Assembly (NCBI GenBank): GCA_016195085.1
Contig: JACQAG010000041.1
Location: 1-58,504 of the forward strand
DNA: 58,504 nt
From: Pseudomonadota bacterium
GTDB taxonomy: Bacteria > Pseudomonadota > Alphaproteobacteria > SHVZ01
Reading direction: 5' to 3'
In this document: positions 1 through 58,504 of the stretch, in pieces
How positions within the stretch are numbered: position 1 is the first letter of the stretch
Layout: each line of letters opens with the position of its first letter
Position numbers and translations under genes: made by a program
Notes under the pieces: generated by a model
Databases searched by the model: none
Seen by the model: only the letters and a program-made list of their open reading frames with translations
Told to the model about the DNA's origin: nothing

Positions 1-1
1 C

Positions 2-355
2 ATGGTCATGCGCATCGCCTACAACAAGGGCAAGTTCGTCAACGCCGGCCTCGACAAGGCGAGCCTCGACAACGAGCGCAACGGCGTGCGCCTCCTGCTC
101 GAGGACGGCCGCGATCTCGCCTTCGTGCAGATCGCCGGGCTCATCGCCCGGCGGATCGTCTGCCGGCTCAAGGAAGGAGAGATGGTCAGGACCGGCGAGC
201 GCTTCGGCATGATCCGCTTCGGCAGCCGCGCCGATGTGTATCTGCCCGACGGCATCGCGCCCCTGGTCGCGGTCGGCCAGCGCGCGATCGCTGGCGAGAC
301 GGTGCTGGCCGATCTCAATTTGACCGAGCCGCCACGCCTGGGCGAGATCCGATGA
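2..355 (+). CDS. psd: Phosphatidylserine decarboxylase proenzyme, 3' part
   Basis: This is the C-terminal part of a short-type phosphatidylserine decarboxylase; the 5' end lies outside the window, so the first Met shown is internal. The enzyme decarboxylates phosphatidylserine to phosphatidylethanolamine at the inner membrane. Visible signatures are DNERN at fragment residues 23-27 and [11 protein letters not shown] at 72-82. In this family the proenzyme cleaves itself between the Gly and Ser of that motif (74/75), and the Ser becomes the pyruvoyl cofactor. The stop overlaps the pssA start (ATGA), so the two genes are translationally coupled in the usual alphaproteobacterial order. Confidence 0.95.
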
Positions 356-1197
356 TGCTGCGCCGCCGACCCCACCGCTTCCGCCCGTCCAGGATCAAGG
401 GGTTGTCCTTCAATCGGCTCATTCCCAACATCTTCACCGTGTTGGCGCTCTGCGCCGGCCTGACCGCGATCCGCTTCGGTCTGCAGGAGCGTTGGCAAGC
501 CGCGGTGGCGCTCGTGGTCATCGCCGCCATTCTCGATGGTCTCGACGGCAGGCTCGCCCGTCTCCTCGGCGGCACCAGCAAGTTCGGCGCCGAGCTCGAC
601 TCGCTCTCCGACTTCCTCAGCTTCGGCGTGACTCCAGCGATCCTGATCTACCTTTGGACCTTCCAGGGCTTCTCCGGCTTTGTCGGCTTCGGCTGGGCGA
701 CAGTGCTGTTCTTCAGCACCTGCTGCGCCTTGAGGCTGGCGCGCTTCAACACCAAGATCGGCGAGGAGATGCCGGCCTGGGCCTACAACTATTTCACCGG
801 CGTGCCGGCGCCGGCGGGCGCGGGCCTGGCCCTGCTGCCGATGATCGTCAGCTTCGAGGTCGGCAGCGGCCTCTTCTCCCAGCCGATCTTGAATGCGATC
901 TGGCTGGTGCTGGTCGGACTCCTTTTCATCAGCCGCATTCCCACTTTCGCCTTCAAGAGGGTGAAGGTGCCGCACCACTACGTGCTGCCGACGCTGGTGG
1001 GCGTCGGTGTGCTGACGGCAGCACTGGCGAGCGCCCCCTGGGTCACCCTGTCGTTGGCCGGCGCTGCCTATATCGCCAGCATCCCCTTCAGCATGCGCAG
1101 CTTCCAGCATCTCCAGCGCGAGGCCGCCCGGGTCGAAGCCGCCGCCGGGATGCCGGTCGAGCCCGCCGAGCCGCCGCCGACCCTGCCGCGGCCGTAA
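352..1197 (+). CDS. pssA: CDP-diacylglycerol-serine O-phosphatidyltransferase
   Basis: This 281-residue integral membrane enzyme makes phosphatidylserine from CDP-diacylglycerol and serine, the step before Psd. The CDP-alcohol phosphatidyltransferase signature is complete: D65-G66-x2-A69-R70-x8-G79-x3-D83-x3-D87. It is followed by several hydrophobic membrane segments up to about residue 250 and a Pro/Ala/Glu-rich C-terminal tail. The start overlaps the psd stop by four bases. Length and motif spacing match the membrane-type (Bacillus-like) PssA, not the E. coli soluble type. Confidence 0.95.
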
Positions 1198-1205
1198 GCG
1201 CCGCT

Positions 1206-2042
1206 CTACGGCTTTCGCCCGACGATGATGCGGATGTGGGCGCCGAGCCGGTAGCCATCGGCGGCACGATAGGGTTCGAGGCGCCTCTGGACGGATTGGT
1301 CGAGCGCCTCGAGGAGTGCGTCGCTGGCGTTCTCCAGCCGGCCGCCGCCGCCCATCTCCAGGCCCGCCTGCCAGAACTTCTCGCCCAAGGGCGCCTTGCG
1401 CTCGAAGCGATGCTCGATTTCGTCCACCGCGGCGAAGCCGGCTTCGTTGAACATCTCCCCCACGACGCCGGGCGCGGCGAAGCGGAAGGGGTCGCGGGGA
1501 TTGGGATCAGGCCCCAGAACCTCTTCGAGCGCCGCCTCGCTGATCTCGAACATCGGATTGTCCGCGCGCGGCCCCCAGACCATGTAGGCCGCCCGGCCTC
1601 CGGGCTTCAAGACGCGCAGACTCTCGCAGAGCGCCACCACCGGCCGCGGAAAGAACATGAGCCCGAACCGGCAGGTGACGGCATGGAAGCTCGCCTCGCC
1701 AAAGCCGAGCGCTTCCGCATTGGCGACGGCGAAGCGGATATTGGCGAGGCCGCGCTCGTCTGCTCGCCGCCGGGCGCCCTGGAGCATGGGCAAGGCCAAA
1801 TCCGTGAGCACGGCCTCGCCCTCAGGTCCTAGCGCGCGGGCAAGGGTGATGCCGGGCTCGCCTGCGCCTGAGGCGAGATCCAAGGCCCGTTCGCCTGGAT
1901 TGACCCGGACCGCCTCCACCAGGGGCCGATTGAAGCGCTCGGCCATCGCCTCCATGCGATCGGCCCAGCGGGTCCAGGCGCGCGCAGTGGTGCTCCACAG
2001 GCCGCGCTGGCGCCTGGTCTCGGCGTCGTGCTCCGCCGTCAT
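1206..2042 (-). CDS. Class I SAM-dependent methyltransferase
   Basis: The 278-residue protein has a Rossmann-type methyltransferase core. The SAM-binding motif I (LDLASGAGEPG) is at about residues 54-64, the acidic motif II region (VLTDLA) follows, and VLKPGGR marks the post-motif III segment. It resembles the UbiE/COQ5-like methyltransferase_11 group, but the substrate cannot be read from the sequence. Its ATG overlaps the stop of the upstream PAS-domain gene (ATGA), so the two form a minus-strand operon. It faces pssA convergently with an 8 bp gap. Confidence 0.8.
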   Translation of the reverse strand: MTAEHDAETRRQRGLWSTTARAWTRWADRMEAMAERFNRPLVEAVRVNPGERALDLASGAGEPGITLARALGPEGEAVLTDLALPMLQGARRRADERGLANIRFAVANAEALGFGEASFHAVTCRFGLMFFPRPVVALCESLRVLKPGGRAAYMVWGPRADNPMFEISEAALEEVLGPDPNPRDPFRFAAPGVVGEMFNEAGFAAVDEIEHRFERKAPLGEKFWQAGLEMGGGGRLENASDALLEALDQSVQRRLEPYRAADGYRLGAHIRIIVGRKP

Positions 2043-2455
2043 CGGGCCGGCTCCAGCATTGCCGCCCGGGCTCGGGCCGGGACCTGGAAGCGGGTGAAGA
2101 ACACCAGCAGCATCGTCACCCTCCCGTCATCCTCCGACAAAGGCAGCGTCAGGCGTTCCCAGCCCCCGGAGGCGCCGGAGTCGAAGGTGAAGCGCCCTGA
2201 GCAGAGAACCGGGCCGCGGCTCCGCACGCAGTTCGCGAACTGCTGGATCACCTGGTCGGCGCCGAAATGATGCGCGACGTCATCGACATAACGCCCGGTA
2301 TGATCGGGAACCTGCAGGGATTGCCGATAGGAGACGATGCGGGTGCCGACCAGCCGATAACGGAACCGCAAGGGTTCCGGCTCGACGTCGATGAGCAGCA
2401 GGTTGGGGAGCAGGGCGGGGATATCGACGGGGTCGATGTCGCCCCGCCGCGGCAT
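2039..2455 (-). CDS. PAS-domain protein (PAS_5-like), possibly frameshifted at its N-terminus
   Basis: The 138 residues from the first in-frame ATG look like the alphaproteobacterial single-PAS family: MPRRGDIDP, then LLPNLLLIDVE, RFRYRLVGT and a C-terminal LTLPLSEDDGRV. The same frame stays open upstream and encodes a family-like stretch, SRELYRYWLERHGGRP, with no ATG, GTG or TTG to start it. A neighbouring frame offers an ATG at 2538 (MSLEAEAQPSP) that would join it if one base were gained or lost near 2500-2515. The gene is therefore either N-terminally truncated or carries a frameshift or sequencing error. The ligand and output are unknown, and no effector domain is attached. Confidence 0.65.
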   Translation of the reverse strand: MPRRGDIDPVDIPALLPNLLLIDVEPEPLRFRYRLVGTRIVSYRQSLQVPDHTGRYVDDVAHHFGADQVIQQFANCVRSRGPVLCSGRFTFDSGASGGWERLTLPLSEDDGRVTMLLVFFTRFQVPARARAAMLEPAR

Positions 2456-2618
2456 CGGCCGACCGCCGTGTCGCTCGAGCCAGTATCGGTAGAGCTCCCG
2501 ACTGTCGGGCTGGGTTGTGCTTCCGCTTCGAGGCTCATGGCGGGCTCGGATGAAGGCGTAGCGCGATAAGAATAGACGAAGGCGTCGCCGCCGGGAACGT
2601 CATCCGGTCGCACCCTCC

Positions 2619-3584
2619 TTAGCGTGTGCGGCTCAGCAGCTCTTCCACTGCGCGCTGCACCTCCAGGCCATCGCGAAAGCTGGCGAGCCCGTGCGGCTTG
2701 CCTTCGATCATGTCGGCGACGCCGTCGAGCTGCGCCTTGGCCGAGCGTGGACGCAGCTCGCCCGGGCCGAGATCGACCGGACTCCAGCTTCCGGCCTGCT
2801 CTCTCGACAGGTTGGTCCAGTCATGGAGACGGAGGTGGCCCTTGGCTCCCGATGCCGTCCACGCATTGCTGTCGGCAGCCATGCCGCGCACACCCCCGGT
2901 GAGCCTGACCGGGATCCCCGCGGCGGTGAGGTCGGCGGCGATGGCGGTCTCCGCCGATCGCCCGTCATCGGGATAGGAGGTCTTGCTGGCTTTCACCGCG
3001 AGCGGACCTATGAGGCGTCGCGTGAGAAAGAGAAAATGCGAGACCACCTCGCGTACGAAGCCGCCCTCTTCGCGCAGGCAGAGCCAGCGCGCGTCCGCCT
3101 GCCATGGTCGCGGCCATTCGGCGAAGACGGTCTCGATCTCGATGCGCTCGGGGGTGCCGACGGCGTCCGCTGCGAGCATGTCCTTGAGCGCGAGTGCCGC
3201 GGGCGAGGAAGCGAAGGGGAAGTTGATCGCTGCCCGATGCACCTCGCGCTCGACCCTTGCCACCATCCGGTCGCTCTCTTCGGTGTCGACGCCAAGCGGC
3301 TTCTCGGAGAGCACCGCTTTCCCGGCGTCGAATGCGGTAGCGGCGTGGGTGAGGTGGGTCGAAGGCGGCGAGGCGATGTAGACGCAGGCGACGCCCGGAT
3401 CGGCGACGAGCTCCGAGGAGCCCCTGGCGATGCGGAGCCGGGGATGGCTCTTCTTCGTCCGCGCGCACGCGGCAGGGTTCGGATCCCACACCGCGACCGC
3501 TTCCACCCGAGGATTGAGAGCAAGGCTCGCCAGCATGCGCTGGCCCATGATGCCGAGACCAATGAAGCCGATGCCGTGAGCCAT
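2619..3584 (-). CDS. Gfo/Idh/MocA family oxidoreductase
   Basis: The 321-residue protein starts with a dinucleotide-binding GxGxxG motif (GLGIMG, residues 9-14). It carries the family's EKP motif at 94-96, whose Lys is usually catalytic or substrate-contacting. Family members oxidise or reduce sugars, inositols or related polyols with NAD(P)H. The C-terminal alpha/beta domain follows from about residue 130. It is the first of three such genes lying among the family-5 binding proteins, which suggests catabolism of a sugar-like or opine-like compound; the substrate is not known. Confidence 0.85.
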   Translation of the reverse strand: MAHGIGFIGLGIMGQRMLASLALNPRVEAVAVWDPNPAACARTKKSHPRLRIARGSSELVADPGVACVYIASPPSTHLTHAATAFDAGKAVLSEKPLGVDTEESDRMVARVEREVHRAAINFPFASSPAALALKDMLAADAVGTPERIEIETVFAEWPRPWQADARWLCLREEGGFVREVVSHFLFLTRRLIGPLAVKASKTSYPDDGRSAETAIAADLTAAGIPVRLTGGVRGMAADSNAWTASGAKGHLRLHDWTNLSREQAGSWSPVDLGPGELRPRSAKAQLDGVADMIEGKPHGLASFRDGLEVQRAVEELLSRTR

Positions 3585-3893
3585 GGCAGGGGAAGCCTTT
3601 CCGCGGGGAATGAGGGGAAGCCGCTGCGAGAGGGACCGGGTTGTGCGCTTGTCCTCATTCTAGCCTTGAGCGACATGACCCGCCCGGGGACTCGCTGTCA
3701 GCAACCCAAAATCGTGCTTTTACGCGCGCCGATGACGGTTTCATTCCTTGATACTGGAGCCGGTTCGCAAGGATGCATTGCGCCCGCCCGGCATTGTTTT
3801 AATATCGGAAAAAGCGTTTCTCCGAACATTGCCGGAGCACCGACCGACAGCACCCAAGTGAGGGCCCACAACAACGAGACGAAGGAGGCGTCC
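3585..3893. other. Intergenic region upstream of the first family-5 binding protein
   Basis: These 309 bases separate two divergent genes and contain no convincing gene. A plus-strand open frame runs through the stretch in phase with the downstream gene, but it has no family resemblance, and the signal peptide begins only at 3894. The notable content is the block at 3775-3812, repeated before the next binding-protein gene, and the ribosome-binding site at 3882-3888. Confidence 0.6.
3775..3812 (+). promoter_or_regulatory. Conserved upstream block, putative promoter (copy 1)
   Basis: GCATTGCGCCCG, then 13 variable bases, then TGTTTTAATATCGGAAAA occurs here and, with identical spacing, at 5512-5549 before the paralogous gene. 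It contains AT-rich TTTAAT/TAATAT in otherwise GC-rich DNA, which suits a -10 element. The -35 assignment is uncertain. It lies about 80 bases upstream of the start codon. Confidence 0.45.
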
Positions 3894-5489
3894 ATGTCGC
3901 TTCGGACCTCGGCCTCAGCAACGTTCCGCGGCTCGGTCGCCGCACTGGCGCTTTTCGCCGTCGGCGTCGTGCCCGCCCAAGCCCAGCAGAATGTGCTGCG
4001 CGTGGTGCCATCGGCCGAGCCCAAGGTGTTCGATCCGCACCAATCCGGCGTCAATCAGACCTCCATGCACGTGGCGATGATCTACGACACCTTGTTCACG
4101 TGGGACTCGAATCTCGTCTCCCGCCCGCAGATGGTGGGCAACTACTCGGTCTCCGCCGACAAGCTCAAATACACGTTCACCCTTAGGCCTGGCCTCAAGT
4201 TCCACGACGGCACGCCGGTCACCACCAAGGACGTGCTGCAGACATGGAAGCGGCAATTCGTCCGCGACACGCAGATTCAGAAGCTGGTCGACGCCGTCGC
4301 CTCCACCGACAAGGTCGACGACCAGACCTTCACCTTGACCCTCAAGGAACCCTTCGGCTTCGTCGAGTATCTGATCAGCGGCGCCAAGAGCATCGACGAC
4401 GGCATTCTCCGGGAGAAGGAAGCGCTGACCGATCCCTACACGCCGATCACCGAGATGGTCGGCTCCGGCCCATTCACCTTCAACAAGGCCGAATACGTGC
4501 CCGGCGCCAAGCTCGTCTACGAGAAGAACCGTGCCTACGTGCCGCGCAACGAGCCGCCGGACGGCCAGGCCGGTGGCAAGGTGGTCAAGGTCGATCGCGT
4601 CGAGTGGCTGATCATCCCCGATCCGGCCACGGCCTATGCCGCGCTCAAGAAGGGCGAGGTCGATTTCATCGATTCCGCCACTCTCGATCTGATCAAAACC
4701 GTCGAGAACGATCCCAATATCGTCATCGGCGAAGTCTGGCCAGTCGAAACCTATGGCGTCTTGCGGCCGAACTCGCTGCTACCACCCTTCAACAATGTCA
4801 AAGCTCGGCAAGCGCTGGCTTATATGGTGAATCAGAGCGAGTATCTGGAGCTCGCCTTCGGCGACAAGAAGTGGTGGCACGAGTGCTACGCCTTCTGGGT
4901 CTGCGGCACGCCCAACGGCACCGAGATTGGCTCGGATGCCTACCGCAAGCAGAACCTGGACCTCGCTCGCCAGCTGGTGAAGGAGTCCGGCTACAACGGC
5001 GAACCGGTGGTGATGATCGGCGGTGCCGACATCCCCACCTTCAATGCCTGGACGCAGATGTCCGCCGAACTCCTGAAGAAGATCGGGTTCAAGGTCGATG
5101 TGCAGTTGAGCGACTGGGGGGCGGTCGCAGTCAGGCGCGCCAAGAAGGATCCGGTCTCGCAAGGTGGTTGGAACCTGTTCCATACCAGCGCCAACGGCTC
5201 GCATCTGGCGAGCCCGCTCACCAGCCCGTCCACCATCATGACCTGCGATGGCAAGAACTTCGTCGGCTGGCCCTGCGACGAGGTGGTCGAGAAGATCCGC
5301 GATCAATACGTGCGCGAGACCGACCCGGCGAAGCAGAAGGCGCTCCTGGAGCAGATGCACAGGCGGCTGTGGGAGGTGGTCCCCTATGCGATGTTGGGCC
5401 AGTTCCGCCAGCCCTTCCTGTGGCGGAAGAACGTGACCGGCGTGCTCAAGACCGGCACGCTGGTCTTCTGGAACATCGACAAGAGCTGA
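3894..5489 (+). CDS. ABC transporter substrate-binding protein, family 5 (copy 1 of tandem pair)
   Basis: This 531-residue periplasmic binding protein belongs to the peptide/nickel/opine family (SBP_bac_5). A signal peptide covers about residues 1-30, with AQA-Q as the likely cleavage site. The mature part shows YDTLF, LKYTFTLRPGLKFHDGTPVT and GSGPF, all typical of the family. The start is chosen at 3894 because AAGGAGG sits five bases upstream and the signal peptide begins there. It is about 85% identical by eye to the next gene, a tandem duplicate. No permease or ATPase gene is adjacent, so it must use a transporter encoded elsewhere. The ligand is unknown. Confidence 0.9.
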   Translation: MSLRTSASATFRGSVAALALFAVGVVPAQAQQNVLRVVPSAEPKVFDPHQSGVNQTSMHVAMIYDTLFTWDSNLVSRPQMVGNYSVSADKLKYTFTLRPGLKFHDGTPVTTKDVLQTWKRQFVRDTQIQKLVDAVASTDKVDDQTFTLTLKEPFGFVEYLISGAKSIDDGILREKEALTDPYTPITEMVGSGPFTFNKAEYVPGAKLVYEKNRAYVPRNEPPDGQAGGKVVKVDRVEWLIIPDPATAYAALKKGEVDFIDSATLDLIKTVENDPNIVIGEVWPVETYGVLRPNSLLPPFNNVKARQALAYMVNQSEYLELAFGDKKWWHECYAFWVCGTPNGTEIGSDAYRKQNLDLARQLVKESGYNGEPVVMIGGADIPTFNAWTQMSAELLKKIGFKVDVQLSDWGAVAVRRAKKDPVSQGGWNLFHTSANGSHLASPLTSPSTIMTCDGKNFVGWPCDEVVEKIRDQYVRETDPAKQKALLEQMHRRLWEVVPYAMLGQFRQPFLWRKNVTGVLKTGTLVFWNIDKS

Positions 5490-5511
5490 CGATGCCTACA
5501 ACTCCAACGAC

Positions 5512-5549
5512 GCATTGCGCCCGGCCAGCTTTGTTTTAATATCGGAAAA
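5512..5549 (+). promoter_or_regulatory. Conserved upstream block, putative promoter (copy 2)
   Basis: This is the second copy of the block at 3775-3812: GCATTGCGCCCGG, a variable stretch, then TTGTTTTAATATCGGAAAA with the same internal spacing. It begins 22 bases after the stop of the first binding-protein gene. The duplication therefore carried its own control region, and the second gene is probably transcribed independently. Confidence 0.45.
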
Positions 5550-5619
5550 TTCTGTCGCCGACGACCGCCCCGCCCAGTCAGCCAAGGCGGGCCGGATCGA
5601 CGCCCATAAGGAGGCTTTC

Positions 5620-7212
5620 ATGTCCCGTCAGACCTCGGCCTCGATGGTCCCGCTTATCGCCGGCTTCCTCGCCGCTGCTGTGCTCGCACCCATGGAGGCC
5701 GCCGCCCAGCAGAAAGTGCTGAAGGTGGTGCCGATGTCGGAGCCCAAGGTGCTCGACATGCACCAATCGGCGGTCAACCCGACCTCGATGCACGTGGCCA
5801 TGGTCTATGACACGCTGTTCACGGTGGATGCGGACCTGATCGCCCGCCCGCAGATGGTCGGCAACTACACGGTCTCCGCCGACAAGCTCAAATACACCTT
5901 CACCCTCAGGCCCGGCCTCAAGTTCCACGACGGCACGCCGGTCACATCCAAGGACGTGATCCAGACCTGGAAGCGGCAATTCGTCCGCGACACCCAGATC
6001 GGCAAGCTGGCCGAGGCGGTGGCGTCCTACGACAAGGTCGACGACAACACCTTCACGCTCACGCTGAAGGAGCCCTTCGGCTTCGTCGAGTATCTCATCA
6101 GCGGCACCAAGAGCATCGAAGACGGGATCATGCGCGAGAAGGAGGCGCTGACCGACCCCTACACCCCGGTCACCACCATGATCGGCTCCGGCCCGTTCAC
6201 CTTCAACACCGCCGAATACGTAATGGGCGCCAAGCTGGTCTACGACAAGAATCGCGCCTACGTGCCCCGCAACGAGCCGCCGAGCGGCCAGGCCGGCGGC
6301 AAGGTGGTCAAGGTGGACCGGGTGGAGTACGTGATCATTCCCGATGCAGCGACGGCCTATGCGGCCTTGAGGAAGGGCGAGATCGACTTCATCGACGCCG
6401 CTTCGCTCGATCTCATCAAGACCGTCGAGAACGATCCCAACATCGTCATCGGCGAGGTCTGGCCGGTCGAGACCTATGGTGTACTCAGGCCCAACTCGCT
6501 GCATCCGCCCTTCAACAACGTGAAGGCGCGCCAGGCTCTCGCCCATATGGTGCAGCAGAGCGACTATCTCGAGCTCGCGTTCGGCGACAAGAAATGGTGG
6601 CACGAGTGCTACGCCTTCTGGGTCTGCGGCACGCCCAACGGCACCGAGGCGGGCTCCGAGGCCTACCGCAAGCAGAATCTCGATCTCGCCCGGCAGCTGG
6701 TGAAAGAATCCGGCTATGACGGCAAGCCGGTGGTGATTATCGGCGGCGCCGACATCCCCGCCTACAATGCCTGGTCGCAGCTCACCGCCAGCCTCCTGAA
6801 GCAGATCGGCTTCAACGTCGACATGCAGATGACCGATTGGGGTGTGGTCGCGGTCCGGCGCGCGAAGAAGGATCCGCCGGCGCAGGGCGGTTGGAACCTG
6901 TTCCACACCAACGCCAACGGCGCGCATCTGGCGAGCCCGCTCACCAGCCCGTCCACGATCATGACCTGCGACGGCAAGAACTTCGTCGGCTGGCCCTGCG
7001 ACGAGGTGGTGGAGAAGATGCGCGACCAGTACGTCCGCGAGACCGACCCGGCGAAGCAGAAGGTGCTGGTCGAGCAGATGCACAAGCGTCTCTGGGAGGT
7101 GATGCCCTATGTGACCTTGGGCCAGTTCCGGCAGCCCTTCCTGTGGCGCAAAAACATCACCGGCGTGCTCAAGACCGGCACGCTGGTCTTCTGGAACATC
7201 GACAAGAGCTGA
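5620..7212 (+). CDS. ABC transporter substrate-binding protein, family 5 (copy 2 of tandem pair)
   Basis: The 530-residue protein is the close paralogue of the preceding gene. Long blocks are identical, including the region from LKYTFTLRPG to VTSKDV and the C-terminal GTLVFWNIDKS; the signal peptides differ. Cleavage is likely after AAA at residue 29. AAGGAGG at 5608-5614 lies five bases before the ATG and fixes the start. Differences cluster in the signal peptide and in scattered mature positions, so the two copies may have diverged in ligand preference or expression. No transporter subunits are nearby. Confidence 0.9.
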   Translation: MSRQTSASMVPLIAGFLAAAVLAPMEAAAQQKVLKVVPMSEPKVLDMHQSAVNPTSMHVAMVYDTLFTVDADLIARPQMVGNYTVSADKLKYTFTLRPGLKFHDGTPVTSKDVIQTWKRQFVRDTQIGKLAEAVASYDKVDDNTFTLTLKEPFGFVEYLISGTKSIEDGIMREKEALTDPYTPVTTMIGSGPFTFNTAEYVMGAKLVYDKNRAYVPRNEPPSGQAGGKVVKVDRVEYVIIPDAATAYAALRKGEIDFIDAASLDLIKTVENDPNIVIGEVWPVETYGVLRPNSLHPPFNNVKARQALAHMVQQSDYLELAFGDKKWWHECYAFWVCGTPNGTEAGSEAYRKQNLDLARQLVKESGYDGKPVVIIGGADIPAYNAWSQLTASLLKQIGFNVDMQMTDWGVVAVRRAKKDPPAQGGWNLFHTNANGAHLASPLTSPSTIMTCDGKNFVGWPCDEVVEKMRDQYVRETDPAKQKVLVEQMHKRLWEVMPYVTLGQFRQPFLWRKNITGVLKTGTLVFWNIDKS

Positions 7213-7249
7213 CAACCGCGTCGTTCATCACGGAGTCGTAGAGACGATT

Positions 7250-7375
7250 GAACCGCGGAGTTCGCGGAGAAGAACGCAGAGAACGCCGAGAATAGTTCGC
7301 AGCGCGCGGCGCGGGAGCAAACACCTCCGCAAACTCCGCGCTCCTCAGCGATCTCTGCGGTTTTCTTCTGCCTCG
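7250..7375. repeat. Dispersed CGGAG/CTCCG-type intergenic repeat
   Basis: The segment between the second binding-protein gene and the first hydrolase is made of CGCGGAG and CGCAGAG units. These are followed by their near-complements (CTCCGCG, CTCAGCG, CTCTGCGG), giving an imperfect inverted repeat. The 13-mer GCGCTCCTCAGCG at 7338-7350 recurs exactly at 56008-56020 inside the larger element near 56 kb, so the two belong to one repeat family. Confidence 0.6.
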
Positions 7376-7408
7376 CCTCTTCAGTGAGGAGTCGCGCACG
7401 GAGCGAGC

Positions 7409-8209
7409 ATGACGAAAGCCGTTTGGGACAAGCGGGCGGTCGCCAATGGGCCGGCGCGCGTCGAATACCGGATCGCCGGCAAGGGCAAGACCATCGTCTC
7501 GCTGCCAGGGCTCGGGCGCACGACGGAAGACCACCTTCCCTTGGGCGAGCGGCTGATCGCCGCCGGCTACCGCGTCGTCTTGCCGATGCCCCGCGGCATG
7601 GGCGGCAGCACCGGGCCGCTGACAGGGATTACGCTCCACGATCTTGCCGCCGACGTGGCCAAGGTGATCGAGGCTGTGGGCGACATCCCGGCGATCCTCT
7701 GCGGCCACGCCTATGGCAACCGCGTCGCCCGGCTGATCGCGACCGACCGGCCGGATCTGGTGTCCCACCTCGTTCTGTTCACCGCGAGCGGCAAGGTCGC
7801 CGGCACGCCCGAGGTGGTGGCGGCGATCGAGCGGGTGAAGAACCCGGCGCTGCCGATCGAGGAGCGCCGCAAGGCAGCGCTCGTCTCCATGGTGGGGCCC
7901 ACGCGCGACCCCACGGTCTGGCTCGACGGCTGGAACGACCCGATCGCCAAGGCCTGCCAGGCAGCGCTCCGCGCCGTGCCGACCGAGGAATGGTGGACCG
8001 GCGGCAAGGCCAAGGTCCTGGTGATCCAAGGCCTCGCCGACAAGTCCTCGCCGCCGGTCAATGGTCGGATGCTGAAGGAAGAGCTCGGCGAGCGCTGCAC
8101 CCTGGTCGAGCTGGACGGTGTGGGCCATTCGGTGCCGGTGGAGGCGCCGGACGAGGTCGCCGCCGCGATGATCGCGTATCTCAAGAAGCAGCATCTCGCC
8201 GCGGCGTGA
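7409..8209 (+). CDS. Alpha/beta-hydrolase-fold protein with Ala at the nucleophile position (copy A)
   Basis: The 266-residue protein has the alpha/beta-hydrolase layout: the oxyanion-side LPGLGRT, a nucleophile elbow, an Asp in QGLAD (D211) and a His in GVGHS (H240). The elbow reads G-H-A-Y-G at residues 99-103, so the usual Ser/Cys/Asp nucleophile is Ala101. The paralogue immediately downstream has the same substitution. The protein is therefore either a non-hydrolytic member (binding or lyase-like chemistry without a covalent intermediate) or a pseudoenzyme. It sits between family-5 binding-protein genes, so its ligand may be related to their cargo. Confidence 0.8.
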   Translation: MTKAVWDKRAVANGPARVEYRIAGKGKTIVSLPGLGRTTEDHLPLGERLIAAGYRVVLPMPRGMGGSTGPLTGITLHDLAADVAKVIEAVGDIPAILCGHAYGNRVARLIATDRPDLVSHLVLFTASGKVAGTPEVVAAIERVKNPALPIEERRKAALVSMVGPTRDPTVWLDGWNDPIAKACQAALRAVPTEEWWTGGKAKVLVIQGLADKSSPPVNGRMLKEELGERCTLVELDGVGHSVPVEAPDEVAAAMIAYLKKQHLAAA

Positions 8210-8229
8210 TGAAAGGCTGCTGAACGACC

Positions 8230-9018
8230 ATGGCTGAGAAGATCGCCTGGGAGCATCGAACCGTCGCCGCGGAGCACGCGCGGATCGCGCTGCGCGTTGC
8301 CGGTAGTGGCAAGACGGTGGTGATGCTGCCGGGTCTAGGCCGCAGCTCCGATGATCTCTTGCCCTTGGCCGAGCGGGTGATCGGGGCGGGCTATCGCGTC
8401 GCACTGCCGATGCCGCGCGGCCTCGGGGCAAGCCAAGGACCGATGGCGGGCATCACCCTCCACGACCTCGCCGCCGACGTGGCCGCGGCCATCGCCGCGC
8501 TCGGCAAGAGCCCGGTCGTGCTGGTCGGCCAGGCCTTCGGCAACCGCGTCGCCCGCATGCTGGCCGCCGATCGGCCGGAGCTGATCTCCGCCGTGGTGCT
8601 GCTCGGCGCCAGCGGCAAGGTGGCGGGCGGGCCGGAGCTGCCGGCCGCGAACGAGCGCGCCAAGAACCCGGCGCTGCCGCTGGCCGAGCGGCTGGCGGCC
8701 GCGCGGCTGACCATGGTCGGCCCCGGCCGCGACCCCACGCCCTGGCTTGACGGCTGGAACGAACCGGTCGCCAAGGTCTATCTGGCCGCAGCCGCGGCCA
8801 CGCCGATGGACGAATGGTGGACCGCCGGCACGGCGCGCGTGCTGATTGTACAGGGCCTCGCCGACGTCATGGCGCCGCCTGCCAATGGCAGGATGCTCTT
8901 GGGCGAGCTGGGCAGCCGGGGCAGCCTGGTCGAGCTCGAAGGCATCGGCCACTCGCTCCCGGTCGAGGCACCCGATGAGGTTGCCGCGGTGGTCATCGAC
9001 TTCTTGCGCAAGCTGTAG
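8230..9018 (+). CDS. Alpha/beta-hydrolase-fold protein with Ala at the nucleophile position (copy B)
   Basis: This 262-residue tandem paralogue of the preceding gene starts 20 bases after its stop. The elbow is G-Q-A-F-G (residues 100-104, Ala102), followed by NRVARM. Asp212 in QGLAD and His241 in GIGHS keep the acid and base positions. Shared segments such as GLGR, LPMPRG and DEWWT/EEWWT show recent duplication. Retention of Ala in both copies, with Asp and His kept, argues for a selected property and against random decay. The reaction, if any, is unknown. Confidence 0.8.
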   Translation: MAEKIAWEHRTVAAEHARIALRVAGSGKTVVMLPGLGRSSDDLLPLAERVIGAGYRVALPMPRGLGASQGPMAGITLHDLAADVAAAIAALGKSPVVLVGQAFGNRVARMLAADRPELISAVVLLGASGKVAGGPELPAANERAKNPALPLAERLAAARLTMVGPGRDPTPWLDGWNEPVAKVYLAAAAATPMDEWWTAGTARVLIVQGLADVMAPPANGRMLLGELGSRGSLVELEGIGHSLPVEAPDEVAAVVIDFLRKL

Positions 9019-9090
9019 CACCGAGCCCCCACCCCTCGCCGCCTCCCGGGGAGGGGCTTGGCGGCGGCATTCGGCGAGTATTCCTGTACA

Positions 9091-9146
9091 GCCGCCTGCG
9101 CCAGTGCTTTCCTATCGGAAATCGCACAACGAGAAAGGAGGCGGTC
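9091..9146 (+). promoter_or_regulatory. Upstream region of third binding protein, with partial block and strong RBS
   Basis: The sequence TGCGCCAGTGCTTTCCTATCGGAAATCGC resembles the end of the blocks at 3775 and 5512, sharing CTTT and TATCGGAAA. AAAGGAGG follows just ahead of the ATG at 9147. The match is weaker than between the other two copies. Confidence 0.35.
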
Positions 9147-10736
9147 ATGCCTATGGGAACGAAGAATGCTTCGCGCCTGACGACCTGGCTTGCCGTTGCC
9201 GTTGCGACAGCGATGCCGGGAGCGGCGATCGCGCAGCAGAAGGTGCTGAGGGTCGTGCCGGCCACCGATCTCAAGGTGATCGACCCGTTCCAGACGACGG
9301 CGATGGCATCCAAGATGCACAGCGCCCTCGTCTACGATCAGCTCTTCGGCTGGGACGAGAAGATGGCGGCGCAGCCGCAGATGGTCGAGGCCTACAGTGT
9401 CTCGCCTGATGGACTCAAATACGCCTTCCGGCTGCGCCCCGGTCTCAAGTTCCATGACGGCACGCCGGTCACCTCCGCCGATGTCATTCCCTCGATCAAG
9501 CGCCTTTATGCGACCGACACGCTGGCGCAGAAGCTGGCCGACTTGACCGCCTCGATCGAGGCCGTCGACGACCGCTCCTTCACGCTCACCCTCAAGGAGC
9601 CCTATCCCTGGGTCGAGTTCTCCCTGGGTGGCGTGCACAACACCACCGGCATCATGCGCAAGCAGGAGGCGACGGTCGACCCGGGGACGGCGGTCACCGA
9701 GTCGATCGGCTCCGGCCCGTTCCGCTTCGTCAAGAGCGAGTGGGTGCCCGGCGCCAAGATCATCTGGGAGAAGAATCCGGACTACGTGCCGCGCACCGAG
9801 CCCGCCAGCGGCATGGCCGGCGGCAAAGTGGTAAAGGTCGACCGGCTCGAATTCCTGATCATTCCCGATCCCGCCACCCAGTTCGCCGCGCTCACCAAGG
9901 GCGAGGTCGACTACATCGAGGAACCCTCGCTCGATCTCATCCCGACGGTGGAGAAGAATCCCGACATCGTCACCGGCCAGGTCTTCCCCTTGGGCTTCTA
10001 CGGCGTCATCCGTCCGAACGCACTCCATCCGCCCTTCAACAACGTCAAGGCCCGCCAGGCGCTGCAATACATGGTGGACCAGCGCGAATATGCAGCCGCC
10101 GCCTTCGGCAGCGAGAAGTTCTGGCGCACCTGCTACTCCTACTGGATCTGCGGTGGCCCCAACGGATCGGAGGTCGGCTCCGACGGCTTCCGCAAGCCCG
10201 ATCTGGAGAAGGCGAAGCAGCTCTTGGCCGAATCCGGCTACAAGGGCGAGAAGATCGTGCTGATGGATCCGGGCGATCTGCCGATGTACCACGCGCTCAC
10301 TCTGGTCACGATCGAGCGCATGAGGAAGATCGGCTTCAACGTCGATGTGCAGGCCATGGATTGGGGCGGCATCACCGCCCGGCGGGCAAAGAAGGATCCG
10401 CCGGACGCCGGCGGCTGGAACATCTTCCACACCACCACCGGAGCCGCGCCGATGTCGAGCCCGCTGACCTCCGTCGTCACCAGCCTCACCTGCGACGGCA
10501 AGAATTGGGTCGGCTGGCCTTGCGACGAGCAGGCGGAGAAGCTCCGCGACCAGTTCGTGCGCGAGACCGATCAGGCCAAGCGCATGAAGATCCTGGACCA
10601 GCTCAATGCCAGGCTCTGGGAGGTGGCGCCGCTCATCCTCTTAGGCCAGTACGACCAGCCCTTCGTCTGGCGGAAGAACGTGACCGGCGTGCTCAAGACC
10701 AGCATTCCGGTCTTCTGGAACATCGACAAGAGCTGA
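9147..10736 (+). CDS. ABC transporter substrate-binding protein, family 5 (third paralogue)
   Basis: The 529-residue secreted binding protein has a signal peptide ending near AIA-Q (residue 29). It starts its mature part with QQKVLRVVPATDLKVIDPF, parallel to the two upstream copies, and ends with the same FWNIDKS. It is clearly homologous to them but more diverged, for example YPWVEF against FGFVEY. AAAGGAGG before 9147 supports the start. It follows the two Ala-hydrolase genes in the same direction and may be co-transcribed, although a promoter-like block precedes it. No membrane subunits are encoded beside it. Confidence 0.9.
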   Translation: MPMGTKNASRLTTWLAVAVATAMPGAAIAQQKVLRVVPATDLKVIDPFQTTAMASKMHSALVYDQLFGWDEKMAAQPQMVEAYSVSPDGLKYAFRLRPGLKFHDGTPVTSADVIPSIKRLYATDTLAQKLADLTASIEAVDDRSFTLTLKEPYPWVEFSLGGVHNTTGIMRKQEATVDPGTAVTESIGSGPFRFVKSEWVPGAKIIWEKNPDYVPRTEPASGMAGGKVVKVDRLEFLIIPDPATQFAALTKGEVDYIEEPSLDLIPTVEKNPDIVTGQVFPLGFYGVIRPNALHPPFNNVKARQALQYMVDQREYAAAAFGSEKFWRTCYSYWICGGPNGSEVGSDGFRKPDLEKAKQLLAESGYKGEKIVLMDPGDLPMYHALTLVTIERMRKIGFNVDVQAMDWGGITARRAKKDPPDAGGWNIFHTTTGAAPMSSPLTSVVTSLTCDGKNWVGWPCDEQAEKLRDQFVRETDQAKRMKILDQLNARLWEVAPLILLGQYDQPFVWRKNVTGVLKTSIPVFWNIDKS

Positions 10737-10758
10737 GTAGGGACGACTGTTTTCTTCT

Positions 10759-10845
10759 CGTCATGCCCGGACTTGATCCGGGCATCCACGTCGTGCAAGC
10801 ACTCGGCCGAAGACGTGGATGCGCGGGTCAAGCCCGCGCATGACG
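10759..10845. repeat. Dispersed palindromic element, CGTCATGCCCGG type (copy 1)
   Basis: The arm CGTCATGCCCGG-ACTTGATC-CGGGCATCCACG is itself a hairpin. It is followed by about 23 bases and then an inverted counterpart that ends GCGCATGACG. The whole therefore folds as a large inverted repeat with sub-hairpins. Such elements are common intergenic repeats in alphaproteobacteria. A second copy lies at 58291-58370. This copy ends 13 bases before a start codon. Confidence 0.7.
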
Positions 10846-10858
10846 AAGGAGAGGGCGC

Positions 10859-11863
10859 ATGCCTCGATCACATCCGATCCGCGTCGGCATCATCGGCATG
10901 GGCCAGTTCGGCCGGCTGCATGCAAAGGCTCTCGGCGAGCTGGGCGGGCGCGCCAGGCTGGCCGCGGTCGCGTCGGGATCGTTTGCAGAGGCGGAGAGAG
11001 TGGCGGCCGATTTGGGTGCCAAGGCGTATCGCGATTGGCGGGCGGTTCTGGCCGAGGTCGATGCGGTCTGCATCGCCACGCCGCACGATCTCCATGGCGA
11101 GATGACGCTGGCGGCGATCGAAGCGGGATGCGCGGTGCTTCTGGAGAAGCCGATGGCGCCGAGCCTAGCCCAATGCGATGCGATACTGGACGGGCTTCGC
11201 GGCCGCCCCGTGCCGTTCACGGTGGCGCAGCCCACCCGTTTCATTCCGGCCTATGCGGAGGCTGTCGCTCGCATCCGCTCGGGTGTCATCGGCGAGCCCA
11301 TCCATGTGCGCGCGCCGATGATCAAGGATTTCACCTTAAAGGCGCGCAAGGACTGGCACCTGGCCCAAACCCGGGGCGGCGGCATGTGGATGACCAATGC
11401 CGTCCATCTCGTCGATCGCCTGGTGCTCGCCTTCGGCCGCATGCCGATGTCGGTCAGCGCCAGCTTAGGCACGGGCTTCCACACCGGGCTCGCCGTCGAC
11501 GATATCGGGGTGGCGCTCTACCGGTTCTGGGGCGGCGGCACCGGCATCGCCGAGGCCGCCGGCTACCGGGTGGGCGCGCCGGATCACTGGACGGTCATCG
11601 TCGGCACCGAAGGGGCGCTCCGCTGCGAGCCGGGCCTCGGCCTCGAGCTCGGCCGCGACAATGCCTGGCAGACCGCGTTTGCCGCCGATCCAGCCTGGCT
11701 CGCCAAAGCGCTGGCGGCGGAATGGACCTCCTTCCTCGATCACGTCGAGGGCGGGCCGTCGCCGGTCAGCGCGCTCGAGGGCCGCAACGTCATGGCTGCC
11801 GTCATTGCCGCCGAGGAGGCGGCGGCGGAGAACGCCGTGGTCAGGGTCCCGCTTCGCGAATAG
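10859..11863 (+). CDS. Gfo/Idh/MocA family oxidoreductase
   Basis: The 334-residue protein has the NAD(P)-binding motif GMGQFG at residues 13-18 and EKP at 96-98. These are followed by the C-terminal substrate domain with GGGMWMTNAVHLVDRL, the usual GGG...D/H region. It probably oxidises or reduces a sugar- or polyol-like compound. GGAGAGG lies a few bases before the ATG. It lies between family-5 binding-protein genes and is convergent with the next one, with a 6 bp gap, so it ends its transcription unit. Confidence 0.85.
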   Translation: MPRSHPIRVGIIGMGQFGRLHAKALGELGGRARLAAVASGSFAEAERVAADLGAKAYRDWRAVLAEVDAVCIATPHDLHGEMTLAAIEAGCAVLLEKPMAPSLAQCDAILDGLRGRPVPFTVAQPTRFIPAYAEAVARIRSGVIGEPIHVRAPMIKDFTLKARKDWHLAQTRGGGMWMTNAVHLVDRLVLAFGRMPMSVSASLGTGFHTGLAVDDIGVALYRFWGGGTGIAEAAGYRVGAPDHWTVIVGTEGALRCEPGLGLELGRDNAWQTAFAADPAWLAKALAAEWTSFLDHVEGGPSPVSALEGRNVMAAVIAAEEAAAENAVVRVPLRE

Positions 11864-11869
11864 GCGGCG

Positions 11870-13447
11870 CTACTTCTTCTCCACGCCCCAGAACACGAAC
11901 TCGCTGGCATTGACGATGCCGGTCACGTTGGCGCGCCAAGCTTTCGGTGCCAGGAACTGGCCGACCAGCACGAAGGGCATGACCTCGTAGAAGCGGCTCT
12001 GGATCCGATCGACCACCGGGCGTCGGGTCTCGGCCGAAGCGGCGAAGAACGCCTGTCGCAGCGTCTCCATGGGCTGATCGCAGGGATTGCCGTTGAAGAT
12101 CTTGGGATCGCAGGGGTGGATGAGCTGGGTGGAGGTGAGCGGGCTCGCGATCACCCGTGCCGGCGCCCAGGTCGGCTGCATATGCCAGCCGGGCGAGCCG
12201 GGGCCCGGTTTGTCCGGCCGTGAACCGCGGGCGATGACGGCGCCCCAATCGTTCGCCTGCAAATCGATGGCGATCCCCGCCGCCCGCATGGCGCCTGCCA
12301 TCAGGCCCGCCATCTCGTGCAGGATGTGCTGGTCGGTCGGGTCCAGGATGACCACCGGCTCGCCGGCATAACCGGATTCCTTGATGAGCCCTTTGGCGCG
12401 CTCCAGGTCGGCCTTGCGGAACGCCGCCGCCCCGGCATCGGTCTCGTTCGGCCCGCCACAGCCGAAGATCGCCAGGCACGGCACCTCATACTCCTTGTTG
12501 CCGATGTAGCCGGCGAGCATCTCGTTCTGGTCGACGAGCAGCGCCAGCGCCTGGCGGAACTTGGCCTTGTCCATGGGCGGATGCAGCGAGTTCAGGCGAA
12601 AGAAGGCTTGGCTGCCGAAGGGGTCTTGCACGGCGACGACAATTCCTGGCGTGCGCTTCAAGATTGGTATGAGCTCGGCCGGGGGGATTTCCATCACATC
12701 GGCTTCGCCGCGGATGAGCGCCTGGACGGCGGTGTTGGCATCGGGGATGTAGATCCACTCCACCTGGTCGAGCTTTACCTGCTTGGCGCCGAAGAAGCCG
12801 TCGGGCGGCTCGGCGCGTGGGCTGTAGCCGGCACTCTTGCGATAGACGACCTTGCTGCCCGGCACCCATTCGTCCTTGACGAAGCGGAACGGCCCGGAGC
12901 CAACGACATCCTGGAACTGGATCTGGGTGAACGGATCCGACGCGGCGTCCTTGGCACGGAGCACGAAGGTCGGCTGGATGGCATCGGCGAGGGTCTCCAG
13001 TACCAGACCGAAGCGCTCGCGGAAGCGGAGCTCGAAGCTGCGATCGTCCACGGCCTTGATCGCCTCCAGCCGCACGCGCATGGCCTGGCCGCTCGCCTTG
13101 CGCTGCGACCAGCGCTCCAGCGAGGCGACGGCATCGGCGGATGTCACCGGCGAGCCATCGTCGAAGCGAAGCGGCCGCAGCGTGAAGCGCCATGTCAGGC
13201 CGTCGGGGCTGGCGGTCCAGGACTCGACCGCCTGGGGTCGGGCCACGACCTTGCTGTCATAGGAAAATAGCGGCTCGTAGATGAGATAGCCGTGATTGCG
13301 GGTGATCGCGGCCGTGGTCCAGGCCGTATCCAGCACGCGGAGATCGGCCTGGGGGATGAATTTGAGGGTGGTCTCCGCCATGGCCGGCATGGCGGCAAGA
13401 AGGGAGCCGACGAGCGCCGGCACGCATCGCTTCAGGATGTCGATCAT
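11870..13447 (-). CDS. ABC transporter substrate-binding protein, family 5 (fourth)
   Basis: The 525-residue protein carries a signal peptide ending near AMA-E (residue 24). The mature part begins TTLKFIPQADLRVLDTAW and contains SWTASPDGLTWRFTLR and GSGPFRFVKDEWVPGSKV. It is a family-5 periplasmic binding protein, more distant from the three plus-strand copies but sharing the same overall pattern, including PLTS and VTGIVNASEFVFWG near the end. It follows a Gfo/Idh/MocA gene by 35 bases on the minus strand, so the two probably form an operon. The permeases are not in this window. Confidence 0.9.
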   Translation of the reverse strand: MIDILKRCVPALVGSLLAAMPAMAETTLKFIPQADLRVLDTAWTTAAITRNHGYLIYEPLFSYDSKVVARPQAVESWTASPDGLTWRFTLRPLRFDDGSPVTSADAVASLERWSQRKASGQAMRVRLEAIKAVDDRSFELRFRERFGLVLETLADAIQPTFVLRAKDAASDPFTQIQFQDVVGSGPFRFVKDEWVPGSKVVYRKSAGYSPRAEPPDGFFGAKQVKLDQVEWIYIPDANTAVQALIRGEADVMEIPPAELIPILKRTPGIVVAVQDPFGSQAFFRLNSLHPPMDKAKFRQALALLVDQNEMLAGYIGNKEYEVPCLAIFGCGGPNETDAGAAAFRKADLERAKGLIKESGYAGEPVVILDPTDQHILHEMAGLMAGAMRAAGIAIDLQANDWGAVIARGSRPDKPGPGSPGWHMQPTWAPARVIASPLTSTQLIHPCDPKIFNGNPCDQPMETLRQAFFAASAETRRPVVDRIQSRFYEVMPFVLVGQFLAPKAWRANVTGIVNASEFVFWGVEKK

Positions 13448-13482
13448 GGGTTACCTCCCTCGCTCTTTGCACTCTCCTAGGT

Positions 13483-14451
13483 TCAGGCCTTCGCGGCCGC
13501 ATAGATCCGATCGATGAGCATCGCCGCGGCGGCGCAGTCCGACAAGCTCGCCACCGGCGGCCGTCCTGCTTGGAAATCGGCGAGCATGGTCAGAACGAAC
13601 GAGCGATAGCCCGGCATGTCGGTCTTGGTCTCGGTGAGCTCGCCATTGGGCCAGCGCACGGCGAGCAAGCCCTTGCGTTCGATCATGGTGGCGCCGGTGG
13701 CGGCGATCCGCCACTCGAAATCGCCGCCGCCGGCCGCATAGCTGTAGCCGGCCTCCAGGGTCACGATTGGGCCGCCCTCGACCTGGAGGAGTGCGGTGGC
13801 GAATTCCTCGACCGGCAAATGATAGGCACGGTGGCTGAGCTGTGCTGCTTGCACCTTGACCATGTGACCGTCAGCCAAGGTGAGCACGGCATCGGTCGCA
13901 TGGATGCCGAGATTGCGCAACGGGCCGCCCCCCGATATGACCGGGTCCAGCATCCAGGGCACGCCCAGATCCCGGTAGCGCTCTGGCGGGCCGTTGTTGA
14001 GGCGGAAATGCGCGTGCATGACCGTGCCGAGACGCTCCTCGGCCTGGAGCCGGCGATAGACCGCCCAGATGGCGAGGTGCCGGTTCGCAAGGGCGGCCGC
14101 GGCGAAGACCCCCGCCGAGGCGGCCGCGGAAGCAAGGTCCGTTGACTGGGCGCCGCTGAGCCCCATCGGCTTTTCCAGCAGGAAGGGCAGCCGGCGCTCG
14201 AGGACCGGCGCCAGCGTTGCCTTGACGCGGTCGTGGCGGGGCAGCACGAAGACGAAGTCTGGGCGGGTGCGATCGAGCAGCGCTTCGGTAGAGGACTCGA
14301 AGGCGAGGCCGAGCTTCTGCGCCTGGAGGGCACCTGCCGTGGCGTCGCCATCGCTGCTGCCGACCACACGGTGGCCGAGTTCGCCTAAGATTTGGGCATA
14401 AGTGGGAGCATGCCAATGGGCCACCCCCAGAATCGCAATTGCCAGAGGCAT
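13483..14451 (-). CDS. Gfo/Idh/MocA family oxidoreductase
   Basis: The 322-residue protein has a divergent N-terminal nucleotide-binding turn (ILGVAHWHAPTY). It has a normal EKP at residues 93-95 and the C-terminal GGGPLRNLGIHATD segment of the family. It is likely a dehydrogenase acting on a sugar-like substrate. It precedes the fourth family-5 binding-protein gene in the same direction. The N-terminal His-rich turn departs from the usual GxGxxG, so cofactor handling may differ. Confidence 0.8.
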   Translation of the reverse strand: MPLAIAILGVAHWHAPTYAQILGELGHRVVGSSDGDATAGALQAQKLGLAFESSTEALLDRTRPDFVFVLPRHDRVKATLAPVLERRLPFLLEKPMGLSGAQSTDLASAAASAGVFAAAALANRHLAIWAVYRRLQAEERLGTVMHAHFRLNNGPPERYRDLGVPWMLDPVISGGGPLRNLGIHATDAVLTLADGHMVKVQAAQLSHRAYHLPVEEFATALLQVEGGPIVTLEAGYSYAAGGGDFEWRIAATGATMIERKGLLAVRWPNGELTETKTDMPGYRSFVLTMLADFQAGRPPVASLSDCAAAAMLIDRIYAAAKA

Positions 14452-14618
14452 CGCTTGTCGGTCCCGGTCGCCGGTTTTCCTTCGAGGATACTAGCCCAGT
14501 CTCGGACCCCGCGTTGACGCTTCCCTCTGCCATGCACTAGCCTCAAAGAAAACGCCTCGGGCCGTGCGCCCGCGGAGCATCAAGAGCCCGCAACCGGGCA
14601 CAAACAAGGGAGGTTTCG

Positions 14619-15626
14619 ATGCGTATCCGGGCTACCGGCACGATCTTCATCGCATTGGCGGCATTCGCGCTTTGGCTTGCCGGCGGAATGGCGGCCCATG
14701 CCCAGGTCCGGCATTTCAGCTTCGGCTATGACCAGCCGCACACCACCGCCTATGGCATCGCCGCCGACACCTTCGATGCCAAGCTCAAGGAATTGAGCGG
14801 CGGCCGCTTCACCATCGATCAGTTCCCGGGCGCACAGCTCGGCCAAGAGCCGCAGATGCTGCAAAAGCTAAGAGCCGGCGACATCGATTTCATCATCACG
14901 TCCACCGCCAACGCCTCGACCGTGGCACCCCAGGCCGGCGTCTTCTCCCTCCACTACATCTTCCGCGACGAGGAGCATCTGAAGAAGGTCTTGGCCGACC
15001 CCGTCGTCGTCAGAGCCTTCCGCGACATGGTCGCGGAGTCCGTGCAGGGCGCCCATGTGATGGCGCTGATGACCATGGGCTTCCGTGACATGTATTCGAA
15101 GAAGGAGGTGAAGTCGCTGGAGGACATCAAGGGCCAGAAGGTGCGCGTCCAGGCAACCAAGACCGAGGATACGCATTTCCCGGCCTATGGCGCCCAGACC
15201 GTGCACATGCCGTTTGGCGACGTCTACACCTCGCTGCAGACCGGTGTCGTCAACGTCGCCGAGAACGGCGTCAACGTCTATCTCGCCAACAAGCACTATG
15301 AGGTGGCGCCGGTGCTCTCGATGACCGAGCACGAGGCCAACAACAACGCCGTCTGGGTCAGCGAGAAGACTTGGAACGGCCTCAGCGACGAAGAGAAACG
15401 CTGGGTGCAAGCGGCGGCCGACGAGGTCGGCAAGACCGAACCGGCGAAGGCCCTGCAGCTCGAACGCGACTCCGCCGTCAAGCTCAAGGCGCTGGGCGTC
15501 AAGATCGTCGAGGGCGTGGACAAGTCCGGTTTCATCAAGGCGGCGCTGCCGATCCAAGACGATCTCGCCAAGGAGCTCGGGCCGCACGCGGTGAAGCTCT
15601 TGGAGCTGGTGCGCAACGTCAAATAG
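14619..15626 (+). CDS. TRAP transporter substrate-binding protein (DctP family)
   Basis: The 335-residue periplasmic protein has a signal peptide (cleavage near AHA-Q, residue 28). It has the DctP pattern GAQLGQEPQMLQKLRAG, the selectivity-helix region KVRVQATKTED and VWVSEKTWNGL. Such proteins bind organic acids, usually through a conserved Arg to the carboxylate, and deliver them to the QM membrane pair, driven by a sodium or proton gradient. GGGAGG lies ahead of the start. The membrane genes follow after a hairpin terminator, so this is a complete TRAP system. The ligand is not predictable by eye. Confidence 0.92.
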   Translation: MRIRATGTIFIALAAFALWLAGGMAAHAQVRHFSFGYDQPHTTAYGIAADTFDAKLKELSGGRFTIDQFPGAQLGQEPQMLQKLRAGDIDFIITSTANASTVAPQAGVFSLHYIFRDEEHLKKVLADPVVVRAFRDMVAESVQGAHVMALMTMGFRDMYSKKEVKSLEDIKGQKVRVQATKTEDTHFPAYGAQTVHMPFGDVYTSLQTGVVNVAENGVNVYLANKHYEVAPVLSMTEHEANNNAVWVSEKTWNGLSDEEKRWVQAAADEVGKTEPAKALQLERDSAVKLKALGVKIVEGVDKSGFIKAALPIQDDLAKELGPHAVKLLELVRNVK

Positions 15627-15642
15627 CAGTCGCGGGCCGATC

Positions 15643-15680
15643 GACGGGCGGCGGCAGACGGCGCCGCCCGTCTTTGTTTT
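15643..15680 (+). terminator. Rho-independent terminator or attenuator between dctP and dctQ
   Basis: An 11 bp perfect stem, GACGGGCGGCG (15643-15653) with CGCCGCCCGTC (15662-15672), encloses an 8-base loop. It is followed by TTTGTTTT. It lies 16 bases after the binding-protein stop and 30 bases before the small permease start. It probably reduces read-through so that the binding protein is made in excess over the membrane subunits. Confidence 0.75.
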
Positions 15681-15710
15681 CACCAGCGCCCTGATCCAGG
15701 GGGAGGTCCC

Positions 15711-16259
15711 TTGAACCAGCGTTCCCTCGTGCTGCAACGCCATCGCCACCTGAAATGGCCGGCCTTGGATCCGCTGGAGGCGCTGCTCATGCTCCTCTGC
15801 GGTGTGTCCATCGTCGGGTTCACCCTCTCGGTGTTCCTCGATGTGGTCACCCGCGAGCTGGCAGCGCCCTGGCTCTGGCTGCAGCAGGTCACCACCGGCT
15901 TCTTCGCCTGGGGCGTGTTCATCGGCATGGCGGCGGCGACGAGGCGCAACGACCATCTCTATTTGACCGAGATCACCAAGCGTCTGACCGGTGTCGTGCG
16001 CAGCGCCATCGAAACGGTCAATCGGCTGATCGTGCTTGCGGTCGCGCTGTCGATGGTCTGGTTCGGCTACCTCAATTATCTCCTGGATCTCGGCAGCTTT
16101 CGCATGCCTTCGCTGATTCCGCTCGGGGTCTACACGATCATCGTGCCGATCTCGGGGGCGCTGATCGCGCTCTTCTGCATCGAGCAGCTGATAAACGGCT
16201 GGATCGGCGGCTTCGAAGGGCCGGAAGACAGCGAATTCATGGTCGAGCCGGTTAAATGA
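15711..16259 (+). CDS. TRAP transporter small permease (DctQ family)
   Basis: The 182-residue membrane protein has four predicted hydrophobic segments (about residues 25-45, 60-80, 100-125 and 140-160), matching the DctQ four-helix subunit. GGGGGAGG immediately upstream supports a TTG start at 15711. Its TGA overlaps the ATG of the large permease (ATGA). It partners with the downstream DctM protein in the inner membrane. Confidence 0.88.
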   Translation: MNQRSLVLQRHRHLKWPALDPLEALLMLLCGVSIVGFTLSVFLDVVTRELAAPWLWLQQVTTGFFAWGVFIGMAAATRRNDHLYLTEITKRLTGVVRSAIETVNRLIVLAVALSMVWFGYLNYLLDLGSFRMPSLIPLGVYTIIVPISGALIALFCIEQLINGWIGGFEGPEDSEFMVEPVK

Positions 16260-17596
16260 GCCACGCCTCGATCCTGTTCTTGATGGCGTTCCTGTTCCTC
16301 GGCCTGGGCTACATGGGCGTGCCGGTGGCGTTCTCGCTGATTGCCGGCGTGCTGATCGCCACCAGCTTCACGCCGATCAGCTACCCCTCGATGATCGGCC
16401 AGCTCTTCCACGGCATCGATTCCGAAGCGCTCTTGGCCGTACCGTTCTTCCTGCTCGTGGGCGAGCTCATGACCTCGGCGGATGTCACGCAGCGGATGGT
16501 GCGCCTGTCGCAGACGCTCGTCGGACACCTCAAGGGCGGGCTGGCCCAGGTCGTGACCCTGTTCAGCATGTTCTTTGCCGGTATTTCCGGCTCGTCGACC
16601 GCCGATGTCGCGGTCTTGAGCCGCACGGTGGCGCCGGAGATGGACCGCGAGGGCTATGACCGCGCCTTCACCGCGGCCCTCATCGCGTGCGCATCGACCA
16701 TGGCGAATCTGATCCCGCCCAGCATCATGGCGGTGGTCTATGGCGCCACCGGCAATGTGTCGATCGGCGGCCTCTTCCTCGGCGGCGTCGTCCCGGGGGT
16801 GCTGATCGGCATCGGCCTGATGATCTACAGCTACTTCTTCGGGCCGGTCGGCGTGAGGAAGAAGCGCGCCTCGCTGCTCGAGTTCGGCATCGCGCTCAAG
16901 GAATCGGCGCTGCCGCTGATGATCCCGGTCATCATCATGGGCGGCATCCTAACCGGATGGTTCACGCCCACCGAAGCCGGCATGATCGCGGTCGTCTACA
17001 TCCTGGTGGTGGTGATCCCGCTGCTTCGCCGCGGACATCTTCGCGATCTGCCCGGCGACTTCATCTATGCCGGCCTCCTCTATTCGATCCCGTTGGCTGC
17101 GGTCGCCGGCGCCTCGGCTTTCGGCTGGATGCTGGCCTATCTGCGCGGCCCGGATCAGGTCGCGACCTGGATTGCCGACTATGCCGGCACCGATCCCCGG
17201 ATGATCATGTTTCTCCTGGTGGTCCTCTTCGTCATTGTCGGCGATTTCGTCGACGCCATCCCGGCCATTATCATCTTCATGCCGATCATCCTGAAGCTCT
17301 CCGAGCTGGGGAACATCAATTCGGTGCATATGGGCGTGGTCATCATCACCACTTTGGTCTTCGGGCTGATCACCCCGCCTTACGGGCTTTCTCTGCTGGT
17401 GGCATCGAAGTTTGTCGGTGTCACCTTCTCGCGCGCGATGTTCCGATCTCTGCCGCTCTATGTGGTGTTTTTCTTCGTCATTGGCTTCACGGTGCTGTTC
17501 CCGGACGTCGTGCTCTACTTGCCAAAATGGCTTCTGCCTGAATCCGTCGGCTGCTTTAAGAATCCGAGTGGAACGGGATATATCTGTCCGCAGTAA
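16256..17596 (+). CDS. TRAP transporter large permease (DctM family)
   Basis: The 446-residue polytopic protein is the transport subunit of the TRAP system, with about a dozen hydrophobic helices. Family signatures visible are ISGSSTADVAVLSRTVAPEM, ANLIPPSIMAVVYG and the C-terminal GLITPPYGLSLLVASK. It is translationally coupled to the small permease by a four-base overlap. It is followed after 13 bases by a secreted hydrolase-domain gene that may be part of the same transcript. Confidence 0.93.
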   Translation: MSHASILFLMAFLFLGLGYMGVPVAFSLIAGVLIATSFTPISYPSMIGQLFHGIDSEALLAVPFFLLVGELMTSADVTQRMVRLSQTLVGHLKGGLAQVVTLFSMFFAGISGSSTADVAVLSRTVAPEMDREGYDRAFTAALIACASTMANLIPPSIMAVVYGATGNVSIGGLFLGGVVPGVLIGIGLMIYSYFFGPVGVRKKRASLLEFGIALKESALPLMIPVIIMGGILTGWFTPTEAGMIAVVYILVVVIPLLRRGHLRDLPGDFIYAGLLYSIPLAAVAGASAFGWMLAYLRGPDQVATWIADYAGTDPRMIMFLLVVLFVIVGDFVDAIPAIIIFMPIILKLSELGNINSVHMGVVIITTLVFGLITPPYGLSLLVASKFVGVTFSRAMFRSLPLYVVFFFVIGFTVLFPDVVLYLPKWLLPESVGCFKNPSGTGYICPQ

Positions 17597-17609
17597 GGAA
17601 GGCACCGCC

Positions 17610-19571
17610 ATGACGAGCATGGTCGTTGCGATCGGGTTGGCGGCGGCACTCTTCGCCTGGACGCTCGGCACGGCCGAGGCCCGGGTGACTGCGGTCGAGA
17701 TCACCACCTCCGAGCCCTTCGCGGCGGGGGCGAGCTTCGGCGCCGCCGGCTCCTATCTCCGCCTGGTCGGCAAGGCCAAGGGCGAGCTCGATCCGCGTCT
17801 TCCGGTCAATCGCGGCATCGTCAATCTGGACAAGGTCCCGGTGAACGCCAGGGGCATGGTCGAATACGAGACGGATCTGTTCATTCTCAGGCCGGCCGAT
17901 CCGGCCAAGGGCAACGGCAAGATCCTCTACGAGGTCAACAATCGCGGCCGCAAGCTCGTCCCCGCATTTCTCCTGGATGCGCCGGATGCCGCCAACGAGA
18001 TGAAGAGTGCCGCCGATGCCGGCAATGGCTTCGCCCTCAAGCTCGGCTACACGCTGGTGTGGAGCGGCTGGGACCCGGATGCGCCGAGGGCCAATGGCGG
18101 GTTGGCGATGAGCGTGCCGGTCGCAACCGATGGCGGGCGGCCGGTCACCCAGCGCATCCGCGACCAGCTCGTATCGGGCACGCGCGCCCCTCAGGTCGAC
18201 GTCTTCCGCTTGAGCTATGAGGCCGCGAGCCTGGACCAGACCCAGGCGACGCTGACGCTCCGCCGCAAGGACTCTTATCCGGAATCGGTGATCCCCATCT
18301 CCGGCTGGGCTTTCGCCGACGCGCGCAGCATCCGGCTCTTGCCTGCCGGAACGAAACCCGAGCCAGGCACGCTCTATGAGCTGCGCTACGAGGCCAAGAA
18401 CCCGAAGGTGACCGGCATCGGCTTCGCCGCCACCCGCGACGTCGTTTCCTATCTCAAGCACGCGGAACCGCGGAGCAACCCCGCCGGCGGCCCGGTCAAG
18501 GCGGCGCTCGCCATCGGCATCTCCCAGAGCGGACGCTATCTGCGCGACCATATCGGCCAGGGCTTCAACAAGGACGAGAACGGCCAGCGCGTGTTCGACG
18601 GCGTGTTGGCGCATATCTCCGGCGTCGGACGGGTGTTTCACAATGCGGCCTTCGCCCAGGCTTTCCGCACCAATACCCAGCATGAGGATCATGCCTATCC
18701 CGAGAATGAATTTCCGTTCTCGAGCGCGCGCACCATCGATCCCGTCACCCATCGCTCCGCCTCGCTCTTGCGCGGCGACGGCTCCGATCCGCTCTTGATC
18801 GAGGTTAACACCTCGACCGAGTACTGGCAGAAAGGCGCATCGCTCCTGCACACCGATCCCCTGGGACGACGCGATCTGATGCTGCCGGCAACGGCGCGGG
18901 TGTTCATGATCGCCGGAACCCAGCACGGCGGCCGGGCCGGCCTCACCACCCAGCCCGGTCCGTGCGTCAATCCGCGAAATCCCCATAGCTCCGGGCCGGT
19001 GCTGCGCGCCCTCCTGGTCGCTCTCGACCGCTGGGCCGGCGAGGGGATCGAGCCGCCGGCTTCGCGTGTGCCGAGCCTGACGGCGGGCACGCTCGTCCAG
19101 TCGGATCGCACCGGCTTTCCTGCGATCCCCGGAGCGGTCGCGGTGCGCGAGACGAACCGGGTGGCCCCGCTCGCCGATTGGGTCGGCCCAAAATGGGACG
19201 GCGTTCATGCCTACCGGACGCTGGTACCCAAGGTCGATGCGACGGGCAACGAGGTCGCCGGCATCCGGCTTCCCGATATCGTGGCACCGATCGCAACCTA
19301 CACGGGATGGAACCAGTACAAGTCGCCCTTCCCGGACGGCGAGATCTGCGACCGCGACGGCAGCTATCTGCCGCTGCCGCGCACCAGAACCGAGCGCGAA
19401 GCCAAGGCCGATCCGCGTCCCTCGCTGGAGGAGCTGTACGGCAGCCACGAGACCTATGTCGCGCGCGTCTCCGAAGCGGCCGCCGCCCTGGTCAGCGATC
19501 GTCTGTTGCTGCCGGAGGACGCCCAGAGCTTCGTCGCCGCGGCGCGGGCGAAGAATCCGCTGCGGCCGTGA
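17610..19571 (+). CDS. Secreted alpha/beta-hydrolase-domain protein
   Basis: The 653-residue protein begins with a signal peptide (MTSMVVAIGLAAALFAWTLG...AEA). It matches the large alpha/beta hydrolase domain family found mainly in proteobacteria and actinobacteria. GISQSGRYLRD is the likely nucleophile region, and AGTQHGGRAG may supply a His. The start at 17610 is preferred over longer in-frame options because AAGGAAGG precedes it and the signal peptide begins there. It follows the TRAP permease by 13 bases and may process an ester before or after uptake. The substrate is unknown. Confidence 0.8.
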   Translation: MTSMVVAIGLAAALFAWTLGTAEARVTAVEITTSEPFAAGASFGAAGSYLRLVGKAKGELDPRLPVNRGIVNLDKVPVNARGMVEYETDLFILRPADPAKGNGKILYEVNNRGRKLVPAFLLDAPDAANEMKSAADAGNGFALKLGYTLVWSGWDPDAPRANGGLAMSVPVATDGGRPVTQRIRDQLVSGTRAPQVDVFRLSYEAASLDQTQATLTLRRKDSYPESVIPISGWAFADARSIRLLPAGTKPEPGTLYELRYEAKNPKVTGIGFAATRDVVSYLKHAEPRSNPAGGPVKAALAIGISQSGRYLRDHIGQGFNKDENGQRVFDGVLAHISGVGRVFHNAAFAQAFRTNTQHEDHAYPENEFPFSSARTIDPVTHRSASLLRGDGSDPLLIEVNTSTEYWQKGASLLHTDPLGRRDLMLPATARVFMIAGTQHGGRAGLTTQPGPCVNPRNPHSSGPVLRALLVALDRWAGEGIEPPASRVPSLTAGTLVQSDRTGFPAIPGAVAVRETNRVAPLADWVGPKWDGVHAYRTLVPKVDATGNEVAGIRLPDIVAPIATYTGWNQYKSPFPDGEICDRDGSYLPLPRTRTEREAKADPRPSLEELYGSHETYVARVSEAAAALVSDRLLLPEDAQSFVAAARAKNPLRP

Positions 19572-19662
19572 GGCCCCGAAATTTGCGTGGCGTGACGCAT
19601 CGACGCTAGACTTGATCTCAAACAATTGAGGGCCGCCTAGGGCCCGTGAGGGAGGAGCGGAC

Positions 19663-21249
19663 GTGCAGCAATCCATGGTGAGGCTTGGCCTTGCAGTCGC
19701 CATCGCGCTCGTGCTGGCATCGCCGGCTCTGGCGCAGAAGAAGACGACCCTGGTGATCGGGCTCGACATCAGCGACGGGCGCAACTACGACACGGCGCGG
19801 TCCGCCGACCTGACCCCGCCTTTGACCCATGGTGCGGTCTACGACAATCTGGTGACGCTGTCGGCCGACGATCTCGTCAATGTGAAGCCGGCCCTGGCCA
19901 CATCCTGGACGCTGGCCCAGAACGGCGCCGCCTGGCGCTTCAGCCTCAGGCCCGGCGTCAAGTTCTGGAACGGCGATGCGCTCACCGCCGACGACGTGAA
20001 ATTCTCCCTGGATCGGCTGCTCAACATCAAGGACCAGCCGGCGATCTACGCGGCCAACATGGGCGAGATCAAGATCATCGACCCGATGACCGTGGAGATT
20101 GCCGTCAAGAATCCGTCGGAGCCCTTGCTCATCGATCTGACCGCGCCGTCTTTCGCCATCTATTCGAAGAAGCTCGCCGGCGCCAATGGCGCGGTCTCGG
20201 AGCCCGGCGCCGACCAGAAGGACAAGGCGACCGATTGGCTCAACCAGAATTCACCCGGGACCGGCCCCTATCGCATGACCGGCTGGGAGCGCAACGGCAG
20301 CATCACGCTCCAGCGCAACCCGAACTATTGGGGCGGTGCCGTGCCCTTCGAGCGGGTGGTGATCCGGCATATTTCCGACGGGGCGGCGCAGCTCTTGGCC
20401 GTCAGGCGCGACGATGTCGATATCGCCATGAACCTCTCGGCCGAGCAGCTCGATAGCCTCAAGGGCAATGGCGACGTCACCGTCATCCAGGGCGCCAGCA
20501 CCGACACGCTCTACTTCGTGCTGACCAACAATGGCGAGCTCAATCCAAGTCTCGCCAAGCGCGAAGCGCGCCAAGCGGTGGCGCACGCGGTCGACTATGA
20601 CGGCCTCATCAAGGGTCTGGTCGGCGGCTTCGCCGATCGGCCGCCCTCGTTCCTGCCATCCGGCATCGCCGGCACCACGCTCGCGATGACCCGGGAGTTC
20701 GGCTACCGCGAGGATCTGGCGAAGGCGAAGCAGCTCCTGGCCGCCGCTGGCCTTGCCAACGGCTTCGAGTTCGAGCTGGCCTATCCCAATGCCGCCTATT
20801 TCAGCACCTCCTACCTGCTGATGACGCAGAAGATCCAAGCCGATCTGGCGCGGGTCGGCATCAAGATGTCCTTGAAGCCGATGGACAACGTCAATTGGCG
20901 CTCGCAATTCAACGGCGCCAAGCTGCAGGCGACTGTGGCTCCATGGAACTCGCCCTCGCCCAATCCGCATCTCTGGGCCGGCGCCTCGGTGCAACGGGTG
21001 GCCAAGCGCGTCGGCTGGGAGCCGCCGGCCGATATCGTCGATCTCGTCTCCAAGGGGGCGGCCGAGCCGGATCCGGCGAAGCAGGCGGCCTTCTACAAGC
21101 GCTACCAGGAGATCCTGGTGGCGAATGCGCACTACATCACGCTCATGCAGCCGATCTATCGGGTGGCGGCGCACAAGGCGGTGGCCGGCGTGCAGCTCAC
21201 CCCCAATGTCTGGAAGATGGAGCTCGGCAAGATCCGCCCGGCGTCTTGA
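19663..21249 (+). CDS. ABC transporter substrate-binding protein, family 5 (fifth)
   Basis: The 528-residue periplasmic protein has a signal peptide ending near ALA-Q and the family-5 segments RFSLRPGVKFWNGD, LTADDVKFSLDRLLN and NSPGTGPYRMTGWERNG. A GTG start is chosen because GGAGG lies seven bases upstream; an ATG four codons later is the alternative. It is more like the ordinary dipeptide/oligopeptide branch than the four paralogues upstream. As with them, no permease or ATPase lies next to it. Confidence 0.9.
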   Translation: MQQSMVRLGLAVAIALVLASPALAQKKTTLVIGLDISDGRNYDTARSADLTPPLTHGAVYDNLVTLSADDLVNVKPALATSWTLAQNGAAWRFSLRPGVKFWNGDALTADDVKFSLDRLLNIKDQPAIYAANMGEIKIIDPMTVEIAVKNPSEPLLIDLTAPSFAIYSKKLAGANGAVSEPGADQKDKATDWLNQNSPGTGPYRMTGWERNGSITLQRNPNYWGGAVPFERVVIRHISDGAAQLLAVRRDDVDIAMNLSAEQLDSLKGNGDVTVIQGASTDTLYFVLTNNGELNPSLAKREARQAVAHAVDYDGLIKGLVGGFADRPPSFLPSGIAGTTLAMTREFGYREDLAKAKQLLAAAGLANGFEFELAYPNAAYFSTSYLLMTQKIQADLARVGIKMSLKPMDNVNWRSQFNGAKLQATVAPWNSPSPNPHLWAGASVQRVAKRVGWEPPADIVDLVSKGAAEPDPAKQAAFYKRYQEILVANAHYITLMQPIYRVAAHKAVAGVQLTPNVWKMELGKIRPAS

Positions 21250-21252
21250 GAG

Positions 21253-21879
21253 CTAAGCTTCCGGCACCGCTGCAGGATCGACGGCGACGCTGACCATCCA
21301 GCGCTGTCCCTTGTCATTGACCACGGCGGTGCGGTCGATCACGCGCGCGGTCCTTTCGAGGAGACGCTGGATCGCCGCCTCGCCGCCGCTGTCGTAGAAG
21401 GAAACGATGATCCGCCCGCCGGGCGAGAGGAATCGGAGATATTGCCGGACGAGGTCCTGGGGCTTCTCGAAATAGTAGAGGCACTCGTTGAAGACGATGG
21501 TGTCGAACTTCTCTCCGGGATCGAAGGTGCCTGCATCCGACACGAAGAACCTGGTCTTTTCATTCTCGAAGCGCGCCCGTGCCTTGGTCACGGCCTCAGA
21601 TGAAAGATCGACGCCGCGATAGGCTTCGTACCGAATTGCCTGCAGCATGCCCGTCAGCACTCCGTGGCCGCAGCAGACATCGAGAATCGTCTTCGATCGA
21701 AAGAACACGCAATAGCCGAGGATCACGCTGTAATGGGCGAGGTCGCCGATCTCGCCGAGCTTGCTCCAGGCATCGCGCGCATACATTGCTTCCCAACGCT
21801 CGCGGGAAACGACCTCGGGGGAGTATCCGAAGAGAAGCTGTTTGGCATGGCGCAGCCGGCGCCTCAGATAATCGCGCAT
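21253..21879 (-). CDS. Class I SAM-dependent methyltransferase
   Basis: The 208-residue protein has motif I LDVCCGHGVLTGML (about residues 66-79), the acidic VDLSSE at the end of the next strand, and FDTIVFNECLYYFEKP. The last resembles the motif found in small-molecule methyltransferases such as those of the NodS/methyltransferase_23 type. The substrate is not evident. It converges on the preceding binding-protein gene with a 3-base gap. Confidence 0.75.
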   Translation of the reverse strand: MRDYLRRRLRHAKQLLFGYSPEVVSRERWEAMYARDAWSKLGEIGDLAHYSVILGYCVFFRSKTILDVCCGHGVLTGMLQAIRYEAYRGVDLSSEAVTKARARFENEKTRFFVSDAGTFDPGEKFDTIVFNECLYYFEKPQDLVRQYLRFLSPGGRIIVSFYDSGGEAAIQRLLERTARVIDRTAVVNDKGQRWMVSVAVDPAAVPEA

Positions 21880-21972
21880 CGAGCCCGGTGCTCCCTCGAG
21901 GCGGGTTGCGCGTCGCCACTCGCCGCTTTCCCGGCGCGCAGCACCTTATGACAAGAGGGCGAGAAAGGGCGG

Positions 21973-22428
21973 CTAGAAGCGGGCGACGCGGGCTTCCACC
22001 AGGCGCGCGGTCGAGACAAAACCGGTCTTCGCATCCGAGCGCGAGCCCAATTCGAGGGTGCCCTCGACGGTGACCGGAAAGCCGATATCGGCCAGCTTCG
22101 GCGGCTCCTTGAAATAGGCGATCAGGCTGTCGGGGGGCAGATCGAGCGCTGCCAGGCAATGGGGGCAGCCGACCAGGGGCTCGGCCGACACCACCATGAA
22201 CGGGGCGGCGCTGTCGGCGGTGTGGGGGACGACATAGCCTTTGACGGTGACGCGCTGGCCGGCGAGCTCCAGCACCTTCGGGCGATAGTCGACGCCCGGC
22301 ATGTCGGGATTCTTGTAGAGATTGTCGAGGGCGAGGCGGCTCGTGGCCGCCCAGGCGCGCTGGCCCAATCCGCTCATGAGCGCGATGATGCTGACCCCGG
22401 CCACGATGAAACGACGGCGGTCGACCAT
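21973..22428 (-). CDS. Small exported protein, possibly DUF3299-like, near zinc genes
   Basis: The 151-residue protein begins MVDRRRFIVAG, a Tat-like twin-Arg signal with a hydrophobic core and an AWA cleavage site near residue 27. The mature part contains LAGQRVTVKGYVVPH, a beta-rich OB-fold-like start resembling DUF3299 proteins, and a GCPHCLA motif whose two Cys and His could bind metal. It is transcribed divergently from the zinc-type binding-protein gene, with a Zur-like palindrome between them. A metal-related periplasmic role is a reasonable inference; no activity is known. Confidence 0.6.
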   Translation of the reverse strand: MVDRRRFIVAGVSIIALMSGLGQRAWAATSRLALDNLYKNPDMPGVDYRPKVLELAGQRVTVKGYVVPHTADSAAPFMVVSAEPLVGCPHCLAALDLPPDSLIAYFKEPPKLADIGFPVTVEGTLELGSRSDAKTGFVSTARLVEARVARF

Positions 22429-22570
22429 GATTCACTCCCCCCAACGAGACGAAGGCGAGCCCCGCGCCCATGCCGGCATGCCTTCGACGAGCCTGGCACA
22501 TATTAACAGATTGTCGGGATGGACTGGAGATGGCCGGCGCTTGACCCCAGAGCGGCGAGGCGGATAGAGT

Positions 22571-22591
22571 AAATGTAATATTATAACATTT
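22571..22591. promoter_or_regulatory. Zur-like operator palindrome
   Basis: The 21-base AT-rich palindrome AAATGT-N9-ACATTT, with centre AATATTATA, sits 28 bases before the zinc-type binding-protein ATG in otherwise GC-rich DNA. It closely matches the ATGTTATAATATAACAT-type box recognised by alphaproteobacterial Zur repressors. It could control the downstream znuA-like gene, and possibly the divergent small exported protein, whose start is about 140 bases away. Confidence 0.75.
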
Positions 22592-22619
22592 CCTCCATTC
22601 GACCTTTCCAGGCCTGTCC

Positions 22620-23543
22620 ATGAAAGCCACCACAACCGTGCTCGCCATCCTCTCGGCCGTCATCCTCGGCTGGGCGGCGCCGGTCCACGCGCAAGCCGGC
22701 CCGCCAATAAAGGTCGTCGCCAGCATGAGCGTGCTTGCCGACATCGTGCGCAATATCGGCGGTGAACGCCTGGAGGTCGTCTCGCTGGTGCCGCCCGACG
22801 GCGATGCCCATATCTACGAGCCCACTCCCACCGATTCCCGCGCCATCGCCGCGGCGAAGCTCGTCGTTATCAACGGGCTCGGCCTCGAGGGATGGATCGA
22901 CCGATTCATCAAGGCTTCCGGCTACAAGGGGAGGCTCGCCGTCGCCAGCGCGGGCATCAAGGCGCGCAAGATGGAAGCCGACGACGCATCGGCCGGCGGC
23001 AAGGCAGCCCGGTTCGACGATCCCCATTGCTGGCAGGATCTGAGTCTAGGTCGGCGCTATGTCGCCACCATCGCCGCCGCGCTGATCGAGGCCGACCCCG
23101 CCAATGCCGAAGCCTATCGCGCCCGCGAGCACGCCTACGACCAGGAGCTGGCCCGGCTCGATGGTTGGGTCAGGGCGGAGTTCGCTTCGGTGCCGCAGCC
23201 GAAGCGCCGGATCATCACCTCCCACGATGCCTTCGGCTATCTCGGTGCCGCCTATGGCGTGACCTTGCTGGCGCCGGTCGGCGTCTCGACGGAATCCGAG
23301 CCGTCGGCGGCCGATGTGGCGAAGCTCATACGACAGATCCGGCGCGACAAGGTGAAGGCCGTGTTCATCGAGAACATGACCGACACCCGGCTTATCGAGC
23401 AGATAGGCCGCGAGTCCGGCGCGGTGCTCGGCGGCACGCTCTACTCCGATGCGCTTTCGAAGCCGGGCGGCCCGGCGGACACCTACGTCAAGATGTTCCG
23501 CCACAACGTAGCCCTGCTCAAGGAAGCCATGCTCAAGAATTGA
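22620..23543 (+). CDS. znuA: Zinc-type metal ABC transporter substrate-binding protein
   Basis: The 307-residue protein is a cluster A-I (SBP_bac_9) periplasmic metal receptor with a signal peptide ending near AQA (residue 26). The four metal-ligand positions are visible: His64 in GDAHIYEP, His136 in DPHCWQD, His202 in TSHDAFGYL and Asp277 in YSDAL. A His at the third position is typical of zinc, not manganese, receptors. It lacks the long His-rich loop of many ZnuA proteins. No znuB or znuC is adjacent. The Zur-like palindrome directly upstream supports zinc repression. Confidence 0.88.
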   Translation: MKATTTVLAILSAVILGWAAPVHAQAGPPIKVVASMSVLADIVRNIGGERLEVVSLVPPDGDAHIYEPTPTDSRAIAAAKLVVINGLGLEGWIDRFIKASGYKGRLAVASAGIKARKMEADDASAGGKAARFDDPHCWQDLSLGRRYVATIAAALIEADPANAEAYRAREHAYDQELARLDGWVRAEFASVPQPKRRIITSHDAFGYLGAAYGVTLLAPVGVSTESEPSAADVAKLIRQIRRDKVKAVFIENMTDTRLIEQIGRESGAVLGGTLYSDALSKPGGPADTYVKMFRHNVALLKEAMLKN

Positions 23544-23692
23544 GGCGACCGCCGAGCCGGCGAGGTCGTGAAGAGGGCGTGGAATGAATGGGCAGAGCAC
23601 GAACCATCGGCGCGACGATTGACGCGGGAACGGCGCCCGCCCTAGCTTCCGCCGGCAACCTGGCAAGGCTCAGGGATTCCCCACGAGGCTTC

Positions 23693-24748
23693 ATGTCCGA
23701 TGTGATCGAGAACGCTGCTGCCACTAAGGCTTTCAGGCCTCGCAACAGGATCGTGGCCCTCTACGTCGTCCTCATCGGCGCCAATCTCGCGGTCTGGGCC
23801 TGGGCGCTCATCGCCTTCGATGCCTATCCCGTGCTCCTCGGCACCGCACTTCTCGCCTACAGCTTCGGCCTCCGCCACGCGGTCGATGCCGACCACATCG
23901 CCGCCATCGACAATGTTACGCGCAAGCTCATGCAAGAGGGCGAGCGCCCTGTCGCCGTCGGTTTCTTCTTCTCGCTCGGTCATTCGAGCGTGGTGGTGCT
24001 GGCCTCGGCCGCCATCGCGCTGGCGGCAAGCTCGCTCGAAAGCCGGTTTCAGCTCTTTCGCGAGATCGGCGGCATCATCGGCACCAGCGTGTCGGCCCTC
24101 TTCCTGTTCGCGATCGCGATCGCCAACATCTTCATCTTGAACGCCGTCTACCGGAGCTTTCGGCGCGCCAGGCAAGGCGGCCCAGCCGTCGATGACGATC
24201 TCGACGGGCTCTTGGCCGGGCGCGGACTCATGGCCAGGCTGTTTCGCCCGATGTTCCGCCTCGTCTCCCGGAGCTGGCACATGTATCCCCTGGGCATTCT
24301 CTTCGGACTCGGCTTCGACACCGCGAGCGAAATCGGGCTTCTCGGCATCTCGGCGGCGGAGGCGGCCAAAGGGCTGCCGATCTGGTCGATCCTGATCTTT
24401 CCCGCCTTGTTCACCGCCGGCATGTCCTTGGTCGACGCCACCGACAATTTGCTGATGCTGGGTGTCTATGGCTGGGCTTTGGTCAAGCCGATCCGCAAGC
24501 TCTACTACAATCTCACCATCACCTTCGTCTCGGTGGTGGTGGCCCTGGTCATCGGCGGCGTCGAAGCCCTCGGTCTCATCGCCAGCAATCTCGAGCTGAG
24601 CGGCGCCTTCTGGGAGCTCGTCGCCGCGCTCAACGAGAATTTCGGCATGCTGGGCTACCTGGTGATCGCCATCTTCGCCGTGAGCTTGGCCGTCTCGCTC
24701 ATTCTCTACAAGCTCATGGGCTACGACCGGCTCGAAGAATCGGCCTGA
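23693..24748 (+). CDS. Nickel/cobalt transporter (NiCoT, HoxN/NixA family)
   Basis: The 351-residue membrane permease shows the NiCoT signatures RHAVDADHIAAIDN, GFFFSLGHSSVVV and LGFDTASEI, with about eight hydrophobic helices. Members import Ni2+ or Co2+ in a single-subunit fashion. The ATG at 23693 gives the usual family length; the in-frame ATG at 23588 would add an unconserved 35-residue extension. It lies 149 bases after the zinc-type binding protein, so the locus is a small metal-uptake cluster. Whether it shares zinc regulation is unknown. Confidence 0.9.
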   Translation: MSDVIENAAATKAFRPRNRIVALYVVLIGANLAVWAWALIAFDAYPVLLGTALLAYSFGLRHAVDADHIAAIDNVTRKLMQEGERPVAVGFFFSLGHSSVVVLASAAIALAASSLESRFQLFREIGGIIGTSVSALFLFAIAIANIFILNAVYRSFRRARQGGPAVDDDLDGLLAGRGLMARLFRPMFRLVSRSWHMYPLGILFGLGFDTASEIGLLGISAAEAAKGLPIWSILIFPALFTAGMSLVDATDNLLMLGVYGWALVKPIRKLYYNLTITFVSVVVALVIGGVEALGLIASNLELSGAFWELVAALNENFGMLGYLVIAIFAVSLAVSLILYKLMGYDRLEESA

Positions 24749-24785
24749 ACCGCCACCTTCGATGAGCATCGTCGCTCACCCCGGC

Positions 24786-24791
24786 TATAAT
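24786..24791 (+). promoter_or_regulatory. Perfect TATAAT -10 element close to the Sel1 gene start
   Basis: A consensus TATAAT ends eight bases before the ATG at 24800. Transcription from it would begin at or next to the start codon, giving a leaderless or nearly leaderless message, and no Shine-Dalgarno sequence is visible. The -35 region (TGAGCA at 17 bp spacing) is poor. Confidence 0.45.
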
Positions 24792-24799
24792 CCCACGCC

Positions 24800-25732
24800 A
24801 TGATCGCCTTGGTTGTCGTCCTCGCCATCCTGTTCGCGGCTGCGCCCGCGACCGCCGCCGATCTCAAAGGCGCCATCGAGGCTTATCGCAAGGGCGACCT
24901 CATGGCGGCTTATCAGCCGTTCCTGGAGGCCGCAAAGGCCGGCGACGCCGAGGCGGCCTATTACCTCGGCGCCATCGCCTACAAGGACGGCATGCTGCCC
25001 GATGCCGGCAAATGGTTCTGCCTCGCGGCGGAGCAGGGCTTCGTCACCGGCGAATATGATTGCGGCGTCGTCCACTATCGCGGCCTCGGCCGCCCGGCGG
25101 ACCCGGCGGCCGCGCGGGCCTGGTTCGAACGTGCCGCCGGCCATGGGCATCTCCTGGCCGAGGCCAATCTCGGCTCGATGCTGCTCTTTGGGGATATCGG
25201 CAAGGCCGACATCGAGGCCGGTCTTGCCTGGCTCGGCAAGGCCGCCGAGAGAAACGAGCCGCATGCGCTCTATGCCTTGGCGCTGGCGGCCGAGCAGGGG
25301 TTGGGCCAGTCCCGCGACCTGAAGCGGGCACTCGACCTCCACCGCAAAGCCGCCGCGGCGGGCCATGCCGAGGCGCAAAACGCGCTCGGCACCTTTCTCC
25401 TCTACGGCAATGGCGTGGCCCGCGACCCGAAGGCAGCCTTCGAATGGTTCCGCCGGGCCGCGCAGCAGAACAATCCCGCCGGTGCCTTCAATCTCGGATC
25501 CATGTATCTGAAAGGCACGGGTGTGGCCGCCGACCGCATCGAAGCCTATCGCTGGTTCGCCACCGCCGGCCTCTACGGCAACGATCAGATGATCAACCGG
25601 GTTGCCGGCGTGCTCTACACAATCGAGGAGGAGATGTCGGAGGCGGATCTGAAACGCGCCGCGACCCTGGTGCCGGATTGGGAAGACCGCCGCTACCGCG
25701 AGCCCCCCGGCCTCGAGCCGCAGACGCCGTGA
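24800..25732 (+). CDS. Secreted Sel1-repeat protein
   Basis: The 310-residue protein starts with a signal peptide (to about ATA, residue 19). It then has around six Sel1-like TPR repeats of about 36 residues, each with patterns such as A-x2-LG-x3-Y-x-G-x-G-x2-D...A-x2-W-x3-AA-x2-G. Examples are FEWFRRAAQQN and YRWFATAGLYG. Such periplasmic repeat proteins act as scaffolds or regulators through protein contacts. The partner cannot be inferred here. The C-terminal 50 residues are not part of a repeat. Confidence 0.88.
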   Translation: MIALVVVLAILFAAAPATAADLKGAIEAYRKGDLMAAYQPFLEAAKAGDAEAAYYLGAIAYKDGMLPDAGKWFCLAAEQGFVTGEYDCGVVHYRGLGRPADPAAARAWFERAAGHGHLLAEANLGSMLLFGDIGKADIEAGLAWLGKAAERNEPHALYALALAAEQGLGQSRDLKRALDLHRKAAAAGHAEAQNALGTFLLYGNGVARDPKAAFEWFRRAAQQNNPAGAFNLGSMYLKGTGVAADRIEAYRWFATAGLYGNDQMINRVAGVLYTIEEEMSEADLKRAATLVPDWEDRRYREPPGLEPQTP

Positions 25733-25739
25733 GACGGCC

Positions 25740-25940
25740 CTACGGCTTTACCGGCGGCTGGTCGCTGAAGAGCACGCCGCCCTTGGCCTTCAGGCTGCGT
25801 GGCGATTCGATGATCTGCACCATCACCGCTTCCGGCTTCACTGAGAAGTGCCGCACCACGGCGTCGGTGATGTCCTTCACCAATCCGCGCTTCTGCTCGA
25901 TGCTGCGCCCCTCGATGGCGTGAACATAGATTTCGGGCAT
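25740..25940 (-). CDS. 4-oxalocrotonate tautomerase family protein
   Basis: The 66-residue protein begins MPEIYVHAIEGRS. Removal of Met exposes Pro1, the catalytic base of the tautomerase superfamily, and Arg12 lies in the position often used for substrate carboxylates. The length matches single-domain 4-OT subunits, which form hexamers. It follows the acyl-CoA dehydrogenase pair by 22 bases in the same direction, so it may act in the same degradation pathway, isomerising an unsaturated oxo-acid. Confidence 0.88.
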   Translation of the reverse strand: MPEIYVHAIEGRSIEQKRGLVKDITDAVVRHFSVKPEAVMVQIIESPRSLKAKGGVLFSDQPPVKP

Positions 25941-25962
25941 GGGTCTCCTCCAGGGCTGATGG

Positions 25963-27111
25963 TCAGGATTCGATGAGGCCGCCGGCTTCCGCCAGCCGGG
26001 CCAAGTGGTGATCGGCGGTGCCGAAGAGCGTGTCGATCATGGTCAGCCGCTTGAAATAGTGGCCGGCGCTGTACTCCATGGTCATGCCGATGCCGCCATG
26101 GAGCTGGATCGCCTGTTGGCCGATGAGCTTCGCGGAGCGGCCGATCTGCACCTTGGCCGCAGCCATCGCCTTGCCACGTTCGACGGCATCGGCTTCGCTG
26201 GCCATCATGGTCGCGAACATCGCCATGCTGCGGGCCTGCTCGAGCGCCATCAGCATGTCGACCGCGCGGTGCTGAAGAACCTGAAAGCTGCCGATCGCGG
26301 CGCCGAATTGGCGCCTGGTCTTGAGATAGTCGAGGGTGAGTTCGTGCAAGGCCGCCATGGCGCCCACCGCCTCGGCGGCGAGAGCCGCCATCGCCTCGTC
26401 GACGACGCGCTCGACCAGGGGAAAGGCGGCTCCGGGCTCTCCCAGCACGTCATCGCCGGACACGTTGACGCCGGCGAGCTGGATCTCGGCCGCGCGCAAC
26501 CCATCGACGGTGGCGTAAACCCGGCGTACGAGGCCGGCGGCGTTGGCATCGAGGAGAAACAGGCCGATGCCCCGGCGGTCTCGGGGTGCTCCAGAGATCC
26601 GGGCCGTCACCAGGAGGCGATCGGCGGTATCGCCATGCAGCACCAGGCTCTTCTCGCCATCCAGCACCCAGTGGGTTCCGTCTTTTCTCGCCTTGGTCTC
26701 GACATGGGCCAGCTCATAGCGGGCGTGGCGCTCGCCATGGGCGAAGGCGAGCACGAGCGTGCCCTGGGCGATCGCCGGCACCAGTGCGGCGCGCTGGCGG
26801 TCATTGCCGCCATGGCGGATGAGCCCGCCCGCGAGCACCACCGTCGCCAGATAGGGCTCCAGCGCCAGCGCCCGGCCGAGGGCCTCCATGACGATCATGG
26901 TCTCGATCGGCCCGCCGCCGATTCCGCCATCCCGCTCGGCGAAGGGGAGTCCCAAGAGACCCAGCTCGGCATAGCGCGCCCATAGGTCCTGGCTCCAGCC
27001 CTTGGCCTCCTCGGCGTAGCGACGGCGCTGCTGAAAGCCGTAATGATCGGCGATCAGACGCTCGACGGTTTCCTTCAGGAGAAGCTGCTCCTCGCTCAGA
27101 TCGAAATCCAT
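25963..27111 (-). CDS. Acyl-CoA dehydrogenase, possible small subunit of a pair
   Basis: The 382-residue flavoprotein has the N-terminal helical domain (FDLSEEQLLLKETVERL), a middle beta domain and the C-terminal four-helix domain with QFGAAIGSFQVLQHRAVDM and QLHGGIGMTMEYSAGHYFKR. The middle-domain SEPGAGSD-type motif is degenerate here (AFAHGERHARYEL), as seen in the small partner of PimC/PimD-like heteromeric dehydrogenases. It lies downstream of a canonical acyl-CoA dehydrogenase gene, separated by a palindromic element. FAD-dependent oxidation of a CoA thioester is expected; the substrate is unknown. Confidence 0.88.
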   Translation of the reverse strand: MDFDLSEEQLLLKETVERLIADHYGFQQRRRYAEEAKGWSQDLWARYAELGLLGLPFAERDGGIGGGPIETMIVMEALGRALALEPYLATVVLAGGLIRHGGNDRQRAALVPAIAQGTLVLAFAHGERHARYELAHVETKARKDGTHWVLDGEKSLVLHGDTADRLLVTARISGAPRDRRGIGLFLLDANAAGLVRRVYATVDGLRAAEIQLAGVNVSGDDVLGEPGAAFPLVERVVDEAMAALAAEAVGAMAALHELTLDYLKTRRQFGAAIGSFQVLQHRAVDMLMALEQARSMAMFATMMASEADAVERGKAMAAAKVQIGRSAKLIGQQAIQLHGGIGMTMEYSAGHYFKRLTMIDTLFGTADHHLARLAEAGGLIES

Positions 27112-27151
27112 GCGCCGTCTGCTTTCAGTCTACGCAACTTGGCAGGCGGCG

Positions 27152-27260
27152 CCCCTCACCCCGTCCCTCTCCCCATGGGAGAGGGGGCAAGATAAGAAGT
27201 GCGTATTGCCAATTCGCGTCATGTCCCCTCTCCCATGGGGAGAGGGTTAGGGTGAGGGGA
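27152..27260. repeat. Double-hairpin intergenic element (copy 1)
   Basis: CCCCTCACCCCGTCCCTCTCCC-ATGG-type sequence forms a hairpin at the left. The right half (CCCTCTCCCATGGGGAGAGGG...GGTGAGGGG) forms another, and the outer arms CCCCTCACCC and GGGTGAGGGG pair across the element. It separates the two acyl-CoA dehydrogenase genes. Six similar elements are found at 34.2, 34.7, 38.3, 42.8, 48.1 and 54.0 kb. Confidence 0.75.
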
Positions 27261-27289
27261 GGCGGTTCCGCCGTTCAAGGTGATAGCAC

Positions 27290-28489
<1,200 letters not shown>

Positions 28490-28508
28490 GGGGCACTCCG
28501 TCGGTTAA

Positions 28509-28523
28509 TTTCACGGTGCGAAA
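28509..28523. promoter_or_regulatory. Imperfect palindrome in the divergent promoter region, candidate IclR site
   Basis: TTTCACGGTGCGAAA, followed by AAAC-TGAG-TTTTGCAA, is AT-richer than its surroundings and is partly palindromic (outer TTTC/GAAA). It lies 20 bases before the acyl-CoA dehydrogenase start and 86 bases before the iclR start. IclR regulators bind such short palindromes; the assignment is inference. Confidence 0.3.
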
Positions 28524-28608
28524 CTGAGTTTTGCAAGTCCGGCGCCGATGGTATGGTGTGAGCGCCTGGCTGTAAATCCTACAACAGGGCGGCGAGGATA
28601 GGGCGCGC

Positions 28609-29439
28609 ATGAGCGATGACGGGGCGGTGTGGATCGCCCGCGCACGGGCCGACAACGACACCGCCGGAGCCACCAGGCGCGACCGGCAATTCGTCGAGGC
28701 GCTCGCCCGCGGCCTCGAGATCCTCAGGGCTTTTGCCCCCAATCATGCGCTCCTCGGCAATCAGGAGATCGCCCGCTACACCGGGCTGCCGAAGCCGACC
28801 GTCTCGCGCCTGACCTACACGCTGACCAAGCTCGGCTATCTCACCTATTCGGAGCGGCTGGGCAAATACCAGCTCGGCGCCCCGGCGCTGGCTCTCGGCT
28901 ACGCGGTGCTGTCGAACCTCGGCATCCGCCAGGTCGCGCGTCCGCATATGCAGCAGCTTGCCGACTATGCCGACGCCTCGGTGGCGCTAGGCAGCCGAGA
29001 TCGGCTGCGGCTCATCTATGTCGAATACTGCCGCAGCAACTCCGCGCTGACGCTGCGCCTGGATGCCGGGGCGCGAATCCCGATCGCGACCACGGCGATG
29101 GGGCGGGCGCTTCTCGCCGCTCTGCCGGAAGGCGAGCGGAGCTGGCTCATGGACCATATCCAGCGTCACGAGGGTGAGCGCTGGCCGGCAATCCGTGCCG
29201 GCATCGAGCAAGCGGTCGAGGATTTGCGGCGGCGCGGTTTCACCACCTCGATCGGCGAATGGCAGGCCGACGTCAACGCCGTCGGCGTGCCGCTGGTGCC
29301 GGCCGATGGCTCGCCCATCGTCGCCTTCAATTGCGGCGCCCCGGCCTTCCAGCTGTCGCGCGAGCAGCTGGAGGGCGACATCGGTCCGCGGCTCGTCAAT
29401 CTCGTACGCAATGTCGAAGCGCAGCTCGGCCATCGCTGA
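28609..29439 (+). CDS. IclR family transcriptional regulator
   Basis: The 276-residue protein has an N-terminal winged helix-turn-helix (about residues 30-85, with NQEIARYTGLPKPTVSRLTYTL). The IclR effector-binding domain follows, ending with ALTDLV-like EGDIGPRLVNLVRNVEAQL. It ends 32 bases before livG of a branched-chain-type ABC operon and is divergent from the acyl-CoA dehydrogenase pair, so it probably controls one or both. Its ligand is likely the transported acid or its CoA derivative. Confidence 0.88.
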   Translation: MSDDGAVWIARARADNDTAGATRRDRQFVEALARGLEILRAFAPNHALLGNQEIARYTGLPKPTVSRLTYTLTKLGYLTYSERLGKYQLGAPALALGYAVLSNLGIRQVARPHMQQLADYADASVALGSRDRLRLIYVEYCRSNSALTLRLDAGARIPIATTAMGRALLAALPEGERSWLMDHIQRHEGERWPAIRAGIEQAVEDLRRRGFTTSIGEWQADVNAVGVPLVPADGSPIVAFNCGAPAFQLSREQLEGDIGPRLVNLVRNVEAQLGHR

Positions 29440-29471
29440 GGAATCAAGAACGATGCGTTCGTCTGGGAGGA

Positions 29472-30319
29472 ATGGTCTTGCTCGGATTTGTGGGAGGTGC
29501 GGTCCGTCGCGCTAAGGCGGAACCGTCTCAGTCGGTCGGGGAGCCAGGGACCGCTCGGCCGTTGCTGAGCGTGCGCGACGTTGCGCTCCGCTTCGGCGGC
29601 ATCGTCGCTTTGGATGGCGTCTCCTTCGAGCTCTTGCCCGGCGAGATCCTCGGTCTCATCGGGCCGAACGGCGCCGGCAAGACCACGCTGTTCAACTGCC
29701 TTTCCCGTCTCTACCGTCCCAGCGCCGGAGATATCCTGTTCGAGGGCGTCTCCATCCTCGGTCGGCCTCGCCACCGCATGGCCGAGATCGGCCTCGGCCG
29801 CACCTTCCAGAACCTGGCGCTGTTCGGCGGCCTCTCGGTCCTCGACAACGTGCTGGTCGGCGGCCATGCGGGCGGCCGCTTCCGGCTCATCGGCGATGCC
29901 TTGCGTCTTCCCGGCGCCCGCGGCGATGAGGCGGCGCTGAGGCTGGAGGCGCTGGAGCTCATCGACTATCTCGGCCTCGGTCCGCTGGCGGGCCGGCCGG
30001 TCTCCGGCCTTCCCTACGGCACCTTGAAGCGCATCGAGCTCGCCCGCGCGCTCGCCAGCCGGCCGAAGCTCCTGTTGCTGGACGAGCCGGCGGGCGGCCT
30101 CAACCACGAGGAGGTCGCGGATCTCGGCCGCCTCATCCGCCAGATCCGCGACGACCGCCGGACCACGGTGCTCTTGGTCGAGCACCATATGGGCCTGGTC
30201 ATGTCGATCTCCGATCGGGTCGTGGCTCTCGATTTCGGGCGCAAGATCGCCGAGGGTCCGCCCGAGTCGGTGCAGCAGGACCCGCTCGTCATCCAGGCCT
30301 ATCTGGGCACGGCTTCCGG

Positions 30320-30323
<4 letters not shown>
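29472..30323 (+). CDS. Branched-chain-type ABC transporter ATP-binding protein (LivG-like)
   Basis: The 283-residue ATPase has Walker A GPNGAGKT (about residues 64-71), a Q-loop FQNLALF, a signature-like SGLPYGTLKRIELARAL and Walker B LLLLDEPAGGLN. The ABC core begins near residue 31, so about 30 residues are extra at the N-terminus. GGGAGG at 29465-29470 sits only one base from the ATG but seven bases from a TTG two codons later, so TTG at 29478 may be the true start. It overlaps the next ATPase gene by four bases. Confidence 0.9.
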
Positions 30324-31030
<707 letters not shown>

Positions 31031-31044
31031 GCGAGGAGACGATC

Positions 31045-31923
31045 TTGGAGCTGTTTCTGCATCAGCTTCTGGCGGGCATCGCCACCGGCGGCATCTATGC
31101 CTGCATGGCGCTGGCGGTGGTGATGATCTACCAGGCGATCGACCACTTCAATTTCGCCCAGGGCGAGATGGCGATGTTCTCCACATACATCGCCTGGCAG
31201 CTCATGCAATGGGGATTTCCCTATTGGCTGGCCTTCACCGCTACCGTCGTCATCTCCTTCATCGGCGGCGCCTTGATCGAGCGGGCCTTGTTCAAGCCCA
31301 TCCGCACGGCACCGATCCTGAGCCAGATCGTGGTCTTCATCGCGCTCTTTTCCATTCTCAACAGCCTTGCCGGCTTCATCTGGGACTACACGATCAAGTC
31401 ATTTCCGAGCCCATTCCCGGCCGAGCCGATCCTCGGCAACCGGCTGATCAGCGCCCATGACCTCGGCATGATCGGGGTGACCTTGCTGCTTCTGGCGCTG
31501 CTCTACCTGCATTTCCGCTACACGCGCTTGGGCCTTGCCATGCGGGCCGCGGCCGCCAATCCCGACTCCGCCAGGCTGGTCGGCATCCGTGTGGGATGGA
31601 TGGTGGCGCTGGGCTGGGGCATGGCATCGGCAATCGGCGCGGTCGCCGGCATGATGATCGCGCCCATCGTCTTCCTCGAGCCCAACATGATGCTGAGCAT
31701 CCTGCTCTACGGCTTGGCCGGTGCGGTGGTCGGCGGCTTGAACAGTCCCGGCGGTGCGGTCTTCGGCGGCTTCGCCGTGGGCGTGACCGAGAACCTTGCT
31801 GGCACCTTCGTGCCCGTGGTCGGCCGCGAATTGAAGCTCACGATCGCGCTCGTGCTCATCGTTTGCGTGCTCATGCTGCGGCCGGCCGGCCTCTTTGGCC
31901 GCGCCGCCGTCAGTCGCGTTTGA
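31045..31923 (+). CDS. Branched-chain-type ABC transporter permease (LivH-like)
   Basis: The 292-residue membrane protein has about eight hydrophobic helices. It contains the LivH patterns GIATGGIYACMALAVVMIYQA near the N-terminus and MRAAAANPDSARLVGIRV, a cytoplasmic coupling loop. A TTG start at 31045 is supported by GAGGAG eight bases upstream. The C-terminal LLRPAGLFGRAAV is typical. It lies between livF and livM in a GFHMK order. Confidence 0.9.
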   Translation: MELFLHQLLAGIATGGIYACMALAVVMIYQAIDHFNFAQGEMAMFSTYIAWQLMQWGFPYWLAFTATVVISFIGGALIERALFKPIRTAPILSQIVVFIALFSILNSLAGFIWDYTIKSFPSPFPAEPILGNRLISAHDLGMIGVTLLLLALLYLHFRYTRLGLAMRAAAANPDSARLVGIRVGWMVALGWGMASAIGAVAGMMIAPIVFLEPNMMLSILLYGLAGAVVGGLNSPGGAVFGGFAVGVTENLAGTFVPVVGRELKLTIALVLIVCVLMLRPAGLFGRAAVSRV

Positions 31924-31931
31924 GGGCGCCG

Positions 31932-32954
31932 GTGCGTCACGACATCCCCGAAGGAATTACGGCGGCGCCGATGCCGTCCCTCGGGCTTTCCCTCGAGGCC
32001 TGGCAGCGCTTCGCCCTCATCGGCGCCATTCTCGTGGCCGCGGCGCTGCCGCTCTTAGTCAAGAACTTCACGGTCTTCCAGCTGACCCTGGTCATGGTCT
32101 ACGCCATCGCCATCCTCGGCCTCAATCTCCTGACCGGGATCAACGGGCAGTTCTCGCTGGGGCACAGCGCCTTCTACGCGATCGGCGCCTACACCGCGGC
32201 GATCATGATGGATCGCTTCGATGCCTCCTATTTGCTGACCTTGCCGGCGGCCGGCATCATCTGCTTCGTTGCCGGCTTTCTCTTCGGGCTGCCGGCGCTC
32301 AGGCTGGAGGGGCTCTATCTGGCGCTCGCCACCTTCGCGCTGGCCGTGGCCACGCCGCAGCTCTTCAAGCTCTCTTTGATCGAGCGCTGGACCGGCGGCG
32401 TGCAGGGCATCGTCATCCAGAAGCCGGATGCGCCCTTCGGCCTGCCCTTGAGCCAGGACCAGTGGCTCTACTACTTCACCTTGGCGGTCGTCCTCGTGAT
32501 GTTCTGGGCCGCGCGCAATCTGGTGGCGAGCCGCACGGGACGGGCCTTGATGGCGATCCGCGACAATCCGCTGGCCGCCGCGGCGATGGGCATCAACACC
32601 GCGGTCTACAAGTCGCTGGCCTTCGCGGTGAGCGCGCTCTACACCGGTGTCGCCGGTGCCTTGGGTGCCATCGTCATCCAGTTCGTGGCCCCCGACAGCT
32701 TCACCTTCTTCCTCGCCGTGAGCTTTCTCGTCGGCTTGGTGGTCGGCGGCGTCGGCTCGATCCCGGGCGCGCTCATCGGCGGCTTGTTCGTGCTGTTCGT
32801 GCCCAACATCGCCGAGGCGATCTCCAAGGGATTGGCTTGGGCGGTCTATGGCGTCATCCTGATCCTGGTCATCTACATCATGCCGAAAGGGGCGGCGGGG
32901 CTCGTCCGGCTCCTCGCTCGACGGTTTTTACGAGGGCTGTCGTCGCGTTCGTAA
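31932..32954 (+). CDS. Branched-chain-type ABC transporter permease (LivM-like)
   Basis: The 340-residue permease has the LivM signature LNLLTGINGQFSLGHSAFYAIGAY and LRLEGLYLALATFALAV. It also has MAIRDNPLAAAAMGIN as coupling loop and the C-terminal MPKGAAGLVRLL. The GTG at 31932 has GAGG six bases upstream; the ATG at 31971 (327 residues) is an alternative. It pairs with LivH in the membrane, and the binding-protein gene follows after 12 bases. Confidence 0.9.
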   Translation: MRHDIPEGITAAPMPSLGLSLEAWQRFALIGAILVAAALPLLVKNFTVFQLTLVMVYAIAILGLNLLTGINGQFSLGHSAFYAIGAYTAAIMMDRFDASYLLTLPAAGIICFVAGFLFGLPALRLEGLYLALATFALAVATPQLFKLSLIERWTGGVQGIVIQKPDAPFGLPLSQDQWLYYFTLAVVLVMFWAARNLVASRTGRALMAIRDNPLAAAAMGINTAVYKSLAFAVSALYTGVAGALGAIVIQFVAPDSFTFFLAVSFLVGLVVGGVGSIPGALIGGLFVLFVPNIAEAISKGLAWAVYGVILILVIYIMPKGAAGLVRLLARRFLRGLSSRS

Positions 32955-32966
32955 CAATGGGAGGAA

Positions 32967-34193
32967 ATGATGCAGACAAGACGTGCTCTCTTCGTCGCGG
33001 CGGCGGTCATCGCCGGCGCGGCGCTCGCCGGAGGCCCGGCCCTGGCGCAGAAAAAATACGATCCCGGCGCCAGCGACACCGAGATCAAGGTCGGCAACAC
33101 CAACCCCTATAGCGGCCCGGCCTCGGCCTATGGGACCATCGGCAAGACCATCGAGGCCTACTTCAAGAAGGTCAATGCCGAGGGCGGCGTCAACGGCCGC
33201 AAGCTCACCTTCGTCACCTATGACGACGGTTACAGTCCGCCCAAGACGGTCGAGCAGGTGCGCAAGCTGGTGGAAAGCGACGAGGTGCTCTTGCTGTTCC
33301 AGACCTTGGGCACGCCGTCCAACACCGCCATCCACAAATACATGAACCAGAAGAAGGTGCCGCAGCTCTTCGTCGCCACCGGCGCTACCGTCTGGGGGGA
33401 GTACAAGGAATATCCGTGGACGATGGGCTGGCAGCCGAACTACCAGAGCGAAGGCCGCATCTACGCCAAATACGTCCTGGAGAAGCACCCCGGCGGCAAG
33501 ATCGGCATCCTCTACCAGAACGACGACTACGGTAAGGACTACGTGAAGGGCTTGAAGGATGGGCTCGGCGCCAAGGCCTCGATGATCGTCTCCGAGCTGC
33601 CCTACGAGGTCGCCGATCCCACCGTCGACTCGCAGATCGTCAATCTGAAGGCCTCGGGCGCCGACATCTTCTTCAATGTGACGACGCCGAAATTCGCCGC
33701 CCAGGCGATCCGCAAGGCCTTCGAGATCGGCTGGAAGCCGGTGCATCTCCTCAACAACGTGTCGAACTCGGTCGGCTCGGTGTTGAAGCCGGCAGGGCTG
33801 GACGCCTCCACCGGCGTGCTCAGCACGGGCTATCTCAAGGATCCGACCGATCCCACCTGGAAGGACGATGCCGCCTTCAAGGCGTGGTCGGCGTTCATGG
33901 AAAAATACTACCCCGACGGCGACCGCACCTCGAGCTTCACCGCCTATGGCTATACGGTGGCGCAGACCCTGGTGCAGGTCCTGAAGCAGTCGGGCGACAC
34001 GCTCACCCGCGAGAACGTCATGAAGCAGGCCGCCAGCCTGAAGAACCTCGAGCTCGGCATGCTCCTCCCGGGCATCAAGATCAACACCGCGCCGACCGAC
34101 TTCTATCCGATCAAGCAGATGCAGATGCAGCGCTTCAACGGCGAGCGCTGGGAACTGTTCGGCCCGGTGATGAGCGGCGACATCGGCAGCTAG
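32967..34193 (+). CDS. Branched-chain-type ABC transporter substrate-binding protein (LivK-like)
   Basis: The 408-residue periplasmic protein has a signal peptide ending near ALA-Q. It has the type I binding-protein fold: IKVGNTNPYSGPASAYGTIGK, FVTYDDGYSPPKTVEQVRKLVESD and GILYQNDDYGKDYVKGLKDGL. It resembles the group that binds amino acids or aromatic acids. As last gene of the livGFHMK operon it gives a complete transporter. GGAGG precedes the ATG. Confidence 0.92.
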   Translation: MMQTRRALFVAAAVIAGAALAGGPALAQKKYDPGASDTEIKVGNTNPYSGPASAYGTIGKTIEAYFKKVNAEGGVNGRKLTFVTYDDGYSPPKTVEQVRKLVESDEVLLLFQTLGTPSNTAIHKYMNQKKVPQLFVATGATVWGEYKEYPWTMGWQPNYQSEGRIYAKYVLEKHPGGKIGILYQNDDYGKDYVKGLKDGLGAKASMIVSELPYEVADPTVDSQIVNLKASGADIFFNVTTPKFAAQAIRKAFEIGWKPVHLLNNVSNSVGSVLKPAGLDASTGVLSTGYLKDPTDPTWKDDAAFKAWSAFMEKYYPDGDRTSSFTAYGYTVAQTLVQVLKQSGDTLTRENVMKQAASLKNLELGMLLPGIKINTAPTDFYPIKQMQMQRFNGERWELFGPVMSGDIGS

Positions 34194-34199
34194 CGAACA

Positions 34200-34304
34200 C
34201 CCCCCCAACCCTCCCGGGGGTGGACTCCGGGAGGGGGTACGAGGGCAGAGCCTCCTTCTCCCTCCCCTTTGACGGGGGAGGGCGGGGGAGGGGGTGGGGC
34301 TGTT
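34200..34304. repeat. Double-hairpin intergenic element (copy 2)
   Basis: The stretch runs from AACCCTCCCGGGGGTGG to GGGGGAGGGGGTGGGG. Two C-rich/G-rich hairpins are separated by about 25 bases, and outer arms pair. It fills the whole gap between the liv binding-protein gene and the convergent MmcQ/YjbR gene and could act as a bidirectional terminator. Confidence 0.7.
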
Positions 34305-34307
34305 GGC

Positions 34308-34673
34308 TCAGGCCTGTCCCATCGCCGCCCGTGTCTTCTTCGGCAGCTTGGCGAGGACCGTCTCGTAGGCGCGCTTGAGATAAGCCTCGAGCTCGTCTGC
34401 TGAGAGCGGCACGCTGTCGGTCGCGTTCACCCATTTGGCGCGCGCGAGATAGGGTGCGGGGCGGAAGCCGCCGAGCTCGGTCAAGAGCTGGAAGCCGAGA
34501 TCGTCGCATTTGAAGGAGAGCGACGTCGGCTCCGCGCCGGGCGGGCGGAACACGGCGAACATCTTGCCGCCGACCTTGAGCACGCGCGCATCGCCCCACT
34601 GGATGGACTGCGTCGCCCCCGGCATCGACAGGCAATAACGCTCGAGCCGCTTCGGATTGAGCTTGGTTGGCAT
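34308..34673 (-). CDS. MmcQ/YjbR family DNA-binding-like protein
   Basis: The 121-residue protein matches the CyaY-like-fold MmcQ/YjbR family: CLSMPGATQSIQWGDARVLKVGGKMFAVF near the N-terminus and APYLARAKWVNAT in the middle. Members are small and of unknown biochemical role, some tentatively called DNA-binding. ATG at 34673 is chosen because family similarity begins there. It lies alone between two palindromic elements. Confidence 0.85.
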   Translation of the reverse strand: MPTKLNPKRLERYCLSMPGATQSIQWGDARVLKVGGKMFAVFRPPGAEPTSLSFKCDDLGFQLLTELGGFRPAPYLARAKWVNATDSVPLSADELEAYLKRAYETVLAKLPKKTRAAMGQA

Positions 34674-34728
34674 GGCGCCACAATACACCGGAGTTTCTGG
34701 AATGATGCGACGTGGCCGCTCGCGTCGG

Positions 34729-34837
34729 CCCCCACCCCGACCCTCCCCCACGCTTCGCATGGGGGAGGGGGTATGAGAGTGGCCACCCCTCTTACTCCCT
34801 CCCTCGCCGAAGGCGGGGGAGGGTCGGGGTGGGGGCC
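34729..34837. repeat. Double-hairpin intergenic element (copy 3), entering livF
   Basis: The left hairpin (CCCTCCCCCACGCTTCGCATGGGGGAGGG) and right hairpin (CTCCCTCCCTCGCCGAAGGCGGGGGAGGG) are flanked by CCCCCACCCCGA and TCGGGGTGGGGG outer arms. The right part, 34792-34837, is also the last coding stretch of the minus-strand LivF-like gene. Confidence 0.75.
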
Positions 34838-35634
34838 ACTCGCTCCGGCAATATCCGCGCGAGGCCGGCTTTGAGCTGGGCGCGGCGCTCTTCGGAGCGA
34901 CGGTCACGCCCCACGGACTGGCCGACGCCGAGATAGCGCTCGGCGATGTCGGCGCGGCCGAGCAGCTCCCGGCCGCGGCCGGCGAGCGCGATCCGCCCTT
35001 GCTCGATGACATAGGCGCGGTCGGCGATGGCGAGGCTCATCCGGGCGTTTTGCTCGGACAGCAGGATCGCCAATCCTTGCCCGCGGAGCCGTTCGATCAA
35101 GCGGAAGATCTCGCTGACCAGAGTCGGCGAGAGACCGAGCGACGGCTCATCCAAGACCAAGAGGCTGGGCTCGATCATCAAGGCCCGGGCGATCGCCAGC
35201 ATCTGCTGCTGGCCGCCGGAGAGATTGCCCGCCGCCTCTCCCAGCCGCTCAAGGAGAACCGGAAACAGCCGGCAGACCTGCTGCATGCGGTCCTCCATGC
35301 CGGCAGCGCCCAGGCGACGGCGCGCCGTATAGGCGCCGAGCTCCAGATTTTCCCGGACGGTGAGGCCGGCCACGATCTGCCGTCCTTCCGGCACCTGCGA
35401 GATGCCGAGCATGACCCGCCGGCGCGCCGTCAACCGCTCGATCCTGGTGCCTTGAAACCGGATCTCGCCGGTGCGCGCCGGAACGATTCCGGCGATGGTT
35501 TTCGCGAGCGTGGTCTTGCCGGCGCCATTGGCGCCGATCAAGGCCACGATCTCGCCCGCCTCGACCGTAAGGTCGATGCCCCGGAGCACTGAGGCCTCGC
35601 CATAGCCGGCCTCGAGGGTGCGGATCTCCAGCAT
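34792..35634 (-). CDS. Branched-chain-type ABC transporter ATP-binding protein (LivF-like), extended C-terminus
   Basis: The 280-residue ATPase has Walker A GANGAGKT (34-41), signature LSGGQQQML (138-146), Walker B LLVLDEPS (158-165) and VPEGRQIVAGLTVRENL. The normal LivF domain ends near residue 237 (AERYLGVG). About 43 extra residues follow, the last 15 or so (APTPTLPRLRRGRE) encoded by the palindromic repeat. The original stop was apparently lost and the frame now runs into the element. Its ATG overlaps the livG stop by one base. Confidence 0.88.
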   Translation of the reverse strand: MLEIRTLEAGYGEASVLRGIDLTVEAGEIVALIGANGAGKTTLAKTIAGIVPARTGEIRFQGTRIERLTARRRVMLGISQVPEGRQIVAGLTVRENLELGAYTARRRLGAAGMEDRMQQVCRLFPVLLERLGEAAGNLSGGQQQMLAIARALMIEPSLLVLDEPSLGLSPTLVSEIFRLIERLRGQGLAILLSEQNARMSLAIADRAYVIEQGRIALAGRGRELLGRADIAERYLGVGQSVGRDRRSEERRAQLKAGLARILPERVAPTPTLPRLRRGRE

Positions 35635-36404
35635 CAGGCGACACCCGCGTCCTGGCCGAGATAGGCCTCGATCACCCGTTTGTCGCGTTGGATCACCCTG
35701 GGCGGGCCATGGGCGATGAGTCGGCCCAGATCCAGCACCATGATCTCATCGGCGACATCCATCACCAGCGACATGTTGTGCTCGACCACCAAGATGGTGA
35801 TGCCGCTGTCGCGGATGGCCCTGAGCAAGGTGGCGAGCTCGGCGGTCTCGCCGTCATTGAGCCCGGCCGCCGGCTCGTCCAGCAGCAGGAGGCGGGGCCC
35901 GGCCATCAGCGCGCGGCAGACCTCCACCAGCTTTTGCGCGCCCATGGGCAGGCTGGTTGCGGCGATGTCGGCGAATTCCCAGAGCCCCACCAGCTCGAGG
36001 AGATCCCGGGCGCGCGCCATCAGCCGCCCCTCCTCCCCGGCGCCGAGCCAGAGCATCTGCCGCAAGGGATGAGCTTGGACATGGCGATGCGCGCCGACCA
36101 GCACGTTCTCGAGCGCGGTCATGCCCGGGAAAACGCGCGCGGTCTGAAAGGTTCGGAGCAGGCCAAGATTCGCGATCGCGTTGGGGCTGAGGCCTGCCAG
36201 CGGTGTTCCATAGAGACGGATCTCGCCGGCATCGAGGTGGAAGAGATTGGTCGCGAGGTTGAACAGCGTGGTCTTACCTGCCCCGTTCGGTCCAATCAGC
36301 GCCACCAGGCTGCCGTCGGGCACGGTGAACGACACGCCATCGACGGCGGCAACACCGCCGAAGGCTTTGGCGATCCCCTTCGCCTCGAGTGCCGGCGCGC
36401 TCAC
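35634..36404 (-). CDS. Branched-chain-type ABC transporter ATP-binding protein (LivG-like)
   Basis: The 256-residue ATPase has Walker A GPNGAGKTT, LRTFQTARVFPGMTALENVLVG with the Q-loop, a degenerate signature (SLPMGAQKLVEVCRALM), Walker B LLLLDEPAAGLN and the LivG-specific C-terminal VIEAYLG. A GTG start at 36404 overlaps the permease stop (GTGA), so translation is coupled. It partners with the downstream LivF-like protein. Confidence 0.9.
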   Translation of the reverse strand: MSAPALEAKGIAKAFGGVAAVDGVSFTVPDGSLVALIGPNGAGKTTLFNLATNLFHLDAGEIRLYGTPLAGLSPNAIANLGLLRTFQTARVFPGMTALENVLVGAHRHVQAHPLRQMLWLGAGEEGRLMARARDLLELVGLWEFADIAATSLPMGAQKLVEVCRALMAGPRLLLLDEPAAGLNDGETAELATLLRAIRDSGITILVVEHNMSLVMDVADEIMVLDLGRLIAHGPPRVIQRDKRVIEAYLGQDAGVA

Positions 36405-38305
36405 GGCGTCTCTTCCCGGATTTGCGGCTGGGCCAAGGCGAGCGGCCGCTTTCGGCGGGAGGCGACCAGCGCTGCCAAGCCGCCGATGAGTCCGGACGGC
36501 AGATATTGGAAGGCGAGCACCAGGATGGCGCCTTCGGCCAAGGTCTTGTAGAGGGCGAGCGGCTGGAACAAGGTCGGGAGCAGCGTGATCAAGGCCGCAC
36601 CGGCGAACCCGCCGACCAGGGTCGCCTCGCCGCCCAGCACCAGCATGGCGATCATCTCGAAGGAGCGGGGCGTGCTCACCATTTCCGGCGACAGGAAATG
36701 GAAGTCGAACGCATAGAGGCTGCCGGAGAGCGAGGCGAGTGCCGCGCCGACGGCGAAGGCGGCGATCTTGTGGCGGGGCACGTCGATGCCGAGGGCCGCG
36801 GCGGCGGTCTGGTCGGCCCGGAGCGCCTGGAGCGCCCGCCCGAAGCCCGAGCGCATGGTGCCGGTGAGTGTCACGACGAGCGCGACGACGATGGCGAGCA
36901 CCAGGTAGTACATCGCCAAGGGCGAGCCGAAGTCGAACGGACCCACGGCGAAGGCGGGAATGCCGACGAGGCCGGAGGGCCCGCCGGTCAAATCGGTCAA
37001 GCCGACGGTGAGCGAGTCGATGAGGAGACCGAAGGTGAGCGTGGCCAACGCCAGATAAGCGCCGCGGAGCCGCATGGTCACCACCGACAGCAGGAGTGCC
37101 GCGGCGAGCGAGAGGAGGATGCCGGCGGCAATGCCGAGAAGCGGCGGAACGCCGTAGGTGGTCGCCAGGATCGCAGCCGTATAGCCGCCGATCGCCATGA
37201 AGCCGGATTGGCCGAGGCTCACCTGCCCGGCATAGCCCATGAGCACGTCGAGGCCGATAACGGCGACGAAGAGGATGAGCGTGATGGTGAGCGAGCTCAA
37301 CAATCCGCCATCCTCGACCACGATGGGAAAGAGCACCAGCGCCAGCACCACGCTGAGGCCCGTCAGCGCCGCTCCCAGCCCGCGGAAGCGGACGATCGCC
37401 CGGTGCACGCGGGCTTCCTCGCGCACATCGTGGCGGCGGGCGACCGACGGCATGAACAAGCCCTGGGGCCGCCACAGGAGGACGACGAGGAGGAGGCCCA
37501 AGGCAAGCGCGTTGGCAAACAGCGAGGAGACATAGCCGGCGGCGAGCTGCTCGGCCACGCCGAGGAAGAGGCCGCCGGCGATGGCACCGGGAAACGAGCT
37601 CATGCCGCCGATGGCGACGGCGATAAAGCCGGCATTGGTGAAGAACCGGCCGCTGTCGAACTGCAAGGACATGATCGGCGCCACGGCGCTGCCGCCCAAG
37701 CCGCCGATGAACGCCGTCAAGGCGAAGCTGAGCAGGGTAAGCCCTCGCACATCGACGCCGACGAGGCGTGCGGCCAGAGGATTCTCGGCGCAGGCGATGA
37801 GCGCCTTGCCGGTTGCGGTGCGTGCGATGAGATACCAGGCGGCAAGGATGATCAGCCCCGAGATCCCGGCAATCCACAGCCCTTGGGAGGGAATGCGCAC
37901 GCCCAAGAGCGCCACCGGCGCTTCGCCCGAGAAGGGCGGCACCGCATAGGGCTGGCTCCCCCAGACCAGCATGACGGCCCCTTCGATGGCGGTCAGCAGC
38001 CCCGCGGTCAGCATGAGCATGCTGCTGTTCGGGAGCCGCGCCAGCGCCGGAACGAAGGTGGCAGCCCCGATGGCAAGCCCGACGATGGTCGTGCCCGCCA
38101 CCGCGGCCAGCACCGCCAGCGGCGCCGGCCAGCCGAAGCTCTCCTCGAAGGAATAGAGGAAGAGCGCGCCCAAAATGCAGAAGCCGCCCTGGGCCAGATT
38201 GATGATGCCGGTCACCCGGAAGACCAGCGACAATCCCAGGGCGATCACCGCGAACACGCTGCCCTGCACCAGTCCGCCGATGACGATCTGCGCGAGGTAG
38301 GTCAT
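36401..38305 (-). CDS. Fused LivH-LivM branched-chain-type ABC permease
   Basis: This 634-residue protein contains both permease domains of a liv transporter in one chain. Residues 1 to about 287 are LivH-like (GGLVQGSVFAVIALGLSLVF, ENPLAARLVGVDVRG, LLWRPQGLF). About 310-625 are LivM-like (VLMGYAGQVSLGQSGFMAIGGY, LRADQTAAAALGIDVPRHK). A charged linker (SVARRHDVREEARVHRAIVR) joins them. The fusion should replace the usual LivH/LivM heterodimer. It lies between the binding-protein gene and the two ATPase genes of the same minus-strand operon. Confidence 0.92.
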   Translation of the reverse strand: MTYLAQIVIGGLVQGSVFAVIALGLSLVFRVTGIINLAQGGFCILGALFLYSFEESFGWPAPLAVLAAVAGTTIVGLAIGAATFVPALARLPNSSMLMLTAGLLTAIEGAVMLVWGSQPYAVPPFSGEAPVALLGVRIPSQGLWIAGISGLIILAAWYLIARTATGKALIACAENPLAARLVGVDVRGLTLLSFALTAFIGGLGGSAVAPIMSLQFDSGRFFTNAGFIAVAIGGMSSFPGAIAGGLFLGVAEQLAAGYVSSLFANALALGLLLVVLLWRPQGLFMPSVARRHDVREEARVHRAIVRFRGLGAALTGLSVVLALVLFPIVVEDGGLLSSLTITLILFVAVIGLDVLMGYAGQVSLGQSGFMAIGGYTAAILATTYGVPPLLGIAAGILLSLAAALLLSVVTMRLRGAYLALATLTFGLLIDSLTVGLTDLTGGPSGLVGIPAFAVGPFDFGSPLAMYYLVLAIVVALVVTLTGTMRSGFGRALQALRADQTAAAALGIDVPRHKIAAFAVGAALASLSGSLYAFDFHFLSPEMVSTPRSFEMIAMLVLGGEATLVGGFAGAALITLLPTLFQPLALYKTLAEGAILVLAFQYLPSGLIGGLAALVASRRKRPLALAQPQIREETP

Positions 38306-38325
38306 CGTGGGCCGCTATCTCTTGC

Positions 38326-38437
38326 ACCCTCTCCCTTCGGGAGAGGGTCGGGGTGAGGGGAGGCATGTCCGGCTGCACCCTGTCTGCGAGTGATGCTTCC
38401 CCTCACCCCAGCCCTCTCCCGGTGGGAGAGGGGGGAA
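38326..38437. repeat. Double-hairpin intergenic element (copy 4)
   Basis: CACCCTCTCCCTTCGGGAGAGGGTCGGGGTGAGGGG forms the left hairpin, and CCCCTCACCCCAGCCCTCTCCCGGTGGGAGAGGGG forms the right one. The element lies inside the second liv operon, between the binding-protein gene and the fused permease gene. There it could moderate read-through or protect the upstream message. Confidence 0.75.
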
Positions 38438-38461
38438 GACAGGAGAGCCGGAGTGAGCGCC

Positions 38462-39658
38462 TCACTTCTGCAAGGGCGCGCCGGCGGGCTCGCTCACGGG
38501 GATCCAGTTCTGCTTCGCCGGATCCCAGAGGGTCACCACCGCGTCCTCGACGTCGAGCCCGCGCTGCGCCACGCGCTCGAAATCATAGACGCCGTTGATC
38601 CCGGCATAACCCTTGAGGTGCAGGAGATGGTCGCGAAGCTGCACCGCGGTTGCCGTCGGGCCGACCTTGCGCAAGGCGTCCACGATGATCATGGTCGGAT
38701 CCCAACCATGGGCCGAGGCGACGTCCGGCTTGGTGTTGGCGCCGTTGAAGGCGGCATCGAATTTTTCCTGCGCGGCGATCTCGCCTGGCGAGCGCTTGAC
38801 GGTGGAGCCGTGGGTCACCCACTTCGCCGCCGGAATAAAGAGCTGCTTCGGCAGGAAGGCGGCGTATTGGGTCATCTGCGCATGGGTCATGTTGCCGTCG
38901 GTGGTTCCGACCGGCACCTCGAGCCCGGCCTGGACGATGCCCTTGAAGATGGTGGCGATCGGCGCGCCGGTGCTCCAGGCGATGAAGGCTTGGGGCTGGG
39001 CTGCCTTGACGTTCTCGATCTGCGCCGAAACCGACACGTCGCCGGGATTGAAATGCTCGCGGGTAACGAGCTGCACGGCGCGGTTCTCCTCCAGCTTGGA
39101 GGCGATCTCGATGCCCTTTTCGGCATCCTGTCCGCTCGCATCCGTGCTGGTCATGATCGCGATCTTGGTCCAGCCGCGCATGCGGAAATAGCGGATGAGG
39201 GCACGGGCGAGATCGTGAGTGGAGACGCTGGAGGTGAACATGTAGCTGCCGTCATTCGGATGCACGCCGGGAGAGAGGCAGTATTGGACCGGGCCGTTCT
39301 GCATCAAGGGCGCCATGGCGTTGCACATCGCCACCAAGGAGGAGCCGATGACCACCGGCGGGCGCTTGGCGATCGCCTGGTTGGCGAGCTGGACGGCGGT
39401 CTGCGGGCTCGACTGATCGTCCTGGAAGACGAGCTTGAGCGGCCGGCCTTGAATGCCGCCGCCATCGTTCACCACCTTCTCCACGAGCTGCATGGAGAGC
39501 TGCTCGGATTTGCCGAGGAAGGAGGCGCCGCCGGTCAAGGGCAAGATGGCGGTGATTTCGAATGGATCGGCGGCGCGCAAGTCCGCCGGGGACAGCAGCA
39601 GCGCCGCACCGGCGCAAAGAACCGGAAATGCCAGGCGTAGACTCATCGGGACCTTCAT
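38462..39658 (-). CDS. Branched-chain-type ABC transporter substrate-binding protein (LivK-like)
   Basis: The 398-residue secreted protein has a signal peptide (ending near LRA-A, residue 29). It has the type I pattern ITAILPLTGGASFLGKSEQLSMQL, LVFQDDQSSPQTAVQLANQAI and HGWDPTMIIVDALRKVG. It is the receptor of the second liv-type system, whose permease and ATPases follow on the minus strand. The ATG at 39658 is chosen because GGGAG precedes it and the signal peptide begins there. An aromatic-acid ligand is plausible from the neighbours but not proven. Confidence 0.9.
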   Translation of the reverse strand: MKVPMSLRLAFPVLCAGAALLLSPADLRAADPFEITAILPLTGGASFLGKSEQLSMQLVEKVVNDGGGIQGRPLKLVFQDDQSSPQTAVQLANQAIAKRPPVVIGSSLVAMCNAMAPLMQNGPVQYCLSPGVHPNDGSYMFTSSVSTHDLARALIRYFRMRGWTKIAIMTSTDASGQDAEKGIEIASKLEENRAVQLVTREHFNPGDVSVSAQIENVKAAQPQAFIAWSTGAPIATIFKGIVQAGLEVPVGTTDGNMTHAQMTQYAAFLPKQLFIPAAKWVTHGSTVKRSPGEIAAQEKFDAAFNGANTKPDVASAHGWDPTMIIVDALRKVGPTATAVQLRDHLLHLKGYAGINGVYDFERVAQRGLDVEDAVVTLWDPAKQNWIPVSEPAGAPLQK

Positions 39659-39699
39659 CGTCGTTCTCCCTGTTGCAGCTCTTCGTTCGTGGGCCTCAC

Positions 39700-40482
39700 T
39701 CAGCCGCTCGTTGCCTGGCGCCTCCACAGCTCCCAGGCGCGATTGATCTGGCCGTCATTGGCGGCAGCCGCCGCGGCCGCCTCCTCCGCGTTGAGGTAGG
39801 TGACCGGTCCCAGCCGGAGCGCCTCGCCCTGCAACTTGGCGTTCATTTCGGTGTAGACCGCGCGGAACACCGCTTGTCTCAGGCTGCCGCCGACCACGGT
39901 CGAGCCATGGCCGCGCATCAAGACGGCGGCATGGGAACCGAGGGATCGGGCAAGCGCGGCGCCGAGCGCTCGGTTGCGGATCAGCATGTCGCTCGCCGGC
40001 CCCGCCGCCTCGCGGATCTCGAAGATGGGAGTGCCGGTCCCGAGGAAGCCGCACATGTGGCAGACAGGGCGCAAGGGCACGCCGCTCACGATGCCGAAGG
40101 GGATGACCGCCGGCGAATGGCTATGCACCACCGCGACCACGTCCGGCCGCAGCCGATAGATCTCGCTGTGGATGAACCGCTCGAGATAGGCGGTGCGGCT
40201 CTCGGAGCCGATCGCCTCGCCGTCCAAACCGAATTCCATGATGTCGGTCTCGCTCACCAGGGCCGGCGCCATGCTGCGCGCCAAGAGGAAGCGCTCGCGG
40301 TCCCGGTCGTGGCGCACGCTCACATGGCCGAATCCGTCGACGACGCCTTGGCGAAAGAGGATATGGTTCGCCGCGACCAGATCCTCGACCAGCCCGGGGG
40401 CGACCGCGGCGACCGCGGGGGACGCAGAGCCGGGTGCGGGTCTGCCGGCTCTTAGCGGCTCGGTGTCTGGCCGGTCGGGCAT
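39700..40482 (-). CDS. Class II aldolase/adducin family protein
   Basis: The 260-residue protein has the metal-binding and catalytic motifs of the family: GFGHVSVRHD, HSHSPAVIPFG (the His-x-His pair) and RGHGSTVVGGSLRQAV (third His). Members are fuculose-phosphate-type aldolases or related decarboxylases. The nearest-looking relatives act in sugar-acid or aromatic-acid degradation, including phthalate-type decarboxylases. It lies 41 bases upstream of the second liv binding-protein gene and may lead that operon. It is divergent from a dihydroxyphthalate-decarboxylase-like gene. Confidence 0.85.
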   Translation of the reverse strand: MPDRPDTEPLRAGRPAPGSASPAVAAVAPGLVEDLVAANHILFRQGVVDGFGHVSVRHDRDRERFLLARSMAPALVSETDIMEFGLDGEAIGSESRTAYLERFIHSEIYRLRPDVVAVVHSHSPAVIPFGIVSGVPLRPVCHMCGFLGTGTPIFEIREAAGPASDMLIRNRALGAALARSLGSHAAVLMRGHGSTVVGGSLRQAVFRAVYTEMNAKLQGEALRLGPVTYLNAEEAAAAAAANDGQINRAWELWRRQATSG

Positions 40483-40607
40483 TGTTTCGCCTTGCGAGGG
40501 TCCGGGACCCCTATAGTCGAGCGAGACTTGCCGGCAATGTACAGAATATTCTCAGTCTGGCTGATCTAACCTTCGCAGTCGGTCCCTTCCAAGGAAGCAT
40601 TCAGGCC

Positions 40608-41600
40608 ATGGCGAAACTCAACCTCTCCGTCGCCGTCGGCGACTACGACAGGACGCGCCCGCTCGTCGACGGCCGGGTGCAGATCGACGGCGTCGATCCC
40701 GTGTTCATGACCTTGACGCCGGAAGAGATCTTCTTTCGCGCCTTTCGCCATGCCGAGTTCGACATCTCGGAGCTGTCGCTGAGCTCGTTCACCGTCAGGA
40801 CCGCGCGCGGGGACAATCCCTATATCGGCATTCCCGCCTTCCCGTCGCGCGCCTTCCGCCACACCGCCATTTGCGTGCGCAAGGACCGCGGCATCGACGC
40901 TCCCGCCGATCTTCGCGGCAAGCGCATCGGCACGCCCGAATACCAGCTGACCGCCTGCGTGTGGGCGCGCGCGCTGCTCGAGGAGGAGTACGGGGTGAAG
41001 GCCTCGGAGATCCACTGGGTCAGGGGCGGCCTCGAGCAGCCCGGCCGCGAGGAGAAGATCCAGATCACGCTCCCGCCGCACATCCGGATCGAGTCGGCGC
41101 CATCCGGCAAGACGCTTTCGGGCATGCTGGAGGCCGGCGAGATCGACGGCATCGTCGCCCCCCGGGCGCCTTCCTGCTTCGAGCGCGGCCATCCTGAAGT
41201 GGGCTGGCTCTTTCCCGATCCGACGGCGACGGCCACCGACTATTATCGGCGCACCGGCATCTTCCCGATCATGCATGTCCTGGGCGTGCGTCGGCAGTTG
41301 GCCGAGCGGCACCCCTGGCTCCCGGCAGCGCTCCTCAAGGCCTTCGAGCAGGCGAAGCTCACCGCGCTTTCGCATCTGACCGACACCTCGGCCACCAAGG
41401 TCACCTTGCCCTTCGTCGAAGAGCAGCTCCGCCGCGCACGTGAGCTGATGGGCAAAGATTTTTGGTCCTACGGCGTGCCGCGCAACCGCGTGGTGCTCGA
41501 TGCCTTCCTCAAGCACCACCACGCCCAGGGCCTCTCGCCCCGGCGCGTGACCATCGAAGAGCTGTTCCATCCCGCCACGCTCGAAGCCCACAAGATCTAA
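40608..41600 (+). CDS. 4,5-dihydroxyphthalate decarboxylase-like protein
   Basis: The 330-residue protein matches the family annotated as 4,5-dihydroxyphthalate decarboxylase, whose fold resembles periplasmic binding proteins: GDYDRTRPLVDGRVQIDGV, DISELSLSSFTV and RGKRIGTPEYQLTACVW. No signal peptide is present, so it is cytoplasmic. The ATG at 40608 gives the usual length and GGAAG lies upstream. The real substrates of most members are untested. Its location beside a class II aldolase-like gene and a liv-type transporter fits an aromatic-acid pathway. Confidence 0.8.
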   Translation: MAKLNLSVAVGDYDRTRPLVDGRVQIDGVDPVFMTLTPEEIFFRAFRHAEFDISELSLSSFTVRTARGDNPYIGIPAFPSRAFRHTAICVRKDRGIDAPADLRGKRIGTPEYQLTACVWARALLEEEYGVKASEIHWVRGGLEQPGREEKIQITLPPHIRIESAPSGKTLSGMLEAGEIDGIVAPRAPSCFERGHPEVGWLFPDPTATATDYYRRTGIFPIMHVLGVRRQLAERHPWLPAALLKAFEQAKLTALSHLTDTSATKVTLPFVEEQLRRARELMGKDFWSYGVPRNRVVLDAFLKHHHAQGLSPRRVTIEELFHPATLEAHKI

Positions 41601-41635
41601 GGCCCCACAAGATCCAAGCCAGGGAAGAGACACCC

Positions 41636-42832
41636 ATGAGCAAGGCCGCGCCTTTGACGAAGCACTCGGCCGCCCACCCGCCGCTCGGGCCGATCAAGAT
41701 CAGGGCCATCCGTTCCGTACCCCTGATCGGCGATACCCCGAAAGGCGGCTGGTCGGCGGAGATCAAGCCGGAGGAATCCATCCACGCGCTGATCGCCGTC
41801 CACACCGACGCCGGCATCACCGGCTTCGGCAGCGTCTATACCGATGGGCGGCTGGTGGCCGCCGGGCTCAAGGTGCTGGAGCGCCACGTTCTCGGCGAGG
41901 ACGCGTTGCAGCCGGAACGCGTCACCGAAAAGCTCAATCAGAATTCCTTCTGGATGGGCCGCGGCGGCACGCTGACCCACGTCATCAGCGGCATCGACAT
42001 CGCGCTCTGGGACATTCTGGGCAAGGCCACCGGGCTTTCGATCAGCCGGCTCCTGGGTGGGCGCCACCGGGAGCGGGTGCAGCCCTATTGCTCGCTCCTC
42101 ATGGAGGAGCCGAAGGGGATGCACAAGCTCATCAGCGAATATCGCAAGAAGGGTTTCACCGCCTTCAAGATCGGTTGGGGGCCGTTCGGCCGCCGCGGCG
42201 ACCCGAAGCTCGATCGCGCCATCGTCAAGGCGGCCCGCGATGCTGCCGGCGAGACCGCGAAGCTCTTCGTCGATCCCGGCGGCAGCGATGCCTATTGGCC
42301 GAACGGTCTGAAATGGGCGCTCCGCACCGCCGAAATGCTGCAGGAATTCGAGATCGGCTGGTTCGAGGAGGCGCTCAGGCCGGATGCCATCGATGATTTC
42401 TGCGAGCTCCGACGCCAGAGCCCGGTGCCGATCGCCGGCGGCGAGGTCTTGACCCGACGCCAGAGCTTCATCCCGTGGCTCGTTCGCGGCGCCTTCGACA
42501 TCGTGCAGCCCGACGTGACCAAGGTCGGCGGCATCAGCGAGCAGCGGCGCATCGCCTGGATGGCCTACGATTTCGGCGTCAAATATATCGGCCATGGCTG
42601 GAACACCGCGCTCGGGCTCGCTGCCGATCTGCAGATGGCGACGGCCTTCCCCGAGACCGATCTGGTGGAGTTCATCGGCGGCAGCCCCTATCTCGATGGA
42701 ATCACCGAGGAGCCGTTCAAGCTCGACCGCGAGGGCTACCTCACGATCCCGGACGAGCCCGGCCTCGGCGTCGCCCTCTCCCCAGGCAAGCTGAAGCGCT
42801 ACACGGCGAATCCGGCGGCACTGTTCGGGTAA
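41636..42832 (+). CDS. Enolase-superfamily enzyme (mandelate racemase/muconate lactonizing type)
   Basis: The 398-residue protein has the two-domain enolase-superfamily layout. Metal ligands are Asp213 (VDPGG), Glu244 (WFEEAL) and Glu270 (GGEV). Lys178 (FKIGWG) and the Asp293/His320 pair (QPDVTK; GHGWNT) are the acid-base residues of the mandelate racemase subgroup, which includes acid-sugar dehydratases. AGGGAAG precedes the ATG. It follows the decarboxylase-like gene by 35 bases in the same direction. Dehydration or racemisation of a carboxylic acid is expected. Confidence 0.88.
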   Translation: MSKAAPLTKHSAAHPPLGPIKIRAIRSVPLIGDTPKGGWSAEIKPEESIHALIAVHTDAGITGFGSVYTDGRLVAAGLKVLERHVLGEDALQPERVTEKLNQNSFWMGRGGTLTHVISGIDIALWDILGKATGLSISRLLGGRHRERVQPYCSLLMEEPKGMHKLISEYRKKGFTAFKIGWGPFGRRGDPKLDRAIVKAARDAAGETAKLFVDPGGSDAYWPNGLKWALRTAEMLQEFEIGWFEEALRPDAIDDFCELRRQSPVPIAGGEVLTRRQSFIPWLVRGAFDIVQPDVTKVGGISEQRRIAWMAYDFGVKYIGHGWNTALGLAADLQMATAFPETDLVEFIGGSPYLDGITEEPFKLDREGYLTIPDEPGLGVALSPGKLKRYTANPAALFG

Positions 42833-42842
42833 CCGACGAAGG

Positions 42843-42945
42843 CCCCACCCTAACCCTCCCCCAGCCATGCTGGGGGAGGGAGCTAGAGGCGCGCCGACAG
42901 ACCCCCTCCCCCATGCGCAGCGTGGGGGAGGGTTGGGGTGGGGGC
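42843..42945. repeat. Double-hairpin intergenic element (copy 5)
   Basis: The outer arms CCCCACCCTAACCCTCCCCC and GGGGGAGGGTTGGGGTGGGG bracket two hairpins (CCCCAGCCATGCTGGGG and CCCTCCCCCATGCGCAGCGTGGGGGAGGG). It lies just after the enolase-superfamily gene and before the remnant of a YHYH-type gene. Confidence 0.75.
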
Positions 42946-42967
42946 TCCTGCCGCCATCTGCTGCACC

Positions 42968-43056
42968 TTACGGAATGGTGTAGCGCTGCAGGGAGATCTG
43001 CTTGCCGTTTGGCAGGGTGACGGTGGCATTCTGATCGGCGAGCGAGGTGGCCGGCC
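42968..43056 (-). pseudogene. 3' remnant of a paralogue of the YHYH-domain gene
   Basis: Read on the minus strand, the sequence translates to a 28-residue tail ending NATVTLPNGKQISLQRYTIP and a TAA. The tail is closely similar to the end of the adjacent YHYH protein (TATLTLPNGKQIALTRFTFF). It directly abuts that gene's stop codon and is out of frame with it. It is best explained as what remains of a tandem duplicate after deletion. No start or upstream part is present. Confidence 0.7.
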
Positions 43057-44724
43057 TCAGAAGAAGGTGAACCGCGTCAGCGCGATCTGCTTGCCGTTGG
43101 GCAAGGTCAGGGTCGCCGTAGTCGACGAGGTGAACTGGATCGTCGCTGATCCCTTGGTCGCGTATAGCGTGGTCGAGCCGGACGAACCGGTCACGGTCGG
43201 GCCGTTGACGTATTCATAGAGCGTGCCTGACCAGCTAGAGGTCGAGCTGCCGGTCTGGACGTTCTGCCCGGAGGTGTTGGCGTACCAGTTGCCCTGGCCA
43301 GAGGTGTAGGTCGAGCCATAGGCGTAGCCGACCATGAAGTAATTGGAATAGGTGGTGCCGCCGGAGGTGACGGTACCCTGGTTCTCGATGAACCAGCCGG
43401 TGCCGGAATAGCTGGACGACCACCACCAGCCGGTCTGCGGCGCCCAGCTCGGCGCCGACGACACGGTCGATCCCGAGATCGGGAAGCGCGTCAGGCTGTA
43501 AGTGGTGGCGCTGCCGCTCGTCGGCGTGATCGCCACCGTCGCCGTCGTGCTCGAGGTCACGGTGAGCGTGAAGGTGCCGGCGACCGAGCTCGAGGTGGGG
43601 CTGGTGGAGGCGACGCCAATGTTGCTGAGCGTGGTGCCGCCGGAATAGGCGGTGAGATCACCTGTACATGTGGTAGTCGTCAAGGTGCAGCTCACCACGT
43701 ACCAGAGGTCGGCACCGGTCGAGTCGTAGGTGTAGATGCCGATAAACATGGAGGAGCCTTGCACCTCCATGCCGAAGCCGCGCCCGCTTGCCGTAGATGT
43801 GTACCAGAACCCCGTGTTGGGCGTGGTCAACAGCGTGGTGCCGGTGGCCACATTGGTCGAGCCGCGATAGCAGCCGATGAGGTACGGGAAGCTTTCATTC
43901 GCGTGATAATGATAGACGCTGCTCGTCGTGCCGGTGCTGTCGGTCACGCTGTGGGTGTGGCCGTGGCAGACGTCGAGGTCGGAGTTGGTGACCTTGGCGC
44001 CGCTGTTGCCCCACGGGCCATAGATGCCGTAGCCGTCGAAGATCCAGCCAATCTGGGTGGAATGCTGGGAGGCCGAGCCGTTGTCGGTGAGGCAGGGCGA
44101 CAGGTGATGGTAGTGGATTTGTCCGGCGGAATCCGGATGGCCCTCGCAGGCGTCGAACATCTCCTCGATCAGCGGATCGTATCCGTCGGCGTCGAGCGGG
44201 TTGTAGAACACCTCCCCGCTGGTGCTGATGCCGATGGCACCCATGCCGACGCAGGTCGGGCTCGAGCTGTAGGTGGGCGAGGCCGGCGGCGCGAAGTATT
44301 GCCGGACGCTGGCGATCGAGTTGGGGTTCTTGTCGTAGGTGTAGGCCGAGTCGGATGAGGAGATCGGGAACGTGCCCGTGGTGTGGGAGGGCAGGCCATT
44401 GCCCGTGAGCAGGCGCTGCGCGCCGGAGACGACCGCCTTGTAATAGGAGGTCCAGCTTACCGTGCCGCTCACCACGGGCTTGCTCGCGTAGGAGAGCGTG
44501 CCGGTCGAGGAGTTGACCCAGGACGGCAGGGTTGTCCTGGTGGTGACCTTGCTGAAGGAGCAGGAATAGATCGTGTTCTGGGCGGCTGCGTTGGTCGCGC
44601 GGCCGTCGATGGCCGTCGAGACTGTGGTGCCCTGGTCGTGCCAGGAGCTCGCCGCCTTGGCTGAGACGTGGCCAAGCGCCAGCACCAAGGCGATCAGGAT
44701 CGACGCAGCAAAGCCCTTCCGCAT
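43057..44724 (-). CDS. Secreted YHYH-domain protein
   Basis: The 555-residue exported protein has a signal peptide ending near AKA (residue 24). Its N-terminal half contains the YHYH domain, visible as QIHYHHLSPC and SVYHYHANESFPY with conserved CHGHTH and GWIFDGYGIYGPWG. These His clusters suggest metal binding. The C-terminal half is Ser/Thr/Gly-rich and repetitive, with two GFWY/GWFIENQG-type modules similar to the 'GxGFGMEVQG' repeats of proteobacterial exoproteins. It is rich in Ser and Thr compared with its neighbours. The function is unknown. Confidence 0.8.
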   Translation of the reverse strand: MRKGFAASILIALVLALGHVSAKAASSWHDQGTTVSTAIDGRATNAAAQNTIYSCSFSKVTTRTTLPSWVNSSTGTLSYASKPVVSGTVSWTSYYKAVVSGAQRLLTGNGLPSHTTGTFPISSSDSAYTYDKNPNSIASVRQYFAPPASPTYSSSPTCVGMGAIGISTSGEVFYNPLDADGYDPLIEEMFDACEGHPDSAGQIHYHHLSPCLTDNGSASQHSTQIGWIFDGYGIYGPWGNSGAKVTNSDLDVCHGHTHSVTDSTGTTSSVYHYHANESFPYLIGCYRGSTNVATGTTLLTTPNTGFWYTSTASGRGFGMEVQGSSMFIGIYTYDSTGADLWYVVSCTLTTTTCTGDLTAYSGGTTLSNIGVASTSPTSSSVAGTFTLTVTSSTTATVAITPTSGSATTYSLTRFPISGSTVSSAPSWAPQTGWWWSSSYSGTGWFIENQGTVTSGGTTYSNYFMVGYAYGSTYTSGQGNWYANTSGQNVQTGSSTSSWSGTLYEYVNGPTVTGSSGSTTLYATKGSATIQFTSSTTATLTLPNGKQIALTRFTFF

Positions 44725-45087
44725 GAGGTCCCCCCAAACGTTCGATCATTGGACCGGCACGGCCCTGATTGGGTTGGAGTTCCACCCAATCCTCATTGCC
44801 GAAAGATAGCCGAAAATACCTTCTAAGGAAGCCAGCTCCTGTGACCGCCATCACAATCGACGATACGGGGGCTCCCTCGCTCGCAGGACTGGCGCCAAGG
44901 CGACGAGCCGCCAAGTTGCCGGGTGCAAGAAGGTCGTATGCGGCAGCTAATACTAAGGCCGTCGATCCCTAGCGGCACGGGCTCCGCATCATCGCGCTCG
45001 AGGCGTGGGCGCATCGCGCACGCTCCTGTGTTATAAGCATCACAGCCTGATTGGGCTGGATCACGGAGCGAGCCGAACAAGCCACAG
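44725..45087. other. Divergent intergenic region between the YHYH and YkgJ-type genes
   Basis: These 363 bases contain no convincing gene. They hold a perfect 8 bp inverted repeat GATTGGGT/ACCCAATC (44767-44774 and 44784-44791), 43 bases before the YHYH start. The 15-mer CCTGATTGGG(T/C)TGGA is present at both ends (44764-44778 and 45046-45060). A TATAAG lies at 45032-45037 inside CTGTG...CACAG. These may be control sites for the divergent genes. Confidence 0.5.
44767..44791. promoter_or_regulatory. Inverted repeat upstream of the YHYH-domain gene
   Basis: GATTGGGT and ACCCAATC are separated by nine bases. The element could be a dimeric regulator site, since it lies just upstream of the YHYH start, and half of it recurs near 45051 on the other side of the region. 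Confidence 0.35.
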
Positions 45088-45447
45088 ATGGAAACACCAC
45101 CACTCAGCTGCCAAAAATGCCCGGGCCTCTGCTGCAAGATGGCGGGCTATGTCGAAGTGAGCCGGCGCGACACGCAGCGACTGGCCAAATTCCTCGGCCT
45201 CACCAAGCGGGAGTTCGAGGAGAAGCACATCGTCAAGAAGATGCGGAACAGGGCGAAGCTGATCAAGACCTGGGACAAGACCTGCCAGTTCCTCACCGAC
45301 GGTCGGCGCTGCAGCGTTTATGCCGCCAGGCCCACGCTCTGCCGGCAATACAATTGCTGGGAGGACGAGGACACCACCGTCTATGAATATGCGAGCTTCG
45401 TGCAGCTCTCGGTCAAGCGGTTGCGCAAGCTGGAGAAGGACGGCTAG
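45088..45447 (+). CDS. YkgJ-type Cys-cluster protein
   Basis: The 119-residue protein has the metal- or cluster-binding pattern of the CxxCxxxCC family: C8-x2-C11-x3-C15-C16, then C66, C75, C85 and C90 in CSVYAARPTLCRQYNCW. The eight Cys fit a zinc or Fe-S centre. Members of this family are small cytoplasmic proteins of unclear function. It is followed after 21 bases by the small subunit of a molybdenum hydroxylase and may belong to its operon. Confidence 0.82.
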   Translation: METPPLSCQKCPGLCCKMAGYVEVSRRDTQRLAKFLGLTKREFEEKHIVKKMRNRAKLIKTWDKTCQFLTDGRRCSVYAARPTLCRQYNCWEDEDTTVYEYASFVQLSVKRLRKLEKDG

Positions 45448-45468
45448 CCGGCGCGGCTCTCTCGACGC

Positions 45469-45942
45469 ATGGACATCGAGCTCACCATCAACGGAGAGAG
45501 ACGGCGGTTGAGCGCGGCAGAGACGGCGCCGCTGTTGGACGTGCTCCGCAATCATCTGGATCTCAAGGGCGCGCGCTATGGCTGCGGCTTGGAGGAATGC
45601 GGGAGCTGCATGGTGCTCGTCGACGGCGCACCGGTCCATGCTTGCAGCCGGGAGGTGGGCTCCGTCGCCGGCAAGCGCATCACCACCGTCGAAGGCTTGG
45701 GCACGCTGGCCAAGCCCCACCCCTTGCAGCAGGCCTTCCTCGACGAGCAGGCAGGCCAATGCGGCTACTGCCTTTCGGGCATCCTGGTCTCGGCCAAGGC
45801 GCTCCTCGACCGCAATCCCGCCCCGAGCCGGACCGAGATCGCCCAAGCCCTCGACCGGCATCTCTGCCGCTGCGGGGCGCATCAGCGGATTCTCCGTGCG
45901 GTCGAGCGCGCCGCTTCCGTCCTGCGCGGGCATGCCCGATGA
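45469..45942 (+). CDS. Molybdenum hydroxylase small subunit, two [2Fe-2S] clusters
   Basis: The 157-residue protein is the electron-transfer subunit of the xanthine oxidase family. The plant-type ferredoxin cluster is bound by C39, C44, C47 and C59 (GCGLEECGSC...C). The second cluster is bound by C98, C101, C133 and C135 (QCGYC...CRC). It lacks a FAD domain. Its stop overlaps the large-subunit start by four bases. Such two-subunit enzymes (isoquinoline- or nicotinate-oxidising type) usually pass electrons to a cytochrome, which is not encoded nearby. Confidence 0.93.
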   Translation: MDIELTINGERRRLSAAETAPLLDVLRNHLDLKGARYGCGLEECGSCMVLVDGAPVHACSREVGSVAGKRITTVEGLGTLAKPHPLQQAFLDEQAGQCGYCLSGILVSAKALLDRNPAPSRTEIAQALDRHLCRCGAHQRILRAVERAASVLRGHAR

Positions 45943-48053
45943 CGGCGCCGAGCCTGCCGGCGAGCCTCATCGAAAATCCGGCGCTCGATCGCTGGATCCG
46001 CTTCCTCGCCGATCGCACCGTCAGGGTCGCCACCGGCAAGGTGGAGCTGGGGCAAGGCATCGTCACCGCCATTGCCCAGATCGCGGCCGAGGAGCTGGAC
46101 GTGCCGGTTGACCGCATCCGCGTGCTCTCCGGCGACGGCGCCGAAGGGCCGGACGAGGTCTACACCACTGGCAGCCAATCCATTGAGGTTTCTGGCGCTT
46201 CGGTCAGGCTGGTCTGCGCCGAGGTGCGCCAGCGCGTTCTCGCTCGCCTGGCGCAGCGGCTGAACTGCGGACGCGACGAGCTCGCCGTCGCCGAAGGCCG
46301 CTTCTTCCATAATGGAACGCCCACGGGTCACGACTATTGGAGCTTCGCGCCCGAGGTCGATCTTGAGAGCAAGATCACCGGCAGGGCTGCCACCAAGCCG
46401 GTCGCCGCCTATCGCCTGGTGGGCACGAGCCTGCCGCGGCTCGACCTGCCGGCGAAGCTCGCCGGCGGCGCCTTCATCCACGACATGGTCCGCCCGGACA
46501 TGCTGCACGCCCGGGTGCTGCGACAGCCCGCGCGCGGCGCCAGCCTAACGAGGCTCGACGAAGCCGCGATCTGCCGGGCTGCCGGCGGCGAGCTCACCAT
46601 TCTGCGCCTGGGTGAGTTCGTGGCCTTCCTCGGTCCGGACGAGACGACTGTGCAGAGGGCGGCGATGGCGGCACCCGCGCATGCGGAGTGGTCGAATGCG
46701 CGCCGGCTGGATCCGGCATCGGCTGAGGCCGCCTGGCTCAAGAGCCAGATATCCAACGACCGGCTGGTGGGGGCGCCGGTGCCGGAGACGCCGCCCAACC
46801 GGCCCTTCGAAGCGACATATTCCAGGCCCTATGTCGCCCATGCCTCGTTGGCGCCGTCCTGCGCCTTGGCCGAGTTCCGCGACGGGCATCTGACGATCTG
46901 GTCGCATGGGCAGGGCATGCATCCCTTGCGGCGCAACGTTGCCGCCGCCCTCGGGCTGGCGCCGGATGCGGTCTCGGCATTTCACGTCCAAGGTGCGGGC
47001 TGCTACGGCCATAACGGCGCCGACGACGCGGCGCTCGATGCCGCTGTCATCGCGCGGGCAGTACCGAACCGCAGCATCCGCCTGCAATGGCGCCGCGAAG
47101 ACGAGTTCGGCTTCGAGCCGTTGGGCTCGGCCATGCTGATCACGCTCAAGGCCGATCTCGACGAGAGCGGCCGGCCGCAGGACTGGACGACCGAGCTGTG
47201 GAGCGGCACCCACACCCAGCGCCCGGGCACCGGCGGCGGCAATCTCTTGGCGAGCGAGGCGCTCCCCAATCCGCCCCCCGAGCCGGTGCCGCAAGATCCG
47301 CCGGAGGCAAGCGGCGGCGGCGCCACCCGCAATGCGGTGCCGCTCTACGACATTCCCCGGCACCGCATCCTCCATCACCTGGTGTCGCGGCCGCCGGTGC
47401 GCACCTCGGCGCTGTGCGGGCTCGGCGCCCTGCCCAACATCTTCGCCATCGAAAGCTTCATCGACGAGCTGGCGCTCCGCTTGGGCGAGGACCCCGTCGC
47501 CTATCGGCTTTCGATTCTGTCGGAGCCGCGCGCCCGGCGCGTCATCGAGACCGTGGCCAGGCGCGCCGATTGGGCCGGGCGCGGGCCGGGAGGCAGCGGT
47601 GCCGGTCTCGGCATCGGCTTCGCCCGCTACAAGAACCGCTCTGCCTACGCCGCCGTTATCGCCCAGGTCGAGGTGGACGAGAGCGTCCGTCTCCAGCGCA
47701 TCTGGTGTGCGGCCGATGCCGGCCTGGCGATCAACCCCGACGGAATCATGAACCAGCTCGAAGGCGGCATCCTGCAGGCGGCGAGCTGGACCTTGAAGGA
47801 GCAGGTGCGCCTGGATGAGGGCGGCATTGCGTCGATTTCCTGGGCCTCATACCCGATCCTCCGCTTCAGCGAGGTTCCTGAGCTCGTCATCGACCTGGTG
47901 GAGGCCTCCGAGCATCCGGCGCTCGGCGTCGGCGAATGCACAGTCGGACCCACCGCGGCCGCCATCGGCAATGCGGTGGCCCATGCGCTCGGCACCCGCA
48001 TCCGCGACATGCCGCTCTCCCGCGAGCGCATCATGGCGGCGCTGCTGAAGTAG
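45939..48053 (+). CDS. Molybdenum hydroxylase large subunit (isoquinoline 1-oxidoreductase beta-like)
   Basis: The 704-residue protein binds the molybdopterin cofactor. KVELGQGIVTAIAQIAAEELDVP and TTGSQSIEVSGASVR are typical of the IorB group. GVGEC places the catalytic Glu at about residue 666. The ATG at 45939 overlaps the small-subunit stop (ATGA). The GxGxxGHNGADDAALDA region and C-terminal PNPDGIMNQLEGGI-like segment (INPDGIMNQLEGGI) match the family. It probably hydroxylates an N-heterocycle or aldehyde; the substrate is unknown. There is no obvious Tat signal, so it may act in the cytoplasm. Confidence 0.9.
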   Translation: MTAPSLPASLIENPALDRWIRFLADRTVRVATGKVELGQGIVTAIAQIAAEELDVPVDRIRVLSGDGAEGPDEVYTTGSQSIEVSGASVRLVCAEVRQRVLARLAQRLNCGRDELAVAEGRFFHNGTPTGHDYWSFAPEVDLESKITGRAATKPVAAYRLVGTSLPRLDLPAKLAGGAFIHDMVRPDMLHARVLRQPARGASLTRLDEAAICRAAGGELTILRLGEFVAFLGPDETTVQRAAMAAPAHAEWSNARRLDPASAEAAWLKSQISNDRLVGAPVPETPPNRPFEATYSRPYVAHASLAPSCALAEFRDGHLTIWSHGQGMHPLRRNVAAALGLAPDAVSAFHVQGAGCYGHNGADDAALDAAVIARAVPNRSIRLQWRREDEFGFEPLGSAMLITLKADLDESGRPQDWTTELWSGTHTQRPGTGGGNLLASEALPNPPPEPVPQDPPEASGGGATRNAVPLYDIPRHRILHHLVSRPPVRTSALCGLGALPNIFAIESFIDELALRLGEDPVAYRLSILSEPRARRVIETVARRADWAGRGPGGSGAGLGIGFARYKNRSAYAAVIAQVEVDESVRLQRIWCAADAGLAINPDGIMNQLEGGILQAASWTLKEQVRLDEGGIASISWASYPILRFSEVPELVIDLVEASEHPALGVGECTVGPTAAAIGNAVAHALGTRIRDMPLSRERIMAALLK

Positions 48054-48080
48054 GAGCCGCGCGTTTCGTAGGCGCCGCAC

Positions 48081-48193
48081 GCCCCCTCCCTAACCCTCCC
48101 CCACCTTCGGCGGGGGAGGGCACGCGAGGGCCGAACGAATTGTCTTTGACTCCCTCCCCCGCGCATAAGCGTGGGGGAGGGCAGGGGTGGGGG
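48081..48193. repeat. Double-hairpin intergenic element (copy 6)
   Basis: The left hairpin CCCTCCCCCACCTTCGGCGGGGGAGGG and right hairpin CTCCCTCCCCCGCGCATAAGCGTGGGGGAGGG are separated by about 27 bases. The outer arms (GCCCCCTCCCTAA and GGGGTGGGGGC) partly pair. It lies between convergent genes: the molybdenum hydroxylase and cinA. Confidence 0.75.
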
Positions 48194-48256
48194 CATTCGC
48201 AGGTCGAAGGCGGAATCCGTTGGCCTGCTCGACGTGCGATACGGCCGAGAGCGGCC

Positions 48257-49528
48257 TCACACCTTCTCGAAGTCGATGCGCTCGTCGACCGGCAGGCCTT
48301 GCAGATAGCGCCTGAGGCAATCGAGACCCATCTCGATGGCGCCCATGCGCACCCAGTCGCGGCCGCCCAGAATGCGAGCCCGGCGCCAGGCGGCGTTCTT
48401 GGCGGTGGCGATCGCCAGGCAAATGGTGCCGCCGAACTCGAGCCGGTCGGCGCCTTCGTCGAGATCGACCAGGACCGCCAGCCCGTGGCTGGCCTTCGCC
48501 TGGGCGCGAACCGCGCCGGCGACGGCGACGGCCGTCTCGGTCGTGAGCGCGTTTGCCTGCAAGGCGCCATCGAGCCCGATGGCGGCGCCGAGCTCGCCGA
48601 GATCCCGGGCGACGATGCCGCGGCGAAAGATCGTCTCGGCGCCGGCGAGATGCGCGATGCGTCCGGCGATCTGGCCGCTGGTGAAGGTCTCGGCGACGGC
48701 GAGCGAGCTGCGTTCGGCCTTGAGTGCCGCCAGGATCACGCCCTCCAGGGTCTGGTCGTCCTCGGCCAGGATGAAATTGCCGAGACGCTTCCTCACCTCG
48801 TCTTGCACCGGCGCCAGCTTCAGCTGCACATCGTCCCTGTCGGTGCCGCGCACCGTGAGCTTGGTCTCGAGCTGGGGATAATGCGCGCGGAAGCCCAGCT
48901 TGACGCTGCCGTCGGGCACGATCTCCTCGACCCCGGCCAGCATGGTATCGACATGGGACTCGCCGAGGCCATAGGAATGGAACCGCTTGAGATGGATCGC
49001 GGTCTGCTTGCCGCTCCGCGCCAAGAGCCGGGGGAGGATCTGCTCCTCCAGCATGCGCTTCAGCTCTCTCGGCACGCCGGGGGTGAAGAAGAAGCGCGCC
49101 TTGCCGATATCGAGGGCAAAGCCGCAGGCGGTGCCGATGGGATTGTCCAGAACCTCCGCGCCCGCCGGCAGCATCGCCTGCTTCTTGTTGTTGGGCGGCA
49201 TCACCCGGCTGCGGCGAAGGAAGTACTCCTCCATCTTGGTGAGCCATTCCTGGCTCAGCACCAGCTCGACGCCGGCGGCCCTGGCGGCGATCTCCTGGGA
49301 GAGATCGTCGACCGTGGGGCCGAGCCCGCCATTGACGATCACCGCCTGGGCGCGCTCGCCCGCCAGGCGGAAGGCCTCGAGGAGAGTCTCGCGATCGTCG
49401 CCGACGGTCGTTCCCCAGAACACCGACAGCCCGGCATCCTCCAGCCGCTGGCTCATAGAGCTGAAGTTGCTGTTGACGATCTTGCCGGTCAGCACCTCGT
49501 CGCCGGTGCAGATGATCTCGATGCGCAT
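48257..49528 (-). CDS. cinA: CinA-family protein with degenerate deamidase motif
   Basis: The 423-residue protein has the full CinA layout. The N-terminal molybdopterin-binding-like (COG1058) domain contains GGLGPTVDD (67-75) and FTPGVPREL. The C-terminal domain is normally an NMN amidohydrolase (PncC-like). In that domain the family motif ESCTGG is changed to ETFTSG (residues 280-285), losing the conserved Ser and one Gly, and the following region is also unusual (GAETIFRRGIVARD). The N-terminal ADP-ribose/CoA pyrophosphatase-like part looks intact, so deamidase activity may be lost. Confidence 0.85.
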   Translation of the reverse strand: MRIEIICTGDEVLTGKIVNSNFSSMSQRLEDAGLSVFWGTTVGDDRETLLEAFRLAGERAQAVIVNGGLGPTVDDLSQEIAARAAGVELVLSQEWLTKMEEYFLRRSRVMPPNNKKQAMLPAGAEVLDNPIGTACGFALDIGKARFFFTPGVPRELKRMLEEQILPRLLARSGKQTAIHLKRFHSYGLGESHVDTMLAGVEEIVPDGSVKLGFRAHYPQLETKLTVRGTDRDDVQLKLAPVQDEVRKRLGNFILAEDDQTLEGVILAALKAERSSLAVAETFTSGQIAGRIAHLAGAETIFRRGIVARDLGELGAAIGLDGALQANALTTETAVAVAGAVRAQAKASHGLAVLVDLDEGADRLEFGGTICLAIATAKNAAWRRARILGGRDWVRMGAIEMGLDCLRRYLQGLPVDERIDFEKV

Positions 49529-49662
49529 GCTCCACCCCTATCACGGGGAATCGCGAGGGCAAAGGCCCCAATGCATATTATGGCGCAGCGGCCTTGATCT
49601 GCGCATCCGCGTCTCGCATCCTGGCTCCTCATCGAAGGCATCGCCAGCACGGGACTTAGAGT

Positions 49663-50676
49663 ATGACGCGAAAGCTTCGTTCGCTGATCGCCTTCAATCC
49701 CGGCAATCGTCCCGATCTCCTGAGCGACGGGCAGATCGAGGCCTTGGCTGGGATGACCGATCTGCTGCGCCGCGCACCGGTCCTCGACTGGAGAGATCCC
49801 GCCATCCAGCCATTGCTGCATCGCACGGAAATCCTGGTGACGGGATGGGGGGCGCCCAAAATCGATGCGGTGCTGCTGGACGCCATGCCGAAGCTCGGCC
49901 TCATCGCCCATCTCGCCGGCTCGGTCAAAGCCATGCTCGATCCCGCCATATGGCGGCGCGGCATCGCCGTCGTCAATGCGGTTGCCGGCAACGCCGTGCC
50001 GGTCGCGGAGTTCACGCTGGCCGCGATCCTCTTCGCCAACAAGCAGGTGTTCCGCCTCAACCGGGTCTATCGCGAGCGCCGCGCCATGGCCAAGCCTTGG
50101 AGCAAGCTGGCGCCGGGGCTGGGCAACTACCGCAAGGTGGTCGGCATCATCGGCGCCTCGCGGGTTGGCCGGCGTGTCATCGCGTTGCTGCGACCCTTCG
50201 ATTTCACCGTCCTTCTCGCCGATCCCTATGTCGCGGCGGAGGACGCGCGCCAGCTCGGCGTCGAGCCCGTCCCGCTCGATGAGCTGCTGGCGCGTTCGGA
50301 TGTGGTGAGCTTGCACGCCCCCTCGACTCCGGCAACGCGCACGCTGATCGATCGCCGCCATTTGGCGCTCATGCGCGACGGCACGGTCTTCATCAACACC
50401 GCCCGCGGTGCCTTGGTGGATCAGGACGCCTTGATCGAGGCGACGCGCTCCGGGCGTCTCGATGCGATCATCGATGTGACCGAGCCGGATGAGCTGCCGC
50501 CGGACTCGCCCCTCTACGACATACCCAATGTATTCCTGACGCCGCACATTGCCGGGGCCCAAGGCCGGGAGACCGAACGGATGGTCGAGCTCGTCTTCGC
50601 CGAGATCGAGCGCTATCTGCGGGGCAACGCGCTTCAGCATAGGGTCGAGGCGGTCGATCTGGAGCGTTTGGCATGA
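49663..50676 (+). CDS. D-isomer-specific 2-hydroxyacid dehydrogenase
   Basis: The 337-residue NAD(P)-dependent enzyme has the Rossmann motif GIIGASRVGRR (161-171) and the catalytic set Arg248 (NTARGALVD), Glu274 (DVTEPDELP) and His295 (TPHIAG). It reduces or oxidises a 2-oxo/2-hydroxy acid. Its stop overlaps the next gene (ATGA). The operon also contains a TIM-barrel isomerase and a DUF2264 protein, so the substrate may come from a sugar acid. Confidence 0.9.
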   Translation: MTRKLRSLIAFNPGNRPDLLSDGQIEALAGMTDLLRRAPVLDWRDPAIQPLLHRTEILVTGWGAPKIDAVLLDAMPKLGLIAHLAGSVKAMLDPAIWRRGIAVVNAVAGNAVPVAEFTLAAILFANKQVFRLNRVYRERRAMAKPWSKLAPGLGNYRKVVGIIGASRVGRRVIALLRPFDFTVLLADPYVAAEDARQLGVEPVPLDELLARSDVVSLHAPSTPATRTLIDRRHLALMRDGTVFINTARGALVDQDALIEATRSGRLDAIIDVTEPDELPPDSPLYDIPNVFLTPHIAGAQGRETERMVELVFAEIERYLRGNALQHRVEAVDLERLA

Positions 50677-51473
50677 TGAGCGCTACTCCTCTGGCGCTTG
50701 GCCTCTGCTCGGTCACCTTTCGCGGCCTCGCACCCGCCCAGGTGATCGAGCTGGCGGCGGCCAACGGCGTCGCCGGCATCGAGTGGGGATCGGACAAGCA
50801 TGTTCCGCCCGGCGACCTCGAGGCCGCGCGCCAAGTGGCCAGGCGCTGCCGCGACCTGGGGATCCGGGTCTCATCGATCGGCTCCTATGTCGAGGCCGGC
50901 GCCACCACAGGTCAGCCCTTTGCCTCCGTTCTCGATCTCGCAGAAGCCATGGGCGCCCCCACGATCCGGGTCTGGGCCGGCAAGCGCGGCGTCGGCTCCG
51001 AGGCGGCGAGTGCCGGCGACCGCCAGGCCGTGGCCGACGCGCTCAAAGGGATGGCGAGCCGTGCCGCCGAGCGCGGCGTTGCGGTCGGCCTCGAGTTCCA
51101 TCCGGGAACGCTTACCGACACTCTGTCGTCCACCCTCGACCTCCTCAGCGCGGTCGATCACCCCAACCTCACCACCTATTGGCAGCCGCGCCCGGGGATC
51201 GGGCGGGCGGAGGCGCTGGATGAGGTGGCGGCGCTCGACGGCAAGATCTCGCATTTCCATGTCTTCTCCTGGACGGCGGCGAAGGAACGGCTGCCCTTGA
51301 TCGCCCACGAGGCATTCTGGCTGCCGGTGCTGCGTCGTGCCCTTGCCAACTCGCTTGGCGCGCCCATGCCGCGATATGCCATGCTGGAATTCGTCGCCAA
51401 TGACGATCCCGCCGCCTTCCGTGCGGATGCGCGCACGCTCGCCGGCTGGATCGCATCGGTCACCGAGCGATGA
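50673..51473 (+). CDS. TIM-barrel sugar isomerase/epimerase-like protein (AP endonuclease 2 family)
   Basis: The 266-residue protein has the xylose-isomerase-like TIM barrel layout: ALGLCSVTFRGL at the first strand, GIEWGSDKHV and IRVWAGKRG. The metal-ligand Glu lies in GLEFHPGTLTDT, and later HFHVFSW carries the ligand His residues. It probably isomerises or epimerises a sugar or keto acid with a divalent metal. It is coupled by four-base overlaps on both sides, to the dehydrogenase upstream and the DUF2264 gene downstream. Confidence 0.85.
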   Translation: MMSATPLALGLCSVTFRGLAPAQVIELAAANGVAGIEWGSDKHVPPGDLEAARQVARRCRDLGIRVSSIGSYVEAGATTGQPFASVLDLAEAMGAPTIRVWAGKRGVGSEAASAGDRQAVADALKGMASRAAERGVAVGLEFHPGTLTDTLSSTLDLLSAVDHPNLTTYWQPRPGIGRAEALDEVAALDGKISHFHVFSWTAAKERLPLIAHEAFWLPVLRRALANSLGAPMPRYAMLEFVANDDPAAFRADARTLAGWIASVTER

Positions 51474-53302
51474 GCCGAGATCTCGGCTTTCGGCCGCTCA
51501 GCGGCAACCCCTTCCGCAGCCGAGCGGATGTCGCTGCCGCGGTCGAGGCGCTCTTCCAGCCGCTGCGGTCCTGCTTCAGCCCGGGCCGCGCGCGGGTGCG
51601 GGTCGCCACCAGTGCTGCCCGCTTCGACGAGGCGGCGGCCGAGCTCGAAGGCTTCTCCCGGCCGCTCTGGGGTCTGGTGCCGCTCGCGGTCGGCGGCGGC
51701 ACCAGCGATGCCTGGGAGCTCGTTTGCCAGGGACTCGCCAGCGGCAGCGATCCGAGCCATCCCGAATTCTGGGGTTGGACCGAGGAGCGCGACCAACGCA
51801 TGGTCGAGATGGCGGCGATCGGCTTCGCGTTGGCCCTGGTGCCGGAGCTGGTCTGGGAGCCTTTGCCGTCCCGCGTGCGCGACAATCTCTTGCGCTGGCT
51901 CTCCGGCATCAACGAGCATGAGACCGTCGACAACAACTGGCGCTTCTTCCGCGTTTTGGTGAATCTCGGTTTGCAGCGCGTCGGCGGCCCCTGGCGTCGG
52001 GACCTGGTGGCCGATGCGTTGGCCAAGCTCGACCGTTTCTATCTGGGCGACGGCTGGTACCGCGACGGCGAGCGTTGCCAGCTCGACTACTACGTGGCCT
52101 TCGCCTTCCATTTCTACGGCCTCATCTATGCGCGCCTCGCGCAAGAGTGGGACCAGGAGCGAAGCGCCACCTACCGCGAGCGGGCTCGTCTTTTCGCCCG
52201 GGATTTTCGCCATTGGTTCGGCCGCGACGGTGCGGCCATCCCCTTCGGCCGCAGCTTGACCTACCGCTTCGCCCAGGGTGCGTTCTGGGGCGCGCTCGCC
52301 TTCGCCGATGTCGAAGCCCTCCCCTGGGGCGAGGTCAAGGGCCTCTATCTCCGCCATCTCCGCTGGTGGTCGGACAAGCCGATCGCCGATCGCAACGGCG
52401 CGCTCACCATCGGCTACAGCTATGCCAATCTCCTGATCTCGGAGGAGTACAACTCGCCGCAGTCGCCCTATTGGGCGATGAAGGCATTCCTGCCGCTCGC
52501 GGTCGCCGGCGAGCATCCGTTCTGGCGGGCCGAAGAGACGTCGTCGATGCTGCCGTCGCTCTCGGTGCAAAAGCATGCCGGGCTTGTCCTGCAAGAGGAT
52601 GAGACCCACGCGGTGATGCTGTCGTCCGGTCAGACGAACCGGCTCGCCCGGCAGGGCACGGCGAAATATGCGAAGTTCGCCTATTCCTCGCGCTTCGGCT
52701 TCAGCGTCGAGAGCGGTTGGGGCGGGATCGATCACGGCTGCTACGACAGCATGCTTGCCGTCGCCCTCGCCGATGTCCCCGATCAGTATCGGGTTCGCGA
52801 AATCGCCGAGGAGACCGCGCAGTCAGGTGGTTGGCTCTATTCCCGCTGGAAGCCCTGGGCCGAGGTCGAGGTCGAGACTTGGCTCGTCCCCGTCGATCTG
52901 CCGTGGCTCCTGCGCATCCACCGATTGCGCAGCGAGCGGGCGATCCTGACCAAAGAGGGCGGGTTCGCCGCCGATCGCACCGGATCGACCCATGCCGATC
53001 GGGAGTTCTTGTCGCCGACCGAAGTGCAGGAGATCCGCATCGATGCCGCCGGCGGCATCCTCGGCATCCGCGACCTCGCGCTTGCCGGCCGCGCACCCGG
53101 GCGCCTTGCGGCGACGGCCCGGCCCTTGCCGAACACCAATCTCATCAGCTCCCGCACCATCATGCCGATGCTGCTGGGTCGCCATGCGTCTGGCCGTCAT
53201 CTCATGGCAACGGCGGTGTTCGCAACCCACGGCAAGGATACCGCCGATCGTCTTTGGCCGAAGCCGCCGGTCGTACCGCAAGGTCCGTGGTTCGACGATT
53301 GA
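51470..53302 (+). CDS. DUF2264 domain protein, putative glycan-active enzyme
   Basis: The 610-residue protein matches the DUF2264 family over its first 400 residues: SGNPFRSRADVAAAVEALF, LEGFSRPLWGLVPLAVGG, NNWRFFRVLVNLGLQRVGG, CQLDYYVAFAFHFYGLIYAR and FGRSLTYRFAQGAFW. These segments suggest an all-helical barrel like those of glycoside hydrolases or lyases. There is no signal peptide, so it would act on imported oligosaccharides. The TGA/ATG overlap couples it to the TIM-barrel gene. The activity is not established here. Confidence 0.85.
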   Translation: MSRDLGFRPLSGNPFRSRADVAAAVEALFQPLRSCFSPGRARVRVATSAARFDEAAAELEGFSRPLWGLVPLAVGGGTSDAWELVCQGLASGSDPSHPEFWGWTEERDQRMVEMAAIGFALALVPELVWEPLPSRVRDNLLRWLSGINEHETVDNNWRFFRVLVNLGLQRVGGPWRRDLVADALAKLDRFYLGDGWYRDGERCQLDYYVAFAFHFYGLIYARLAQEWDQERSATYRERARLFARDFRHWFGRDGAAIPFGRSLTYRFAQGAFWGALAFADVEALPWGEVKGLYLRHLRWWSDKPIADRNGALTIGYSYANLLISEEYNSPQSPYWAMKAFLPLAVAGEHPFWRAEETSSMLPSLSVQKHAGLVLQEDETHAVMLSSGQTNRLARQGTAKYAKFAYSSRFGFSVESGWGGIDHGCYDSMLAVALADVPDQYRVREIAEETAQSGGWLYSRWKPWAEVEVETWLVPVDLPWLLRIHRLRSERAILTKEGGFAADRTGSTHADREFLSPTEVQEIRIDAAGGILGIRDLALAGRAPGRLAATARPLPNTNLISSRTIMPMLLGRHASGRHLMATAVFATHGKDTADRLWPKPPVVPQGPWFDD

Positions 53303-53357
53303 ACCATGCCGCGCGCCCTGTTCGCACCGGGAGCGCAACTCGCGTAGGATGCGGGGC

Positions 53358-53981
53358 ATGATCCTGGTCGGTCAGTACGACTCTCCCTATGTGCGCCGGG
53401 TGGCGGTGTCGCTGCGCGTGCTGGGCTATGCCTATGTGCACGACAAAAGCTCGGTCTTCGCCGATTTCGACGCGATGCGCCGGATCAACCCCTTGGGCCG
53501 CGTTCCTTCGCTCATTCTCGAAGGTGCGACGGTGTTGATCGACTCGGCTGCGATCCTGGACTGGCTCGATCAGTCCGTCGGACCCGCAAAGGCGCTCATC
53601 CCGCAGGGCGGCGAGGCGCGGCGGCGGGCGCTCGGCTTCATCGCGCTGGCGACCGGCGCCATCGACAAGATCGGCGCCGAGGCCTATGAGCGCCTCATCC
53701 GTCCGTCCGCCTATCGCTGGCCCGAATGGATCCAGCGCTGCCGGACCCAGGGCCAAGGCGCGCTCGACGCGCTGGAGCGCGAGGTCTGGCCGGAGTCTGC
53801 GGGGCTCGACCAGGCGCAAATCACCACGGTCTGCATGATCCGCTATGTGCGGATGGCCGACCCCGAGCTCATGCCGGAGGGACGCTATCCAGGCCTGGAC
53901 GCGCTCTCCCGGCGCCTGGAGGCGAAGCCGGAATTCCAGGCGACATACCCAGCCGACTACGTCGTGCCGCGGGGGGAGTGA
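53358..53981 (+). CDS. Glutathione S-transferase family protein
   Basis: The 207-residue protein has an N-terminal thioredoxin fold with YDSPYVRRVAVSLRVLG, then NPLGRVPSLILEG (cis-Pro) and LIDSAAILDWLDQ (gamma-glutamyl site). The C-terminal helical domain is from about residue 85. The ATG at 53358 is chosen because family similarity starts there. It lies 55 bases after the DUF2264 gene and may be the end of that operon. The substrate is unknown; the Ser at position 9 could be the catalytic hydroxyl. Confidence 0.88.
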   Translation: MILVGQYDSPYVRRVAVSLRVLGYAYVHDKSSVFADFDAMRRINPLGRVPSLILEGATVLIDSAAILDWLDQSVGPAKALIPQGGEARRRALGFIALATGAIDKIGAEAYERLIRPSAYRWPEWIQRCRTQGQGALDALEREVWPESAGLDQAQITTVCMIRYVRMADPELMPEGRYPGLDALSRRLEAKPEFQATYPADYVVPRGE

Positions 53982-54021
53982 CCGGCCTCCGAATACCGCA
54001 TCCGGCAGAACGGGAACAATG

Positions 54022-54126
54022 CCCCCACCCCGACCCTCCCCCACGCTCCGCATGGGGGAGGGAGTAGGCGGCATACCTGCTCCCTCCCCTGCCGCTTCAG
54101 GCGGGGGAGGGTGAGGGTGGGGGCAC
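54022..54126. repeat. Double-hairpin intergenic element (copy 7)
   Basis: The left part (CCCCCACCCCGACCCTCCCCCACGCTCCGCATGGGGGAGGG) and the right part (CTCCCTCCCCTGCCGCTTCAGGCGGGGGAGGGTGAGGGTGGGGG) each fold as hairpins, and the outer arms pair. It is located between the GST gene and glnS. Confidence 0.75.
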
Positions 54127-54212
54127 TCGGAAGGGCAGGTGAGGCCTTGGCACATCTGCGCCGATTTGGCACATAGACGGCGCCTTTTGCATCGGCGATA
54201 GGCCGAAGCGGC

Positions 54213-55922
54213 ATGGAGCATCGGAGCATGGCGGCGAGCGAGGCGGCGAGTGCGGATACGGCGCGGGACTTCCTCCGCGACCTCGTCGAGGCAGACGTCG
54301 CTGCCGGCCGTGCCCAGGAGGTGGTGACCCGCTTCCCGCCGGAGCCCAACGGCTATCTCCATATCGGGCATGCAAAATCGATCTGCCTCAATTTCGGCAT
54401 CGCCCGGGAATTCCGCGGCCGCTGCCATCTGCGCTTCGACGACACCAATCCGACCAAGGAAGAGCAGGAGTACATCGACGCCATCATGGCCGATGTGCGC
54501 TGGCTCGGCTTCGACTGGGGCACGCATCTCCACCATGCCTCCGACTATTTCGAGCAGCTCTACGGCTGGGCGGCGCATCTGATCGGCGCCGGCAAGGCCT
54601 ATGTCGACGATCTCCCGGTGGAAGAGATGCGCGCCATGCGCGGCTCCTTGACCGAGCCCGGCCGCGACAGTCCTTACCGGGAACGATCGGCGGCGGAGAA
54701 TCTCGATCTCTTCCGGCGCATGCGCGCCGGCGAGTTCCCGAACGGCGCACGGGTGCTCCGCGCCAAGATCGATATGGCCGCCGGCAACATGAACCTGCGC
54801 GACCCCGTGCTCTACCGCATCCTGCACGCGCGCCATCCGCGCACCGGCACCAGCTGGTGCATCTATCCCACCTACGATTTCGCCCATGGCCAGTCGGATG
54901 CGATCGAAGGGATCACGCACTCGCTCTGCACCTTGGAATTCGAGGATCACCGGCCGCTCTATGATTGGCTCCTCGACAACCTCCCGGCGCCGTCGCGGCC
55001 GCGGCAATATGAGTTCGCGCGCCTCAACCTCACCTACACGGTCCTCTCCAAGCGGGCGTTGACCGAGCTGGTGCGGGCGGGGCACGTCGAGGGCTGGGAC
55101 GATCCGAGGATGCCGACCTTGGCGGGCTTGCGCCGCCGCGGCGTGCCGCCGGCCGCCATCCGCGATTTCGTTCGCCGCGTCGGCGTGGCGCGGGCGAACA
55201 GCGTCGTCGACATCGCCATGTTCGAGAACTCGATCCGCGAGCTGTTGAACAAGACGGCCTTGCGGCGGATGGCGGTGCTGAGACCGCTCAAGATCGTGCT
55301 CGAGAACTATCCCGAAGGTGCCACCGAGGAGCTGCGCGCGGTCAATCATCCCGATGATCCCGGCGCCGGCACCCGGCCGATCCCCTTCGGCCGCGAGATC
55401 TATATCGAGCGCGACGACTTCATGGAGAGCCCGCCGAAGAAGTTCTTTCGCCTGGCGCCCGGCCGCGAGGTCAGGCTCCGCTATGCCTATCTCATCACCT
55501 GCCAGAGGGTGGTGAAGGACGCCGCCGGCGAGGTCATGGAATTGCGCTGCACCTACGATCCGGCCACCCGCGGCGGCGATACCCCCGACGGGCGGAAGGT
55601 GCAGGCGACCCTGCACTGGGTGGCAGCGGCGAGCGCCGCACCGGCCGAGATCCGGCTCTATGAGCCGCTCTTCCGGCGGCCGGACCCGGGTGCGGCGGGC
55701 GACCTTGCTGCCGATCTCAATCCCCAGTCCCTTGAAGTGCTGCAAGGAGCCGTGGTCGAGCCCGGGCTCGCCGCCAGCAATGCCCCCGACCCGGTGCAGT
55801 TCGAGCGCCAGGGCTACTTCTACCCCGATCGAGACTCCGCACCCGGCCGCCTCGTCTTCAACCGCACCGTCGGCCTCCGCGACAGCTACGCCAAAGCGCA
55901 GGCTGCGCCGCGCCAAAGATAG
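54213..55922 (+). CDS. glnS: Glutaminyl-tRNA synthetase
   Basis: The 569-residue class I synthetase charges tRNA-Gln directly with glutamine. HIGH is at residues 50-53 ([12 protein letters not shown]) and the KMSKS-equivalent is VLSKR (277-281). [20 protein letters not shown] and [13 protein letters not shown]-type beta-barrel segments confirm GlnRS and not GluRS. The length is normal for bacterial GlnRS. Most alphaproteobacteria make Gln-tRNA through GatCAB, so this gene is probably a transferred or retained exception. There is no strong RBS; an ATG five codons in is an alternative start. Confidence 0.92.
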
Positions 55923-56099
55923 GAATTCACCACGGAGGCACGGAGGACACAGAGTGAAGAAGTCATAGCCGCGCTTTGCGCGGAGAACAATTCACTCGGC
56001 GCCCTCTGCGCTCCTCAGCGCCCTCAGCGGTCAACCGTCCTCGTCTCCGTGCTCTCGTCGGGCCGGTCTTCGCGGCCCCGACCTCCGTGGTGAATTCCT
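55921..56099. repeat. 179 bp element with perfect 18 bp terminal inverted repeats
   Basis: AGGAATTCACCACGGAGG at 55921-55938 is exactly complemented at 56082-56099. Between them run further CACGGAGG and CTCAGCG/CTCTGCG units. One arm includes the last two bases of the glnS stop, and the other abuts the stop of the convergent MmgE/PrpD gene. It belongs to the same family as the 7.3 kb repeat. Confidence 0.75.
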
Positions 56100-57512
56100 T
56101 CAGCCCCTGAGCGGCGAGAGATCCACCGTGGCGGCGGTGAACAGGCCGCGCACGAAGCCATGAGCTGCCTTGGCTTGTCCTTCGGTCCAGCCGCCGAAGG
56201 CGGCATTGGCGAAGAACTTGGCCTCGATCTGGGCCCGGTCCAGCCGCTCATGGGCGCCGCCGCGGAGATGCGCCTGGCGCTCCTCGAGGATGCGTCCGTC
56301 GCGGAGCCGGACGCGGACGTGCCCCGTATAGTCGTTGGGGTAGGGGTTGTCGGGATCGATCACGTAGCCGACCTTGCCGGCAAGCGTGCGCAGGCGCTCG
56401 TCCGCGACCGCGGCTTCGGTGAAGGCGGCAAGTCCGGCATCGCCGGTCACCAGAGCGAGCGCCACGCAGAAGGGCGTGGAGAATTTCGCCGCATAGGCAT
56501 TGGGGGGAGATTGCTTTGATGCGAGCGGCTCCCACAGCCGATGCACCGTACCTTCGGCCACCTCGCAGACGATCGAGGCTACATCCTCGGCCTTGACGCC
56601 GCGCTTGGCGAGCCTCGCCGCGCAGTCGATGTAGGGATGGGTCATGGTGCCGCAGGCATAGGGCTTGAAGGCGATGGTCGCTGCATGCCAATGCCGGCCG
56701 AAGCCGTCGAGGAGCTTCGAATAGTCACCCTCGCGCGTGTGCGCGAAGCCGTTGAAGAGCCCGTGGGTGCCTTCGAATACGCTGGCGGGCCCACGAAAGC
56801 CGGAAGCGGCCATGAGCGCCGCGCGCAAGCCCGCCTGTGCCGCCCAGCCGGGATGCATGCGCTTGGTCCAGCTACCGTCGGCGAGATATTCGATGATCCC
56901 GCTGGCCATGCTGCCGGCGATGCCGAGCGCGTTGACGATGCCGGCGCGATCGAGGTCCATCGCCGCCGCCACCCCGGAAGCGGCCCCCATCGCGCCAAAC
57001 ACGCTGGTCGGATGAAAGCCGGCCTTGTGCACGCGTTTGGGTGCCACCAGGCTCAACCGGCAGATGGTTTCGAGGCCGACCGCGAGGCCTTTCAGCACCG
57101 CCGGTCCATCGAGGCCAAGCCGCTCGGCCGCGGCGAACACCGCTGGCACCGCGACCACGCCTGCATGCACCGGTCCGCCTTCGAAGGTGTCGTCGAAATC
57201 CTCGCCATGGGCGGCGGTGCCGTTGACCAAGGCGGCGCCCGCGGCATCCAGGCGCTGAGATTGGCCGATGGCGGTCGCGGACCCGCCCTCGGGGGAGAGC
57301 GCCGTCAACAGGGCTCGGACATAGTCGGTCTGCCGCGCCGCCAGGCAGAGGCCGACGATGTCGAGCACGAGATCTTCGATGACCTCCCGCAAGCCCGCCG
57401 GCAGGGCCCCCGGCCGGAGCGCGACGATGCGCTCCGCCAACGCCGCGGCGATGGTGATGCCATCGCCGGCGCCGGACGCTGCGGCTGGGTCCTTGGCTGG
57501 CACTCTGTCCAT
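56100..57512 (-). CDS. MmgE/PrpD family protein
   Basis: The 470-residue protein shows the PrpD-like all-helical pattern: LVLDIVGLCLAARQ, LVNGTAAHGEDFDDTF, HPTSVFGAMGAASGVAAAM and RMHPGWAAQAGLRAA. Family members include 2-methylcitrate dehydratase and cis-aconitate decarboxylase. The GEDFDDT and HPGW segments line the active site in known members. It follows an SDR gene by 6 bases in the same direction and probably dehydrates or decarboxylates a di- or tricarboxylic acid; the exact substrate is unknown. Confidence 0.9.
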   Translation of the reverse strand: MDRVPAKDPAAASGAGDGITIAAALAERIVALRPGALPAGLREVIEDLVLDIVGLCLAARQTDYVRALLTALSPEGGSATAIGQSQRLDAAGAALVNGTAAHGEDFDDTFEGGPVHAGVVAVPAVFAAAERLGLDGPAVLKGLAVGLETICRLSLVAPKRVHKAGFHPTSVFGAMGAASGVAAAMDLDRAGIVNALGIAGSMASGIIEYLADGSWTKRMHPGWAAQAGLRAALMAASGFRGPASVFEGTHGLFNGFAHTREGDYSKLLDGFGRHWHAATIAFKPYACGTMTHPYIDCAARLAKRGVKAEDVASIVCEVAEGTVHRLWEPLASKQSPPNAYAAKFSTPFCVALALVTGDAGLAAFTEAAVADERLRTLAGKVGYVIDPDNPYPNDYTGHVRVRLRDGRILEERQAHLRGGAHERLDRAQIEAKFFANAAFGGWTEGQAKAAHGFVRGLFTAATVDLSPLRG

Positions 57513-57518
57513 GTCCCC

Positions 57519-58253
57519 TCAGCTCATATACATGCCGCCATTGACCTGGATGGTCTGGCCGGTGATGAACCGCGCCGTCGGCCCGGCAAGGTAGCGCACG
57601 GCGCCGGCGATCTCTTCCGGGCGCCCGAGCCGGCCGAGGGGCGCTTTGCGTGTCGCGTGATGGCCCGGCTCAACCTGCCTCACCGTATCGACCATGCCCG
57701 GAGCCACGCAATTGACGGTGATGCCGGCATCCGCCAGGTCATGGGCGAGCGCCCGGGTCAGGCCGACGAGGCCCGCCTTGGCGCTCACCACATGCACCCG
57801 GTCCTTGGCCCCGGTATGCGCGGTCAAGCCGCCGATGTTGACGATGCTGGCGCGGTCGCTCCGGCGGAGATGCGGCAGGCAGGCCTTGGCGCAGAGAAAG
57901 GCGCCGTCGAGGATGACGGCGAGGATGCCGCGCCAGGCCTGGAAGTCGATCTCCTCCAGCTTTGCCTCGGTGCGGACGGCTGCGTTGTTGACGAGGATGT
58001 CGATCCGCCCGAAGCGCTCTATGGCGGCAACGACCATCCGGGCCACCTCCGCCTCCTGGGTCACGTCCGCCAGCACCGCCATCGCTTGGCCGCCCAGGGA
58101 AGCGATCTCGCCCGCGACCCGCTCGGCATCGGCAGCCGCGGTCCTGGCGTTGACGATGATGGAAGCTCCGGCGGCGGCGAGCTCGAGCGCGATCGCGCGA
58201 CCGATATTGCGCGAGGCCCCGGTCACCAGCGCCACCCGCCCCTCCAGCTCCAT
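57519..58253 (-). CDS. SDR-family oxidoreductase with non-canonical active site
   Basis: The 244-residue protein has the SDR nucleotide-binding motif TGASRNIG (11-18), DILVNNAA (85-92) and the C-terminal GQTIQVNGGMYMS. The usual catalytic Ser-Tyr-x3-Lys set is not kept: Lys159 remains, but the Tyr position is Val155 in VHVVSAKAG, and GG replaces the Ser region after VNI. The Asn position also differs (VILDG). It may therefore catalyse another reaction or be inactive. ATG at 58253 is preferred because the fold begins there. It leads the PrpD gene in one operon. Confidence 0.85.
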   Translation of the reverse strand: MELEGRVALVTGASRNIGRAIALELAAAGASIIVNARTAAADAERVAGEIASLGGQAMAVLADVTQEAEVARMVVAAIERFGRIDILVNNAAVRTEAKLEEIDFQAWRGILAVILDGAFLCAKACLPHLRRSDRASIVNIGGLTAHTGAKDRVHVVSAKAGLVGLTRALAHDLADAGITVNCVAPGMVDTVRQVEPGHHATRKAPLGRLGRPEEIAGAVRYLAGPTARFITGQTIQVNGGMYMS

Positions 58254-58290
58254 GGACTTCTCCCGCGTGTTGCCACCGCAATTCTCGGCC

Positions 58291-58370
58291 GTCATGCGCG
58301 GGCTTGACCCGCGCATCCACGTTGTGCTGCCGCAGGATGGAAGACGTGGATGCCCGGATCAAGTCCACGG
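58291..58370. repeat. Dispersed palindromic element, CGTCATGCCCGG type (copy 2)
   Basis: GTCATGCGCGGGCTTGACCCGCGCATCCACG forms the left hairpin. A right arm CGTGGATGCCCGGATCAAGTCCACGG follows about 23 bases later and pairs partly with it. It is a second copy of the element at 10759-10845, with the right arm decayed at its end. Confidence 0.65.
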
Positions 58371-58504
58371 CTGTCCGGTTTAGATTCAGATGCATTGAAG
58401 GGTCAATTGGGAGTTATTGAGACTTGGCCCTGGCAGTGGGTTGAGCAGGTGGGCAATTGGCTTTCGATGCATGAGGTTGACGCGGACCAACCTGGCGAAG
58501 GCGA
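58371..58504. other. Window end with no recognised gene
   Basis: This AT-richer stretch has an open plus-strand frame that would read ETWPWQWVEQVGNWLSMHEV towards the edge. I do not recognise it, and no start with an RBS is visible. It may be the 5' end of a gene outside the window. Confidence 0.3.

Follow-up and report, generated by a model that had tools for sequence, protein, structure and literature searches.

Two adjacent genes of the alpha/beta-hydrolase (ABH) fold, whose products are here termed P1 and P2, belong to a clade in which the serine nucleophile is absent from every sampled member whilst the Asp and His of the catalytic triad are conserved, and they are co-inherited with one lineage of SBP_bac_5 (family-5) receptors. 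On balance, P1 and P2 are likely to be cytoplasmic enzymes that work without a nucleophile, in which a His–Asp pair would provide general acid–base catalysis on a compound imported via the partner receptor. More tentatively, it is proposed that they represent a widespread unnamed family, recognizable by a GH-A-FGNRVAR elbow and a PSLGR oxyanion loop, whose His–Asp reaction would be new to ABHs, with one lineage serving the compound of a specific SBP_bac_5 protein. The usual label given to an ABH protein is esterase or simply ‘alpha/beta hydrolase’, and automatic annotation misses a Ser-less clade of this kind; a clade that lacks the Ser and keeps the Asp and His offers a clear example, open to experiment, of how an old catalytic fold has been redeployed for chemistry that needs no nucleophile, and the partner receptor offers a route to the substrate, as the ligand of the receptor would identify the compound to offer to the enzyme. 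The relevant features of the window (the whole stretch of DNA analysed, 58,504 nucleotides) are as follows.

2619-3584: Gfo/Idh/MocA-type oxidoreductase gene, interspersed with receptor genes, as are the two below
3891..5489, + strand: second SBP_bac_5 gene, a tandem duplicate 83% identical to the partner
5620..7212, + strand: SBP_bac_5 gene directly upstream of P1 (196 bp gap), the partner inherited together with the ABH genes
7409..8209, + strand: P1, ABH-fold protein of 266 aa, elbow GHAYG
7709-7711, + strand: codon for Ala101 of P1
8039-8041, + strand: codon for Asp211 of P1
8126-8128, + strand: codon for His240 of P1
8230..9018, + strand: P2, ABH-fold protein of 262 aa, elbow GQAFG, starting 20 bp after P1
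8533-8535, + strand: codon for Ala102 of P2
8863-8865, + strand: codon for Asp212 of P2
8950-8952, + strand: codon for His241 of P2
9147..10736, + strand: third SBP_bac_5 gene, downstream of P2 and 58% identical to the partner, of uncertain membership of the unit
10859-11863: Gfo/Idh/MocA-type oxidoreductase gene
13483-14451: Gfo/Idh/MocA-type oxidoreductase gene

P1 and P2 are 64% identical, and both exceed the Pfam cut-offs for the ABH families PF12697, PF00561 and PF12146. In a profile alignment, the elbow Ser of Rv0554/BpoC (3e3a) lines up with the Ala of both proteins, and its Asp and His with their Asp and His; Asp211/His240 of P1 and Asp212/His241 of P2 occupy invariant columns in the family alignments. 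AlphaFold2 models of the two proteins (mean pLDDT 96.7 for P1 and 96.5 for P2) both have the ABH fold. In each, the Ala occupies the elbow where strand 5 turns into the following helix, and the loops that follow strands 7 and 8 carry the Asp and the His, respectively. The open reading frames, Pfam matches, Rv0554 alignment and models thus agree with the preliminary description of this DNA, in which tandem ABH genes at 7409-9018 were said to carry Ala at both elbows with the Asp and His kept, and for which modelling of both structures had been suggested as a check. Neither protein has the Ser, Cys or Asp elbow nucleophile of a canonical Ser hydrolase, both having Ala; the other two triad positions, an acid behind strand 7 and a His behind strand 8, are filled in 56/56 readable family members. 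A structure search with the P2 model matched ABH structures at Z 25.8-27.8 (rmsd 2.6-3.3 over 232-258 residues), and because these were general ABH enzymes at nearly tied scores the search does not point to a reaction; RutD, a putative 3-aminoacrylate hydrolase of pyrimidine catabolism, is absent among the 50 matches listed.

Homologues were collected from 60 relatives, from 385 genomes of the class, by profile from 398 genomes of the phylum and from a species-representative contig collection. In the phylum search, family members scored at least 196 bits among the matches listed, the next match scored 97 bits and reads GTSLG, and nothing fell between. The 57 sampled members span Proteobacteria, Acidimicrobiia, Rokubacteria, Myxococcota and Cyanobacteria, and 51 of them carry Ala at the elbow, three Asp (L047, L051, L054), two Gly (both Bosea) and one Thr, with Ser in none (0/57). 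In a careful tree of 76 rows, which includes close Ser-type ABHs and omits five rows on long branches, including the Thr member, the family forms one side of a branch supported at 100/100, and a quick tree of all 81 rows gives the same division between family and outsiders (SH-aLRT 99). No Ser-bearing homologue was found inside the clade, either in the phylum profile search or in the trees, and eight further members on plasmids (Cupriavidus, Variovorax, Rhizobium, Bosea, Thioclava, Rhodococcus) all have the Ala, Asp and His. Since the clade lacks Ser and the plasmid copies agree, the Ala of P1 and P2 was inherited, and the Ser was not lost twice: judged from the trees, it is ancestral to a large clade and passed to both copies, which are sisters (support 100/97) and the product of a lineage-specific local duplication. 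An independent double loss of Ser was rejected on these two grounds.

Other elbow sequences were also seen. Two fragmentary Desulfarculaceae matches read GYEFG. In a mostly DUF1254-linked subclade (L045, L047, L051, L054), the Ala has become Asp in three members (GNDFG) and Leu stands in place of Arg38, which may mark a change of chemistry within the family. In Microvirga, a second, unrelated ABH gene with a GIASG elbow (L038:5746-6585) directly follows a family member.

The residues that are conserved alongside the Ala give the family a signature of its own. In P2 numbering, Asp212 and His241 are found together in 56/56 members that cover these positions, Arg109 in 57/57, Asn105 in 53/57, Arg38 in 52/57, Arg106 in 51/57, Trp172 in 54/57, Gln208 in 52/57 and Trp176 in 51/57, and the usual HG oxyanion motif is replaced by P-S/G or A-S/G. 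Of 24 related outsiders, 22 have Ser; a single one of the 24 has Arg109, and the residues listed for this group do not include Arg38, Asn105 or Arg106. By this comparison, the near-invariant Arg38, Arg106 and Arg109 mark the family off from other ABHs. The family has no Pfam or NCBIfam model of its own that P1 and P2 pass at family level, a literature search for the elbow string returned nothing relevant, and in the literature searched the family and its chemistry appear to be uncharacterised, nucleophile-free ABHs being already known as a kind.

Pairwise dN/dS between close members (NG86) is 0.09-0.26, and the true values are probably lower, as high-GC third positions tend to make this method understate dS; the value of 0.41 between P1 and P2 is not reliable because dS is underestimated in these high-GC genes. 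These figures exclude decay for the family, and the trait, as read from its sequences, is real, ancient and selected, with the family under purifying selection. Simple decay, in which P1 and P2 would be inactive leftovers of a hydrolase duplication, is scarcely credible: a relative with its ABH gene split over two frames (G004 C157) is of the kind it predicts, but it is already contradicted by the ancestral Ala, by the dN/dS and by the full-length, high-confidence folds of both models. The preliminary description had proposed that Ala might define a clade and had named interspersed Ser homologues or relaxed dN/dS as signs of decay; such a clade was found and neither sign was. Purifying selection on the trait is supported, but not the argument drawn there from the same loss in both copies, the Ala being ancestral and then duplicated.

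The genome G000 (4.8 Mb) has nearly a hundred SBP_bac_5 genes (99 matches), apparently a large expansion, and for this reason adjacency by itself carries little weight. In the bacterial family of the source and in Bosea, the ABH gene lies 2-196 bp behind an SBP_bac_5 gene. When the partner receptor was compared with 238 close paralogues in six relatives (26-49 per relative), its top six matches (59-72% identity) were exactly the ABH-adjacent receptors, found in G001-G004 (G001 and G003 contributing two apiece) with a spacing of usually 2-10 bp, and the two relatives without an ABH gene had only weaker matches to it. The odds of such co-inheritance by chance were put at 3e-11, a figure that is only indicative as related genomes were treated as independent. 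The SBP–ABH pair also occurs in two Bosea genomes, and one ABH gene among the relatives, in G002 (C67, L119), has no receptor gene called beside it. By these comparisons, the partner SBP_bac_5 lineage is co-inherited with the ABH genes and the receptor link is real. No ABC peptide-type permease gene was identified beside the genes of the window. In G004, an ABH gene split over two reading frames lies beside a truncated receptor gene (C157, L121:988-1832) and another receptor gene has an in-frame TAG (C180), either of which could be decay or an assembly error. Between the receptor gene and P1 (7240-7385 in the window) lies an inverted-repeat element whose arms are 7254-7269 and 7325-7340; the genome has four further, partial copies of it.

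By eye, neither P1 nor P2 shows an evident signal peptide, and the ligand would therefore be encountered after its import. Binding of the cargo of the neighbouring family-5 receptors had been suggested previously as a role; the receptor link survives in the co-inheritance, and a pure cargo-binding role is disfavoured because the Asp and His are universal and because P1 and P2 lack an evident signal peptide, the receptors being periplasmic. A related explanation is that P1 and P2 are non-catalytic proteins in which the imported compound is kept in the ABH pocket for signalling or buffering, in the manner of GID1- and KAI2-type receptors. Against an enzymatic role, the retained His and Asp might equally help to bind a ligand, as they do in plant hormone receptors of the ABH fold. 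The absence of the canonical Ser nucleophile from every member and the consistent receptor-gene neighbourhood speak for such a sensor, but it is unlikely, as binding alone would not need both Asp and His to be kept across phyla and many members have catabolic neighbours (flavoprotein oxygenases, sulfatases, dehydrogenases).

Several known ABHs offer precedents for part of this chemistry. Tomato methylketone synthase 1 is an ABH of the plant methylesterase lineage that has Ala for Ser and acts as a decarboxylase via its His. RutD shares with P1 and P2 the fold, the elbow Ala, the kept Asp and His and a catabolic pathway, and both solved RutD (3v48) and the RutD of locus L107/L215, whose identity was checked at 350.5 bits against the TIGR03611 cut-off of 238.5, read GHALG. 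RutD nevertheless falls outside the family clade in both trees and lacks the GNRVAR and PSLGR signatures, and P1 and P2 score 33.9 and 36.9 bits against the same model. Because the natural elbow residue of RutD, itself annotated as an aminoacrylate hydrolase, is Ala, a ‘non-hydrolytic’ role, as proposed in the preliminary description, does not follow from the Ala. Rv0554/BpoC (3e3a, 7ld8) is the top solved match by sequence and profile, but has the elbow Ser (GVSMG). The 3-oxoadipate enol-lactonase PcaD has the same general fold, with Ser as its nucleophile, and is among the top curated families for 50/50 members scanned, whilst P1 and P2 score 60.6 and 53.4 bits against the TIGR02427 cut-off of 255.85. 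Membership of the RutD and PcaD families was ruled out by these scores.

This weak enol-lactonase similarity is one of the points in favour of a hidden nucleophile (a relocated Ser, Cys or Asp, or substrate assistance) that would allow ordinary ester or lactone hydrolysis. Others are the elbow Asp of three members and an Acidimicrobiia locus (L027) where the stop of the ABH gene (4932-5747) overlaps the start of a gene for a BVMO-like flavoprotein (5747-7360), the products of which would be esters or lactones; the top NCBIfam match of this flavoprotein is a pentalenolactone-type BVMO, below its cut-off, and L036 and L037 have the same neighbour order. The strongly conserved Ser, Cys, Asp and Glu listed for the family are only Asp42, Ser68, Asp83, Asp212 and Glu246, and with Asp42 alone being family-specific and the rest common in Ser-type ABHs, a hidden nucleophile is distinctly unlikely.

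The cofactor-independent dioxygenases HOD and AqdC use a His–Asp general base and can dispense with the nucleophile, as the elbow of AqdC is naturally Ala and HOD S101A retains kcat (PMC10548524). On this precedent, the His–Asp pair of P1 and P2 might deprotonate a substrate with which O2 then reacts beside the hydrophobic elbow. In HOD the triad acid is Asp126, 25 residues past the elbow (PMC3961685), and lies after strand 6, whereas the acid of P1 and P2 lies after strand 7. Positions 126-128 of P2 are acidic in no family member, which rules out membership of the HOD group, and P1 and P2 gave no significant match to a dioxygenase model; an oxygenase of this kind is accordingly very unlikely. 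P1 and P2 may work like RutD or HOD/AqdC, yet they are assigned to none of these.

The universal Asp–His and absent Ser nucleophile point to acid–base catalysis in a nucleophile-free enzyme. In the proposed mechanism, the partner receptor would capture a small molecule for uptake through an ABC permease; the ABH would bind the imported molecule, with the small Ala or Gly of the elbow leaving space by the backbone oxyanion hole for substrate, water or O2, and the Asp-held His would take or give a proton with no covalent acyl-enzyme. Speculatively, a carboxylate could be bound by Arg38, which lies in the loop found in place of the HG motif. The reaction would most likely be hydrolysis of an activated bond (an enamine or imine, as in RutD, or an enol-lactone) or else a lyase-type reaction or a decarboxylation. 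As Ala, Gly, Thr and Asp all occur at the elbow, the chemistry may vary among subclades, and the function may be non-uniform because neighbours differ between subclades.

Elsewhere in the family, Caulobacterales-type members lie beside paired sulfatases and an acyl-CoA dehydrogenase, and others beside DUF1254/DUF1214 proteins, tripartite tricarboxylate-transporter receptors or short-chain dehydrogenases; several members from these non-SBP_bac_5 contexts have signal-peptide or lipoprotein-like starts. The thread common to the contexts of the family is small-molecule catabolism and uptake, with differing chemistry partners. The Gfo/Idh/MocA-type genes of the window hint at a sugar-like or polyol ligand. 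Around a copy in the relatives (L118:5411-15093), there are genes of the diaminopropionate ammonia-lyase type, for an S9 peptidase, for a DUF2817 protein and of the enolase superfamily, which suggests amino-acid-derived substrates there.
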